From NCBI GenBank assembly GCA_021234155.1, contig JAJEKV010000039.1, positions 10,057,077 through 10,121,076 of the forward strand: a DNA stretch of 64,000 nucleotides, written 5' to 3'. The notes below the pieces were generated by a model that made no database searches, had not been told where the DNA came from, and saw only the letters and a program-made list of their open reading frames with translations. This document shows positions 1-64,000 of this stretch, piece by piece. A program made the translations under genes and the position numbers. Origin of the DNA: Isoetes taiwanensis. Lineage: Eukaryota > Streptophyta > Lycopodiopsida > Isoetales > Isoetaceae. How positions within the stretch are numbered: position 1 is the stretch's first letter; every line of letters begins with the position of its first letter.

Positions 1-641
1 CGGGATTAAAATAAGACGTCTAATAAAAGGCAAAGCTTTTAAGTTAATAAATGCCATCGAAGCTTTCCTAAAGGGCTTGTAGCAGATGCTGAACTATAAA
101 CAGGGGGCCGCATCAGGTAGTTGGGACGTTTACGACCAACCTAGCAACAAATCGACTGCTACAGTAGAAGAAGGACCGTCTACAGTGGCTTGCGACCAGA
201 TACTGACAATAGCGACATCCTGCAAACTCTCCTGACCCACTCCGAGGGATCAGAAGACTACCATCGATTTCCTAAACGCAACCTATTCTTTTTTCCTAAT
301 CTGAGAAATATCTATTGAGATAGTCTTTTGCTGAATATTTTTGCGAGAAATTGGATAGAAGAATCTATTAGTTCTTTTGGTGATTTACGCAGATCCTATT
401 CAAGCCATTCTTTTAATTAATTCTTTCCTTTGAATTTGTGTTCTTGCTAGAACGGGTGTTCTATTGAATTCTTCTCTTAGGCCAATCCTTTTTTTGACTC
501 AGTCTTTCTCTTCTTACTCAGGATAGCCCATTTGGGTGGTGAGCTTAGTCTTAGAGGCTGGATTTTGTTAATAGAGCTATCTTTTGTTTGTCTATTCTTA
601 CGCAGAGATTGTTCTACTGTCATAAAATTGTAACCATATCA
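1..641 (+). repeat. 5' LTR of gag-only LTR element, copy A (left end outside window)
   Basis: It matches 3641-4282 (rest of the 3' LTR) and 24549-25292 (complete 5' LTR in copy B). It ends in TATCA immediately before a primer-binding site. By comparison with copy B, about 100 bp of the LTR lie outside the window. Confidence 0.8.
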
Positions 642-644
642 TTT

Positions 645-657
645 TGGTATTAGAGCC
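645..657 (+). promoter_or_regulatory. Primer-binding site of the LTR element, copy A
   Basis: TGGTATTAGAGCC lies 3 nt after the LTR end. It differs by one base from the TGGTATCAGAGCC site of the element at 20112-23336, the usual initiator-Met-tRNA-type site. This fixes the element orientation as plus. Confidence 0.8.
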
Positions 658-730
658 TCACGATTCTTGGTTATGTTACTAATCGTTTCGGCATACCTGA
701 TCAATGTTATAACATATTCTAAAGGAGGTG

Positions 731-1012
731 CACCCTGGACTGCCACAGTCGTTAGATCTGTCGATCCGATGCCCCAGATCGTATGTTGGAGCCTCCTGGC
801 ACCTCTCGTTTCATTTATGGTCATTTATGATTGGAGGCACCTATAATTTTAAAGTATGAAATACGAGCTTGCTTAAGGTTTTGATGGAATATCGAACTTC
901 TATAGGGCTTTGTCTAAGATTTTAGAATATGGAATACGGGGCTCGAACCTCTACCAAAATAACTCAATATCCTAATAAAACTACTTTAACCAACTTAACC
1001 AATGGGCTAACA
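731..1012 (-). mobile_element. tRNA-derived SINE (minus) in the LTR-element leader
   Basis: On the minus strand an A-box-like sequence (994-1009, TAGCCCATTGGTTAAG) is followed about 55 nt later by a good B box (938-951, GAGGTTCGAGCCCC), as in tRNA-headed SINEs. The body then continues to about 731. The same sequence without the A box occurs in the opposite orientation at 34131-34386, outside any LTR element, which shows that this piece moves on its own. Ends are estimated from where that similarity stops. Confidence 0.65.
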
Positions 1013-1129
1013 TAATTGTTTTTATTTTAAGTCTATATTTTTTTAATAATAACCCATTCAATTGTTTTTGGGATATGGTCTATGGTTTCATAATTGTCAT
1101 TTTTACATCCATATCAAATCCTCCTGGAA

Positions 1130-2200
1130 CCCCCTGTTATTGTGCTGCATAGATCAAGCTATTAGCAACGCCAGCTACATAGCAGATCAAATGGTTATTC
1201 CCACCTCTTCCAATCAGATGGCTAGAATATTTGTGTTTAGTCTATAAATTTCTGTCTAAGCCTCTCGTGCAAACCAATGCACCATAGAATCCACGGCAGC
1301 CTACAAGTCAACATATCTCAATATTCAACTGCATCTTCATGTAAATGGTTGGAAAAAGTTACAGGTTTACCCACTTTCTCTGGCGATAAGAGAAACCTTA
1401 TTTTCAGATTTATTTCCATATAGGAAAGCTACTTCGAACTAGCAAAAGTTACAAAAAAGCAGAAGATATAGGCTATGGATAGCTATTTTTTAGATATGGC
1501 TAGAACTTGGTGACAAGGAAGAAAAAGAATGGATCCAAAGATTTTGACTTGGAAAAGCTTTAGAAAAGCTTTCGAAGTTTATAATCTGAAGGTCAAACGA
1601 GAATGGGACCTCTTTAAGTAGGGCGATAACGAATCAACTTATCCACTATACGTCAAAGTTCCAATACTTGTCTACTCAAATGGACGGATTGAATAAGAAA
1701 GAACTACTACGTAAGTATATAGCATATCTTAAAAATCGTTTTGTGGATCTTTAGACCATAAAAGAGGCCACAAAGAAAGCCATCGCAGCAAAAAGCAATG
1801 ACAAACAAACAATAGCAAGACTTCAGACAAAGGGAACAAGAGATCCAGACCAAATACGGGAGATAATCAAGACCAAACTTAGAAATACGGTGGGGCAACC
1901 AATTTGACAGATCTTTATCAAAGAAAATTGGGCGTTTCTATTGAGGAGAACTACATCTTAAAATAGACTGCTCGAAATTAAATGCAAAAGGAGACCGAAG
2001 TGACCGAAGCAATAGAGGAGAACAAAAAGAACAAAACAAAATAGATTATAGACCAAATCCTCGTCCTAGTGGATCCTCAGCCCAAGTGTTTCAGATCGAA
2101 GAACTTCTGCCTGAACTAAGCACCAAGACGAATAAACAAGTTACGTTTGCGGATGAAGTTCAAAACGATAAGGGGAAGTTGTAGATTGCCTATTAGTTCA
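1130..2200 (+). pseudogene. Decayed gag of LTR element, copy A
   Basis: Short stretches in several frames resemble the gag of the element at 20112-23336. Around 1145-1215 it reads QAISNASYIADQMVIPT, against QALANASYIAYQIALPT in that gag. At 2040-2180 a Pro/Ser-rich segment leads into VTFADEV, comparable to the VSFHEEE segment near the other gag C-terminus. Many stops and shifts interrupt the frame. No protease, reverse transcriptase or integrase is seen, so the element was non-autonomous or has lost pol. Confidence 0.6.
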
Positions 2201-2559
2201 TTGGTAAAGTAGATTAAGAGACAAAGGCGTTGAAGTTTTGTGTTGAAGGAGTTCTTGGGATTCTCGTGAGTGCACCAAAATGATGAGTACATAATCCCTA
2301 CAATGCAAAGACATTCTAGTTATTTGGGTCCGAGATATTCCAAGAGGAAGTTGGCTTATCTTTTTCAAGGAGGGGCAAATAATTCAAGTGGGGCTGATTG
2401 GTCTACATACCACAACATGACATTATGCATAGCTAGGGATTTTTTAATGTTCTAACTTGAACATTTTTACCAGGGTACTGATATGCCCATCGGTGCTCAA
2501 GTACTGATAAGCTTGAGCATTTTAAATACTTAAGTGCTGATGTTTAAGTAAAAACTCAA

Positions 2560-2900
2560 GTACTAATATGCTTGAGTGGTCAGCCAGTATCGGACAACAT
2601 GCCTTCCTCGATGTCATTAAGGACTGTACTGCAGTTTTACTTGGGAGCAACTTCAAAACAGGATTCGTGTTCTTGTTTACTTTTCCTACTTCATCAAGGG
2701 CTGTTCATGAGTATTTTGGTGTATGTATTTTCTATCTGACTCATTAGGAGTTTAAATAAGCATGCCTAGGGGAGATGAAGAAGTTGAGGTGTGAGCTCCT
2801 ATAGTAATCTCCTCCTGTGCTGTTGCATGTACTCTTATTTCAGAAAATAAAAAAAGTGGTACCTCCGTTTCTTCAAAAAAAAAAAAAAAAAAAAAAAAAG
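2560..2900 (+). mobile_element. Probable LINE 3' end with poly(A) tail (in LTR element A)
   Basis: A 26-nt A run (2875-2900) follows a unique 3' sequence with aataaaaaaag upstream, inside the decayed LTR element. Its copy at 27516-27534 has the A run interrupted by a G. The 5' limit is a guess, because no clear LINE domain is readable here. Only the tail structure and position support the call. Confidence 0.45.
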
Positions 2901-3132
2901 TAATTTTAATTAAGTTATTAAGTGTGTGGCTCCGAGAAGGAGGTAGGTGAATTATTAGGAATTATTTTATTTGCGGTATGTTTTAAGGGAACAATTATGT
3001 CTGCAGCATAATTATTGAACTCGTTGTCTATTATTATTGATATAAAAACAAAAAAGAAACTTTTTAACTTAAAGGGCTGGACTTGATTATTTCTAGTTGT
3101 AGACTCAACTAGGATTGCAACCATGGAGGAAT

Positions 3133-4282
3133 TGATACAGTAGGAGAAAGAAAGTCGAAAACATTTATGCCAAGCCTTGTAATCAAGTATTTAAACTAAA
3201 TAAAGGCAGTTTGGTCATGGTTATTATCTCTCTTCCATGTGGCCTTGACTAACCAGCAGGTGCTTCTCGCCATTTATCCTTCCACTTGAAGCGACTTGCA
3301 ACAACTTGGGGCTTCCACTTAGCTTCATTTGGTTGTTGTGGTCTGTTTGGAAAAGAAGGCGGTTGTGTATCTTCAAAGGCTTTTCAATTAGTGTCGACCA
3401 ACTTCTTCACGAGGCACAAGACAGATTGGTGAAGGCATACCTATGTTCTCAGCTTGCTCCCGAGAAAAAATGTTTGATTTTTGAGGAATATTTGTGTATC
3501 TTATCTAGGTGGCTGCACTTAGTGGATTATCTTTGTCTGCTGAGATTTTATTCCTGTCTCTGCATCTACGTGTGTACTTCTTCTGAAATATTGAACAAAA
3601 GTTTGTCGTCCTTCAAAAAAAAAAAAAAAAAAAAAAAAAACTTAAGGTTAGGGTCTTAAGGATTAAAATAAGATGTTTCATAGAAGGCAAAGCTTTTAAG
3701 TTAATGAAACCCATCAAAGCTTTTTCTAAAAGGCGTATAGCAGATTCTGAACTATAAATAGGGGGCGGCATCAGACAGTGGGAACATCTGCGACCATCCA
3801 AACAACAAATCGACTGCTACAGTAGAAGAAGGACCATCCACAGTGGCTTGCGACCAGATACTGACAACATTGACATCCTGCGAACAATCGATTTATTGAA
3901 TGCAACCTATTCTTTTTCCCTAATATGAGAAATATCTACTGAGATAATCTTTTGCTGAATATTTTTGCGAGAAATTGGATAGAAGAATCTATCGATTCTT
4001 TTGGTGATTTACCCAGATCCTATTCAAGCCATTATTTTAATTAATTCGTCCCTTTGAATTTGTGTTCTTGCTAGAACAGGTGTTCTAGTGTTCAATTGAA
4101 GTCTTCCCTTAGGCCAATCCTTTCCAAAACTCAGTCTTTCTCTGGATTTCTCTTGCTCAAAAAAGCCCGGTTGGGTGATGAGCTTAGCATTGGAGGCTCA
4201 ATTTTGTTAATAGAGCTATCTTTTGTTTGCTTATTTTTACGCAGAGATTGTTCTACTATCATAAAATTCTGTAACCGTATCA
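3133..4282 (+). repeat. 3' LTR of LTR element, copy A, split by a LINE
   Basis: It starts with TGAT after a purine-rich tract (atggaggaat) and ends with TATCA, like the 5' LTR. The first 70 bp match 24549-24626. The rest resumes at 3641 after a LINE insertion. Without the insertion it is about 713 bp, close to the 744 bp of the copy B 5' LTR. Confidence 0.75.
3204..3640 (+). mobile_element. 5'-truncated LINE 3' end inserted in the 3' LTR, copy A
   Basis: The translation includes WLLWSVWKRRRLCIFKG, the Trp-rich motif found near the C-terminus of many plant LINE ORF2 proteins. A 3' UTR and a 26-nt poly(A) tail (3615-3640) follow. The LTR sequence resumes directly after the tail. Copy B carries the same insertion (27843-28282), so it predates the block duplication. 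Confidence 0.75.
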
Positions 4283-4670
4283 TGGAACTTGGAAATCAAT
4301 GTAGATGGCATTTTAAAGTCCCATTCTGATAAAGTGAGCAAATGTTTCACAAAAAAAACAAACCTGGCCCAAGATGTTCAGATTCAGCTTCCCATCGAAG
4401 AACACTGGAAATTTTACTGGGGCATAATTATCTTTGGGCAATGGATGAGTGTGAGCTTCCAAAATCTCCCAAATAACTATCGGAAAAATGGCCAAAGACC
4501 CCTAAATCGTCAAAAGAGCATAGTGATAAACCCAACGCCCATATACCTCTTTTATTCGAAAGCTTCAGACCAAATTCATGCAGCTTTGGACACAATCGGC
4601 CTATGAAATTGATCTGCTTCGCCCTTCAGAGATACTGTAACCTCCATTCACTGCTCAATCTACCATGCTA

Positions 4671-4695
4671 ATCTATTCTATTCTATTCTAATCTA
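4671..4695 (+). repeat. (TCTAT)n microsatellite, copy A
   Basis: Pentanucleotide TCTAT repeats are flanked by ctaccatgct units. Copy B has one more ctaccatgctaat unit near 29297-29340, so the tract differs between the block copies. Similar TTCTA tracts end the LINE at 15862-18037, so this may mark an old LINE tail. Confidence 0.7.
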
Positions 4696-5163
4696 CCATG
4701 CTTTTAGCTGAGCAAGAACTTATCCAATTTGAACGGATGTTGGCATAAACTAAAAAGGTAAAAATCGCGAGAAGCAAAAGATCCTATTGCCTTCATCAAC
4801 CAGGTTCCTAAGCAGTAACAATGCATGCTATCTAGTAACTGCATACGAACCACAGTCTCTAGGAGCACCGGTTAGCTGGTTTCCAGAGTGGCTGCCCAGC
4901 AACAACCGATAAGGGGTTTGGAGCGGTTATTGGCATATTTTAGTATATACTGACATATGCCTGAAATATGTCACAAACCCACATGAACGAGGGCTTGCCC
5001 CCTTAGGGGCAACCCAAAAAAGGTCCACATGTTTGATGGACAAAGATAGTTTCTAGTCTAGAGGCACTTATTACGTAAAGGTACGGGGTACTTAACGTGG
5101 CAAGCAAGAAGCCACGGAATATGCCACGTCATGTGCCAGCAAGATCTACTGTAAGGATGCCAC

Positions 5164-5529
5164 ATGGCAAATATCTCAGCCCTATTTGCAGACGGAGAAG
5201 AAAAAAGCATGGATCCGTGGGATGCGAGCGCCATGGATCTGGAGTGGTGGGTGTGGATGCGAGCGCCGTCGTGGTCTCAAGTAATTTGTGTAGCTTATGC
5301 TTTCATCTTTTGGGCGCTTGCAGCTTTGTATATAGTGGAATGGGCTAGACCTAGGGCGGCCGCCACTGCACTTCTCAAAAAAATTTGGAGCTCCCTGATG
5401 CTTGCCTTTTTTGCTTTGCTTTATGTCGTCCTTCTCATGGTTTTTGCTACTGGTTATGTCTGTGACGGGGACTGCATCACCAAGGTTTTGTTGTGGCCAA
5501 GGTCCACAGGCCTGTTGTCGGAGGAATAG
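5164..5529 (+). CDS. Small protein with two predicted membrane segments (copy A, intact)
   Basis: A 121-codon ORF starts at the ATG at 5164. The N-terminal 30 residues are acidic (ADGEEKSMDPWDASAMD). A Trp-rich stretch (LEWWVWMRAPSW) follows, then two hydrophobic segments at about residues 40-60 (VICVAYAFIFWALAALYIV) and 77-97 (LMLAFFALLYVVLLMVFATG). It ends with a short Cys-containing tail. I do not recognise the family. Residue usage looks like a real membrane protein rather than a random frame, and copy B (29806-30169) shows what disruption looks like. A good splice-donor-like sequence (GTAAGG, about 5550) lies after the stop, so the ORF could be one exon of a longer gene. Confidence 0.5.
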   Translation: MANISALFADGEEKSMDPWDASAMDLEWWVWMRAPSWSQVICVAYAFIFWALAALYIVEWARPRAAATALLKKIWSSLMLAFFALLYVVLLMVFATGYVCDGDCITKVLLWPRSTGLLSEE

Positions 5530-6235
5530 TTCGAAATTGAGCATTTGGGTAAGGGTTATTGCCTCCCTTTCTATGGGTTTAGAAAGTTGTCAAGCTCATT
5601 TTGAAAGCGTTATCGTTTCAATTGTCTTAAATTGATGGATTTGGAAGAGTAGGGGCATTCAAAACTGAGTTGGTTAGCCCGAAGACTGTTACATGTTTCG
5701 TTAGCACATGCTCCAAGACAGAATTTCAAATTGTTCATGGGGCTATGCTTCCTATGCCCATGCATGCTTCACGTAGCATGTAAAGATGAATGCAACAAAG
5801 TTAAGGAAGTGTAAGTAAGGCCAGCCTAACATTTTTGCTACCTAAAAAGCTACAGGAAATGAAAATTTATTACAGCGTATTATGTATTGTTCCTTTTTGG
5901 GACTTGTATATTGCACTTTTATCCCGAAGGATACAAAGAGCTTTGCAATATAGATGCTACCATAGAGCTTATACTACAAAGAGTGCTCTGAAATGCATAT
6001 TTTCTGAGGAAAAGATTTTCCTACCTTGGATATATGGCAGGCCTGTGCTTAAATTATCTGTAAGTAATATGACTGTATAGGAAAATTGTAACAGCATTGT
6101 TTTGAAGTTTATAATGTCAAATTTTATGGTATGCAAAGGAATTATGCATTATTATGATTACTGTTAGAAATTTAAGTGTGGAAGTCTACAAAGAATTGTT
6201 GATCTTAAGTTATAGAATCAAACAATCTTGTCAAA

Positions 6236-7223
6236 TTGCTCTTTTGAACTGGCTGTGTACAAACGTTCTCTCATTTACACCTCATGGTTATCCTGTAACC
6301 ATGACAACAAACCGCACCACCATCTTGTTAGTATTCATTAATTCACTACTTTGAAATAGCTACCTTATCATGTAGCGTTAAGGGGGTATGAAATGGAGAA
6401 TCTTTTTATTGATTACTACACCAGTTCAGACCTGCAGGTTCAGGGTCCTCAGTTTTAATACCATGCCATGTCTTCTGAATGATGGAAAAAAAGTGGCACT
6501 TTTGCAAGAGGGTACAGTCTTCAAACATTATTTCCCTCAACCATTGGCCCACCCATTCCAAAGATATCTGATCAAGCCCAGCATTTCGACAGGCAGTAAA
6601 ATGGTGGCTTCCAAGTTCTATTCATGCCCACTATTCCAACAATGAATATCTGATCACAACATTTTTGACAAGCAGCAAACGAATGGCAAAAGGTAGATGC
6701 AATTAATATAGGTCCAAAGGTTGCATAAATAGTTGAAAAGAATAGAGACGGCTTGTTGAAAGGCTCATGACTTCATTTTAAAAATTGGGACAGCAGATGC
6801 AGCCAAAGATTACAAACAGGTAACAGTGATTTTGGTTGAGGATATTGATGACTTGCTTTAATATCGACCTGCTTCCTGTTTACTCGTCTGTTTGTTACTG
6901 CCAATGCCAAAACCATCAGAACCACCGAAAAATAACCAAGTCTCAAGAACCAAACTACATACCCAGACAATCTAGACTTCATGATATGCAGGCAAGAAGC
7001 AGCTCCTCTGTGAAAGTCATTTATTCGCATGGTAGACAAAAATTCATTCCGTAAATAATATGGAGTGCCTATGCGCACAACATCCACATCCTCAGTAGCA
7101 TGAATATACCAATGAAGCATAGAAAACAAGTACTATTTCTTCAGCATGAGCCACTCCAGAAAAGACGGACATTTGTTGCAAGCTTCATATGCTTCATACC
7201 AACGAGATGTATAACTTATGACT
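6236..7223. other. No gene recognised
   Basis: This is unique sequence to the right of the duplicated block. Short frames exist on both strands but none shows family features. The right part may include the 3' UTR of the minus-strand SURP/CCCH gene. Confidence 0.5.
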
Positions 7224-7246
7224 TCACACATATTTGTCCACGAATC
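7224..7246 (-). CDS. Candidate terminal exon of the SURP/CCCH gene
   Basis: After a T-rich tract and ctgcag, the minus strand reads GFVDKYV and a TGA stop (7224-7226), if joined with a one-base adjustment to the preceding exon. It is short, so the call rests on the acceptor and the natural-looking end. Confidence 0.4.
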
Positions 7247-10200
7247 CTGCAGAAAAAAAATAGAGATGATGCAACCAGTGGTAAAACACCATACAGGCTT
7301 ATCCGAATGTTATATATTAGAAAACATAGAAAACTAACCTGCACAAGCTTGGCAACTTTGAACGAGAAACTGACATGAAGTGGTCAACTTTTTCTTGAGT
7401 CTTTGGAATTTGGTGAGGCTGCAAAGTACTGATAACCTTTGTCAACTGCTTTCCAATTGTCTTGAATGCTTCTTTTGCTCATATGCCCTTCTTTCCATAC
7501 AGGTTTCAAGACTTCCTTGACGATTCAGTTAGCTTAAACCCTAAGAAGTTTTGAGGGTTTCAGTTCTTTCTCTTTTCTTGCCTTTTCTTCCTGAACACCA
7601 TCCTTCTCCTGATTATTAACTGCTTCAGGAGCAGCCAGCTTTGCATCCACCAGATGCTCCGTGATGACTTACTGTTTTGTATGGGGCTAACATTTTCCAT
7701 GGGGACAACCAGAACACCTTCAGGACGTTGACCCCCAGTTTCCATAGATACTGCATTGCTCAATTTGATACGTTGAGCTGATGGAAGGTCAGGGCTCACA
7801 GCTTCCATAATAAGTTCATTCGGGCTTACCAGGGCTCATGCACTCCAAACTGGCAGCCATCTCTTTGTGGTATAGCTTTGTCCGGGAAAACAGAACTAGT
7901 TAATATTTCTCCTGTAACTGAATATCCTGCTTCAAAGTTCCGTGCTTCTCCTACACCTGGAGGCCCTGGTTCAATATTGTCCTTAAGTCCAGGCAGTCCA
8001 ACCTCCAGAACAGGTGGTCCCGCAGCACATTTTGGACTGTAGAGATTAAGCATACATGTTGGGCCCCTGATCCACCCCAAGGTTTGGATGATTGGTAACT
8101 AGCATGTGAGTATTGCATAGATGATTGAGCAGGAGACACAAGGGAATTCACACTGTGTTCTGATTGTGAGTAGTTAGAGTGGACGAAACCAGATTTATCT
8201 GCATTCTGGTGGGAAAATAAAGTACTAGAACGATCTTCTGAAGGAGCTGTAGCTGGAGTCACTTCCAAACCGAACTGTTGTGGTGTGCTCAACTTCTGCT
8301 CCAAATCTTTTATTTCCTCCAATGGGTGTGTTACAGTTGCAATCTTAGTACTGAAGGCTTTTTTCCTCCATTTGGATCCTGTTGATACATGGGATTCTTG
8401 AAAGGTTGAACATTAACTTGCTCCTTTCCATTCTCCCCAAACAGCTCATGTTGTGATGAAGACATAACACCTTTAGAATATCTACTTTTCTCCTCCATTG
8501 CAGGAGCTCCATCCGTTATCTCTTGAACCATGGCTTCTTTTCAGTTTCATGTGGCCTTCCACATCTCTACTTTCTGTCCATCTAACATTATCTTGTTCTT
8601 GATGTATGAACTTGCATGCAGTTCCCCTGAAGCAACGTCCTTTACTAAAGTCATGGCAAATTGTTTCGTTCCTTCCTCCACCTCTCGATCCTCTATCATT
8701 GAGAGGTTGTTCTTGTTCTAGACTCATTTCCACGTCTAAATTCCCGTACTGGACTCTGGCTAGACTTTGATTCTTATAAAGTTGTGGGAGTGGCTGTTCA
8801 AAAGTAAAACATGTGTTAGTACACCAACACATCAGAAGTATTCAACATGCCATATTTTAAACAGGAAATGGATTGCTCTCGGAGTAATTTACATTTAGAT
8901 GTAGAAAGATAGTATGAGAATTTTGGCATCATGCTAGACGAAAATTGGAGTAATTTAGCTGGCATATACATGTCTAATTTGTAAAACAAGACGAAAAAGG
9001 CTTTTCCTTAATAAGTGGTGGTAATCTTATATTGCAATTAAATGGAAGACGGAATATTGACAGCCCCTTTGAATTGCTTGTTTTAGGATATCGGAACTTT
9101 TATAATTGAATGGTCCCTGTGCTTTGCTTGCATAAAATGTCCAGGTTGAAAAACAAATTCTTAAACAATGGGAGCTGGAGTGGGAGAGAAATGGAAGAAA
9201 CAAAGTCATCAGGTCTATTAGATGATTGAAAGAAATACATTTTTTGCATTCATCACAGTAACCTCCCAGTTGAGAAGCGATTGTCTCACTTCTTATGTCC
9301 TTATCAAAGTATTTTAAAATGTTTTTATTATTTATGGATGTCTGTAAAGCTTCTAGTAAGCTCAAAGTTTTCTGATGGTGAACGACCATGTATACCTAAC
9401 CTGTACCTAGATTGAATCAGAATAACAGGAGCAGTAAATTTGATAAAACATTATTAAGTTCCACAATGCAATTTAACTCCAGAACAGAAATAACCTGTGT
9501 GAATGACTGCCTTTTCCATGTGGAGAGACACTACGACATGCGGCTATGTAACTTCCCAGGAGAGCCTGACTCCGCCCTGCTTCCACTATTGCTGCGGCTT
9601 ACGCCGCCCTTTCTTCTGGTATCTATCATCATCCGACCCACTCTCATGAGTCCTTTCCTTTAGCCAACCGTCCAAACTCATCTACCGCAGGTATTGATGA
9701 TTCTCGACATCGCCCAGGCTTTCTGCTCCCATCAACATCCTCTGACTATCTCGCATAGTAGAACCCTTTTCTCCACCTACCTCGAGACAAATCACTTGCT
9801 TCGCTCCAATTACTATCATCTTTAGAAGTATCAAATCTTCTTGGGGCTTTCTGTCAGCATCTAATGAAAATCAAACCTCGATGTTCCACCACCTTGCTGC
9901 CATTTCCACTATTTGAAGGAGCATCCATCTCCGAGGTCCTCTCCAGGGCCTGCGAGGAACATCTGCTTGGTATGTCCCAGCTGGGGATTTCTTCCTTTCA
10001 AATTCCATAGACCTTGAATCCTGAGAAGTTTATTTCACACTTATGTCTTCCATACAAGGCCTGTCAAAAGCTGTGCGGCATCCATATCTGCAGAACTTAG
10101 CAAATGTCTCTCATTCATTAAATGGCAACAAAAAACTCCATGCAGGATTTGATGCATATAAAAGAACTCAAAAGAGGGAATTAATGTACATATAATCAGA

Positions 10201-13200
10201 ACGACAAGAAAAAGAGTATTTCACACATATGAGCATGCCATCAGACTGTTTGGTTAAGTTATGCAGTATGCTTTGGCCCAATTCTAATTTTGTAATGAAT
10301 TGGTTCAAAGACCAGTATACTATATTATGAGAATTGCCCACCAGACATGCACCATATATTTAGCTTTCCATCGCAACACATGATTTAACGTCATCAATCA
10401 TCATGCCAAACTTGCTAAATGGCACAGCTGCAGGGCAGGATCAGACAACTCCTTTGTAGGTTTAGTATGAATTTTGTCAGTTATTTCGGGTCAAGATGAC
10501 AAGTAGACAAACCTTGTTGAGCATTAGATAAGGATTGAAAGCACTAAAACTAGGGCATAATATTTTGCGCCAAACTAGATGGAAATAGGACATGGCAGAA
10601 AGCACAAAATTCATGACTTTTATAATGGACTTTACTTCCTTAAAAAGTAAACAGAAATCCTTGCAGATGAAAGACAATGTCCAAGAGCCTTCCTACTGTT
10701 CATGTATTGGCCTTAACAAAAACAACCACAGTTGAATTGCAATAGAACTAGTATATACATAACAATAGCTAAAAGACTAACTAAATTATATATTCATATT
10801 AAAACAGAACTACTCATGAACATCATACATCCACGTTCCATGTGCAAGGCCATCCAATTTTGCATTTATGATGAAGAGAAAAGAGGAAAATAATTATTAA
10901 CTTCATGAAGACTGCTAGGTCTATGAGACCAATTAAATACAGGTAAAGCAATGCTCAGCTAGTGACAAATAAACATGTCACCTTTGTATTTCGAACCCAA
11001 AGCCCTAACTATTATAAAATGAGAGGAATCAAGTATCTCTCCAAGAGTAACATGGTATCTTTTTCCTTATTGTTCAAAATGACTGGTCACATTTCTGCCA
11101 AGCTGCCCGCCTTTTAACTTTTTTTAAATACAGAAAACACCCAAGAATAGTGGTGCAGTTTCTCTTGTTGTCCTTTGTCATCGATGAAGAGCAAGGCGAT
11201 TTTCATCTAAGTATGCTCATGCCCATTAATGGAGTTCGTATTAGCCCCCTGGCTCAAGCAGGCATTTCCTAATTTTTGTTGAAGGTATAATGCCAAATTC
11301 CAGCAAATGATCTAATTTGCAGGCTCTCTTCATAGACCTAAGTGTTGATGCTTGGCCTGTTTCAATCTCCCAAGGGGTACTTTGAACTGTCCCATAGCAG
11401 TTCTTGCTTTCTGTGATATATGTGTTAAGCATCCTAGAGTGAATGAAGCCATCAATTAATATATCCAAAAAGTGTTTTGTAGAACAACATTTTGGTGAGA
11501 AAAGCCCTTTTTTGAATTTGCCATATCTTCTATACACCATGCAGAGGAGCTGATTAATTCGCATCTAGCTAAAATATTTACAAGAGGGAATCTGTTCCAA
11601 ATCAAGTCTTTGGAAAGCAGTCTTCTGCATACCAGCTTTTTTGTAGCCTTTCTCAAGTACTCCTTTCCAGGGCTTATAGCTGCTGCAGCCCCTTATAAAA
11701 GTTATCACCTGGAATGCTGTGTGTTTAATTGCAAGAGTAAAGCTGCAAATTCGGGTAGAATCATTGGATGTGAGGTTGATGCTTTACTACATTGAATCCT
11801 CTTTGTATGTGCTTATTGCTTAGCTGTCAGGTCCCCTCCCACATCGAGGCTCCATTGCTTGCCATATTGGAGAGATAATCTTTTGATGGAACATCTTGGT
11901 ACTTCGCTTGAAAGCAACTCTTTCCTCGCATGGCAAGTGAAGGTAGCCTTGATAAGCTTGGCACATTTGCATGAGCACTGACTTCCAATCAAAAAAATAG
12001 GTCCCATAAATTGCACTCCCAAGCATGTATGATATCAGACTACTTCAATCTGTTGATTCAGGTAAAATGTACAAGAGAAATGCATGAAAGTGATTAATGT
12101 GGGAGACAGTGTAGACAAATAGATCGCCTCTAAACTCATCGGTATTTTTAAGAGCCTTAATCAAGTTCTTGTATTTATGCTTCTAATAGAAGTTGATTGA
12201 ATCCAAAACACTATAAACTAAGATCTGTTTCCCAGAAATTCAACTACTGTTATAAGAAAGATCAATGCCTCTTTTGACATTACCAAGTCTTTCTAACTTG
12301 ATGCATGCCTTTCAAGAACCTTGAGGTGGCAGAACCCTGGTGGCTTTCGCAATATTTTATGTTGCCATCGCCCAGCTTCAAATTGGTAACAAATCATTGA
12401 TAATGCGAATTCTAAACATGTTTGGGATCCTGGAAATTACTCTGCAGCCTCAAAGATAATCTACAAAACTTGACTTATGATGCGCTTTGGCTTTCTCCAA
12501 ATGCTAAATCTCTTGCTAGGTTGAGGCCTGACAATTGTTTTCAGATTCTCAGTAAGATATGATAAAGAGCTGCAGCCCAACCATGCATGGAGAGGACAGC
12601 TACCAGCAAGAGTGGGTCCTCAACATCGGTCACTTGTTGACATGACACATTCCAATCCTGGCACATGTTCAAAATGAGCAAGTACTGAGTTTCTGATATT
12701 TACAGGTATAGTAGAATGAGTACAGACAAGAAACAACTCAAACCTATCAGCAAACAGAGATTGTGTGCCATTGACAACGTGTCAATGATGTTGATAGCAC
12801 GTGCCAAAAAGTTACATTATGAATGGAAACTATTTTCAACTCTCTCAACACCAGGTGTTGCAACTTTCTAAGAACCCAGGTTACGCAAACCTATGCGAGA
12901 CGTGATAAAAGAAGAAAAATGGTCCTCAAACTTGAAGAAAGGGTAATACAGAGGAACTTCTTTAAAGCAAGATCATCTCAACTCCCCCATTCATAATTCC
13001 ATCTGCAGTCACGAGTCATGACAATATACCTCCAACACCATATGCGCCCTTCCATATTTCTGTCCCTTCCAGATCTGGCTTCTGAAGGTTCTCGATGGGA
13101 ATTCAGAGTCAATATTATATTTAATCATGAAATGATTAAGTTAATTAGTTCCCCATCCAATAACGCATTCAGCAAAATTGCAGAATTTCTCACTTGCATC

Positions 13201-13904
13201 ATTTCAAGGATAAAGAGTTTCAGACATTTTTAAACCAAAGCAAGTTCTCACCTCTCCTTGGTTGTGTGCTATTTTCTCTTGTAAACCTCCCATTGTAATT
13301 TCTCGTAGAATCCTGCATTCGTTTCTTTGCATCTGCATCACCATATTCTTTTGACTCCATTAAAAACTCCCTAGATTCTCGGTCTCGCCTTGACATCGGA
13401 ATTCGAGGACGCTCTAACATTTCAGCTCGTGGAGGTAATTCATTCGTCTCTGGTGAAGCACAAGGCAACACAGATTCACATACTTCTCCAGCACCACCTA
13501 TAACATAATCACAATTTCAACTTCCATGATCATTTTGACCGATCCATTTTGCCTTCTCAGCAAATTACAAAAGATATACCTTCTGTCTCCAAATCTGATA
13601 ACTGAGGAGACGGGGATCGTTCTCTTGACACTACGCCCCTATCATTATCTCCCGGCTTTGCTTGTAAGATTCGTTTTCTCCATTCATAATACTCATGACC
13701 TATTGCAGCATCTGTTCCAGGTTCACCCCCAAACAAAAACTCAAACTTGGGGTCATTTGCCTGTTTATCTTTTGCCATTTTTTCAAAACGAGGACCATTT
13801 TTGACGACATAATCTGCAAGCAATTCAATCTTACTGACAACATCTGGGTCTTTAGGTACCTGAGGTTGTTGGGCGATCAAAGTGGCCACAGCCTTATCCC
13901 CCAT
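7224..13904 (-). CDS. SURP-domain and CCCH zinc-finger protein gene (frames interrupted)
   Basis: This is a multi-exon minus-strand gene. In order it encodes a SURP (SWAP) domain, Arg/Ser/Glu-rich exons, one CCCH zinc finger (CHDFSKGRCFRGTACKFIH, C-x7-C-x5-C-x3-H), a Ser/Gln-rich middle and a conserved-looking C-terminal helical region (around GHMSKEAFKTIGKQLTKV). SURP plus CCCH suggests a nuclear RNA-processing protein of the type found across land plants. The exact role is inference. Exon phases fit for exons 1 to 3. The central exons (9576-10020) and the long exon 7339-8793 contain shifts or stops. At least one shift (A run near 8360) and the start region (G run near 13897) would be cured by one more homopolymer base. 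It is therefore either a real gene seen through indel errors or a recent pseudogene. Confidence 0.7.
7339..8793 (-). CDS. CCCH zinc-finger exon through the C-terminal region
   Basis: Acceptor at 8794-8795 (gaacag), donor at 7337-7338 (CAG/GTTAGT). The CCCH finger lies near 8620-8680. Downstream the frame changes near 8530, 8360 (A run), 8050, about 7700 and after about 7546. The penultimate part encodes IVKEVLKPVWKEGHMSKEAF and a long amphipathic region. The order of segments is collinear, so this is one long exon with lesions rather than separate genes. Confidence 0.65.
9576..10020 (-). pseudogene. Central exons of the SURP/CCCH gene, frame broken
   Basis: After an acceptor at 10021 (cttctcag) the minus strand reads DSRSMEFERKKSPAGTY and PRRPWRGPR, then DAPSNSGNGSKVVEHRG in another frame. 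This continues as APRRFDTSKDDSNWSEAS, SEDVDGSRKPGRCRESS and ESGSDDDRYQKKGRRKP in different frames. The composition (Arg, Ser, Asp) is continuous across the shifts, which suggests one coding stretch broken by several indels or missed small introns. Confidence 0.5.
10041..13029. other. Intron-like region of the SURP/CCCH gene
   Basis: AT-rich sequence between candidate exons. Minus-strand frames at 11241-11656 and 11813-12026 are open for 60-107 codons but are not recognised and carry no clear motif. I see no mobile-element structure here. Confidence 0.4.
13030..13090 (-). CDS. Candidate third exon of the SURP/CCCH gene
   Basis: A 61-nt piece with acceptor (cccatcgag) and donor (GGAG/GTATAT). 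Its phase matches the preceding exon and it encodes EPSEARSGRDRNMEGRIW. It is short, so chance is possible. The phase match and composition are the only support. Confidence 0.45.
13252..13497 (-). CDS. Arg/Glu-rich exon of the SURP/CCCH gene
   Basis: Acceptor at 13498-13499 (tatag), donor at 13250-13251 (GAG/GTGAGA). The first codon is completed in frame from the previous exon. It encodes a polar segment rich in Arg, Glu and Ser (MLERPRIPMSRRDRESREF), typical of linkers in splicing-related proteins. Confidence 0.7.
13580..13904 (-). CDS. Exon with SURP domain
   Basis: About 108 codons from the ATG at 13904. Residues 20-75 match the SURP pattern, with KIELLADYVVKNGPRFEKM, then DPKFEFLFGG and a YYEWRKRIL end. 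A splice donor (AAG/GTATAT) is at 13579 and the exon ends one base into a codon. Just upstream, another frame reads EELKRFVASLQAPGLAVLHGG and joins this frame if the G run at 13897-13901 is one base longer. The true start may therefore lie further upstream. Confidence 0.75.
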
Positions 13905-15440
13905 GAAGCACTGCCAGACCAGGAGCTTGTAAAGAGGCTACGAAGCGCTTCAACTCTTCCAAAACAACACTAATCCTCCTAGCCTTTGGTATGAAACAGT
14001 ACTCATGTCAACGCAAAAAGAGATGTAAACCAAATCCTTAAACACCAAATGTAGATTCTTCGTACCCCAGCTCCAACTCTATGTTCATGAACGCAATAGG
14101 TTGGAAAGACCTAATCATGGGAGAAGAAAGAAAGGCCCATATTTAAGGTCAAGACACCTGAAGCTGGGAAGCAACGGCTATGGCGAAAGCGGCACCTGGG
14201 CGCCGGAGTGCATATAGATACTGTTGAAATGAGATAGAATGAGGGCAAAACCGAGCGACAAGGCGATGACGGGAGACTAACGGAAAATATAAAATGACGG
14301 TTTGTCCTTCGCCGGATTCCGTCACAAGGAATAAAGACCATAACCTCTACTACAAACAATCCATGGCATTCCACTAGATAGTTAGGACTAGTTTGCGTGG
14401 CAAGACTGCACCAATTTTTGGGCTTGGTTCAATCCAAAAGCGCTTCAATTCCTTTTTTCTTGTGTTCCACCTGTTCTTATGAGGCGTCCGAATCTTAGGG
14501 TGAGATTCCACTGGGAAGGGGCTTTCTCGCTTTCACCAAAACTGCCTCCATTAAAAAACCTAAGCTGCCACTGCGTTGATTCCACTGCAACAATTCCCTT
14601 GGGCTGAAACTAAATCGTGGAGCAAATCCGTCGGAGATGAGAGGAGCGCGTGTAAAGATCTTGATGCCGGCAGTTCCTTCCTACCAAATTGTCGGGGATA
14701 ATTCCCTGACAGTTAATCTGCAATTATCTCTTCCCTAGCCTCGCCCGGATGCTCCACATCATCTTCCCAACCATAAATTGCCTGTGCTAGTGGAATCACA
14801 GTGCAACTCCGGAAGTTTGCAATCTGTCCATTTGATTGGCTTGCTGCTAAATGCCAGGCATTAACATCCGCCAGTGGAATCTCAAATTTTATTACCTCGT
14901 AGAGGGAGCTAAACAAAATGGTTGAGTATTAGAGGAGAAATCATCCAGCAATGAAGTGCTTCAAATCTCTTTTAAGGGGCACACGCATTCATTCTGATTG
15001 TCTGGTTATTGCAAGCTATGATACTGTCTGTCAAAATCCCACCACTCAGATCCCCGCGTAATCTTAAGTCGTGTGGTTATCGACTTATTAAATTGGTGTT
15101 TTCAGTATGGTGATTTTTGGGCTTTTTGTGTTTTTCCAAACTCCAAAAGTCTCCAAAAGGAACTAGATACAAAACCACGCTCCTTTAGCCAATAGCTATC
15201 TCTTTGCCTTGCATTGTCCTACAGCCACTTTTTTCTCTCTAGGATTTCATCTTTTAGAAACATTATCTCAATATTAGTCATGCACATTGTGCTAGGATTT
15301 CATCTTTTGGCAACACTCTCTCACTAGTCATGCACACCGCGATAGTAGCCTTTCCGAAATGTTCCAATATGCCAATGGCGCTTTAAGTGACTTCATCTTA
15401 GTTCCTTGCCCTTTGTTCACTTTCTCTCTCTAGGTTTTTA
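13905..15440. other. 5' flank of the SURP/CCCH gene; no gene recognised
   Basis: This should hold the promoter and 5' UTR of the minus-strand gene. Frames at 14111-14374 and 14713-14916 (minus) are open but show no domain. No TATA box could be chosen with confidence. Confidence 0.4.
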
Positions 15441-15861
15441 GGGAAAAACTGCGAAATACCCTTATGTTTTGCTAAAATTGACAAAATGCCCCTAGTTTTG
15501 GGGGTATTTTTATGGAAATGATCATAACTTTTTTGTGATGATCCAAATGGGAATGAGTCTTTCAGAGATCTTGTAAAGGAGGATGAGATCTTTCCATCAA
15601 AGTTATAGTATTTTTAATACACAAGAAAATTGTAGAAATTTCAGAGGGATTTACGAGACCATAACTTGAGATTTTGGAATCCGATTCAGGAGATCTTAAC
15701 TTTTATGGAAAGATCTCATCCTCCTTTACAAGATCTCTGAAAGACTCATTCCCATTTGGATCATCACAAAAAAGTTATGATCATTTCCATAAAAATACCC
15801 CCAAAACTAGGGGCATTTTGTCAATTTTAGCAAAACATAAGGGTATTTCACAGTTTTTCCC
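15441..15861. repeat. 157-bp inverted repeat (15441-15597 / 15705-15861)
   Basis: The two arms are reverse complements over 157 bp with about one mismatch seen by eye (gcgaaa against gtgaaa). The spacer is 107 bp (15598-15704). The right arm ends at 15861, where recognisable LINE coding sequence begins. RNA from this region would fold into a long hairpin. The arms contain no recognised coding sequence. Confidence 0.95.
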
Positions 15862-18037
15862 AGAAGGTGGGCACAAACCTTCCTTCTCCAAGGAAGAGGT
15901 TACATGGGCACTAAACAGGATGGCAAATAACAAGGCACCGGATTTATATGGGCTAACAGCGGAGATGTTGAAATGTGTACAAACACAGATAGTAGGGATC
16001 ATAACAGAAATATTCAATGAGGTAATACACTCAGGCCTACCAGAAAGATGGCAGTTCAATAAAGTAATTCCGCTCCATAAAGGGGGAAACAGAGAAGAAC
16101 CGAGTAATTATAGGACCATCATGGTCAGTTCAGTATTCGCGAAATGGTTCGGGAAAGCACTAGATCAGAAACTGAAAAGCTGGGCAGAAACAGAGAAACT
16201 CAGAGCACAAGGCCATGCTGGTTTTCGACCGGAGTACTCGACTACGGATCATCTAGTGACTCTAAGGATAATGATAGAACAGGCAAAGAAGAGTAACAAG
16301 AAGATCATATGCTGCTTCGTGGACTTTAAAAAAGCCTTCGACACAGTACCCAGAGATAAACTCCTACTTAGACTAATAGGACTAAGAGCACCAGAAGGGT
16401 TAGTAGGATCAATTGCAAGGCTATATCAAAAGGTATATGCCAAAATAGAGGGGGAAGGGGAAGCAATAGACAGGAGTAAAGCAAGGATGCCCACTATCAC
16501 CCACACTTTTTGGGATATACATAGATGCTCTACAAGAAATTTTCAAGGAGAGAGAGGGAGACAGGGAGGCATCAATGATAGGGAGAACAAAAGTCCCAAT
16601 AATGCTATATGCGGATGACTTAGGTATGATGGCGACCAAAGCCAAAGGAATGCACAGAATGCGAGAGATACTATAAGAGTTTTGTTTGGAGACAGGATTG
16701 ACAGTCAACCTGGACAAAACAAAAATAGTGACCTGGTACATAAAGACAAAACACAAGCCCCTTTAAATACAAGGGACAAGAACTAGAGGAAACCACAGAT
16801 ACGGTGTATTTGGGATATGACACGCATGGCGGGGAAAGTGGTCAAAAAGGATAAATGATTCGGCGGCGATAGGCAATTATTACATCATGATGAATTATCA
16901 GAATAAATGTTACAGATCACCAACCGGGAAATCAAAACATACCTATTTAGCACATTAGTAGCATCGACACAGCTGTACGGATGTGAAACATGGGGACCAG
17001 GTCTATCGAGAAGAAATGGGAAAACAGAAGGAATACCGAGGCAATGGCATGGGACAGAATTCCGTGTGAAGGCGTGTACATCATTAGCAACAATCATATA
17101 TGAAACGGGGGAAAAGCCAATGGAGGTGAGAGCATGGGAAAGAACAATCGTATCTAATAAAGGACAACAATTATGGAAAAGAGGACAAACTATCGCCATT
17201 GGCAATAGAGGAGTCAAAGAAAAACAACACATGGTAACAGTAAGGGATGGTTTAACGACGTGGCGAGGTGGACGGCAAAACATGGGGATGCAACTAAACC
17301 ATATTATACAAGCGGATGAATGGGATTAAGAATGGACGTGGCAATGAGGAGTCTATAGCACAAAGACATTGTGGCCAAAAGAGATCGGGCTATTGGGAAC
17401 CTTCAATCCAGGGGATGGATAGGACATATTACATACAAAAGTAACCTGTTGAATAGGAGCAACAGAGGAACGCCTGGCTAGGTTCGAATGGGGAGCCACG
17501 ATCTCCGAATTGAGAAAGATAGATGGAGAAAAAATAGATAGAGCAGAGCTAATATGTCGACTATGTGACACAAGAAAAATAGAAGACGAGGTACATATGG
17601 TCAAGGATTGCCCGATCTACACGCATTATAAGGTCCAAATTTAACAAGGTCGTGGGATCTCCCACTCCCAACTCTGATGGACAAAGAAGAGACACTCACA
17701 GATGTAGCGAAAGCTATAAAAGAGATGATAATAAGACACCGGGGGGTGCACAAAGAGAAAGGGCTAATAATCTGAGAGGCACTGTTGAGGCGAATCAGAG
17801 AGGCCCACAGAGTACAGTTCAAAACTGTTTATAACGATGCATTGTGTATGGCCAAGAAGCCAGCTATAAGCATGATGCGGGTATTAAAAAGAACAAGAGA
17901 AGCCCGCTAGAAGGCTACATAAACCTATGCGTCTGTTTGTTGGCAGCACCCACTTTTGGGAGCTCGCAGGATGCTACACAAGTCCGGGGGCCTCACGGCC
18001 TGAGGGACGTTAATGTATATTCTATTCTACTCTATTA
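15862..18037 (+). mobile_element. 5'-truncated LINE with reverse transcriptase
   Basis: It encodes RT blocks in order: VIPLHKGGNREEPSNYRTIM, GHAGFRPEYSTTDHL, CCFVDFKKAFDTVPRDKL, then, after a frameshift near 16470, GVKQGCPLSPTLFGIYIDAL and LYADDLGMMA (from about 16605). Downstream are STQLYGCETWG and a Cys/His knuckle, CRLCDTRKIEDEVHMVKDC (about 17550-17610). The 3' end is a TTCTA-type tail (18016-18037). The endonuclease is missing, so it is 5' truncated. The 314-codon frame beginning at 15674 is a chimera of the inverted-repeat arm and this LINE. Confidence 0.85.
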
Positions 18038-18149
18038 ACTGTGAACAAGCTTGCCAGAGATGTTTTATGGTTGTCCACTATTTTGGGGCCACTAGAATGT
18101 CTCGACACATAAAAGACTGGATAAAAACCCTACAATTGATAATCACTGC

Positions 18150-20040
18150 AGGCGAAGAAGAGTTATAACAATGCACGCTCTAGCTGCTATGTCCTGGATT
18201 ATTTTAGAGAGGTATGTGAAAAATTCTTTGGCAGGCAACATCACAAAAAAGATGTCTTCCAATAATATAAAGAGACATGCATCTAGTCTCAGTACACCCC
18301 TTGCTCACACTTCACTAGACTGTGGAAAAGTGAATTCGGTCTTATGAAAATTCCTTGTAAGTATAAAAGGTCTATGTGCTCGAGGTGTGCAGAATTAAAG
18401 AGTCAAAGAGAAACTGCAAAGACAGAGGTCGAAAAACATAAATTAAAGTTCTTATTTCTCATCTTTGCTTCTTAGAATTATTTTAGCTTGATTTCTTCAA
18501 CGGATATTGTGCAACAGAAGCTTGCTAGACACCGTGAACCAGGCCGCGAGAAGAAAGCTTGCTAAGTGTTGGAAAAAAACTCTTGAACGGACAATACATG
18601 TTTGTTATAATTGATGGAATGGATCAAAAAAAAAAAACTCTATCTCATTTCATGAATATTCCAAAAGATGTGCCAGAGGAATGCTTTGTTAAGGTCCACC
18701 TTGTAGGAGCAATGTTCTTCAAAGGAAGTCTAAAGTGCAAAGTCTTTTTAACATATCATGATTTGTGTGGTGGCCCAAACCTCACAATTACCAAAACAAA
18801 CTCTCTTTACTTATTGTGCCATGCTAGTGGAGCTAAGAATTTTAAAAAAAGTGAAGCTCAAATTTTTACTTGTAGGCCACACTCATGATCGAATTGACCA
18901 GATGTTTAGCAGATTTTTTGTGCACCTTCGAAGGAATAAGGCTTTTAGTCTTTCAACTTTAGTTCGACTTATCAAAGATTCTTACACTCCCGTACCTGTA
19001 GTTGAGCTTCTAAGGGAGACTGTTGACTTTAGAGAATTTGTTTTCTCTCGATGTGCGAGAACAAGTTGTGAACAAGTTAAATGATCTTATTTTTCAACAC
19101 CATATCAAGTTTTACTTGAAGAATGGAGAATGTTTTTTACAAGGGAAGAAGTACACCACAACTAAAGATTGGAGTCCACTATAAGGGTCGCACTTCCTAA
19201 AATCTGTTTTAGACATTAGCTTGATAGAACGTGCAGAGCAACTTCCTCTAAAAAAATCAAAAGAGTCAAAGCAAAAACAAAGTACCCCAGTAAAATCTTG
19301 ACATTGAGAATGGGATTTCCTTGGGCTTCAAGTACTTCGTAGAATAAGACCAAATGTGGTGGAGAAGTTTCGTTCTTGAACGAAAGATTGTGATTCAGAA
19401 CGTAGATCTAAGACAATTGAAGAGACCTTTTGAATGGTCTAACACCTTCCATCAACCCCAGAACTAGGCAGGAGGTCCAAGCAATGCTATAGAAGTGCCT
19501 TCGACAGAGGAAGAAGAGGATCGGATCATGTACTTTGGACTAAGATGCAAGAATGAGTTTCCGGGTAATGTCACAGAATTGCAAAAGGTAATTGCTCCAA
19601 CTAAGGAAGATGGAAAAGGGTGACCATTCTGGATAGCAAAAGTTACTGAGACAATTAAAAGTGACTAAACTCAAGATTCACTAGCTTGCTACATGTGCAA
19701 TAAATGCTTTTGAGGGAAGATAATGAGTTACAGATGAGAAGTCAAGAAAAGGGGAAAAAAAAAGCCAAGAAAATGGATTGTAGGAATGACCTAAACCTTA
19801 AAGAAGTTTGTATATTGTGTTATGATTTAAAACTAAGATTTGATAACTTCTACATGAAAGGACGATCAGCTTGATCAAGAGACTTGTAATTGCGAGGAAG
19901 AAGGGAGTAATGTTGGCGATGCTTCGCCTTCTATTGTTAATGATGAAGAAGATAACTCAAGCACTTCCTCAAGTGATAATGATGCAAGTAAAGGTGATGA
20001 GAATAGTATAAACGAACATGATGATATGTTCGGTTATTTT
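18150..20040 (+). pseudogene. DUF7869-type gene relic (transposase-like)
   Basis: Consecutive pieces in shifting frames read YVLDYFREVCEKFFGRQHH, SMCSRCAELKSQRE, FVIIDGMDQKKKTLSHFMNI, FVKVHLVGAMFF, LVELRILKKVKLKFLLVG, GHTHDRIDQMFSRFF and SYTPVPVVELLRET. The Cys-pair leader, the D-G-M-D-Q segment and the GHTHD-I-D-Q-M-F motif are typical of DUF7869 proteins, which are multicopy and transposon-like in many plants. A Ser/Asp/Glu-rich tail follows (about 19890-20030). Stops include a TAA at 18263-18265 in place of a likely Gln. No terminal repeats were found. The family function is not established. Confidence 0.65.
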
Positions 20041-20111
20041 CTCATCACTCCTTGCACTTTTGCATATAACTGAGTTTTTTTATTATTATTAGTATTTCTT
20101 CTTTTAAAGGG

Positions 20112-20874
20112 TGATACAATTCAAAGGTTTACAGCTTTGAAAATCCGCCAGCAAAATCACGAACAAGGTATAAAACTTAGATTAATCTTATAGCTTCGCT
20201 CAACACATGAGCATGATTACAGAGATTCCACAATAGGACATGAAGCAGCAATTTAACCGCCCAACCGGATCCAAGACTAAGGCCAATTCCAAAGGGGTTC
20301 TCAATAAAGGATTAGATCTGGGCTTGTCTTCCTTGAGCACCAGAAAATCTAATTTACATCAGCTAAAGACTTAAGCCTGCTCAGACAGAAGACTAGCAGG
20401 ATTAGGGGTTCGTCCCAATTATCATGGAAGAACAGTTGCTACACGCCAGGAGGCTTCAAAGAACAGATTCCGATTTGTATACCGCCCTTGCACATTGAGG
20501 ACTGGAGGCAGCGGCCAAAAGCTGGGTTGCTGGCGTCGGATTTGAAGGCAGCGGTCTTCTGATCCCTTAATCGATGCCGACGTCTCCTTATATACCCAAA
20601 TCGGGCCTTTCTCTCTTCTACAAAAGGTGTTTATTCGGCTATTCTGGTCTGCGACCTTTTTGCCGTAAATAACTGTTCACCAAATATTTTGTTGTTTTTC
20701 CCTTTTTAACCACGACCCCTTCTTTATATGTTACATGTGTTGCATTTGTATAAAGACCCCTTTCGGCCCATATTTGTAACACATATTCCCTTGTCAAAGT
20801 CCTTGAATTTTATCACCCCTTGAATTGCCTTAGCCATTATGATTTGATCGCTCCCCTAGCCCGCCTTCATATCA
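20112..20874 (-). repeat. 3' LTR of the gag-only element
   Basis: In element orientation it begins TGATATGAAG and ends AATTGTATCA (TG...CA). A purine-rich tract (aaaaggatgga) precedes it in the element sense, on the plus-strand right of 20874, and could be the polypurine tract. Confidence 0.9.
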
Positions 20875-20995
20875 ATCCATCCTTTTCAAGGTTGATCGCC
20901 CACCATCAACAATCTTATTCCTGCCGCAGCTCGGATATTCTTGTACTACCAAAGTACTTGAATACCCCTCGTACCTTCAAGGTACAGATGTAATT

Positions 20996-21175
20996 TGTCA
21001 AGCCAATTGTGTTGCAACCACAATTACTAATCTTCCAAGAATTACATCTTATGCTCTCTTGTCAAGTCGATTGTGCTGCAGTCACAACCACTAATCTTCC
21101 AAGAGGCATTCACAACTAGTATACCATGTTCAAGCCGGCTACGTTGCAATCGCAGTCACTAATCTACCATGGTAT
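20996..21175. repeat. Three imperfect ~62-bp tandem repeats in the gag-only element
   Basis: Units share gtcaagyc...ttgyrrycac...actaatctwccaag. They begin near 20998, 21060 and 21131, between the gag stop and the 3' LTR in element sense. They are diverged from each other, so they predate the insertion. Confidence 0.75.
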
Positions 21176-21304
21176 ACACATTCAAAGTATCTATTCCTTA
21201 TACCAAATAAAGAAAATCAACTTTGAAAAAAAAACTACTCTTTATTCCTAAGAATTTCACTTACAAAAGCTTCCGCAACCTCTCCAAGAGAAGTTACCAC
21301 TTAT

Positions 21305-22534
21305 TCATCCCAAAGTTCCCATTTGGAGCCATCTCTTCTCCTTAGCGGCAGCTTTCTCTCGCTCCTCTTCATGGAAGCTTACTCGTCTTCGCTCCTCTCC
21401 CGCCTTTGAGGTCTCTCCCGCCTTCGAAGTCTCAACTATTGGCTCCACGGGTTTAGGCGCCTCTAAAGCATGCATCTGAATAGTATGCTGGGATTTAGGA
21501 GGTTCAGCTTTTGTAATACCCCCTTCTCCAAAAGGACAATTCTTAATAAAATGCTTTCCTCCGCATCTAAAGCATCCTCTTTTTGGTTCATTCTTTTTAT
21601 TTGATGTGTCAATTTCCTCTTGCCTTCTTTCAGGCGCATTGCTCTCTCCATTGTACCTTCCATTGTACCTTTTCTTTTTTGAACTGCCTCTCTGAGTCTT
21701 TATTCCCATTTTTCTTCTCCTTCTTTTTACTTTCCCTCGCCGAGGTACCCTCATCCCAAATATCCATCTTTCGCTTTGGGATCCAACTTTTCCTTTTCCA
21801 TCGCAGATGCCATCTTTATAGCCCCATCTAAATCTTTTAGGATCTAAGATCTCCGCTTCGTGCATATATATCATCTTTACACCCACTAACATATTTTCAG
21901 AGGGAGTTCTTCCCCATCTAGGTTCCTTATCCAAGGCCAAATGGGTAAACTTTGAGGTGTAGGACCTGGATAGTTTTCTTGTCTTCTTTCTGGGCTTGAT
22001 CCCATAGTCTTCTTTAGCTCACTTTGATAATTAGAAGGAAGATATTGCGATTCAAATGCTTTCTTGAATTTTCCCCATGTGTCTATCTTAGGATTACACT
22101 CTGGCCGACCTTGCCACCGTGCTTGGGCTTGGTCTTTCAAATAGCTATCCATGGCTTGTAATTTTTCCACGCCGCTTGCTCGCGACTCGATCAAAGAATT
22201 TTTCCCACTGGCTTAGGAAACTGACTACTTTGATTGGTCTTATCCTCCTCCCTTTAAATGTAGGCATATCTACTTTCTCCAACCATTTTCTAATCTTGCT
22301 GGGATTAGCTGGTGGCGGCGGTGGAGGATTTACAGGTGGAGGATCATTTGGTAAAGGTGGCTGCTGGGGAATATCCGGTAAGAAACGGTACAGAATAGAC
22401 AACTGCTCAATTTGCTTTTCATATTCCTGCTGATTTGCAGGCGTAGGCAAGGCTATCTGGTATGCAATATAGCTGGCATTGGCTAAAGCTTGCTGGTACT
22501 GACTATCGGAGATGTTGAAACGGTTTTGGGCCAT
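21305..22534 (-). CDS. gag polyprotein of the gag-only element, two frameshifts
   Basis: The start is ATG at 22534. The first third has a Gln/Pro-rich region and a capsid-like start (WLEKVDMPTFKG). The second part (22194-21886) carries the retrotransposon gag core (QARWQGRPECNPKIDTWGKF, AFESQYLPSNYQSELKK). The last part (21940-21305) has a Lys/Arg-rich segment and a zinc knuckle, CFRCGGKHFIKNC (C-x2-C-x4-H-x4-C). The frame changes near 22185 and 21920. Since the LTRs are nearly identical, shifts in so young an element are suspicious of sequence error, though gag-only elements do decay. Confidence 0.8.
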
Positions 22535-22556
22535 TGCTCAGGTCTGAGAATCGATA

Positions 22557-22569
22557 GGCTCTGATACCA
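22557..22569 (-). promoter_or_regulatory. Primer-binding site of the gag-only element
   Basis: On the minus strand TGGTATCAGAGCC follows the 5' LTR end by two bases. It is complementary to the 3' end of plant initiator tRNA-Met. Confidence 0.9.
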
Positions 22570-22571
22570 CT

Positions 22572-23336
22572 TGATACAATTCAAAGGTTTACAGCTTTGA
22601 AAATCCGCCAGCAAAATCACGAACAAGGTATAAAACTTAGATTAATCTTATAGCTTCACTCAACACATGAGCATGATTACAGAGATTCCACAATAGGACA
22701 TGAAGCAGCAATTTAACCGCCCAACCGGATCCAAGACTAAGGCCAATTCCAAAGGGGTTCTCAATAAAGGATTAGATCTGGGCTTGTCTTCCTTGAGCAC
22801 CAGAAAATCTAATTTACATCAGCTAAAGACTTAAGCCTGCTCAGACAGAAGACTAGCAGGATTAGGGGTTCGTCCCAATTATCATGGAAGAACAGTTGCT
22901 ACACGCCAGGAGGCTTCAAAGAACAGATTCCGATTTGTATACCGCCCTTGCACATTGAGGACTGGAGGCAGCGGCCAAAAGCTGGGTTGCTGGCGTCGGA
23001 TTTAAAGGCATCGGACTTCTGATCCCTTAATCGATGCCGACGTCTCCTTATATACCCAAATCGGGCCTTTCTCTCTTCTACAAAAGGTGTTTATTCGGCT
23101 ATTCTGGTCTGCGACCTTTTTGCCGTAAATAACTGTTCACCAAACATTTTGTTGTTTTCCCCTTTTTAACCACGACCCCTTCTTTATATGTTACATGTGT
23201 TGCATTTGTATAAAGACCCCTTTCGTCCATATTTGTAACACATATTCCCCTTGTCAAAGTCCTTGGAATTTTATCACCCCTTGAATTGCCTTAGCCATTA
23301 TGATTTGGATCGCTCCCCCTAGCCTGCTTCATATCA
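22572..23336 (-). repeat. 5' LTR of the gag-only element
   Basis: It matches the LTR at 20112-20874 with scattered single differences. In element sense it should carry the promoter. A tatataagg-like stretch (minus, near 23050) is a possible TATA element. Confidence 0.9.
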
Positions 23337-23341
23337 AAGGG

Positions 23342-24100
23342 AATGAAGTTTTGTGTCCATTAATTATGCAAAATAAGTACAATATACAATGAGATTGTCA
23401 TTGTTCGAAGTGAAACAAGACAACTCACATAGCAACAAGCAAAAGAAATAAGATATAGTGCATCTTTGGGGTACATCATATATATAGTAGTGCTGAAATT
23501 GGAGTTATAAGCAATCTAGACTTTTGTCTAGATAATGTAGAAGCACTGAAGTCCCAAAATATTCTGCAACTATGTAGAATGTATATCGTTGATGTCGAGC
23601 ATTACTTGTATTCCAAAAAATTAGCCGAGAAATTTTCGAACACTTTGTAGCCTTCAAAATAAGCACCTCCATTTGTGAAGGTATTTGTTGAGTTTACTGC
23701 TTTACGAACTCCAGATTAGAGCCCCCTGCACTCACAAAATTAATCCTTGCTATGAGATACTAAGGAGCAATAGGAGGTAGGGTTGTTGGAGCAAAAAGGA
23801 TGTATGGTGTGGATAAGTAATTTAATCAGAGCAAGTAGGATTCCAGGTAATTGAACTGGGGTTGGAATTCAGGTTATGGGACACTGGTAAATCCACTTTC
23901 CCAATTAACTCCAATTAACAAGCTATTTGGATTGGTAGAGCCATCAGCCAAATTAAAGTCCAATAGGTATCTACTAAAACTTGAATTGTTTGTCTGCCAT
24001 TTTCATGTTGTTGCCATCTAGGAACCACCATAGTTGAGTCATCAGATAAGTTTCTATGGAAAACTCCACTTCTCAACTGACTTCTCTTTTTGGAATATCT
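23342..24100. other. No gene recognised
   Basis: AT-rich unique sequence right of the LTR element. It continues the locus into which that element jumped. Nothing recognisable is seen. Confidence 0.4.
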
Positions 24101-24109
24101 TCGAGGACT

Positions 24110-24470
24110 GCATTTATTTTTCCTCTAATACACCTCTCCATAAGCTATCTGAGTATTGTATATCATGTTCTACAACCCGACATATGTATAACAAGGCTTT
24201 TACCCGGGTCAAGGTAATATCAAACTCATGTTTTTGATTCTCCATGTAATCTAACATTAAGAAAGTCTGTGTTAGAGATATCTTCATGGCATTTGAGTTT
24301 AAACAATTGAAATGAACCATTGAAACAACCAATATTCCAGGAAATATTATTTCCACATACAAACATCTTTCTATGTTTCCAAATGTTCCATAAGGCAGCA
24401 AAACAAATGGAATTTTTAAAGGCATCGTGGTTCATGATAAAATCAATATCCATATTTGGCTTGCCATCTA
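24110..24470 (-). mobile_element. LINE ORF2 C-terminal relic
   Basis: The minus strand encodes ICFAALWNIWKHRKMFVCGN, the Trp-rich C-terminal LINE motif (also seen in the LINE end at 3204-3640, as WLLWSVWKRRRL). Downstream frames are broken. No tail was found. Confidence 0.5.
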
Positions 24471-25380
24471 TCTGATGGGACCAAAAGGGAGAAGTTGGAA
24501 TCTACTTCAAGAGTTGGAATGATATGGTGGCGCTCAGGAGAATGGCTATGATGAGCAAGAAAAAGAGAAAGAAAGTCGAAAAAGATAAAGCCAAGCCTTG
24601 TATTCAAGTATTTAAGTTAAATAATCTATACCTAATGTAATTAGGGTCTTCGGGATTAAAATAAGACGTCTAATAAAAGGCAAAGCTTTTAAGTTAATAA
24701 ATGCCATCGAAGCTTTCCTAAAGGGCTTGTAGCAGATGCTGAACTATAAACAGGGGGCCGCATCAGGTAGTTGGGACGTTTACGACCAACCTAGCAACAA
24801 ATCGACTGCTACAGTAGAAGAAGGACCGTCTACAAAGGCTTTCATGACGTGATAATCGACAATAGCGACATCCTGCAAACTCTCCTGACCCACTCCGAGG
24901 GATCAGAAGACTACCATCGATTTCCTAAACGCAACCTATTCTTTTTTCCTAATCTGAGAAATATCTATTGAGATAGTCTTTTTTGTGAATATTTTTAGAG
25001 AAATTGATAGAAGAATCTATTAGTTCTTTTTTGGTGATTTACGCAGATCCTATTCAAGCCATTCTTTTAATTAATTCTTTCCTTTGAATTTGTGTTCTTG
25101 CTAGAACGGGTGTTCTATTGAATTCTTCTCTTAGGCCAATCCTTTTTTTTTCGGTCTTTTCTTCTTACTCGGGATAGCCCATTTTGGGTGGTGAGCTTAG
25201 TCTTAGAGGGCTGGATTTTGTTAATAGAGCTATCTTTTGTTTGTCTATTCTTACAGAGATTGTTCTCTTGTCATAAAATTGTAACCATATCATTTTGGTA
25301 TTAGAGCCTCACGATTCTTGGTTATGTTACTAATCGTTTTCGCATACCTGATCAATGTTATAACATATTCTAAAGGAGGT

Positions 25381-25663
25381 GCACCCCCTTTTGCCACGGT
25401 CGTTAGATCTGTCGATCCGATGCCCCGTGATCGTATGTTGGAGCCTCCCGCACCTCTCGTTTCATTTATGGTCATTTATGATTGAGGCACCTATAATTTT
25501 AAAGTATGAAATCTGAGCTTGCTTAAGGTTTTGATGGAATATCGAACTTCTATAGGGCTTTGTCTAAGATTTTAGAATATGGAATACGGGGCTCGAACCT
25601 CTACCAAAATAACTCAATATCCTAATAAAACTACTTTTAACCAACTTAACCAATGGGCTAACA
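25381..25663 (-). mobile_element. tRNA-derived SINE (minus), copy B
   Basis: The same SINE as at 731-1012. The A box (25645-25660) and B box (25588-25601) are both intact on the minus strand. Confidence 0.6.
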
Positions 25664-27842
25664 TAATTGTTTTTATTTTAAGTCTATATTTTTTAATAAT
25701 AACCCATTCAATTGTTTTGGGATATGGTCTATGGTTTCATAATTGTCATTTTTACATCCATATCAAATCCTCCCGAACCCTCGTTATTGTGGCCGCATAG
25801 ATCAAGGTTATTAGCAACGCCACCTACATAGGCATCAAATGGTTATTCCCACCTCTTCCAATCGATGGCTAGAATATTTGTGTTTAGTCTATAAATTTCT
25901 CGCCTAAGCCTCTCGTGTAAAACCAATGCACCATAGAATCCACGGCAAACCTACAAGTCAACATATCTCAATATTCAAATTTGATCTTCATGTAAATGGT
26001 TGGAAAAAGTTACTGTGTTTACCCACTTTCTCTGGCGATAAGAGAAACCTTATTTTCAGATTTATTTCCATATAGGAAAGCTACTGAACTAGCAAAAAAG
26101 TTACAAAAAGGTAAGATATAGGCTATGGATAGCTATTTTTTAGATATGGCTAGAACTTGGTGACAAGGAAGAAAAGAATGGATCCAAAGATTTTGACTTG
26201 GAAAAGCTTTTTAGAAAAAGAAGTTTATAATCAAGGTCAAACGAGAATGGGACCTCTTTAAGTAGGGCGATAACTAATCAACTTATCCACTATACGTCAA
26301 AGTTCCAATACTTGTCTACTCAAATGGACGGATTGAATAAGAAAGAACTACTACGTAAGTATATAGCATATCTTAAAAATCGTTTTGTGGATCTTTAGAC
26401 CATAAAAGAGGCCACAAAGAAAGCCATCGCAAAAAAAAGCAATGACAAACAAACAATAGCAAGACTTGAGATAAAGGGAACAAGAGATCCGGAATCAAAT
26501 ACGGGAGATAATCAAGACCAAACTTAGAAATATGATTGGGGCAAACCAATTGGATGATGATCTTTATCAAAGAAAATTGGGCGTTTCTATTGAGGAGAAC
26601 TACATCTTAAAATAGACTGCTCGAAATTAAATGCAAAAGGAGACCGAAGTGACCGAAGCAATAGAGGAGAACAAAAAGAACAAAACAAAATAGATTATAG
26701 ACCAAATCCTCGTCCTAGTGGATCCTCAGCCCAAGTGTTTCAGATCGAAGAACTTCTGCCTGAACTAAGCACCAAGACGAATAAACAAGTTACGTTTGCG
26801 GATGAAGTTCAAAACGATAAGGGGAAGTTGCAGATTGCCTATTAGTTCATTGGTAAAGTAGATTAAGAGACAAGGCAGTGAAGTTTTGTGTTGAAGGAGT
26901 TCTTGGGATTCTCGTAGTGCACCAGAATGATGAGTACATAATCCCCACAATGCAGCATTCTAGTTATTTGGGTCTGATATTCCAAGAGGAAGCTGGCTTA
27001 TCTTTTCTGCAGGAGGGGCAGCGAATTCAGTGGGGCTGATTGGTCTACATACCACAACATGACATTATGCATAGCTAGGGATTTTTTAATGTTCTAACTT
27101 GAACATTTTTACCGTGGTAACCGATATGCCCATCGGTGCTCAGTAATCGATAAGTTTGAGCATTTTAAATACTTAAGTGTCGATGTTTAAGTAAAAACTC
27201 AAGTACTAATATGCTTGAGTGGTCTGTCAGACGCAGACAACATGCCTTTCCGATGTCATTAAGGATCATGGCCGCACTACTTCGGGAGCAACTTCAAAAC
27301 AGGATTCGTGTTCTTGTTTACTTTTCCTACTTCATCAAGGGCTGTTCAGGAGTATTTTGGTGTATGTATTTTCTATCTGACTCATTAGGAGTTTAAATAA
27401 GCATGCCTAGGGGAGATGAAGAAGTTGAGGTGTGAGCTCCTATAGTAATCTCCTCCTGTGCTGTTGCATGTACTCTTATTTCAGAAAATAAAAAAAGTGG
27501 TACCTCCGTTTCTTCAAAAAAAAAGAAAAAAAAAAGTAATTTTAATTAAGTTATTAAGTGTGTGGCTCCGAGAAGGAGGTAGGTGAATTATTAGGAATTA
27601 TTTTTATTTATGTGGTATGTTTTAAGGGAACAATTATGTCTGCAGCATAATTATTGAACTCGTTGTCTATTATTATTGATATAAAAACAAAAAAGAAACT
27701 TTTTAACTTAAAGGGCTGGACTTGATTATTTCTAGTTGTAGACTCAACTAGGATTGCAACCATGGAGGAATTGATACAGTAGGAGAAAGAAAGTCGAAAA
27801 CATTTATGCCAAGCCTTGTAATCAAGTATTTAAACTAAATAA

Positions 27843-28282
27843 AGGCAGTTTGGTCATGGTTATTATCTCTCTTCCATGTGGCCTTGACTAACCAGCAGGT
27901 GCTTCTCGCCATTTATCCTTCCACTTGGAACAGCTTGCAGCAACAGGGTTTCCACTTAGCTTCAGGCTGGTTGTTGTGGTCTGTTTGGAAAAGAAGGCGG
28001 TTGTGTATCTTCAAAGGCTTTTCAATTAGTAATATCCTCAACTTCTTTCACGAGGCACAAGACGCATTGGTGAAGGCATACCTATGTTCTCGGCTTGCTC
28101 CCGAGAAAAAATGTTTGATTTTTGAGGAATATTTGTGTATCTTATCTAGGTGGCTGCACTTAGTGGATTATCTTTGTCTGCCGAGAGATTTTATTCCCTG
28201 CCTCTCGCATCTACGTGTACTTCTCTCAAATATTGAACAAAAGTTTGTCGTCCTCAAAAAAAAAAAAAAAAAAAAAAAAAAA
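27843..28282 (+). mobile_element. LINE 3' end inserted in the 3' LTR, copy B
   Basis: Counterpart of 3204-3640, with a 27-nt poly(A) tail (28256-28282). Copy B keeps a longer open frame (27878-28342) that includes the ASGWLLWSVWKRRRLCIFKG motif and EAQDALVKAYLCSRLAPEKK, so the LINE coding end is better preserved here than in copy A. Confidence 0.75.
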
Positions 28283-29805
28283 CTTAAGGTTAGGGTCTTA
28301 AGGATTAAAATAAGATGTTTCATAGAAGGCAAAGCTTTTTAAGTTAATGAAACCCATCAAAGCTTTTTTTTCTAAAAGGCGTATAGCAGATTCTGAACTA
28401 TAAATAGGGGGCGGCATCAGACAGTGGGAACATCTGCGACCATCCAAACAACAAATCGACTGCTACAGTAGAAGAAGGACCATCCATAGTGGCTTGCGAC
28501 TAGATACTGACAACATTGACATCCTGCGAACAATCGATTTATTGAATGCAACCTATTCTTTTTCCCTAATATGAGAAATATCTACTGAGATAATCTTTTG
28601 CTGAATATTTTTGCGAGAAATTGGATAGAAGAATCTATCGATTCTTTTGGTGATTTACCCAGATCCTATTCAAGCCATTATTTTAATTAATTCGTCCCTT
28701 TGAATTTGTGTTCTTGCTAGAACAGGTGTTCTAGTGTTCAATTTAAGTCTTCCCTTAGGCCAATCCTTTCCAAAACTCAGTCTTTCTCTGGATTTCTCTT
28801 GCTCAAAAAAGCCCGGTTGGGTGATGAGCTTAGCATTGGAGGCTCAATTTTGTTAATAGAGCTATCTTTTGTTTGCTTATTTTTACGCAGAGATTGTTCT
28901 ACTATCATAAAATTCTGTAACCGTATCATGGAACTTGGAAATCAATGTAGATGGCATTTTAAAGTCCCATTCTGATAAAGTGAGCAAATGTTTCACAAAA
29001 AAAAACAAACCTGGCCCAAGATGTTCAGATTCAGCTTCCCATCGAAGAACACTGGAAATTTTTACAGGGCATAATTATGCTGGGCAATGGACAGAGCAGA
29101 GCTTCCAAAATCTCCCAAATAACTATCGGAAAAATGGCCAAAGACCCCTAAATCGTCAAAAGAGCATAGTGATAAACCCAACGCCCATATACCTCTTTTA
29201 TTCGAAAGCTTCAGACCAAATTCATGCAGCTTTGGACACAATCGGCCTATGAAATTGATCTGCTTCGCCCTGTAATCTCCATTCACTGCTCAATCTACCA
29301 TGCTAATCTACCATGCTAATCTATTCTATTCTATTCTAATCTACCATGCTTTTAGCTGAGCAAGAACTTATCCAATTTGAACGGATGTTGGCATAAACGA
29401 AAGGTCGAAATCGCAGGAAGCAGCATCCTATTGCCTTCATCAGTCCGGTTCCGGCAGGCACAATGCATGCTATCTAGTAACTGCATACGAACCACAGTCT
29501 CTAGGAGCACCGGTTAGCTGGTTTCCAGAGTGGCTGCCCAGCAACAACCGATAAGGGGTTTGGAGCGGTTATTGGCATATTTTAGTATATACTGACATAT
29601 GCCTGAAATATGTCACAAACCCACATGAACGAGGGCTTGCCCCCTTAGGGGCAACCCAAAAAAGGTCCACATGTTTGATGGACAAAGATAGTTTCTAGTC
29701 TAGAGGCACTTATTACGTAAAGGTACGGGGTACTTAACGTGGCAAGCAAGAAGCCACGGAATATGCCACGTCATGTGCCAGCAAGATCTACTGCAAGGAT
29801 GCCAC

Positions 29806-30169
29806 ATGGCAAATATCTCAGCCCTATTTGCAGACGGAGAAGAAAAAAGCATGGATCCGTGGGATGCGAGCGCCATGGATCTGGAGTGGTGGGTGTGGAT
29901 GCGAGCGCCGTCGTGGTCTCAAGTAATTTGTGTAGCTTATGCTTTCATCTTTTGGGCGCTTGCAGCTTTGTATATAGTGGAATGGGCTAGACCTAGGGCG
30001 GCCGCCACTGCACTTCTCAAAAATTTGGAGCTCCCCTGATGCTTGCCTTTTTGCTTTGCTTTATGTCGTCCTTCTCATGGTTTTTGCTACTGGTTATGTC
30101 TGTGACGGGGACTGCATCACCAAGGTTTTGTTGTGGCCAAGGTCCACAGGCCTGTTGTCGGAGGAATAG
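29806..30169 (+). pseudogene. Copy B of the two-membrane-segment ORF, frameshifted
   Basis: Same sequence as 5164-5529, but three homopolymers differ. The A run after ttctc is 5 instead of 7, the C run before tgatgc is 4 instead of 3, and the following T run is 5 instead of 6. The frame closes after the first membrane segment (about residue 78). Confidence 0.7.
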
Positions 30170-32740
30170 TTCGAAATTGAGCATTTGGGTAAGGGTTATT
30201 GCCTCCCTTTCTATGGGTTTAGAAAGTTGTCAAGCTCATTTTGAAAGCGTTATCGTTTCAATTGTCTTAAATTGATGGATTTGGAAGAGTAGGGGCATTC
30301 AAAACTGAGTTGGTTAGCCCGAAGACTGTTACATGTTTCGTTAGCACATGCTCCAAGACAGAATTTCAAATTGTTCATGGGGCTATGCTTCCTATGCCCA
30401 TGCATGCTTCACGTAGCATGTAAAGATGAATGCAACAAAGTTAAGGAAGTGTAAGTAAGGCCAGCCTAAACATTTTTGCTACCTAAAAAGCTACAGGAAA
30501 TGAAAATTTATTACAGCGTATTATGTATTGTTCCTTTTGGGACTTGTATATTGCACTTTTATCCCGAAGGATACAAAGAGCTTTGCAATATAGATGCTAC
30601 CATAGAGCTTATACTACAAAGAGTGCTCTGAAATGCATATTTTCTGAGGAAAAGATTTTCCTACCTTGGATATATGGCAGGCCTGTGCTTAAATTATCTG
30701 TAAGTAATATGACTGTATAGGAAAATTGTAACAGCATTGTTTTGAAGTTTATAATGTCAAATTTTATGGTATGCAAAGGAATTATGCATTATTATGATTA
30801 CTGTTAGAAATTTAAGTGTGGAAGTCTACAAAGAATTGTTGATCTTAAGTTATAGAATCAAACAATCTTGTCAAAGAAAAGTTGGATTGCTGGTATGCAA
30901 AGCATATATATGGGAATTTCCAAAGCTAATAGAATTTAGCATAGCCTGGTCTAGCATAGGGCCAGTAATATTGCTTCACTATTCCAATCATTATAAAATC
31001 CAACTAAGTAGTTCAGCTGATTTGTGGATGCATGAAATGTACCAATGGCTTCAGTGGCATCTTACTGCGTGGAAGTTATATCTGATATATATAAGATTAT
31101 GCGAACCAGAAAAACTTTTGGAATTATCTATATTTTCCGGCGAGGTTTTCTGGCGTGCCCATAGAAGCCATTTCTGAATTAGCTTTATCTTCCTATATAT
31201 ACGATTACTAAATATGCCCTGTAGCTTGCCAAATCTGTTCGTTCTGCTCATCACCGGACGTTTCTGCTCATATCAGTCATAGATTGACGGTTGTCCAATA
31301 TAAAAAACAAGGTCCCATGATGCGAGATTTGCAAGAGTAGGCTGTAACATCTTCGCAGTTCACAGCCAAACAGTAGAATTTGTGTTTCCAACACCGTAGT
31401 AAAAATGTGGTTTAGGCTATTCGTGGGCAGTTTGGATTAAGACTATTGGAAATAATTTGGAGCTTGGAAATTTTTAGCGGAGACGTTACTTGCTCCTGTT
31501 TATTGGTCACGAAGAACGGCTAATCCGGTGAGGCCAAGAGAAAATATCAGGTATGTGCTTATCTAGACTGGTTTTGTAGGTCTGAATTCCTAAACTGCCT
31601 TGGTTATAAGCTTAGTAAAGACTGTGAATTTGTGTACACTTCAATTTGATCAAATTAGTGACTAGTGTTAATAGAATCTCTCAACAGATTTTAGACAATG
31701 ATCAATTCCCTGCATTCTAGAAGATGCTTTTGCAAATTCAAGAATAATAGACTGGTTATGGCTAATTCTACTATTTTCCGCAGGATCTCTGTGAAAAAAT
31801 TTGTGTCTTCGGGACAATTAACTGAGTGGGCCGATTCCGGCCAGTCTAGGGACTTGGACAGCACAGACCTGGAGGTGTTTCATGTTCCTGTGAATTATAT
31901 GACCGAAAAAATTGCAATGTTAGAGCTCTGCCATCTACGGAAATTGGGCAAATTATTATTGCTGCATTAGGTGACAAATCAATCTGCTTTCTATTCCCTT
32001 CTTCCATGTGGGCAAAATTTCAAATCCCAAACAAATATCGATTTTGAGCAGAGTTTTTTCTGCACAAGAATCTTGCAGCAAAAAGAGGCCTCAAATCGTC
32101 TGTGAATTGCATGAAATGGGTCAAATTCAACCTGTGCTTCATCCTTTTATCTTTTTTTAGGGACGCACATTCTAACAAATCAAGCTGCGAATGAATCGGG
32201 CCGGTTGAAACAGGAATGGGCAGATTGGAACAGGTATTTTTTTGCTTATCCTTCTAACAACTGTGTATTCCTGCAAGCGTTTCGCTGCAACTAGATTTTT
32301 GGGTTTATATTGCTTCTGCACTGCACTGCGATGAGACATTGAAATTTTTTGGCTATTAATTGATGCCGTTGATTGCTTAAAAGGAATAATCAGTTCAGTA
32401 AAGCCATGAAAAAATGCCCATGTATGTTCCTAAAGAGCAGTATTTTTCATCCGGGAACAAGGCCTGGAAATAATAGAGAAAGAAGGCACCTAGCATTCAT
32501 GAAGAAGGATAGGTGTCAAGAACGGTGATAATGGGCTTGGATTTTACAGAAATCCGACCTCAGAAGCACATTATCTCTGATTTCTGGCCGAATTTCTCTT
32601 TGAATCCGACTTCTGCCTCCTCCTGTTTCCTTTGCCGTCCCGACCGGCCTCCTCCGACTGTACTGCCACCGCCTTTCTGAGCGAATCCTCTGCCAACATG
32701 GCAAAGCCACGTGGCATCCATTTTATAGCAGGTGGTTCTG

Positions 32741-32803
32741 CCATCCGCTTCCCATCCGCTTGCTTCCCATCCGCTTACTTCTCATGCTTCCTATCCGCTT
32801 GCT
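32741..32803. repeat. Short tandem repeat, CCATCCGCTT units
   Basis: Four irregular units of ccatccgctt with tgcttc spacers, starting at 32741, 32752, 32767 and (diverged) 32790. Confidence 0.8.
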
Positions 32804-33550
32804 TTTTTCCTGATTGATGGTGAGTCACCCTATTTCTAGGTGCTCACCTTTTTATCACTTAATGCTTATTACAATCGTTAAAACTCCTTACCCAAATAAT
32901 GTATTGCTATGCAATGCCCCATGCAAACTAGCAAATTATCAACATCCCCGTGCACCCTTAGTCCAATTGTATCACGGTACACCATAGTATTGATCAAGTA
33001 TAAGTCAATAGCTATTTAGTCGACTATAAGAGCTTCACAGTTTTAATGGGTTCATGATTTTTGAGAAAGAAAGTGCAGTAGAATGGAGGACTTTTTCTTC
33101 AAGTTTTTGATCTCGATGTTCACATTTTTTTTAATGGGCCAATATTCAAGACATAGGCAGGAAACTGGCAACCCTTTGCAGATACAGGTAGTAATGGTCA
33201 AGAAACGATGGCTCAATGCACAATGATTTAATCACTTGCAACTGCACTCCGGAAAACTGGAGCATCCCATCACCTATGCTGGTGCAGATTGTGGAGCAAA
33301 GCTCAGCCACAACAATTAGAATTGACTTCAAAATTTTGAGTTTTCTCAACTCTGTGGCACGCCAAGGCAAATGACATGCAAGCATTGCCTTCAAAATTGC
33401 TTTGAAAAAATTAGAATATTAGAAACGTAACCTTCGATTATGTTGAGATAGCCTAACTATGGCAAAGTAACTATAGTTTGGGCAAATGTGCAAGTGTAAT
33501 AAGAATTTGCTCCGTTTAAATTAATTTGCCATGTGGCCCTGAGTTTGTAG

Positions 33551-33643
33551 AATAATCTGCCTACAGCGTCCTTTGTCTTACATTGTTGCGGAATCAGAAT
33601 AATTTGCCTACAGCGTCCTTTGTCCTACATTGTTGCGGAATCG
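33551..33643. repeat. 47-bp tandem duplication
   Basis: Two units (33551-33597, 33598-33643) of aataatytgcctacagcg... with about two substitutions and one base length difference. Confidence 0.9.
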
Positions 33644-34130
33644 AAATAGACTAGCCCAATCTGTTGAACCTATAAAAATTGTACCAGCAAATCATCCAAT
33701 ATCCGATTCAAGCAAGTTATTGAGACGTCGCAAATTGGATTTCCAAGCTCTCAAATAAATTTAGAAAGGTACAAACTAGGATTCGATGCTGGACAGAAGG
33801 AAAATTGAACGCCCATTTGCTTCTGTATCTAACAACTTTGTTGCCTTTGTCTTTTCTGTGTTGATAGTAACAACGTTCTCCCTAAATTCATCCATTCTCA
33901 TAATCCATTGAAGGCATAAGTAGCTCAACGAGCAGAACAAATTTCTCACGCAAAATGGCTCCATTTTTCTTCCTTGGCAACTTGACTTTGATGGCCCTTA
34001 GCAGAAGTAAAATTATATCCTTCAGAAAATAACAGAAGAGTACCAAAACAAACAAAACAAAACGGAATGACACTCACTTACATTGTTTCACTCTCAAAAC
34101 TGTACAGTAACATATGTTTGAGCATTTAGC

Positions 34131-34386
34131 AAGTAGTCTTATTAGGACATTGAGTTATTTTGATAGAGGTTTAAACCCCCGTGTTTCATATTCTAAAATC
34201 TTAGGCAAAGCCGTATAGAGGTTCGATATTCTCTCAAAACCTTAAGCGGAATCGTATTTCATATTTCAAAATCGTAGGCGCCTCCAATCATAAATGACTA
34301 TAAGCGAAACGAAAGATGCCCAGAGGCCCCAACATATGATCTGGGTCGTAGGATCCACGAATCCGACGACTGTGATAGTCCAGGAG
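34131..34386 (+). mobile_element. 5'-truncated copy of the tRNA-derived SINE
   Basis: Reverse complement of 731-985, at roughly three quarters identity by eye. The B-box region is present but mutated (agaggtttaaacccc at 34165-34179). The A box is absent because similarity starts at 34131. It lies outside any LTR element, so the family is mobile in its own right. Confidence 0.65.
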
Positions 34387-34576
34387 TTTTATTTCAGCTT
34401 CATTCACTTCATCATATTCCAATAATATGCCAAATCCTCAACCATCTCCTCCTCCTCTCTTTTCTCTATTGAGTCCCCCGCCAATTTAGCAAGGTATCAC
34501 CCATATCTACAACTTTGGTTCTTTTCATTATTTTGTAGTGAAAATACAATTATTGAAACTCCCAGGGGTGCGCAAG

Positions 34577-34595
34577 GCGCTGGCTCCGCCAGCGC
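34577..34595. other. Perfect 8-bp GC-rich hairpin
   Basis: GCGCTGGC, loop TCC, GCCAGCGC. It is very GC-rich in an AT-rich setting. Its role is unknown. Confidence 0.8.
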
Positions 34596-34849
34596 TAAAT
34601 TCTTGTATATTCATATTTATTATGCAAATAAAAAGGGATATAAAGATGGGACCGATGGGACCGTGAAGTGGAATACTTGTTGCAGCTTTGGCTGTTTTTT
34701 ATGAACCTTTTTGCCTAACTAGCTTTGTACACTGAGAAACTCAATTCCATGTATCTATGATTATTGCAATAGAGATATCTGGTTTATCCGCCTCAAACGA
34801 TAGACTGTTATGCAAGGTAAGTCCAATTGATTGTCCGACACAAGCCAAA

Positions 34850-35460
34850 ATCTCTTTTGGGGATATGTCTTTTGGGGCTGGCCGGTCGAGCAACAGCTGA
34901 GAATGTGGCCGGAGGAGGCAGAGGTGCGGGCCCTCACACAGGAGGAGAATGTGGCAGGAGGAAGCAGAGGTGCGGGCCCTCACACAGACAGGATTTGGGC
35001 TCAGACACTCAACCATTGATCATATTTTTACACTGTAAACATTGTTAAAGATAGCAGGAATCGTCGACAGGATATGTATTGCTGCTTTGTTGATTTTGCA
35101 AAGGCCTTTGACATTGTGCCACGGGAAAAGATATAGGTAAGATTGAGATAGTTGGGGATCCCTATCGATTTGCAAAATGCGGTCTACAGGCTGTATGGGA
35201 CATGCTCAAGCCAACTGACATCGATAGGTCAACTATTCAACAATAGTATTGGGGTCCGTCAAAGATGCCCACTCTCTCCAACACCGTTTGATCTTTACAT
35301 TGATCAGTTGGAAGGTTGGCTTGCTGAATGGGGTAGTTGGAGATATCTATAAAATATATGGTATTGCGTTATATCATCAGAATAGAGCATCTGTAGCGTT
35401 AGAATTAGAGTCAGTCAATATATCACAATTAGAGTCGGCTCTAATGTCAGGATAGAAGTC
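34850..35460 (+). mobile_element. LINE reverse-transcriptase fragment with internal tandem duplication
   Basis: Pieces read RMWPEEAEVRALTQ, TGFGLRHSTIDHIFTL, MYCCFVDFAKAFDIVPREK, LGIPIDLQNAVYRLYGTC and GVRQRCPLSPTPFDLYIDQL. These are the RT finger and palm blocks in order. A 46-bp tandem duplication (34899-34944 / 34945-34987) lies within the first piece and shifts the frame. A TAG at 35149-35151 stands where a Gln is expected. Same family as 40370-40800. Confidence 0.8.
34899..34987. repeat. 46-bp tandem duplication inside LINE RT fragment
   Basis: Two units of gagaatgtggc...ccctcacacag, beginning at 34899 and 34945. 46 is not a multiple of three, so the duplication breaks the RT frame. Confidence 0.9.
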
Positions 35461-35772
35461 AGTCTTTGAGTTAGTTATAGCGGCATTTTCATATGCATCA
35501 GTCCATGAGTCAACCCATACATCAATTCACGAATCAATTCACGTTGATTAAATTAAAGGGAGGGTCATCTAAGTTGCAAATTTATACCTTACGAACTCAA
35601 GAACATTGAAACACATTTTGCAACTAATTTAATTATATTTTACTACTGCTACAAGAAACCATAAAATATAAGTAGCAAAATTCATACTATTGCATAAAGG
35701 TCTACGAAAACCATAGAACATACGTAGAAAAGTCCATAGTATGTTGTTGAAAAGAGACGTCGAATACTAAAA

Positions 35773-36148
35773 TCAACGATGTGATCTAGCAATCTTCTTG
35801 TATTTTTCAATGTTTCGCCAGGCATTAAGTTTAGCAATCTTCCTTGATGAAGCGCCAACGTCATCCTCATGCCTATAATAATTTTCAGCATATGCATTGC
35901 TCTCATCAACAGATGCCCTCTTCCCTTTGTCATGATCGTCTTTATCCAAATGGTCCTAGTCTAATAATAAAATAGAAATGTGAATATCAAAAGTAAAGTT
36001 TTAATGAATACCTCAAGAGGACGATCTTCAAACACTTGTTGTTCTTCATGCACTTCTTCATCCTCGTTCTCATTCCCACCTTGATCCCAATCCTTGCCTT
36101 GATCCCAATCATCATTTTGGTCTGCTGGTTGCATGCCTTTTTTTAGCC
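35773..36148 (-). CDS. C-terminal two exons of an unrecognised acidic protein
   Basis: Exon 36012-36148 starts after tttcaaag and ends at GAG/GTATTC. It encodes a very acidic segment (QPADQNDDWDQGKDWDQGG, ENEDEEVHEEQQVFEDRP). Exon 35773-35955 starts after gactag and ends with TGA at 35773-35775. It encodes a charged, partly helical tail (YYRHEDDVGASSRKIAKLN, WRNIEKYKKIARSHR). Both joins are phase 0, so the frame is continuous. Upstream exons were not found. I do not recognise the family. The clean splice frame and composition argue for a real, possibly nuclear, protein end. Confidence 0.5.
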
Positions 36149-37029
36149 CTTTGAAAAAATATTTAATACAAAAAACAGTATGGTCCACCCTCAGCAAATA
36201 TAGAGAAATTTAATCATGATCGTAGGATTTTGCCTCTCGTAAAAGATCAGTGGCCAAGAAACAGTGCACTCTATAAATACTTTTTAGTACACATAGATGG
36301 ATAATGCGACCAAATCATAGAAAACCCTTAGTAAAAAGCGTACAAAAACATAAAAAAAAAAAACCTTTTAAAATCCTGTTATTGTGCTATATATTGAAAG
36401 GAAAATTAGATCAAACATTCCAACTTGAAAGAAAATGTGATTAAACAAATATTTTTTAGTACAGGCTGGTTTAATCTCAACGCCATGTATCACGCGTGAT
36501 TAATCTCAGCCCAGATTTTTTTCACGACCATGTCTGATATAGGTTTAGGAATAATATCTTAGCCATAGATTTTTCTTTTTCACCTTGACATACCAAAGTA
36601 GCACATGGTGGAAGGAAATCCTTATTCTATTCTTAACGGGATTTTGGATTTGTTTAATTCTTGGATTAGCACCATTTGGAATAATGGACGCATTATGGAC
36701 GAGGCATTCATATTTGCATTTGCCACATATTTGCCATATATTCTTCCTATTTGGGCATGATTTTGAATTTGACTTTTATGAGTAGAGGATCTCTTCCCGG
36801 TGCTAAATGCATGCACGCGGTTCGATTATGGTAGAATTCGGGCAGATTTAGGGTTAAAGGCAGCAACGCTAAAACACCGACAAATAGAAAGAGAAATTAG
36901 TTTAGAAGAATCTTTTGAATTTTGTTCCATCCAACATGGTTTTGGATTTGAACAAATGGCTCGTGATTGATCATGATTCCTGCTAAGGTTAACACAATAA
37001 TTATTAGTGTTGCTAGCAAGGGCTAGAGA
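36149..37029. other. No gene recognised
   Basis: AT-rich. It should contain upstream parts of the acidic minus-strand gene if that gene is complete, but no exon could be supported. Confidence 0.35.
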
Positions 37030-38618
37030 ACATTGTGGTGCCGCCATGTGTCCCTCCAATCTTGCAAGCTAGTAATTGGGTCTTCATTCGTACTTTGTAG
37101 CACTCATGTGTATACAGCATCTGCGATGTTAGCTCCTGAGGGTAAGATACAGGCTTTGGATAAGATTGTTCGAAATTTTGTGTGGGGCGGGGATGATGAA
37201 GGGGCGGTTGTTAAAGTGGCTTGGTGGAAGTGTCTCCCCCCCCGGGAGGATGGGGGCTTGGCCATTCTGGATTTGGCACTGCATAGTAAGGTGTTGGTCT
37301 CCAAGTTTGTTTGGAGCATTCTGCAGGATGGAGCATCTTCTCCTTCCTTCCTTCCTCCTGGTGCAGAGCTGTTGTTGCAGTCTCTTCGCCATTGTGTGGC
37401 ATTTGGGAAGCCGTCTGTGCATGTGGAGTTGCCCTAGGCACTGTTGTATGGTCTCCGGCCTTTCCCACATGCATCCCCTTTTCTCACGGGGGTATTGCGG
37501 GCTTGGGATCATGCGCGTGTGCTCTTCCGCCTAGATTATGCCTGGGTTTATCACCACTCTTCTCCCTTTCTTGTGGGTTCCTCTACCCCTAGCAAGACTT
37601 GCCTTGGGCGCCACCAGGTGCATGCACCTGGACGTAGGCCTTGGAGGCGCGTTGGGCCGCGGCTCACCTTGGAGGATTGGTATTGGGGTGGTCGGCTAGC
37701 CTTCGTGGGAGTTCTTTTTCGGGCTACCGCTTCGCTGGCGGCAGTGGCCAGGGCTATCCGGGAACAAGTGGCGGGGAGTATTACGCTACACATACCTATA
37801 GTCCCTCGGGATGATGTGGTGGTGCAGGTTTGGAAGGTTCATCCGATGTTGTGTCTTCTTGTTTTGTGCGGTCTTGTTACCGGTAGCCGGCTATTCATGA
37901 CACCGCCCCTTCGTGCAAGTGGTCTCGCAGCTTCAGGGTTCTCGATGGCTTCGGTTTGGACGTGGACATGGAGCTTCACTTCCCTCACGAAGGTTAGGGG
38001 TACCGGGCGTGGTGGTGCACCGTATCGTGGTGAATGCCCTTGTGAGTCGATTTTAGGCGGGTATGAGCCCCTCTCGCCCTTGTTGTGGCCTTCATCATTG
38101 AGACTGTGGAGGATTGTCCGATTTTTATGCCCTCCCTCACTTGCTGTCAGCCGGGATTGGGTTAGGGCTGCATTTTGTGAGATTGATTAGCGGCCATTCT
38201 TCGCTTCATGTGTATCCCGGTGCTTGGCGCTCTTTGCAAAGCAAGCCTTGCATCCCGTGGCGTGGTTTGGTTGGTGTGGCTGATTTGGAAGCGGCGGTTG
38301 TGGATCTTCGGGGAGATTCAGCAGCCCTGCTGACCTCTCGATTCCTCGACTTCGGGTACAAGCTATCTCAAAGCTTTTCTGGTGTTCGGGGATTAGTAGA
38401 GCGGAAGTTTGCCATTTTGGCGGGACTTCTTGGGTGTTGTAGATGGTGATGGTCGGTTTGTATCGCAAAGAGAGTTGCGCTTTTTCTGTGAGTTTGTTGT
38501 GGAGTGTCGAGGTATCGCTGTCTCTTTGGGGCAGTTCTCCTTCCTCCTCACTTGCTTTGTAACATTACCATTCTTTTAATACATTGATAACACAGTTCTT
38601 CAAAAAAAAAAAAAAAAA
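37030..38618 (+). mobile_element. 5'-truncated LINE, ORF2 C-terminal part, with poly(A)
   Basis: The frame from 37130 reads DKIVRNFVWGGDDEG, VAWWKCLPPREDGGLAILDL and LHSKVLVSKFVWSIL, the conserved block downstream of RT in plant LINEs. A GC-rich tail of the ORF follows to about 38450 in shifted frames. The element ends with an 18-nt A run (38601-38618) after ttttaatacattgataacacagttcttc. The neighbouring sequence is much poorer in GC. Confidence 0.8.
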
Positions 38619-39403
38619 AATGGCATGAAGGGGAATTGTTATATTATCATGCCATATTATACTTGTTGCAAAATTATGAGGCACATGGATTAAAGGCGGT
38701 GGATCTATCTATATAAAAAAACAGAAGGGGAACACAGAGGAGTGCAGACGCGGGCAGACAATTGTGCAAGCCTGGTTGTTTTTTTGTGCAGGTGAGTTCA
38801 ACGGAGCTTTGTTGAAGTGGTTACAATGGGCCGGACAATGGGCCGGAAGGGTTTGCAAACTGCCGAAATTCGTTAAAGGAGGGGAAGCTGCAGTGGTTAC
38901 AGTTGGCCGGAACAAGCTTGCAGACTGTCGAAATTTGTAAAGGAGGGCAAGCAGCTAAGAATCAATTCCGAAGTACAGACTGCAATTCGGTTTTTGATTG
39001 ATGGGTTGTATAAGCAATTGAAATTAAAAAGAGTTTAAACTCTAGAAAAGCTGGATCCAGCTGCAGGTTCCACAGCATTAAACGGTTTTGTTCTTGATTA
39101 CTGTCAGCAAAGGCAGGGGATACAGTTTTGTATCTGTTGAAACAGAGAAGTTTGATTGAAGGAGAAAGCTTAGCTCTACTTGGTAATAATCTTGACTGCC
39201 CTTAGTATTAGCTTTCTGTAAAAATCTTGTTTTCGTTGCTGCATAAACTAACAAAAACATGATCAAATTTGAGCCCCAAAGCAAGGAAACATTGGAGGAT
39301 TCTGGCCATGAATTTGAATAGCAATCAGGGGAGATTCTTCAAGAATTAAGACTATCCTACACCAACATAAACTATTCACAACTGAAGAAGCATATGCCAG
39401 ATT
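38619..39403. other. No gene recognised; one imperfect tandem repeat
   Basis: Two imperfect units (38816-38891 and 38892-38952) of gtggttaca-ggccgga...gccgaaatt...aaaggagg-gaagc. Otherwise nothing is recognised. Confidence 0.5.
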
Positions 39404-39504
39404 TTATAAGCCAAACTTAGGTCCATGAACAGTGCCTGATGGACAAGGCGGAGTGGCATGACCCACTCCCCCTGGTCCATACCGTTGTTACCTTGATCAT
39501 AATC
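39404..39504 (-). CDS. Possible terminal exon of a small secreted-type protein
   Basis: After acceptor gttgcag (39505-39506) the minus strand reads DYDQGNNGMDQG, and in the next frame GGVGHATPPCPSGTVHGP, ending FGL and TAA (39404-39406). The two frames join if the G run at 39459-39463 is one base longer. The Gly/Pro-rich GVGH end recalls plant signalling-peptide tails but no family is claimed. Upstream exons were not found. Confidence 0.35.
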
Positions 39505-40369
39505 CTGCAACCACAACCACAATATTCAAAAACCTGGAAGCAATTACATGAAGGTCTTAGATTAGTTTAGAGACTCTTTAGTCCACAAATCCAATAAAGC
39601 AAAGTTCAACTTTGCACCAAGCTTTGCACAAACAACCTTTCCTATTTAACTTAAACCAATCAAGATAAAAAGGAAAAGGAAAAAAAAGAGGTGTTCCTAG
39701 CAAACAAAATAGAAGTGTCCACTCACGAATATCTTTCCCATATTTTTTATGGTTCAAGGATGTTACGTACCCTTTGAGATTTTAAAATGCTGGTTTGGCT
39801 AAGTGATACGTGGCTAAGTTTGGCTAAGTGGATTCATGGTTTGACTATAGAAACACAATCAATTCTTACTGCATTTGTGCAATTATGAGCATCCTAAAAG
39901 TGGAAAAAATAAATACTTTTCTACTACATATATCTTAGTTCTTTTCCAAGAGTTCGCCATGGTATTTACTATATAGAAGAAAATTAGCCATTGTTAGGTA
40001 ACCTCTAAATTGTATAATTTGCCCTCTATATTATACTTATACCCTTAAGAATTTCCATGATTGTATTCTATGATCTGCCGGTTGTAGAATACACAGACCC
40101 AGTGGATCATGAAGAAATTAGCCAGCTGCCCTGGAGTAGTGCTTCTACATGAAGTAGTTAAAGATCATCTTCTTCCAGAACCTAATAAAACAAATTGCTT
40201 AAAGCATCGCTTGCAATATCTGTAATTTGCATGTGTTAATCAATGTCGTCCATGTCATGCTATCAGTTGCTATGTTATCCCGAAGAAGATACTCTACCTC
40301 ACTGAAGCATGTTGTTCATGTCATTTTATCAGTTGCTGACATGAAGATGATATGAGGATGATATAAGGA
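39505..40369. other. No gene recognised
   Basis: AT-rich sequence with no supported feature. Confidence 0.4.
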
Positions 40370-40800
40370 CCACCTTAGTGTTAGCCAGGTTGATGCACAT
40401 GTCAGCCGCCTGGTGGAATGTGTCCAAGGCGTTGAGATGGCACTACATGTCTGTCAGAGTGTAAACTAGGAGGTCCACATTATCAGCATATATCAGCTGT
40501 CTGGCAATCTGGCGCAGGAGATAAGCTCCGTCGCCACCATATTCAGCAAGCTAACTCTCCAACTGATCAATGTGCAACCCAGATGATGTAGGAGAGAGAG
40601 GGCATCCTTGACGGACCACGATACTACTAGCAAATAGCTGGTTTGTCAGCTGCAGCCTGCTTGAACATGTCTCGTATAGCCTGCACACTGTATTATGCAA
40701 ATTTGCAGGGACATTCAGCTATTGCAATCTTACATCCAGCTGTTGCAATCCAGCCTTTGCAAAGTCCACAAAAGCCTTCATACAGATCCTGCCGGCACAT
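40370..40800 (-). mobile_element. LINE reverse-transcriptase fragment (minus)
   Basis: Minus strand reads KAFVDFAKAG, LHNTVCRLYETCSSRLQL, VVRQGCPLSPTSSGLHIDQL and LIYADNVDLLVYTLTD, i.e. RT blocks including the YADD-type site (here YADN). It is closely related to 34850-35460 (VRLYGTCSS, QRCPLSPT, YIDQLE). Stops break the frame. It is in opposite orientation to the other copy. Confidence 0.7.
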
Positions 40801-41358
40801 ACATATATCATCCCCAAGAAATTATATAGTTGTTTCTCCAATGCTCTATGTTTGTTGCATACAACTGCTAAAGAGAGTATTGCACTGTGTCGTCCACACC
40901 CCCCAACACATTGTTGCTAAAGCCTGGCAATGCCGGACGCCGCAACTAGTTCATATAGAATTCAAATGCGTAGCAAATATAGCATTGAAATTATTATGGC
41001 ATTTCCAAACAACTTAATTGCTTAAGTGGTGACCATTATCTAAATAATTCAAATGCTTGGGAATACTATATTTTCAAATATTCTATGTATTCAACAAAGT
41101 CGATAGTTCAACGTCATGCAAGGAAATATCCTGAAAAGAATTATTTAGGTAAATACAAATGGGGTTTGATGGAATTCTAAAAACTATTCGACATTTTGTA
41201 ACTCCTCAAAACAATGTCAAGACCATAGGTCAAAAGCTTAGATGGGATATAATAGAAGAAAAAACTTGGTTCCAATTTATGATTTATCTAATAGTAAACA
41301 ACTTATAAAGACGAGGGCCACATAAACTTGATTAACTTGGGCTTTGCCAATATTTTTC

Positions 41359-41489
41359 CTATAAAATCTGCTTTAATTCAGCTATATCAGAATAACAGCT
41401 ATATTCTGGACGATCAAACAACTGCCATTTCCCATTAGAAGGACAATACACGATGTACATATGATGGTGACCCTTGAGATCAGTAACTA
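41359..41489 (-). pseudogene. 3' part of F-box gene, left of the copia element
   Basis: The minus strand encodes VTDLKGHHHMYIVYCPSN and GKWQLFDRPEYSCYSDIAEL, ending with TAG at 41359-41361. It continues the kelch-like C-terminal region of the F-box gene at 51301-52314 from the other side of the retrotransposon. Confidence 0.65.
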
Positions 41490-41492
41490 TAA

Positions 41493-42221
41493 TGAAGGTT
41501 TATCAGCTTATAAGTCATCATTTGAGGATCTATGTTCAAAGGTAAATCTATAAGGTGTTGAGCAAGGGTTTAAGGATTTAAAGCATATTCATGATATATT
41601 GAGCTATGGGTACACGAGCATTGGATATAGAATGAAATACTATTATTTCATTCAATGGTTTGAAAAGGTTCACATTATAACAATGGTTCGAATTACAATG
41701 GTTCAAATAACTGAAAAACGGCTTCATGTATGTGGGATAAATGAAAGAGATGAAAGACCCAAAGTAGAAACTTGATCTGGCACGAAACCGCCGGAATTCT
41801 TAAGATATATAGATAAATTTGTTTAACAAATGTGTAAACGGTATTGCAGTGCAACTGGAGCAGTGAAGAAGACGAGATCCGGCAGCAAATAGGCCGGTCA
41901 ATGCTTGCACAGTAATTTGGTCAATGCCCGAACTACAGTAACTTTGCTACAGTGAATTTGTATTATTTCAATGGTCATTGATGTTCTAAATCATTTTATT
42001 ATCATGAGGGCATGCTATCATTGAACTATATAGAATGAGTGACCATATTGTGGCTTCTCTATAAGTTCATGATTGAAGGAAATATTTCATGTTGTTGGAG
42101 ATTGAGTGAAATATAGTGATGCCTAAGTTATATGCAAATTAGAGTCTAGACTAAAACAAAATCTTACTAGACATTGGGAAAGTTGTTGTTCAAGTTATTT
42201 TGAATCACTAAATATTCTTCA
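41493..42221 (+). repeat. 5' LTR of the copia element
   Basis: Begins TGAAGGTTTATC and ends TTCTTCA, 729 bp, same length as the 3' LTR. Directly followed by the primer-binding site. Confidence 0.93.
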
Positions 42222-42222
42222 T

Positions 42223-42235
42223 TGATATCAGAGCT
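42223..42235 (+). promoter_or_regulatory. Primer-binding site of the copia element
   Basis: TTGATATCAGAGCT right after the LTR differs by one base from the TGGTATCAGAGC initiator-Met-tRNA-type site. Confidence 0.8.
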
Positions 42236-42240
42236 ACAAT

Positions 42241-42862
42241 ATGTCTAGTAGATTTGCTGCAAGTTTGCTGAACACCATTGATGTGTGTAAGGGCGGTCCT
42301 GGGTTTCAGGTTTGGAAGGACGCCATTAAATATATATTAGAGATGGAAGACCTATGGGATCTGGTAGATCCAAATGGGACTATGACTGCTGGAGCAGGGA
42401 TGCTGCTCAGATCAGACTCTACAGGGTCTGCTGCTGGTACTGTGGCTCAGTCCACAGCAGGTAGTGCAGGTGTGACAGGAGGAGGAGCCAATGGCTCTAG
42501 TGGAGGGAAGTCTTTGCAAGTCAAGGCCAAAGAAGCTCAAGGGATTATATCATGCAAGGTAAGTCCCTCTATTCGTCTTAAACTTAGATCTCTTGGACCT
42601 AGAGAAATGTGGAAGTTTCTATTGAAACATTATGAGGAAAAAACTTCCTTACAAATAGACCTGCTTGAAAATGAATTGAGGAGTTTGAAATTAAGAGAGG
42701 ATGAAGACGTGGAAGAATTCTTCAGTAAATTTGATAACTTAATTGTTGATCTGGATGGTGCTGGAGTTGCAATTTCAGAAAGAAGTCAGGTCTTGCAAAT
42801 ATCTAGAGCTATAGGTGACAATGAGACCTTAGCTTTATTTATAAGAAATTCATGTAAATCTA
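42241..42862 (+). CDS. copia gag, N-terminal part (truncated by LINE)
   Basis: ATG at 42241 soon after the primer site. It encodes a copia-type gag: WKDAIKYILEMEDLWDLV near the start, a Gly/Ser-rich insert, then KFLLKHYEEKTSLQIDLLEN and EDVEEFFSKFDNLIVDLDG. The gag frame ends where the GGAA microsatellite and nested LINE begin. The rest of gag resumes at about 47110. Confidence 0.85.
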
Positions 42863-42916
42863 GGAAGGAAGGAAGGAAGGAAGGAAGGAAGGAAGGAAGG
42901 AAGGAAGGAAGGAAGG
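42863..42916. repeat. (GGAA)n microsatellite, 3' tail of the nested LINE
   Basis: About 13 GGAA units between gag sequence and the LINE 3' UTR. On the LINE strand it reads (TTCC)n and follows ataccttcc, the expected position for a microsatellite-type LINE tail. Confidence 0.9.
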
Positions 42917-45900
42917 TATTTTTATCGTCCACGGAGATCAATCGGTCTATGGGACCCAATACAAAAGCGCAGCAAGTGGATTACTACCCGGATTAAAAAA
43001 CCCCTGCCCCGAAGGGTTTTCGAGGGAAAACCGCGGGCAAAGAATCACCTGTTCCAATATACAAAATGCAAAACACACAAATATATACACTCATGCATCA
43101 AGACCGTGAAGCGCCCGATCACACGGGCAGCCAGCGGAGGCAAAGGTGAGCTCGCAGATCAAATCTCCCGAATGTACGACCCCGTGAGCACGATCGACGG
43201 CGGTGTGTTCATCAGCAAATGTAGGGGCAAGTCCTACCGCATTAAGGAGCCGATCCGCCCCCGACCGACCGAATCGTCGGGCAACTCGAAAGTGTGAGAC
43301 TCATCCTCAATGGCACCCGCTTGACAAAGATCGACAGAGTTCGTCCCCGGCGGGCTCCCAATCCACCCGCCCGCCTCGACGCGAAGATGGTGGGCACCCG
43401 CGGCGAATGGAGGCAATGAGTCTCGGCGCTTTTAAGGGGGTACTGTGGGGAACGCAGGTAGAGTCAAGGGCCCCGCTAACACGGGGTTGATGTGCTCCTT
43501 GTAATGGGCCGCTTTTGACCTGCTCTAGGGCGCCGAGGTCCCGTGAGCTTGCCAAGGAAGCAAGCGCCCGTACTCCCCGCCAGCCGCCACGATCGGCCTC
43601 TCAGGTCCACCTGCAGACGCACTGCTCTCCCGTGACGCTCCATCCGGGCGAACCATCGATCTCTCTTACCCCTCCAACGGGCCCTCGAGCCGCTGGGCCC
43701 ATTGCCCAGCCGTAAGCCAAAAAAGCGGAGCCGAAAGCATCACCCATATTAACCACTTTTCGAAAATAGACGATGTGTCTATCAAAGGGCTGCTCACTGA
43801 AGCGGCAAGAATCCGGTTGCCCCGCAGCGTGGACCGATAGGGGGACTGAAGGTTTCACCCAAGTGCCCGTGCGGTAAAAATGCCTTCTCGCTTTTGCTCC
43901 AAGTCATTCCAGTGTCGCCAAAGAGACGACCGCCCCAAACCTTGACCCCGCATGTAAGGGACAGTTCGACCCACTGCCCAAAACAGATGTAACCGATGGC
44001 CCCAATCATAGAGCTCGCCACGGGTGATTTGTTCTCAAGCATGGCATAAAGCTTTTAGTCGGCCGCCACCCATAGCCGGATAGACGCCCCCAACAGAGCG
44101 AGGAGGGGAACTCCACCCCTAGGTACTTGTAGGTGGGCGTGACCTCCACAGGCTGTCCCCGATATGTGAGTGCAGGAGGCATGGGGTGGCATGAAGAGGA
44201 TATGAGAACCACCCCGGTCTTGGCCGATTCACGCCAGCATGTCCAGAGCCCCCATTGCACGTGTCTAGGGCATCCGTGATGAGACCGCATAGCTTCGGGT
44301 GTGGGCCGGAAGGTCAACATCGCCCGCATAGATGAGCCGGGCGGATGACCGGGTGCAAAAGGCTGTGATGCCACCCCCATGCTCAAGAAGCCGTGGCTCT
44401 AACCGATCAATATAGAGGCCAAAAGTGTTGGTGAGAGGGGCAGCCCCGCCGGACCCTCGATACTACGGGTGAATGCTAGGTCCGCCGGCCGCGATCCCGC
44501 CAAAACAACTCTCATACAGCCCAGTATATGGCATTCTCGCACAGTGCAGCGGCAGCCCCAGATTGACGCAGCTCTAGCCCATAGCTTTTCCCCCGGTCCA
44601 CAAAGCAATACAAGTCCCCGCCGATGGTTCCGGCCGTCTTCAATCGCGCCCGCAGTAAAGATATGGTCAATCGCTGAGTGGCTGGTCTAAAGCCCGCTTG
44701 TATGAGGGCTCGCGACATCGCCGCCTTCGCCCAAGCCGGGTCAATCGGCCGCCGAGAATGCCGCCCAACAGTTTGGCAAATACCGAATCAACCATGATCG
44801 TCCGGCATTGGCCGACAAAGGTGGGTCGCCCGCTTTGTGAATGGGGACAACCCCCGCTTGTGGTCCATTGTCGAGGGAAACCTTCCCGCAATGCTCTATT
44901 GAACGTGGTAGTGAGGATCGCACCGTTGCCCCGCCCATTTGAGTAACTCGGCCCGCATACCATCGAGGTCACCGCCTTCCCATTAGCCCCAAGGTGTGCC
45001 CTCCATAACATCCTCCCTTATGAACCAATGGGGGGCCATCCCTGCGGGGGTATGGGCGCACGCTGCCCCCTCGGTGGGTCATAGAGCCGCCGCAAGTACC
45101 GCTCCCACCGCATGGGTGTGATGTCCCCGTAGGCCGGGCTGGCCTTCAAGCACTCCCGTGCTAAAAGGTGTTGTTCGAGGATGAGTGTCCAACAGTCAAC
45201 ATCTCCCCTCGATGTCGCAAGGTACCGCCACTTTGTCTCCTTCCGTGATGGGTGCGGTGCATCGTAGTGGCCTCGCAAGCGGTACCGGATCCGTAATGTG
45301 AGCGAGCCGCACTTTCGTTCTTTACACCGCGATCAAACCATCGGTTACGCTGAAATGTTGTTGCCCCCGAGCCGCGACGGGAGGGGGAGGGGAGAGTCCG
45401 CCAAAGCACCTGTCCGCCGTGATCCCATACTAGCGAAGTCAACCGGGTCCGCTCGCCGCTTCTAGTGTGGGGGTCCGCAGAATTGCCGGGCAGGGCGCCC
45501 ATGAGCATCTCGGGGCCGTAGTCCTCTCGCCAAGCCATAATCTAGTCACAACGGAGGATGGCGTAGAGGCTGGCATAGTGGGGGTTCCGGGCGCTTGCCA
45601 AACCATGTCCAAATAAAGTGGGAGGTGATCTCGAGTCGACCTCCTCATCATCCCGATCGGTTTGTGCCCACCCGGAAACGATCGATGAGATGCATATCTT
45701 GCGCCATCTGAGCACATAGTCCACCACACTAGACCCTCCCCCGATTGTCTTGTTCTGCGATGTGCACTTTGGCGAAGCGGGCCACTATGACAGGCCATTG
45801 CAAATTATCAAGTCAAAAATACCACATAGCAGAGCAACTGTCGCCAAAGCGAAAGTGACCTAGCCGCCATCCGATCCTCGCGGGTAGGTTGCTCGGCGGG

Positions 45901-47110
45901 ACGAAGGCGTGGGACATCGCCGTGAGGGGTCAAGTCTCATGGGCTGCTCTACTCCTCGCCCCGCATTGAAATCCCCAAGAAGGACGAACCCTACCCAACC
46001 GCCAGGCCGGGCCAGATGTCATCATATAGATCGACATAAGGGTCCATCCTATCCGCATCGAGTGGCTCGCGATAGAAGGTGCTCTCTGTGTGAGGGAAAT
46101 AATAGGCGGCCAGAAAAAGAGGGTTGCCACTGGTATTAAGCACACGAACCCACAACAATCGGTTGAGTCTGTATGTCTTCACGAGGCTAACCGAATGTGC
46201 CAAGGTTGTCCGGTAGTAGCAAGCAACCCCACCATGACCCCTCGTCCCCGCATTGTGTATTGAAGACCGAGAAATGTTGGTAACCCGGCAGATCGTAGCT
46301 CAGGCTCAAAGATGCTCCCATGTCTCCATGAGAAAGATGAGATCCATATCGGCTGCCACGGAGTTGAGACTGTCCCCCTTCTGCCAAGGGAAGCCTCGAC
46401 AATTCCATGAGACCACCCAAAGGCACAATTCCTATTTGTCGCCAGAGTCGCGGGTATGCATGTACCGAGTCATGGGAAGGACGGGAAGCAGAGGCTGAGT
46501 GAGAAGTAGATGGAGCGGAGGCAGCATGTGGCTGAGAGGGCATGGGTTATGAGGGAGCAGGAGTAGGAGCAGGAGAAGGGGGGACCGTGGTAGGAGAAGC
46601 GTAAGGTGGCCACGCTCAATTTCGCGGTTGGGGCTGCAGGTCCGCAGCAGAGTGTGTCGGGCTAAAAAATGTGCATCCCGCCTCTAACCAATCCTTCTAA
46701 GCACCCCCTTGGTGGCTTAATGCCTCTCACCCTCGACAACCTCCCCGCCTCAAGGCCTCCCCGTTGTGCGGGTGTGAGGAGGTCCACGTCCACGGGGATG
46801 TCCCTTCAAAGATCTTGCCCCGGCGCAATATGGCATCACGCGACTCGCAAGATCCGCGAACCGCGAATATGACACGCGGGTCACGACCGGGCGCTGAGCC
46901 CCATGGCGGGCTGCTCGGGAAATGTGAACTGGCCCCGGGAATGTCATCCGATCGAGAATGTGTGTTCGGATGTTGTGGGTGAGACTCTCCCCCTCCTCTT
47001 CTGGCATGCCTCGGACTACCAGATTGTGGCCTCTCCGTCTGCGCTCTTGGAGTTCTGTGGCATGCGGGTCAAAGGTGGGCGAGGGCCGGGGCCTGTGCTG
47101 GGGTGGTGAT
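42863..47110 (-). mobile_element. GC-rich LINE nested in the copia gag (minus)
   Basis: On the minus strand, from 47110 to 42863: an ORF1-like segment (RRRRGHNLVVRGMPEEEGES, about 47050), endonuclease-like pieces (46540-45930), RT pieces (VVPIHKAGDP, CRTIMVDSVFAKLLGGILGG, IQAGFRPATQRL, PTYKYLGVEF between 45000 and 44090), a 3' UTR and a (TTCC)n tail at 42863-42916. Base composition is far richer in GC than the host copia. Frames are badly broken. Its order and tail show a near full-length LINE that jumped into the retrotransposon. Confidence 0.8.
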
Positions 47111-47755
47111 GGTGGTGGAAGAAGCTGAAACCACCTTAAGAACTGAATGGGAACAAAGAAAGATCTTAAGGCAAAGTCAGAATGAGGAAACTCCAAAAGT
47201 CCTGGTTGTCAAAAAGAAAGAAAAAGTTGTGTGCTATAACTGTCATGAGTCGGGGCATTATAAAAATGAGTGTCCTAGGCTTAAGAGGGAGTTTAATTGC
47301 TATACATGTGGAGGGAGGAGGCATGTAGATGTCCAACACCTAAGAACTTTGGTAAATCAAGAGGAAGAAGAGAGCCAAGCAGAGGCAGATTTGGAAGAGG
47401 GAGAGGTCGAGGGCATGAAAAGGCTTATATTGCTCAAGAACAGGAAATTACTTCCAAAGGAGTTGCTGAGGATGAAGATGAAGATGAGGTAAATACTGAA
47501 TTCGCTGTAGTAAATGAAAGTATTGCTACTAATAAATCTGATCACTTGATAGTTGATAGTGGAGCTGAAAGATCAGTAATGCAGTCTACTGAGTTTTTGA
47601 AGAATATATCCACTACAAGTTCCAGAAAAATTCAAGTAGGGAATGGAGCTCTTCAAGAGGTGAAGGGTACTGGTCTATTACAGCTAGAAGATCTCAAGGG
47701 AAATGTTGTGAACATAGAAGATGTTCTGTGTGTGCCAGGAATAATAAAAATTTAA
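47110..47755 (+). CDS. copia gag C-terminal part and protease
   Basis: Resumes after the LINE with a charged segment, then a zinc knuckle, CYNCHESGHYKNEC (about 47233-47272), and a second Cys pair (CYTCGG). A shift near 47325 moves to the frame that carries an Arg/Gly-rich stretch and the protease (IVDSGAERSVM, Asp-Ser-Gly active site, about 47551-47583). The frame closes at 47755, where an A run (47745-47750) separates it from integrase. One extra A would join them. Confidence 0.85.
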
Positions 47756-48966
47756 TTTATGTCAGCCAGTTATGTGATTTGGGGTATCGAGTAGTTTTTG
47801 AAGGAGACAAATGTAATGTGTACATGAATAATGAATTAAAGTTTGTTGCTAAAAGGGTTGGAAATCTGTTTGAAATGAACAATGTGATGCATCATAATAT
47901 AAATGCAATACAAGAAGACAGTGTTGATCTGTGGCACAGAAGACTGGCATATACAAATTACAAAAATTTGAAATCCTTATTGAAGCAAGGCCACATAAAT
48001 TACCATGACAACAAGACAAATGAGTTCATCTGTGAAGGATGTGCCTTAGGAAAATTAAACAGACTGCCATTTCGTAAAAGCAAGTCTAGAGCTCAGCAAG
48101 TTCTAGAATTAATGCATTCAGACTTATGTGGTCCTTTAAATGTGCAAAGTAGAACCAACAAAAGGTACTTTATAACATTCACAGATGACTATAGCAGGAA
48201 GTGCAAAACATGCTGTTTAGAAAATAAATCTCAAGCATTGAGTGCGTTGAAACAATATGTGGCAGAGATGGAGAGAGAAACTAGTCTCAAACTGAAATGC
48301 ATTAGGTCTGATAGAGGAGGTGAATATCTTGCTAAGCAATTTAAACAATTTTGTATAGCTCATGGAATTAAAAGGCAGCTGACCTGCAGATATTCTCCTC
48401 AGCAGAACGGAGTCTCAGAAAGAAAGAATAGAACTATAATGGATGCAATTAGAGCCATGATAAAGGGAAGTGGTCTGCCTAATAAACTGTGGGAAGAAGC
48501 ATTATACACTGCAGTTCTAATACAAAATATGTTGCCATCAGCTAGTCTAAAGGGGAATATTCTAGACACTCTATGGAATCCAAATAAAAGGCTAAACTAT
48601 GAAAAGCTAAAGGCTCTTGGTTGCTTGGTGTATACTCATGTTCCAGCTGAGTTAAGGAAAAAGCTAGATAACAAGGCTGAAATAGGATTTCTCGTAGGGT
48701 ATGATGAGGAATCCAAAGGTTATAGAATATATGTTCCTGAAACTAAATCTGTCATAATCAGCAGGGATGTTTTGTTCAATGAGTGCATATTATACAAGGA
48801 CAGATATAAAAAAGAAGTCAAAACTGCCATAACAAAACCAGAGGTACAACTTAAGTTTGAAATAGATGATGCAGATGATAATGAAGAAGAAAATCTAAAC
48901 CCAAGTTTAACAGAAACAGAGGTTCCAGAGATGACAAAGCTGAGGAACAAGAACAAGAAGGATTAG
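47756..48966 (+). CDS. copia integrase
   Basis: Contains the zinc-binding start (LWHRRLAYTNYKNL and CEGCALGK), the catalytic core (MHSDLCGPL, TFTDDYSRK, QQNGVSERKNR: the D, D and E positions) and the C-terminal GYDEESKGYRIYVPE region with DVLFNE. The second His of the HHCC motif is replaced (RRLAY instead of the usual His), which would weaken zinc binding. It ends with TAG at 48964-48966, and RT follows in the next ORF. Confidence 0.9.
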
Positions 48967-48977
48967 GTGATCATCAT

Positions 48978-50558
48978 ATGAAGAAGAAAAAGAGGAAGAT
49001 TCAGGCAGAAAGATTAGTGGAGGAAGCAAAGCTAGAAGAAGGGAAACTATATGGTAGAAATGAATTAGGGAGAAGTAGAAGAGTTGTCACTTTTGAACAT
49101 GAACAAATTATGGCTATTTTAGAGGATGAAGTTGTTCCCCAAAGTTTTGAGGAAGTTCAACAAAGTAATGACAAAGATAAGTGGATAGCTGCCATGGATG
49201 ATGAGCTTAAATCTTTTCAAGAGACCAAAACATATGAGCTGGTTAAATCTGATGGTAAGCAGAACATAATTGGAAGTAAATGGTTGTATAAAATTAAATT
49301 AAACCCTGATGGAAGTAAGAAGTTTAAAGCAAGATTGGTTGCTCAAGGATACACACAGAAAAAAGGACGAGATTATGATGAAACATACTCCCCTATAGTC
49401 AAACTTACAAGCATTAGAGTTTTGCTAGCTATGGCCAATGCTATGAATTTAGAGCTCCACCATATGGATGTGAAAACTGCATTTTTAAATGCTACTCTTG
49501 AGGAGGAGGCCTATATGAAACAGGCTCCAGGATATTCACATGGTAAGGACATGGTCTGGAAGCTTAACAGGGCTGTATATGGGCTGAAACAGTCACCAAG
49601 AGAATGGTATTTATGTATAAATCATTTCTTGCAAGAATAGGGATTTGAGAAATTGCAAAATGATGGGAATCTTTACAGATTTGAGCAAAATGGAGAATAT
49701 TGCATTATTGCCTTATATGTAGATGATTGTATTATGGTTGCAAGCTCTTTGCAAATTCTGAACATATGCAAAGGTATTTTAAAATCCAGGTTCCAAATGT
49801 CAGACCTAGGTTAGCTCAAGAAGTTTCTTGGAATTGAGGTTGTCAGAAACAGAGAATTCACTAATGAGGAGGTTACTAAAGTGCAAAATGTGCCCTACAG
49901 AGCTCTGATTGGTTGCCTACTGTTTTTGGCAAATAATACTCGACCTGACATAGCCTATGCAGTCAACATTTTGAGCAGGAGAAATCATGATGCTATCAAA
50001 GAACATTGGGAGGCAGCTAAAATAGTGCTTAAATATCTAAAGGGGACTCAAACACATGGTATTTGTTTTGACTCAGAAGATCTAACCATGATCAGTTATA
50101 GTGATGCAGATTGGGGAGGGGATCTGCACACTAGAAGATCAACTTCTGGATATGCAATATTCTTAGGAGGAGGTGTGATAACCTGGAAATGCAAAAAGCA
50201 AACAACAGTAGCAATGAGCTCAGCTGAGGCTGAATCTGCTGCATCCTCTCTTGTTGCCAAAGAATTAGTATGGTTGAGAAGGTTGCTAAATGAAATAGGA
50301 TGTACACAACAAGGACCTACAGAAATCTGGACTGACAGCCAGAGTTGTACAACAATAGTTAAGAATCTAGTATATCATGATAGAACCAAGCACATTGAGC
50401 TAAACATGCATTTTATAAGAGATTTAGCTGAGAAAAAACTCATACAGATGACATATGTTGATACAAATAACCAGGTTGCAGATGTGTTCACTAAAGCCCT
50501 GCCAGAGACTAAATTTGCACAGAAAGGAATTAAATGTTGCAGAGATACAGACTTATAA
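48978..50558 (+). pseudogene. copia reverse transcriptase and RNase H, with stops
   Basis: RT runs from WIAAMDDELKSFQETKTYEL through KARLVAQGYTQ, YSPIVKL, HHMDVKTAFLNATLEEE and YGLKQSPREW to YVDDCIMVAS (about 49720). TAG stops interrupt at 49638-49640 and 49812-49814. About 70 residues are missing between GIEVVRNRE and VPYRALIGCLLFLANN. RNase H is intact (DADWGGDLHTRRSTSGY, MSSAEAES, WTDSQSC, TKHIEL) and ends at 50558. Confidence 0.9.
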
Positions 50559-50560
50559 GC

Positions 50561-50571
50561 TGAAGGAGGAG
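50561..50571 (+). promoter_or_regulatory. Polypurine tract of the copia element
   Basis: gaaggaggag immediately precedes the TG of the 3' LTR. Confidence 0.75.
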
Positions 50572-51300
50572 TGGAGGTTTATCAGCTTATAAGTCATCAT
50601 TTGAGGATCTATGTTCAAAGGTAAATCTATAAGGTGTTGAGCAAGGGCTTGAGGATTTAAAGCATATTCATGATATATTGAGCTATGGGTACACGAGCAT
50701 TGGATATAGAATGAAATACTATTATTTCATTCAATGGTTCGAAAAGATTCACATTATAACAATGGTTCGAATTACAATGGTTCAAATAACTGAAAAACGG
50801 CTTCATGTCTGTGGGATAAATGAAAGAGATGAAAGACCCAAAGTAGAAACTTGATCTGGCACGAAACCGCCAGAATTCTTAAGATATATAGATAAATTTG
50901 TTTAACAAAGGTGTAGACGGTATTGCAGTGCAACTGGAGCAGTGAAGAAGACGAGACCCGGCAGCAAATAGGCCGGTCAATGCTTGCACAGTAATTTGGT
51001 CAATGCCCGAACTACAGTAACTTTGCTACAGTGAATTTGTATTATTTCAATGGTCATTGATGTTCTAAATCATTTTATTATCATGAGGGCATGCTATCAT
51101 TGAACTATAGAGAATTAGTGACCATATTGTGGCTTCTCTATAAGTTCATGATTGAAGGAAATATTTCATGTTGTTGGAGATTGAGTGAAATATAGTGATG
51201 CCTAAGTTATATGCAAATTAGAGTCTAGACTAAAACAAAATCTTACTAGACATTGGGAAAGTTGTTGTTCAAGTTATTTTGAATCACTAAATATTCTTCA
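50572..51300 (+). repeat. 3' LTR of the copia element
   Basis: Begins TGGAGGTTTATC and ends TTCTTCA. Substitutions against the 5' LTR are scattered over the whole length, with no indel in the 729 bp. The absence of indels here is worth noting, given the many indels elsewhere. Confidence 0.93.
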
Positions 51301-52314
51301 AGAAATGATGACCCTTGAGATCAATAACTAGAAGGCCATATCCCCAGGAAACATCAAATCGAGGATAACTTAGCATGCCATAATGTTCGTTGTCATAAGA
51401 TGGTAGAGACATCTCAAATGACGATAATAATTCAAAAGCATATGCCTCCTCCTTCTCTTCATGACTTAGCCATAGCCATACCTTTCCATTACACAAGGTA
51501 ACACACATGAGCTTGCCTTTTCTATGTGTCAGATCATGCTCGTGCGAATATCAATCATGTTGGTGCATATGTTTTTTACCCCAAGTGTTGCAGAGCCAGT
51601 CTTCCGTGACCAAATCTTCATAGCAATATTGTAGATCCATATGTCAAATGTGCTTGTGTCTTCACCAAAGGCATCTCCAAGCTTCTTGTCTTTAGTAGTC
51701 AAATCTATAAGATAGAAAGAACCTCCAAAAATGGTCCAATGGTTGCCACGAGGCAAGACATCTGGTAGAGGTGTTGTACTCCATCCATTTGTTGTATTGG
51801 ACTCGTAAATCACAAGGTGTTTACGACGGATGTCTGTGATGGCAACAATGTAGTTGTTATTCAAGCAATTGAAGTCGAATCGCACATCAGTTACCCAGGC
51901 AACACTATAGAGATACGTCGTTTCTCCAGAATAAGATTTGAAGGGATTGGACAACCAAAGCTCATGTCTTCTGTGTTTATAGTGTCTCTTCGATATATAG
52001 TGACATAACATACCGTGTGAGTCAGTCAGACTATAATTGCCACGAATATATAACCCTTTCCATTTCACCAATTTTTCACTTATCTTGAATTTCTTCCAAT
52101 GGAAAGAGTATAGATTGGAAAGATAACTTAGATTAGTATTGTCCAAACTAACTAAGATATCACGAGGTCGACTTATCCAGAAAGAGTCGGAATGAATACG
52201 ATCATGTCAATACTTAGAGATACGGGAGACGCAAACTGTATCAGGTATATCATCAATTCTAAGAAATACCATCTCTAAGATATCATTCCCTAAATGGTTA
52301 AAGGAGAGCTCCAT
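51301..52314 (-). pseudogene. F-box/kelch-like protein gene, 5' part, right of the copia element
   Basis: ATG at 52312-52314. The start MELSFNHLGNDILEMVFLRI then DDIPDTVCVSRISKY fits an F-box (SCF ubiquitin-ligase substrate receptor). A TGA (52208-52210) then stands in place of a likely Trp. The remaining part has kelch-like blocks (VTDVRFDFNCLNNNYIVAI, LVIYESNTTNGWSTTPLPDV, FYLIDLTTKDKKLG, FDIWIYNIAMKIW) and, after a shift near 51530, LCNGKVWLWLSHEEKEEAYA and SWGYGLLVIDLKGHH. The copia LTR starts right after. The 3' end lies at 41359-41489. Confidence 0.75.
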
Positions 52315-54809
52315 TTATTTACTTTGTATGCTGCGAATTTCTAAGAATAAAGGAGTATCGCTAGAAAGAAAGATGACATTTATATATAGCAATAAGCTGA
52401 ATGAAAAAGCATGTAGAGCGGTTTCTTTTAACCTTTAACCTTTTTTCGCACCAGTTGAGGTTAGCTTCTTGAATGACAGTTTTCGCATGGGTTGATGTTC
52501 TTCTTGATACTTATAATTTTTACAAGTTTTAATTAAATAACTTTATCTTTAAATTTAAAGTATAATTGTTATAGAAATATAAACAATTGCTTTCTAAACT
52601 AATTTTCACGTCAATCTATTTAGAATTAGACATTTCGAGAATATAAAATTTTAATTTTCAACAAGTTCTTAACAAATTTAAAATTTGGCAATCAGGATAA
52701 TTTATAAATAAAATATAATGGTTTGATAAGTGAGTGACTTAATTTCACAATTTACAAACTCTTAGTACTTTAAAAATACTTTAAAAAAAGTGTTAGATTA
52801 ATATTAATTAAAATATAAAGTTTATATTTTAATAACAAATATTGAAAAATATATATTGAAAATCAATTAAAACTAAACTATTCAATTATTTTCTAATTAA
52901 AACATAAATGTAATCATTTGATACATTTCATCTAAACTTTCTTTTAACATTTAAAACAAATAATATTTTAATCATATAGAGTTCATCTTAGCTGAAAGAT
53001 CTGATTTGTTTAGTGTGTTTTTGAGATTTTCTTTGAGATTTGTTTGATGTGTTTGCAGATGATGGACGGGAGCAGGGAGCAGTTCTAGTTCTGTGGCGCG
53101 GCATTAGATTTTCCATATTAGATTTCTTAGTTTCATTGAATCTCTCAAATTTTTGATGTCTTATTAGGTTTTCGATGATTTCATCCTCTTTGTGTGTGAA
53201 AATAGCATGTCGCAAACACTAGATGGATTAATGGTGCCACTTGTGCTTCGTAATTAGCTTTGTACCCATTGCTTATAATCATCATATAAAGAAATGCCAC
53301 CGCTTACCCACTAACGAATGGATCTCTAAGTCCTTCAAGTGCTTTCTGATCTGGAACATTTTGAATGGAAGACTTTGACTCTTTAGCTGTGTATCTTCTC
53401 TTGTACATTTTTGTGGTAACCCTAGGATGTCCAAAGAAAATGGAAGATGGTGCTTTAGCTCCTAAGATAAATAACAAGATTGTGATGTCCGAATATATGC
53501 TGATTTTCTTAGTAATTCAAAGTTTTCTTCTCTTTTGTATCTCATGGTTTGGTTGTACACGAAATATTATTTGCTGCTGATGACCATGGAAAAAATTAGT
53601 GGCTATTAATAGCTAAATGGCGATTTTTTAGGGGGTCTAGATATTTTTTGCGGCGAATTTTATGAAGGGGGGTTTCTTTAAAAAAAATAAGAAATAGCCA
53701 TAGTTAAAATAAACTATTTCTTTAAGATTAGTCAAACTATTTTTGCCATTTTCCTTAAAGAAAAAGGGATTGGCCTTTCTTTATATTACAATATTTATAT
53801 ATTAAATCATTAATAGCCAAAAAAAAAAAAAATCTTATTATAGAATTTTACACATCCCTCACCTACCATCATTAATGATAGTAGTTTTTAGACCTATAGA
53901 TTTCTATTACATATGCCACATATGAATCTTCAAAAAGAAATAGTAAGAGATGGCCAATACCCCTCTAGATGCCAGAGTTGATTGCATAATATCTTCCTTC
54001 AAGGGTTAGAGATAAGTGCAATTTGATCACAATATCTAGAAGGTGTCATCACATTTAATGTAGTTCAGACTATGGATGTTATAAGCTATGTTGTGAGCTT
54101 CTGTTAAGAGTTTTTTAATATTATTGTATGTTCCTTGATTGTTGATTATTATTTGTAATTGCAGTACAATATATCTAAAGCTACAAAATTTAATTTACAT
54201 TTTTTGCTTTTTCCAGTTAAAAAAAAATAGACAAGTGAAAGTTTATAGTACATAATTCAAACGTTTTGCCAAATCCAAAAACATATAAATGTAATGATAA
54301 TATAATAACTTTAGCCAAATGTATATCATAAAATACTGTAAAATGTTGAAAAATAGCCAAACCATTTTTTATGAAAAAATATATGGTATGCTTAATTTTT
54401 TCCCTACTGATGACATTCCACACAGGGCTTACGGATTTCTTTGTCCATTTGCTTCTCATGCCATTCAGTTGTATCATGGCAAATGGTGTATCGTAATGGC
54501 ACCAAGCAGACATCGGTAAGATAAATGGTCACGAACTCATATACTCATTTCATGTTTCTTTTTCAGAGGATCCTTCTCCTGGCCAGGAAGATGTATGCTG
54601 CTTTAAGACATGACTGGTTTTTATTGTTCTTAAAAGGCTTCTGGGCTGGCACTGTTATTTGCCAGGAATGTTGGAATTTCTGCAAATTTTAGAATGGGAG
54701 GAATCTGCAAGAGAAGATTGATCTTGCCAGATTTTTGTTAGAAATGACGCATAACTTATCATTTTCTATAGCAATGCAGAAAAGCAAAATGTCTTAAACT
54801 TGCAGGCAA
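52315..54809. other. AT-rich intergenic region; no gene recognised
   Basis: Strongly AT-rich between 52500 and 53000, where the F-box promoter would be. A frame at 53365-53580 has a hydrophobic end but no motif. Nothing else is supported. Confidence 0.45.
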
Positions 54810-55440
54810 GTGTCGTCACTTATACTTTTCAGTGGACATAATTCAATTTCAATTTTGGGTGATCGTCTCATAAAGTTTTTCTCTGACTGTGGAACCATAT
54901 GTGAAGCGAATCAGTCATTTGATATAATTGCAGAGACAACTCCCTATACATGGGCTGCAATTATCTGGTCACATGCCAATATTGCACAAGGTTTCACCAC
55001 TCTTGAATTGTATTATGGAATGTGACAGTCATGTGTGAAAAATAATACTCATAGTTCGCTTGCTATTCTCAAGGCATGCACATTAGTGAAAGAAATTTAT
55101 CATGGAAGGATAATTCACAGTCAGATAATTCAAGATGGGCTTCAAATCAGATCATTCAAGATGGGCTTCAACTGGATGTTTAATTGGGAAGCACGTTGAT
55201 TCACATGTATGCAACATGCTTAAGCCTGAGAGATTCATGTGAGGTCTTTGACAAATTGCTGAATGAAAATGTGGTAACATGGAATGTAATCATCGCAGGA
55301 TACGTTTAGTGTGGATAAGGTCATTTGGGTTTTGAGTTCCTTGATAAGATCAAGTAGGATGGTTTAGAACCTGATATAATTTCATGGAATCAGTTATCTT
55401 GGGTTACTCGCAACATAATGAATGGCTCAACATAACAAAA
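54810..55440 (+). pseudogene. Pentatricopeptide-repeat (PPR) protein relic
   Basis: Reads LIKFFSDCGTICEANQSFDI, WAAIIWSHANIAQG, SLAILKACTLVKEIYHGRII, HSQIIQDGLQ, IHMYATCLSLRDSCEVFDKL, NENVVTWNVIIAGYV and DGLEPDIISWNQLSW. These are successive PPR motifs of the P-L-S style, RNA-binding proteins of plastids and mitochondria. Stops at 55307-55309, 55316-55318 and 55355-55357 replace expected Gln codons, and a stretch near 55140 is locally duplicated (attcaagatgggcttcaa). It is a decayed fragment with no start and no C-terminal editing domain. Confidence 0.85.
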
Positions 55441-56791
55441 TAATACAGGATTTTTAGTTGGTGCATCTTAATTTGAATTCTTTTATGTTGCTACATTTAC
55501 TAAAATATGTAGTGTCAATTATTCTCAAATTAAAGACAATTTAATAACATTCTATCACTTATCAAGTTATATAAGACATATATATAAGGGTTAGGGCATT
55601 AAATATAATAAGATTTATTAAGGTATTAATTAGTCCTTTAGAGCATTGAACATTTATGAGAAAAATATATTATATAATGTGATAGTATTCTATCTTTTCT
55701 CATGCTCTAAGTTAGTACACACCTATGTATTATTAACATATGCTAGAATGGTACTAAAAACCTGGAACTCGCACCTCAATAGAATATAAGGACAAAGAGG
55801 AGCTACGCCTAACATCGCCATCCACAAGTGGATATTCATCGACCATTATGTTAGTTCGTCAACGCCATTGCGATTGTTCCTAAACATTTGAGGCACTAGC
55901 CACTGGCAATGCCGCATGCACATTCCTAGACATTCGAGGCGCTAGCCATAATACACAAAATGCGTCCGTTGTAAATTAAATTTGATGGAGGATCGAGATA
56001 TGCTTGCTCTAATCTGATGGTGGAGATGGCTCCATTTTTTTTTTTGGCGTTGGCTCTCTAAAAGTCTATTCCTTGCCCTCGTATTCGTGGTTGGGGGAGG
56101 TGATTAAACATCGTAAAACCTTGAGTGAATGCAATGTAGCTACTCATCTACTTCTCATTCCATGGATCCTTTCATGCATTTAGTACATTAGAAATGCTGA
56201 GCTTGAGTTGATCAGCACTTTGACATAATCCAGGTTCATGAACATTTGCACAAATTCCAACATTAAAATTCCTTAAACTTTTAACACCAATCCAACATTT
56301 GCCTTTAATTTATGCTTGATGAAAAACCCAGCAACGCTGGACACTTTTTCTAGTATATTTATAAAAACTAAAGCTAGGGGCATTTGAGTCATCGTTTAAA
56401 TGCTAGGGGCTAACTTAACAGTTTTGATTCACCAAGATATTGCAACAGACTTTTGTAGATAAAACTAAAGCATTTAAGGGTAAAAGAAAGCTAGGGTGTC
56501 CTACATTTGGCCAAATGTAGAGTAAGAGATGTATCACATTTCAAATACATAACCGTTTTTTCAGTATATACATAATAGCTATATTAAGGAAGCTTTTTTT
56601 TTCGGAATTAATTGCCACGTCAACTAAAACGCAATCATGAAGCAGATTTCATTCCCACCGCTCTAACCACTCCAAGAAATGCCTGAACGTTAGGAGAATT
56701 TCCCACTTTCTGGCTAAAACTTCGCCCAGCTCCAGGATTTCCCTCCTTCTTGCCAGAATTCCTCCAGCTAACCCTAAACCACGCAAAGACC
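55441..56791. other. No gene recognised; short direct repeat
   Basis: A 26-bp imperfect direct repeat (ttcctaaacatttgaggcactagcca near 55877 and 55923) is the only structure noted. Confidence 0.4.
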
Positions 56792-57270
56792 ATGATGAAC
56801 AACGAAGGAACAGAAATGGCGCAAGAAGATTGCAATATCGGGAATGTGACAAAGAAAATGAAGCGTAAGATTGATGAAATTGTTAAATTTATATATGATC
56901 AGGTTCAAGATTTACGTCATGTGCAAAGGAGAGCTTTAGCAGTGAAAACTGTTCGGGATGAAAGGCTGCACTTCTTTTTTGAACCTACCATTGGAAATCC
57001 AGCGCAAGCAATTGTGAAGGATACTATGCTACAAAATATCCGTGAAGGTTTGCAGGAAGTGAAACAAGCAAATAGCAATGATAAATTAGTAGCTAACCTA
57101 TTGTTGGTGAGAATAGAAAACTCAAGCAAAAAGGAGTAGCCTCCAGAATTCTTCAAGTGCAAGCAAGAAACCTTCAAAAGATGCAATTGTCATTATCAGG
57201 TGCTAACATGTGGGCACTGTCAGGAAGACAACCCAGGGAAGACATGCTTCTGGAATCAACCAAATACTCG
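56792..57270 (+). CDS. Helical protein with GRF-like zinc-finger end (in-frame TAG)
   Basis: ATG at 56792. The first 110 codons are charged and probably helical (KMKRKIDEIVKFIYDQVQDL, TMLQNIREGLQEVKQANSND). After an in-frame TAG at 57137-57139 the same frame continues with FFKCKQETFKRCNCHYQVLT, CGHC and NPGKTCFWNQPN. This is a Cys/His cluster with a GRF-type end (zf-GRF binds nucleic acid and is common in transposon-linked plant proteins). A splice donor (CG/GTAAATG) closes the exon at 57270. TAG may be a CAG mutation. It may be the 5' exon of the transposase-like gene at 59934, but the phase does not fit directly. Confidence 0.5.
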
Positions 57271-57698
57271 GTAAATGATTTTTGGTTAACCCACACAAAA
57301 ACTTCTCCAAAGTACAGGGATGTCAGGAAGACTCCAATCCAGTTTTTGGACATGTCCTAGGTCAACTTTAAGTCTTTTAATCCTCTTTGTTGCAAGCTCG
57401 ATAGAAGCTAGCTTCTGTGCACCCTGGATAAGTTTAGTAATCCTATTTGCATTCCATGCAAGGGATGTATCTGATATACATTGAAGTACATCCAACTACA
57501 ATAGTTATATTTTTACACTTGGAGGTATTGAATGAGCTATGTTTAACAGGAAAAGTATTGGATGTACTTCCAATTACATCCAATGTGGCAGAAGGCAGAA
57601 AATGTGTTGAAAGTTAGACTGTGTTTTTATAGTCTCAATTTTTGTAGTTCCCAAGTACATGCTAGTACACTCTGAGCTTTCCTGATCTCAAGATACCC

Positions 57699-58160
57699 TT
57701 TTTTTTTTTTTTTGAGAGAGAGAGAACGAAATTTTTTGTATTTTTATATAAGGAAAGTACAATGCTTCAGCACAATAAGAGAATTACTACAGGAGCATAC
57801 TCAACATCTTCATTCTCTTATGTGTAGAAACTTATTTACTGCTCTGCTCTGATAGCTGATAATAAACATTAGGCATAAAAAATCTCTCCACATCGAAACC
57901 AAGGTTTACCAGATGATCCAAAGAGCAACGGTCTTCCAAAAAGAATCTTATTCCGAACAACACACAGATAACCTGAATCACTGAAAATATACGGAAGTTG
58001 CATGACTCCTGGTCTATATGACAACATCCAAATAGAATATAAATCAGGCATATCATTACCTGATGAAGCATTACACTCAAACATGGCAGTATTTGAGCAA
58101 CCAAATCCGACTGGATGGTATGAAGATATTTTGGCATCAGTACCAAAATGTCACTCAATT
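57699..58160 (-). mobile_element. Possible minus-strand retroposon 3' end (poly(A) plus GA tract)
   Basis: On the minus strand a TCTC-rich tract precedes a 15-nt A run (57699-57713), as at a retroposon 3' end. Upstream (57832-58158, minus) a frame reads FSDSGYLCVVRNKILFGRP and KPWFRCGEIFYA without recognised domains. The element type is undecided. Confidence 0.35.
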
Positions 58161-58197
58161 TTCAGTAATTGAGTGGCATTCTCAAGCATAATAGTAC

Positions 58198-59010
58198 TTG
58201 AAAATGCAACCAAGATGCTTCAAAGATAGTGCTAAGATATTCATTCAAGAAGAGCTAGGAGTCAGAAAGCAAATTCCTTATGCTATATTACCGGGTCAAA
58301 CCGGTCTCAGTGCATTGCCTCCGGAAGAAAGGTTTATATGTCATTTCATTAATTTTGTGAATAGACTAAGGAAGATGGATGATAATAGGCTGCCGAAAAT
58401 GGCAATGGAACATTCGGGTACCTTGGGCTGGTATCACAATGTACTTGAATGGGTTAAGAGTCAGGGGTTTTCGGATGCAATTTTTACCGACTCAATTAGG
58501 GTTAGGAGATGATACTGGGATCAGGGTAGTCGAGAAAGATTTGGGCGATAAGGGCACTAGGATGACATTCTATCAGCAGGAAGTAAATCCTATGTTGGTA
58601 TATATGCACCGTAACTATCTAAATGCACCTATGTCCGGGCATATGAGATACATTATTGCTAGGTACGGGATGGGATCACATTCTCTAGGGATAGAAACAG
58701 GAGATGGGCTCGAATACTTTGAGAAGAAAGAGTTTGCGAGAATATGCCGGTCGGGGAGGTAGAAACCGAGGATCACGTTTTTATACATTGCAGTGCTTAT
58801 GAAGACATTAGAGAGAGACACAACATTGCATATCCAGATTTTCATTTACTTTTGTCGTTAGATCCTAGAATATTGTGTAGTTTCTTAAAAGATGTCGATT
58901 CTCATCGAGACTTGTTGATAAAAGTGAACACGTGATGTAGTTAGTTGCTCCATGACCTTCAAGGTCCTTAAGGGGCATGATAATAAATTATTATTATTAT
59001 TATTATATAT
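58198..59010 (+). mobile_element. LINE C-terminal fragment with (ATT)n tail
   Basis: Reads SGHMRYIIARYGMGSHSLGI, FARICRSG and, after a shift near 58750, EVETEDHVFIHCSAYEDIRE. The C-x2-C...H-x4-C knuckle closes many LINE ORF2 proteins. Stop at 58933, short 3' UTR, then an (ATT)n tract (58985-59010) as tail. The 5' part is missing. Confidence 0.7.
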
Positions 59011-59599
59011 TGAATGCTGTCATACATCCTATTGTCTCTACTGCTTCAGCATAAGATTAATAAATCAAGACTCACCTGTATATTTCCTCTAACAAGAATC
59101 TTTCTGTTCATCACTTGTAAAACCTGGATCTTTCTGCTAGTAAGAAAGATTGGAAAGAGATAGGCCATAGATGGATGGCATTTCCAGAAATCAGATTATA
59201 ATATCCCTTGTAGATGGAATAACAGAAACTTCTTTACCTGATCTTGCAACTTTCGTCTTCACCTTATAGGTCGGCATCCGTTCTGGATCTACCATTTCGG
59301 TGTGTCTAAATCCAAAGAAATAGCCATAGTGCAAAAGCACCAAAGATAAAAACCACGTTAGTGGATACCTTAGCAAGATTTGCCGCCGAAAAGAAGAATC
59401 GATATAACATCCATCAGATCTTGTGTTCCAATTCTGAAAAGTCTACCCAGCATGCCCTGCTAGCATCAAATCCTCTTCGTTTTTCCTCAAGAGATTCCGC
59501 TGTGATGGCCTAGGCAAAGAGACAGGGCGGCCGCTGCCCTAGCCCGCCAAGAACAGCGCCTGCGCCAAGAACGGCATCCTTCGTTCCATCTCAAGATAC

Positions 59600-59820
59600 T
59601 GTTGAAAGATAGGGTAATACATAAAAGTATTTGAATGTACTTCTCTCCATAAGAAAAGTATTGAATACATACATCTGTAACACAGTGACACTATGTATGA
59701 CCTGGTTACATATTGAGTTTTGTATGTACATCTGGAATGCATTGGAGTACATTCTCTACATATTTATATACATATCATGTACATAATATGTACGATGTTG
59801 TATTATAGTAGTTGAATGTA
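59600..59820. repeat. GTAC-rich cluster upstream of the transposase-like gene
   Basis: At least five GTAC-centred words (gaatgtactt, tatgtacatc, gagtacattc, catgtacata, tatgtacgat) in about 220 bp. Similar words cluster at 57480-57665 and 63910-63965. They could be subterminal transposase-binding repeats. This is inference from spacing only. Confidence 0.3.
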
Positions 59821-59933
59821 TATCAAATCATGGCCTGACTGCCATAGAGTTAATGCAATGTCTGCAACATCCTTGAATTCGTAAGTAGTTTTAATTTATG
59901 TTTCACTTATACATGCCGCTTTTTTCCTTGCAG

Positions 59934-61730
59934 AGTGAATTGTATGAGATGTTCAAAGATGAACATCCTGAAGTGAAGATTAGCGTCAGAATGTTCGAGT
60001 TGCTTAAGCCTACATGTGTGAGAAGGTTGAAAGAGAGGAACACATGCTGTTGCATGAAGCATGGACAAGCTGAGTTATACAGAAAAGCATTTAGCGTCCT
60101 AAGGGGTAAATTTCATGCCAATTGTACATGTTCTTGTGGTGTTTGTGCAGCAGATAAGAACAATGGCGTTTGCCAAGCTCCTTCTAAAACATTTCAAAAT
60201 GTTAGCGCTATATGGAGAGCTACGGTCTGTGACAAGGAAGGCGAAGAGTGGCATAGTTTGGACCGTGTCAAGGGAGAGTGCCAGAGCTGTGGCACTGAAA
60301 ACATTCAAATTTGTCCTAAGAAGAAAGAGTCGCAGAATGAGAACATTGAATGGCAAGTTTACAAGTGCATGAACGAACCTTCCAAAGCTGGCACTTCAAG
60401 GAGGCTGAAGCTTGTTACTGAAAGCGGGAGTCCAGGTACATTGCTTGACAAGATGTTTCATCACCTTACAAAGTTCACTATTCACAACTTTTCAGCAAGT
60501 TGGCAGAGCAAACAATTCAAGAAATCAGTGCAAAATTTGAGGGATGATTCTGTTTTGTCAGTAATGGACTTTGCAGAGAACTATACTTTGCAGCCACTCA
60601 AGGAGATTTAGTCCGAGCATGGGAACAATGACCAGATAACTATTTTGGTGCATATAACCATGGTGAAAGTCAATGGCGAGCACCCATTTTGAACGATGTT
60701 ATGAAGCATGATGCTTTCTTTGTTCAGGCTGCACTCAAGAAACACCATACTTGGATGATGCAAAAAAGTTTTGGCCACATCAAATACCATGTCATGTGGT
60801 CTGATGGGTGTGCTGCTCAGTTTAAGTTTTCTCGAGCCTTTTATTTGAATATGGCCCAGTATTATAACAGGTATAGAATTAGGATGTAGTGGAATTATTT
60901 TGGCTCAGGCCATGGGAAAGGAGAACATGATGGGCAAGCTGCTTTGGAGAAAAGGTGCAGACGAGCAAAGGAAAGAGAATGGTGTTCCAATTTTGAGTGC
61001 CAACTCTGCTTGTAGTTTGCTCAGACAAAAGAAGTACAAAAAGGACAAGGTCATATGGGAGGCCATGGCAGAAGACATTAACAGGGACCCTCGTTCAGCT
61101 TCTGAGACATTGCCTGGTACTCTAGCTATACATTGTGTGTCTGCTATTAATCCAGCTAACCCAACACTTGTCATGTATAGATCTCTGTCATGTTTTTGCA
61201 ATGGTTGCTTGAATTTCAGATGGGGAGAATGTGAGAATCTCCAGCATTGTGGTGCGTGGAAGCTGCACAAACTAGAGCCTAGTTCGACCCAGGTTGAAGA
61301 ACAAGAAGAGTTAGTTGGTTTTTATGCAGCTGATGAGCAAGAACTATCCGAAGTACTCCAAATTGGAGACATATTTGCATCTTTTGCTGCTCCAGGGAAT
61401 CATGAAAATGTTCTATACTTCGTCCTCCTATGCGTGAAGGAGACGCATATTCTTCAGGAAGATGTGATTGACGACTATAGGAATAGAATGCTTGCTGATG
61501 ATAGGGTTATAGCCAGTCATTACTATCAACTGCTACAAGGCACAAACCACAAGTACAAGTTGTTGGATGACAAAATAGTATTGGTACCGGCTGAATCTGT
61601 AACTGGAGCAAAGTTCACCATGCAGCAGGTCAAGCATAAGTTGAAGGGGGCATATACAGCATATATGATCACACGAGAGGTGCATGACATGCTTATATCA
61701 AGCCTACCTGAGATTGTTGAGTGCACATGA
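59934..61730 (+). pseudogene. DDE-like transposase gene of an unnamed family
   Basis: The exon begins after tttttccttgcag (59921-59933). In order: ELYEMFKDEHPEVKISVRMF, Cys-rich blocks (CCCMKHGQ, CTCSCGVC, CQSCGTENIQIC), VMDFAENYT (about 60562-60590), WSDGCAAQFKFSRAFY (about 60798), WNYFGSGHGKGEHDG (about 60890), then CFCNGCLNFRWGECENLQHC and a 150-residue C-terminal part ending at 61730. The D in MDFAENY, the D in SDG and the E/D in HGKGEHDG could be a catalytic triad (inference). Lesions: TAG at 60609-60611, a shift near 60660, TAG at 60887-60889, a shift near 60950. I recognise the motif set from multicopy transposon-like proteins but cannot name the superfamily. Confidence 0.65.
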
Positions 61731-62236
61731 CTAAGTTCTGTACAAAGGAACTTTTATATTTGCCATCATCTTCTGTTATGTTGAGAAAACTAGTCGATTG
61801 CTGCAAGTTTTTTCTTATTTTCTTATTTTTTAGTCTGAAGTGCATTTTGATACTTCAATTTCAGTATCACACAATATCTTCTATTTCCAAACACAATGTA
61901 AATCAGAAAGTACAAAATGTTCATCAATTGTTGCATCAAGAAGTTAAACTATTCTGTGAACTTGTTCTGTTATAAAGGATATCAATAGCTTTTCTTTTGA
62001 TTGATGAAACAAAGCAGAAAGTGCAACATGTAGATCGATGTATGGAGACAAAAACTCTTGTATTAGATATCACAAGATATACAACCTGGTCACAGGAGAT
62101 ATGAAGCCAATATATACAAGTCTGTTGTTCATGTTTTATATTAACATTAAATTACATTCAAAATCTGGTCACAGCCGATGTGAAGCCAGTATATACTTTT
62201 TTTGTTGTTTCAATATGTTACTTTCTTGCAGCTTGT
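61731..62236. other. Space between convergent transposase-like and FCP1-like ORFs
   Basis: Contains a short direct repeat: ctggtcacaggagatatgaagccaatatataca (about 62087) and ctggtcacagccgatgtgaagccagtatatact (about 62165). No ORF is supported. The sequence holds the 3' ends of both genes. Confidence 0.4.
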
Positions 62237-62882
62237 TCATAGCCTGTTGTAGCCCTGTGAAAGCATTTGCCTCCAGACAGCTATTGTTAGTACATCGGTT
62301 GGATTGTGTAAAGGATTTTGCTTCACATACTGTTGCAGGTCTGGTGCTATCAACAAACCCTCTAGCCATGGTTTCAAAAGTGTCAAGAGACCTGTGTCTT
62401 CCACATCTTTTTCTTGCCATGAAGGTGGGCATATGCAATTTTCGTTGGGATTGAAAAGCATCTTGTACTCAGAGTCGTCTACTATTAGTGTGTTGCTCTC
62501 ATTTCTGTCTGGATACTTCTCGTATATAAACTCAATTGGCTTCAGATACAAAGGTTATCTTCAGAAGCTGCAATCCGGAAAGGCAACTCCAAACAGTGGC
62601 TTCCATCAAAGGTAAATCTTAAATCCCTTATCTGCGTCATTGTGAAGATTTTATCCACTACTCTTGATAGGTTCCATGGAGCTATTGATGACCATATACC
62701 TACTTCAAAGTGTTCAAATACAAATCTAAGGAATTCGTCTAGGTGGGGCCTTAAAAACAACACTTTCTTGCCTATTATGTCATAGTTTCCAACTAGCAGA
62801 TCATCTGCTATCAAAGTCCTATCTATTTGTTTTGCCAAAACATTATTGATATCAAACACTATCAATCTTTTTTGTACACGTG
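62237..62882 (-). CDS. FCP1/NIF-like HAD phosphatase domain protein (one frame break)
   Basis: Exon starts after tttcatag (62883-62890). Motif I is LIVFDINNVLA. The block VGIWSSIAPWNLSRVV matches the HAD/FCP1 second motif. After a frame break near 62545 come PIEFIYEKYPDRNESNTLIVDDSEYK (motif III/IV with the D-D pair) and LEGLLIAPDLQQYVKQNP, the usual FCP1-domain end. Stop at 62237. FCP1-type enzymes dephosphorylate Ser/Thr, classically in the RNA polymerase II tail. Motif I here is D-x-N instead of D-x-D, so activity is doubtful. It may be cargo of a mobile element. Confidence 0.7.
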
Positions 62883-63019
62883 CTATGAAAGAACATGCAA
62901 TTTATCAATAAAGTATGGCGGAGTCGAATAAAAAGAAATTTTATTCATTAAAATTCAATGAAAAAATGTATATTTTATAATCAAATAGTGTTTAGCAGTG
63001 AAAATGGGGATAGGCTTTC

Positions 63020-63723
63020 TCAGCCAGATTTACTAGTACCAGGTGATCTAATGGTTTGGGGTGTGATGTGAATGTGGTCTAACTCCTGAAGTAGTGCTCG
63101 GATGAGAACATCACGACTATCCTCCGCATACTTTGGCAAGAACCAGTTTCGAGTAATCTGTAAATGTGACAACAATAGTTACATAATAAGTATTGGAAAC
63201 TATTTGTTTGCAAGACAAAAGGCATGAGACACTCATATTGGTAGTTTTATCACACACGATTGTGTCTACAAACTTCTGCATATAAGCTGTAACATAGAGG
63301 CCACATGAATCCCCATCTTTCTGCTGTGGACACTTATGAAACTTCACAATTGGTGAAGAGTTTTATCCATGCTTCTGTAAACATGGATGTCATGGACTTC
63401 TCAACTGATGTACCCTGAAATAAAATGCTTTCTTACCTGTTTCTACTGGTTTAATTTTCTTCTTCTGTGCCTTTTTAGGCGTGGACTTCTTCTTTGGAGT
63501 CACATTTTTTCTGCTGCCTTTACTTTTCCAGATGCGGCCTTAGCCTGCTCTCTCAATCTCTCGAGTTCCTCGTCATAATCTGGAATGTCACCATGCACAC
63601 TTGAAGTGCCAGCTTCCTCAACCTGTATCACCGTAGGAATAGTGAGTTTGCTTTTTCCTTCAATCACTGCTTTCTTTCCCTCGGCTACATCTTGCACCTC
63701 AATTTTTTTTGGAACCTCCAAAA
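63020..63723 (-). CDS. Ulp1-like (C48) cysteine protease, C-terminal exons
   Basis: Three exons on the minus strand. 63437-63723 is Lys-rich, with AEKM then, in another frame, NVTPKKKSTPKKAQKKK; it ends at ACAG/GTAAGA. About 63222-63365 carries CPQQKDGDSCGLYVTAYMQK, the Gln...Cys active-site block of Ulp1/SUMO proteases. 63020-63157 encodes ITRNWFLPKYAEDSRDVLI and ends with TGA. The catalytic His and Asp must lie upstream, perhaps beyond the window. An A run at about 63505-63510 breaks the first exon and one more A restores it. Ulp1 domains are often carried by plant DNA transposons. Confidence 0.6.
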
Positions 63724-64000
63724 CTATGAAAACCGAACCAAGAATATGAAATTGCTTCTTCCGACACAATGCAAAACAATTTCAAAACAAGCGCACCTGA
63801 TCTGTGGTGTAATTTCTGCTCAGTTGTTTATTTGGCACTTTGAAGCTTTGAAAATAAATCGGCACATAACAGTCAGATATCCGTCTCTAACTATTCTGTT
63901 GAAAAACAGCAGTACATATTACTAGAATTGATCTACATTGAAGTACTTTGAGTACATATACATGTAAACAGCTATTTATCTAGACGGAATGTATATGTAA
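63724..64000. other. Right window edge, GTAC-rich, no gene recognised
   Basis: GTAC words at about 63912, 63944 and 63951. The protease gene's upstream exons are expected further right, outside the window. Confidence 0.35.

Follow-up and report, generated by a model that had tools for sequence, protein, structure and literature searches.

A terminal-inverted-repeat transposon of Isoetes taiwanensis that pairs a putative transposase gene with a RING-like, Ulp1-like and FCP1-like region

The right-hand end of the window, by which we mean the whole 64,000-nucleotide stretch analysed, is part of a mobile element, a conclusion that we regard as near certain. Terminal inverted repeats (TIRs) and a 4-bp target-site duplication enclose a putative transposase gene and, convergent with it, a region (gene 2) with coiled-coil/RING-like, Ulp1-like and FCP1/NIF-like parts. 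Our best reading is that of a cut-and-paste element which is Sola-like in anatomy. As an explanation of the whole, we favour, at somewhat better than even chances, a Sola-like TIR transposon whose gene 2 is a conserved accessory factor, possibly an anti-silencing one like VANC.

Boundaries, copies and class of the element

The element extends from position 56478 to 1,861 bases past the end of the window, with 23-bp TIRs and a duplicated TTAA (Table 1). An earlier note on this DNA had placed a single large DNA transposon with transposase, FCP1 and Ulp1 genes at 56792-64000; the unity of the element is borne out, since the TIRs and the duplication enclose all three, whilst both of its limits lie further out. 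The checks that the note had proposed, i.e. extension to the right, a search for genome copies, TIRs and a target duplication, and a comparison of protein order, gave consistent results in 12 copies. At up to two mismatches, the TIR matches the 1.66-Gb genome at 282 + 254 = 536 sites, against 0 for the reversed control, and the unit of about 9.0 kb is present in many copies. The 12 complete copies, 87-96% alike, all have the same gene order, spacing and TIRs, with the transposase gene convergent with the RING-like/coiled-coil, Ulp1-like and FCP1/NIF-like region; seven of them were picked via their TIR pairs, with their content then still unseen. Exact 4-bp duplications, as in Sola, flank 11 of these copies, at a target sequence that is not fixed. 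Among the 100 sites listed are 27 TIR pairs, 15 of which measure 8.5-9.6 kb. The FCP1 motif is enclosed by 26 of the pairs; the one without it is a unit of 5.4 kb.

TIRs and a duplication around a transposase gene, repeated in many copies, are the marks of a class II TIR DNA transposon, and this element bears them. MULE and VANDAL elements duplicate 8-11 bp of their target; here the duplication is of 4 bp, and no MULE domain was matched in Pfam.

The window copy has a broken transposase and has lost half of its Ulp1-like part. It is also split by a later, nested insertion, which is flanked at 57685-57695 and 59588-59598 by the 11-bp duplication ATCTCAAGATA and itself holds a repeat at 58235-59012; this segment was ruled out as a part of the element by its poly(A), its duplication and its being missing from the eight copies compared (L002-L009). 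The intergenic minisatellite, with a single unit here, has two units in L002 and three in L017. Other copies with listed reading frames are damaged. The activity of the element is unproven, because no copy with two clearly intact genes was found in the part of the copy set examined.

Table 1. Features of the element, in window coordinates unless stated otherwise
Feature	Position	Strand	Remarks
Left TTAA target-site duplication copy	56474..56477		Right copy at L001 1938-1941
Left-end TIR of 23 bp	56478..56500	+	Right TIR ends at L001 1937
Probable transposase 5' coding part	56750..57139	+	Suggested by pN/pS
Left ATGTACAT array, first half	57484..57660		Split by nested insertion
Nested insertion, foreign to the element	57696..59587	-	Poly(A) on - strand; 11-bp duplication ATCTCAAGATA
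Left ATGTACAT array, second half	59635..59784		Resumes beyond the nested insertion
Transposase coding region, interrupted here	59895..61727	+	MDFAENYT, WSDGCAAQFK, GHGKGEHDG, cysteine-rich C-terminal part
Intergenic minisatellite, one unit of about 181-185 bp	61774..61958		Two units in L002, three in L017
FCP1/NIF-like domain of gene 2	62213..62901	-	Convergent with transposase; first motif FDINNVL; two frames here
Ulp1-like domain remnant	63082..63386	-	QKDGDSCGLY motif; other half deleted at 63375
Gene 2 linker region	63376..64000	-	Gene runs on past the window
Coiled coil/RING-like part, outside the window	Window-equivalent about 64286-65742; L001 about 362-1818	-	Continuation of gene 2

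The transposase gene

Conserved acidic motifs suggest that the plus-strand gene encodes a DDE/D transposase, with the catalytic residues probably among them. The three motifs by which the gene had been recognised are all present on this strand, MDFAENYT at 60564-60587, WSDGCAAQFK within 60794-60826 and GSGHGKGEHDG within 60899-60934 (window positions of motifs and arrays being converted from element coordinates), and the gene is interrupted in the window copy, where the matches fall in different frames and the reading frames run from 59898 to 60611 and from 60900 to 61730. Across seven aligned transposase exons, the Asp of WSDG and HGKG are invariant (7/7 each), HDG follows the latter in 5/7 and DFAEN(Y/F) is found in 3/7, the remaining exons starting later or being degraded. 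The putative 5' part is supported by a matching-frame pN/pS of 0.58 in A2, the lowest of six frames, with the next lowest at 0.62; in the transposase core the coding frame is not the lowest.

Searches of Pfam, NCBIfam and the PDB returned no identifying match for the transposase, nor did Pfam give an integrase match at E up to 1, such as the Gypsy-integrase domain of Ginger elements. Exon, domain and alignment queries with the transposase and FCP1 parts confirmed no relative in viral contigs, and neither did the transposase alignment in prokaryote genomes. The GRF-like zinc finger that the earlier note had placed upstream does not stand: it has no Pfam match, the cysteine-rich stretch HANCTCSCGVC belongs to the transposase exon, and most of the DNA upstream of it is the nested insertion.

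Gene 2 and its parts

Gene 2 is part of the element. The convergent FCP1/HAD frame noted before proves to be a NIF domain on the minus strand: Pfam matches two window reading frames at E values of 6e-7 and 5e-8, and gives 1.3e-17 in L002, 3.8e-21 in L032 and 2.2e-21 in L033, with L026 under the cut-off at 1.6e-3. Sequence matches in the PDB are 2hhl, a CTD small phosphatase-like protein (5e-6), and 3shq, which is UBLCP1 (2e-5). The catalytic motif of FCP1/NIF phosphatases is DxDx(T/V); here the four aligned families read DIN, DLQ, DLN and DLN, and the weak L024 match DLN. The second position of catalytic type is thus taken by Asn or Gln, and this domain may therefore be without phosphatase activity. 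A NIF match of 65-85 bits need not mark a transposon: the one at L034 belongs to a host gene of FCP1-BRCT type that has a PPR gene as its neighbour.

The Ulp1-like frame was correctly seen, in that its CPQQKDGDSCGLY motif is retained at 63294-63332, but what the window holds is a remnant, lacking at 63375 the 1.0-1.1 kb that contain the other half in other copies. Peptidase_C48 (PF02902) is matched at E 6e-4 by one exon and, across residues 69-225, at E 9e-4 by two exons joined together, with scores of 19.5-20.1 bits (19.5 for the joined exons) that fall just under the cut-off of 20.7; in the PDB, only 6gzu was matched (E 0.05-0.18). C257 and C908 carry genome matches above the cut-off, which are convergent with transposase motifs at distances of 2.6 and 2.8 kb. 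A catalytic domain of this kind would show His and Cys/Gln motifs; EHHTL and KDGDSCG are retained in most of the 12 copies, and Asn stands, in L025 as well, at a position where Asp is usual.

The RING-like/coiled-coil part, which sits outside the window, was missed by the earlier note. Its zinc finger scores 22.4 bits in Pfam (E 1e-4) against a cut-off of 27, and compared with C3H2C3 ligands, seven Cys/His positions are invariant in four families, whose Pfam scores are under the cut-off. No DNA-binding domain was identified in gene 2. When pN/pS was compared among all six frames in 11 segments, the coding frame came out lowest in 8, including FCP1 (0.49), Ulp1 (0.47 and 0.53) and the coiled coil (0.45); it is not the lowest for one linker and for the RING exon. 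On splice sites judged by eye in one copy, gene 2 would form a single protein.

Motif arrays

The GTAC-rich clusters that the earlier note had put at both edges are indeed denser than in shuffled sequence (11 per 600 bp in A2, against a maximum of 7 in 100 shuffles), but they are internal, lying 1-2 kb inside the element ends and not at the TIRs. They are arrays of ATGTACAT palindromes and seem to occupy non-coding DNA, within introns or between genes. The densest 450 bp hold 5-7 ATGTACAT-like sites in 11 of the 12 copies; the window copy, whose array is split, reaches 3, and L024 reaches 11, compared with 1 in window positions 1-56400 and with maxima of 3 (A2) and 4 (L024) in 200 shuffles. 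Sites in the L024 family are often 10-11 bp apart, with 8 of 29 spacings being exactly 10 or 11 bp. Both array families have one array just 5' of the main transposase exons and another on the 5' side of the Ulp1 part of gene 2. The arrays may not be general: they are weak in the fetched pieces of L025, L026 and L028, and dense ones were not found in those of L027 and L029-L033.

Recurrence in other families

Parts of gene 2 recur in far-diverged families, whose transposase pieces are mostly 23-57% identical. FCP1 adjoins the transposase in L024, L026, L032 and L033, and is convergent with it in L032 and with its C-terminal part in L033. First-pass phmmer searches gave, for FCP1, 3e-9 in L026 and 1e-5 in L024; for Ulp1, 5e-9 in L025 and 0.01 in L024 (the other half); and for RING, 8e-4 in L028 and only 0.17 in L031, with the best control match at 0.29. 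Among the matches listed, 17 FCP1-transposase pairs have less than 1 kb between their members; all 17 are convergent, with separations of 387-759 bp, where 0.5 would be expected within 20 kb; these pairs are copies of one family, the query's own locus among them. In three of the eight transposase-selected families (L027, L029 and L030), no gene-2 domain was detected within about 5.3 kb past the motif. Since it recurs in other families, gene 2 appears to have been kept over a long divergence, and the case that it is a conserved working part is a strong one.

What gene 2 might do

In the mechanism that we propose, the putative transposase would cut at the TIRs and insert with a 4-bp stagger. The minus-strand gene would yield one spliced accessory protein, with a coiled coil and RING-H2-like finger followed by a charged linker, a Ulp1-like cysteine protease domain and an FCP1/NIF-like domain. 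This protein would most likely bind the element's own ATGTACAT arrays and there alter the SUMO or ubiquitin marks of host chromatin or transcription factors, and perhaps also phospho-protein contacts; through such changes the element could evade silencing, as VANC enables VANDAL elements to do. Because the pairing recurs across several distantly related families, gene 2 probably helps the element to overcome its host, whilst the anti-silencing role specifically is a possibility that we hold at rather less than even. A bolder version, and an unlikely one, is that plants contain another sequence-specific system of anti-silencing, with an evolutionary origin of its own. In it, a Sola-like group of transposons would have a conserved gene 2 whose RING-like, Ulp1-like and pseudo-phosphatase-like FCP1 parts form one protein; this would recognise ATGTACAT arrays, spaced by nearly one helical turn, in the non-coding DNA of the element itself, and rewrite or strip SUMO/ubiquitin marks on silencing or Pol II machinery there.

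Several other explanations deserve consideration. Gene 2 could be required for transposition, the targets of its Ulp1-like, RING-like and FCP1-like parts being the transposase complex or the host's repair of the excision site; the arrays would then be bound by the transposase, or by gene 2 in the role of a transposition cofactor. Its recurrent position beside the transposase would fit, as would the Ulp1-like pieces of L033, which lie on the transposase strand, and the precedent of Ginger1, where Ulp1 or OTU domains at the transposase C-terminus have been proposed to serve transposition or repair (available text of PMC2836005); however, the distance of the arrays from the TIRs, and the three families where gene 2 went undetected, leave this idea improbable, if less so than the bolder version above. 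Perhaps, instead, gene 2 is passenger DNA, a set of host gene fragments captured once and functionless. Captured fragments, Ulp1 among them, do occur in plant transposons (available text of PMC13317346), and the copies with listed frames are damaged, but passengers would hardly recur beside strongly diverged transposases, in similarly spaced convergent pairs, with the correct frame giving the lowest pN/pS in FCP1, Ulp1 and the coiled coil, and with numerous FCP1 matches of 65-80 bits having open frames of roughly 200-350 stop-free codons (some of these matches may be host genes, like L034); we consider this quite improbable.

It could also be that the arrays are unrelated to gene 2. GTAC is the core of SBP-box factor sites, and the arrays could be promoter or enhancer sites of such a host factor; their palindromic form and the L024 spacings are compatible with this, whereas their seemingly intronic or intergenic placement is not what it would favour, and the want of arrays in the fetched pieces of the FCP1-bearing L032 and L033 counts against it, although it weakens the link to gene 2 too. 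We give this the same low standing as an independently evolved system. Lastly, three separate transposons or host genes adjacent by chance, in a region that does hold a nested insertion, can be dismissed: copies always lacking FCP1 and Ulp1, or termini between the genes, are not what is seen, because all 12 complete copies hold every part in a common order and spacing between the TIRs, as do nearly all TIR pairs for the FCP1 motif.

Should gene 2 of this Sola-like element be an anti-silencing factor, systems of this type would have had more than one origin, and a further sequence-specific tool for epigenome editing would be at hand. Which host process a transposon must edit to survive becomes testable here, because a single genome offers several families, hundreds of TIR sites and the motif arrays.

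Comparison with known systems

Literature searches did not find a RING-Ulp1-FCP1 gene; among the papers listed, none of relevance connected transposons to an FCP1, NIF or phosphatase domain, or, by title, Sola to Ulp1. By Pfam and by its PDB matches, the FCP1-like part belongs with the FCP1/SCP/UBLCP1 phosphatases, but differs from them in the second residue of DxD, where the host gene L034 keeps DLDHTL alongside a BRCT domain.

Sola elements, as described in the available text of PMC10741241 and PMC9033089, have 4-bp duplications, TIRs, lengths of 2-9 kb or more and an acidic-triad transposase, and are reported in the moss Physcomitrella and seemingly uncommon in flowering plants; our element resembles this description in its duplications, TIRs and size, and perhaps in its acidic transposase motifs. 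Accessory genes are not foreign to this group, as Sola2 elements may carry, for example, Fanzor1 (available text of PMC3627910). Ginger1 likewise associates a Ulp1 (or OTU, or PHD) domain with its transposase, and all of its listed transposases but one end in Ulp1 or OTU (available text of PMC2836005); there, however, Ulp1 is the transposase's own C-terminus, and our element has no detected Gypsy-integrase domain.

The VANDAL elements of Arabidopsis, with their VANC and KIU genes, are non-TIR MULEs, unlike the present element with its 23-bp TIRs, 4-bp duplications and lack of a MULE domain match. VANC also recognises a different motif, and RING and FCP1 parts go unmentioned for it in the available text of the cited work. 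Yet the two systems are alike in joining a transposase to a second gene, in the Ulp1 domain of KIU, and in dense non-coding arrays of short motifs upstream of the transposase and in introns (available text of PMC5735166 and PMC13317346); VANC targets, indeed, form tandem repeats upstream of VANA and in VANC and VANB introns (PMC5735166). What Ulp1 does in the KIU-carrying VANDALs is, according to the available text of PMC13317346, not precisely known. Ulp1 domains recur in unrelated plant transposons, and in the element described here a Ulp1-like domain is linked to RING-like and FCP1-like ones.

The element and its copies

Searches of the 1.66-Gb source genome with pieces of the right end of the window revealed a repetitive region, and comparison of the extended window with fetched genome copies delimited one transposon. 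The earlier note's single unit continuing rightward holds, but starts at 56478 rather than 56792; extension to the right, suggested there as a check, reached its end in the fetched locus L001, 1,861 bases beyond the window. Its 23-bp terminal inverted repeat (TIR) is matched in the genome, with up to two mismatches, at 282 forward and 254 reverse sites (reversed control, 0). The 100 exact sites listed include 27 pairs of +/- neighbours whose members are no more than 40 kb apart. The span is 8.5-9.6 kb for 15 pairs, 5.4 kb for one and longer for 11, and all except the 5.4-kb unit (26/27) enclose the FCP1 motif pattern.

We read 12 complete copies, five picked for transposase and FCP1 DNA (including that of the window) and seven by size from the 15 TIR pairs. 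These are 87-96% alike, and exact 4-bp duplications flank all but L019 (GCAA/TTAA); both the terminal repeats and the target duplication sought since the earlier note are present. Queries for transposase, FCP1, Ulp1 and RING/coiled coil matched all 12, which bears out the proposal that transposase, FCP1 and Ulp1 belong to one element; for Ulp1, the N-terminal half went unmatched in the window copy.

The gene on the + strand has the motifs MDFAENYT, WSDGCAAQFK and GHGKGEHDG, as described for the DDE-like gene, and is broken into several frames in the window copy. Searches of Pfam, NCBIfam and PDB gave nothing meaningful for it, and its probable identity as a DDE/D transposase therefore rests on the conserved acidic motifs and on the gene's position inside the TIRs.

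Features of the element and of neighbouring or related repeats
Feature	Location	Strand	Description
Element	window 56478 to L001 1937		TIR transposon
Gene 2		-	from 5' side: coiled coil + RING-H2-like finger, charged linkers, Ulp1-like domain, FCP1/NIF domain
Nested insertion	window 57696-59587		poly(A) on - strand; 11-bp target duplication
Second repeat	window 58235-59012		~778 bp, inserted into nested retroposon
ATGTACAT-like clusters	copy A2, 1040-1431 and 6785-7033		
Minisatellite (example)	L017 3485-4031		181-185 bp, between the convergent genes
Copia-retrotransposon-like ORFs	window 47297-50558		integrase, reverse transcriptase, RNase H; read by eye
Ulp1-like pieces	L033 4303-4972	that of the transposase	upstream of transposase C-terminal part

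The nested insertion is absent from the other element copies compared (L002-L009). Relatives in L010-L012 share a similar poly-T start and, by eye, direct repeats of ~10-12 bp, and together they appear to be a retroposon family of ~1.1 kb. The second repeat has at least 11 other near-full-length copies (84-93% identity) among the matches listed. The window copy has a single minisatellite unit, L002 has two and L017 three.

Gene 2

The FCP1/NIF domain is recognised by Pfam (1.3e-17), with the RING-H2-like finger (RING-like, 1e-4) and the Ulp1-like domain scoring below cut-off. GT...AG signals in the region, together with the lack of a start codon ahead of the FCP1 motif in copy A2 (L002+L013), suggest that the parts are spliced into one predicted protein. 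The Ulp1-like ORF reported in the window is a remnant, half of the domain having gone with the 1.0-1.1 kb missing at 63375.

Of the six reading frames compared across the 12 copies, the coding one shows the lowest pN/pS in 8 of 11 segments, including FCP1 (0.49, a small margin against 0.51), Ulp1 (0.47 and 0.53), coiled coil (0.45) and the transposase ends (0.50 and 0.57), but not in the transposase core (0.46 versus 0.42), one linker (0.81 versus 0.66) or the RING exon (0.67 versus 0.51). As pseudogene decay blurs the signal, this is supporting evidence only.

The second Asp of the phosphatase DxD motif is usually the general acid, and is present in the host gene L034; in the four families aligned, and in a weak L024 match, this position is Asn or Gln, and phosphatase activity is therefore doubtful. 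EHHTL and KDGDSCG persist in the Ulp1-like part of most copies. At I.I.NS, both this family and L025 have Asn; Asn replacing Asp is known in some cysteine proteases.

Related families

With the codon of the window element's family excluded, the WSDG..A..QFK pattern has 539 genome matches (control, 0), and we fetched eight variants (L024-L031) from 100 listed places. Transposase queries match all eight, at 27-76% identity over individual pieces and mostly 28-56% over the longer ones; in the core alignment, identity to the window element's family is 38-46% for L032 and five of the eight. Gene-2 domains were detected in five of the eight: FCP1 at L024 and L026, Ulp1 at L025 and weakly L024, RING at L028 and weakly L031; none was found in the fetched pieces of L027, L029 and L030. 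L028 also holds a PPR-like stretch below cut-off.

We also fetched three NIF matches that score 77-85 bits. In L032, FCP1 is convergent with a transposase; in L033, with the C-terminal part of a transposase whose core lay outside the 5 kb read; L034 is a host FCP1-BRCT gene adjoined by a PPR gene. This PPR gene and the PPR-like stretch of L028 point to a land-plant genome. Among 150 listed NIF places and 138 of the L032 transposase, 17 pairs lie 387-759 bp apart, all convergent and one being the query's own locus, with one further pair at 6,967 bp (0.5 expected by chance within 20 kb). These 17 are copies of one family, not independent origins, and the 62 best NIF matches, ordinary host genes among them, are in none of the pairs.

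Twelve NIF/FCP1-type matches above 140 bits, among those listed, lie within 4 Mb of contig C1018 (22.9-26.8 Mb), where host phosphatase genes seem to have expanded locally. The weak Ulp1-like pieces of L033 (E 1e-4 and 0.01) lie on the transposase strand, and the locus is therefore possibly a transposase-Ulp1 fusion, the domain having moved between genes, or a hybrid. Open frames of 91 codons occur in 25 of 52 PF02902 matches listed in the genome; transposase motifs lie 2.6-2.8 kb from one such match (C908) and from one of 86 codons (C257), convergent in each case, and these frames probably represent a Ulp1 exon that another family in the same transposon group has amplified.

GTAC arrays

Clusters of ATGTACAT-like sites occur in all 12 copies, with 5-7 sites in the densest 450 bp of 11 copies; the window copy, its array split by the nested insertion, has three. 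By comparison, window 1-56400 has nine sites overall and at most one per 450 bp, and 200 shuffles of A2 reached no more than three. The L024 family has three clusters of up to 11 sites per 450 bp (shuffles, at most 4), spaced by 10 or 11 bp in 8 of 29 cases. Outside coding stretches, A2 and L024 align only across 37-39 bp within the arrays; the arrays are thus common to both and the surrounding DNA is not. Maxima per 450 bp are 3-4 in the fetched pieces of L025, L026 and L028, and no higher than 2 in those of L027 and L029-L033.

Comparison with known systems

We found no description of a transposon combining an FCP1, NIF or phosphatase domain with Ulp1, which is weak evidence from open-licence literature without Repbase. 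The element's ends fit Sola (PMC10741241), which makes it a candidate member of that superfamily; among part of the open-licence matches, no title pointed to a Sola with Ulp1.

What, then, might gene 2 do? The main rival to our reading is that it acts in transposition itself, as has been proposed for the Ulp1 of Ginger1 (PMC2836005). We favour instead an analogue, by function and not by descent, of VANC, the anti-silencing gene of VANDAL elements. The motifs that VANC targets occur as dense arrays and tandem repeats, both upstream of VANA and within VANB and VANC introns (PMC5735166; PMC10398659), and some VANC genes (KIU) include a Ulp1 domain whose purpose is not known (PMC13317346). Judged by these features, the VANC system is the closest working parallel.
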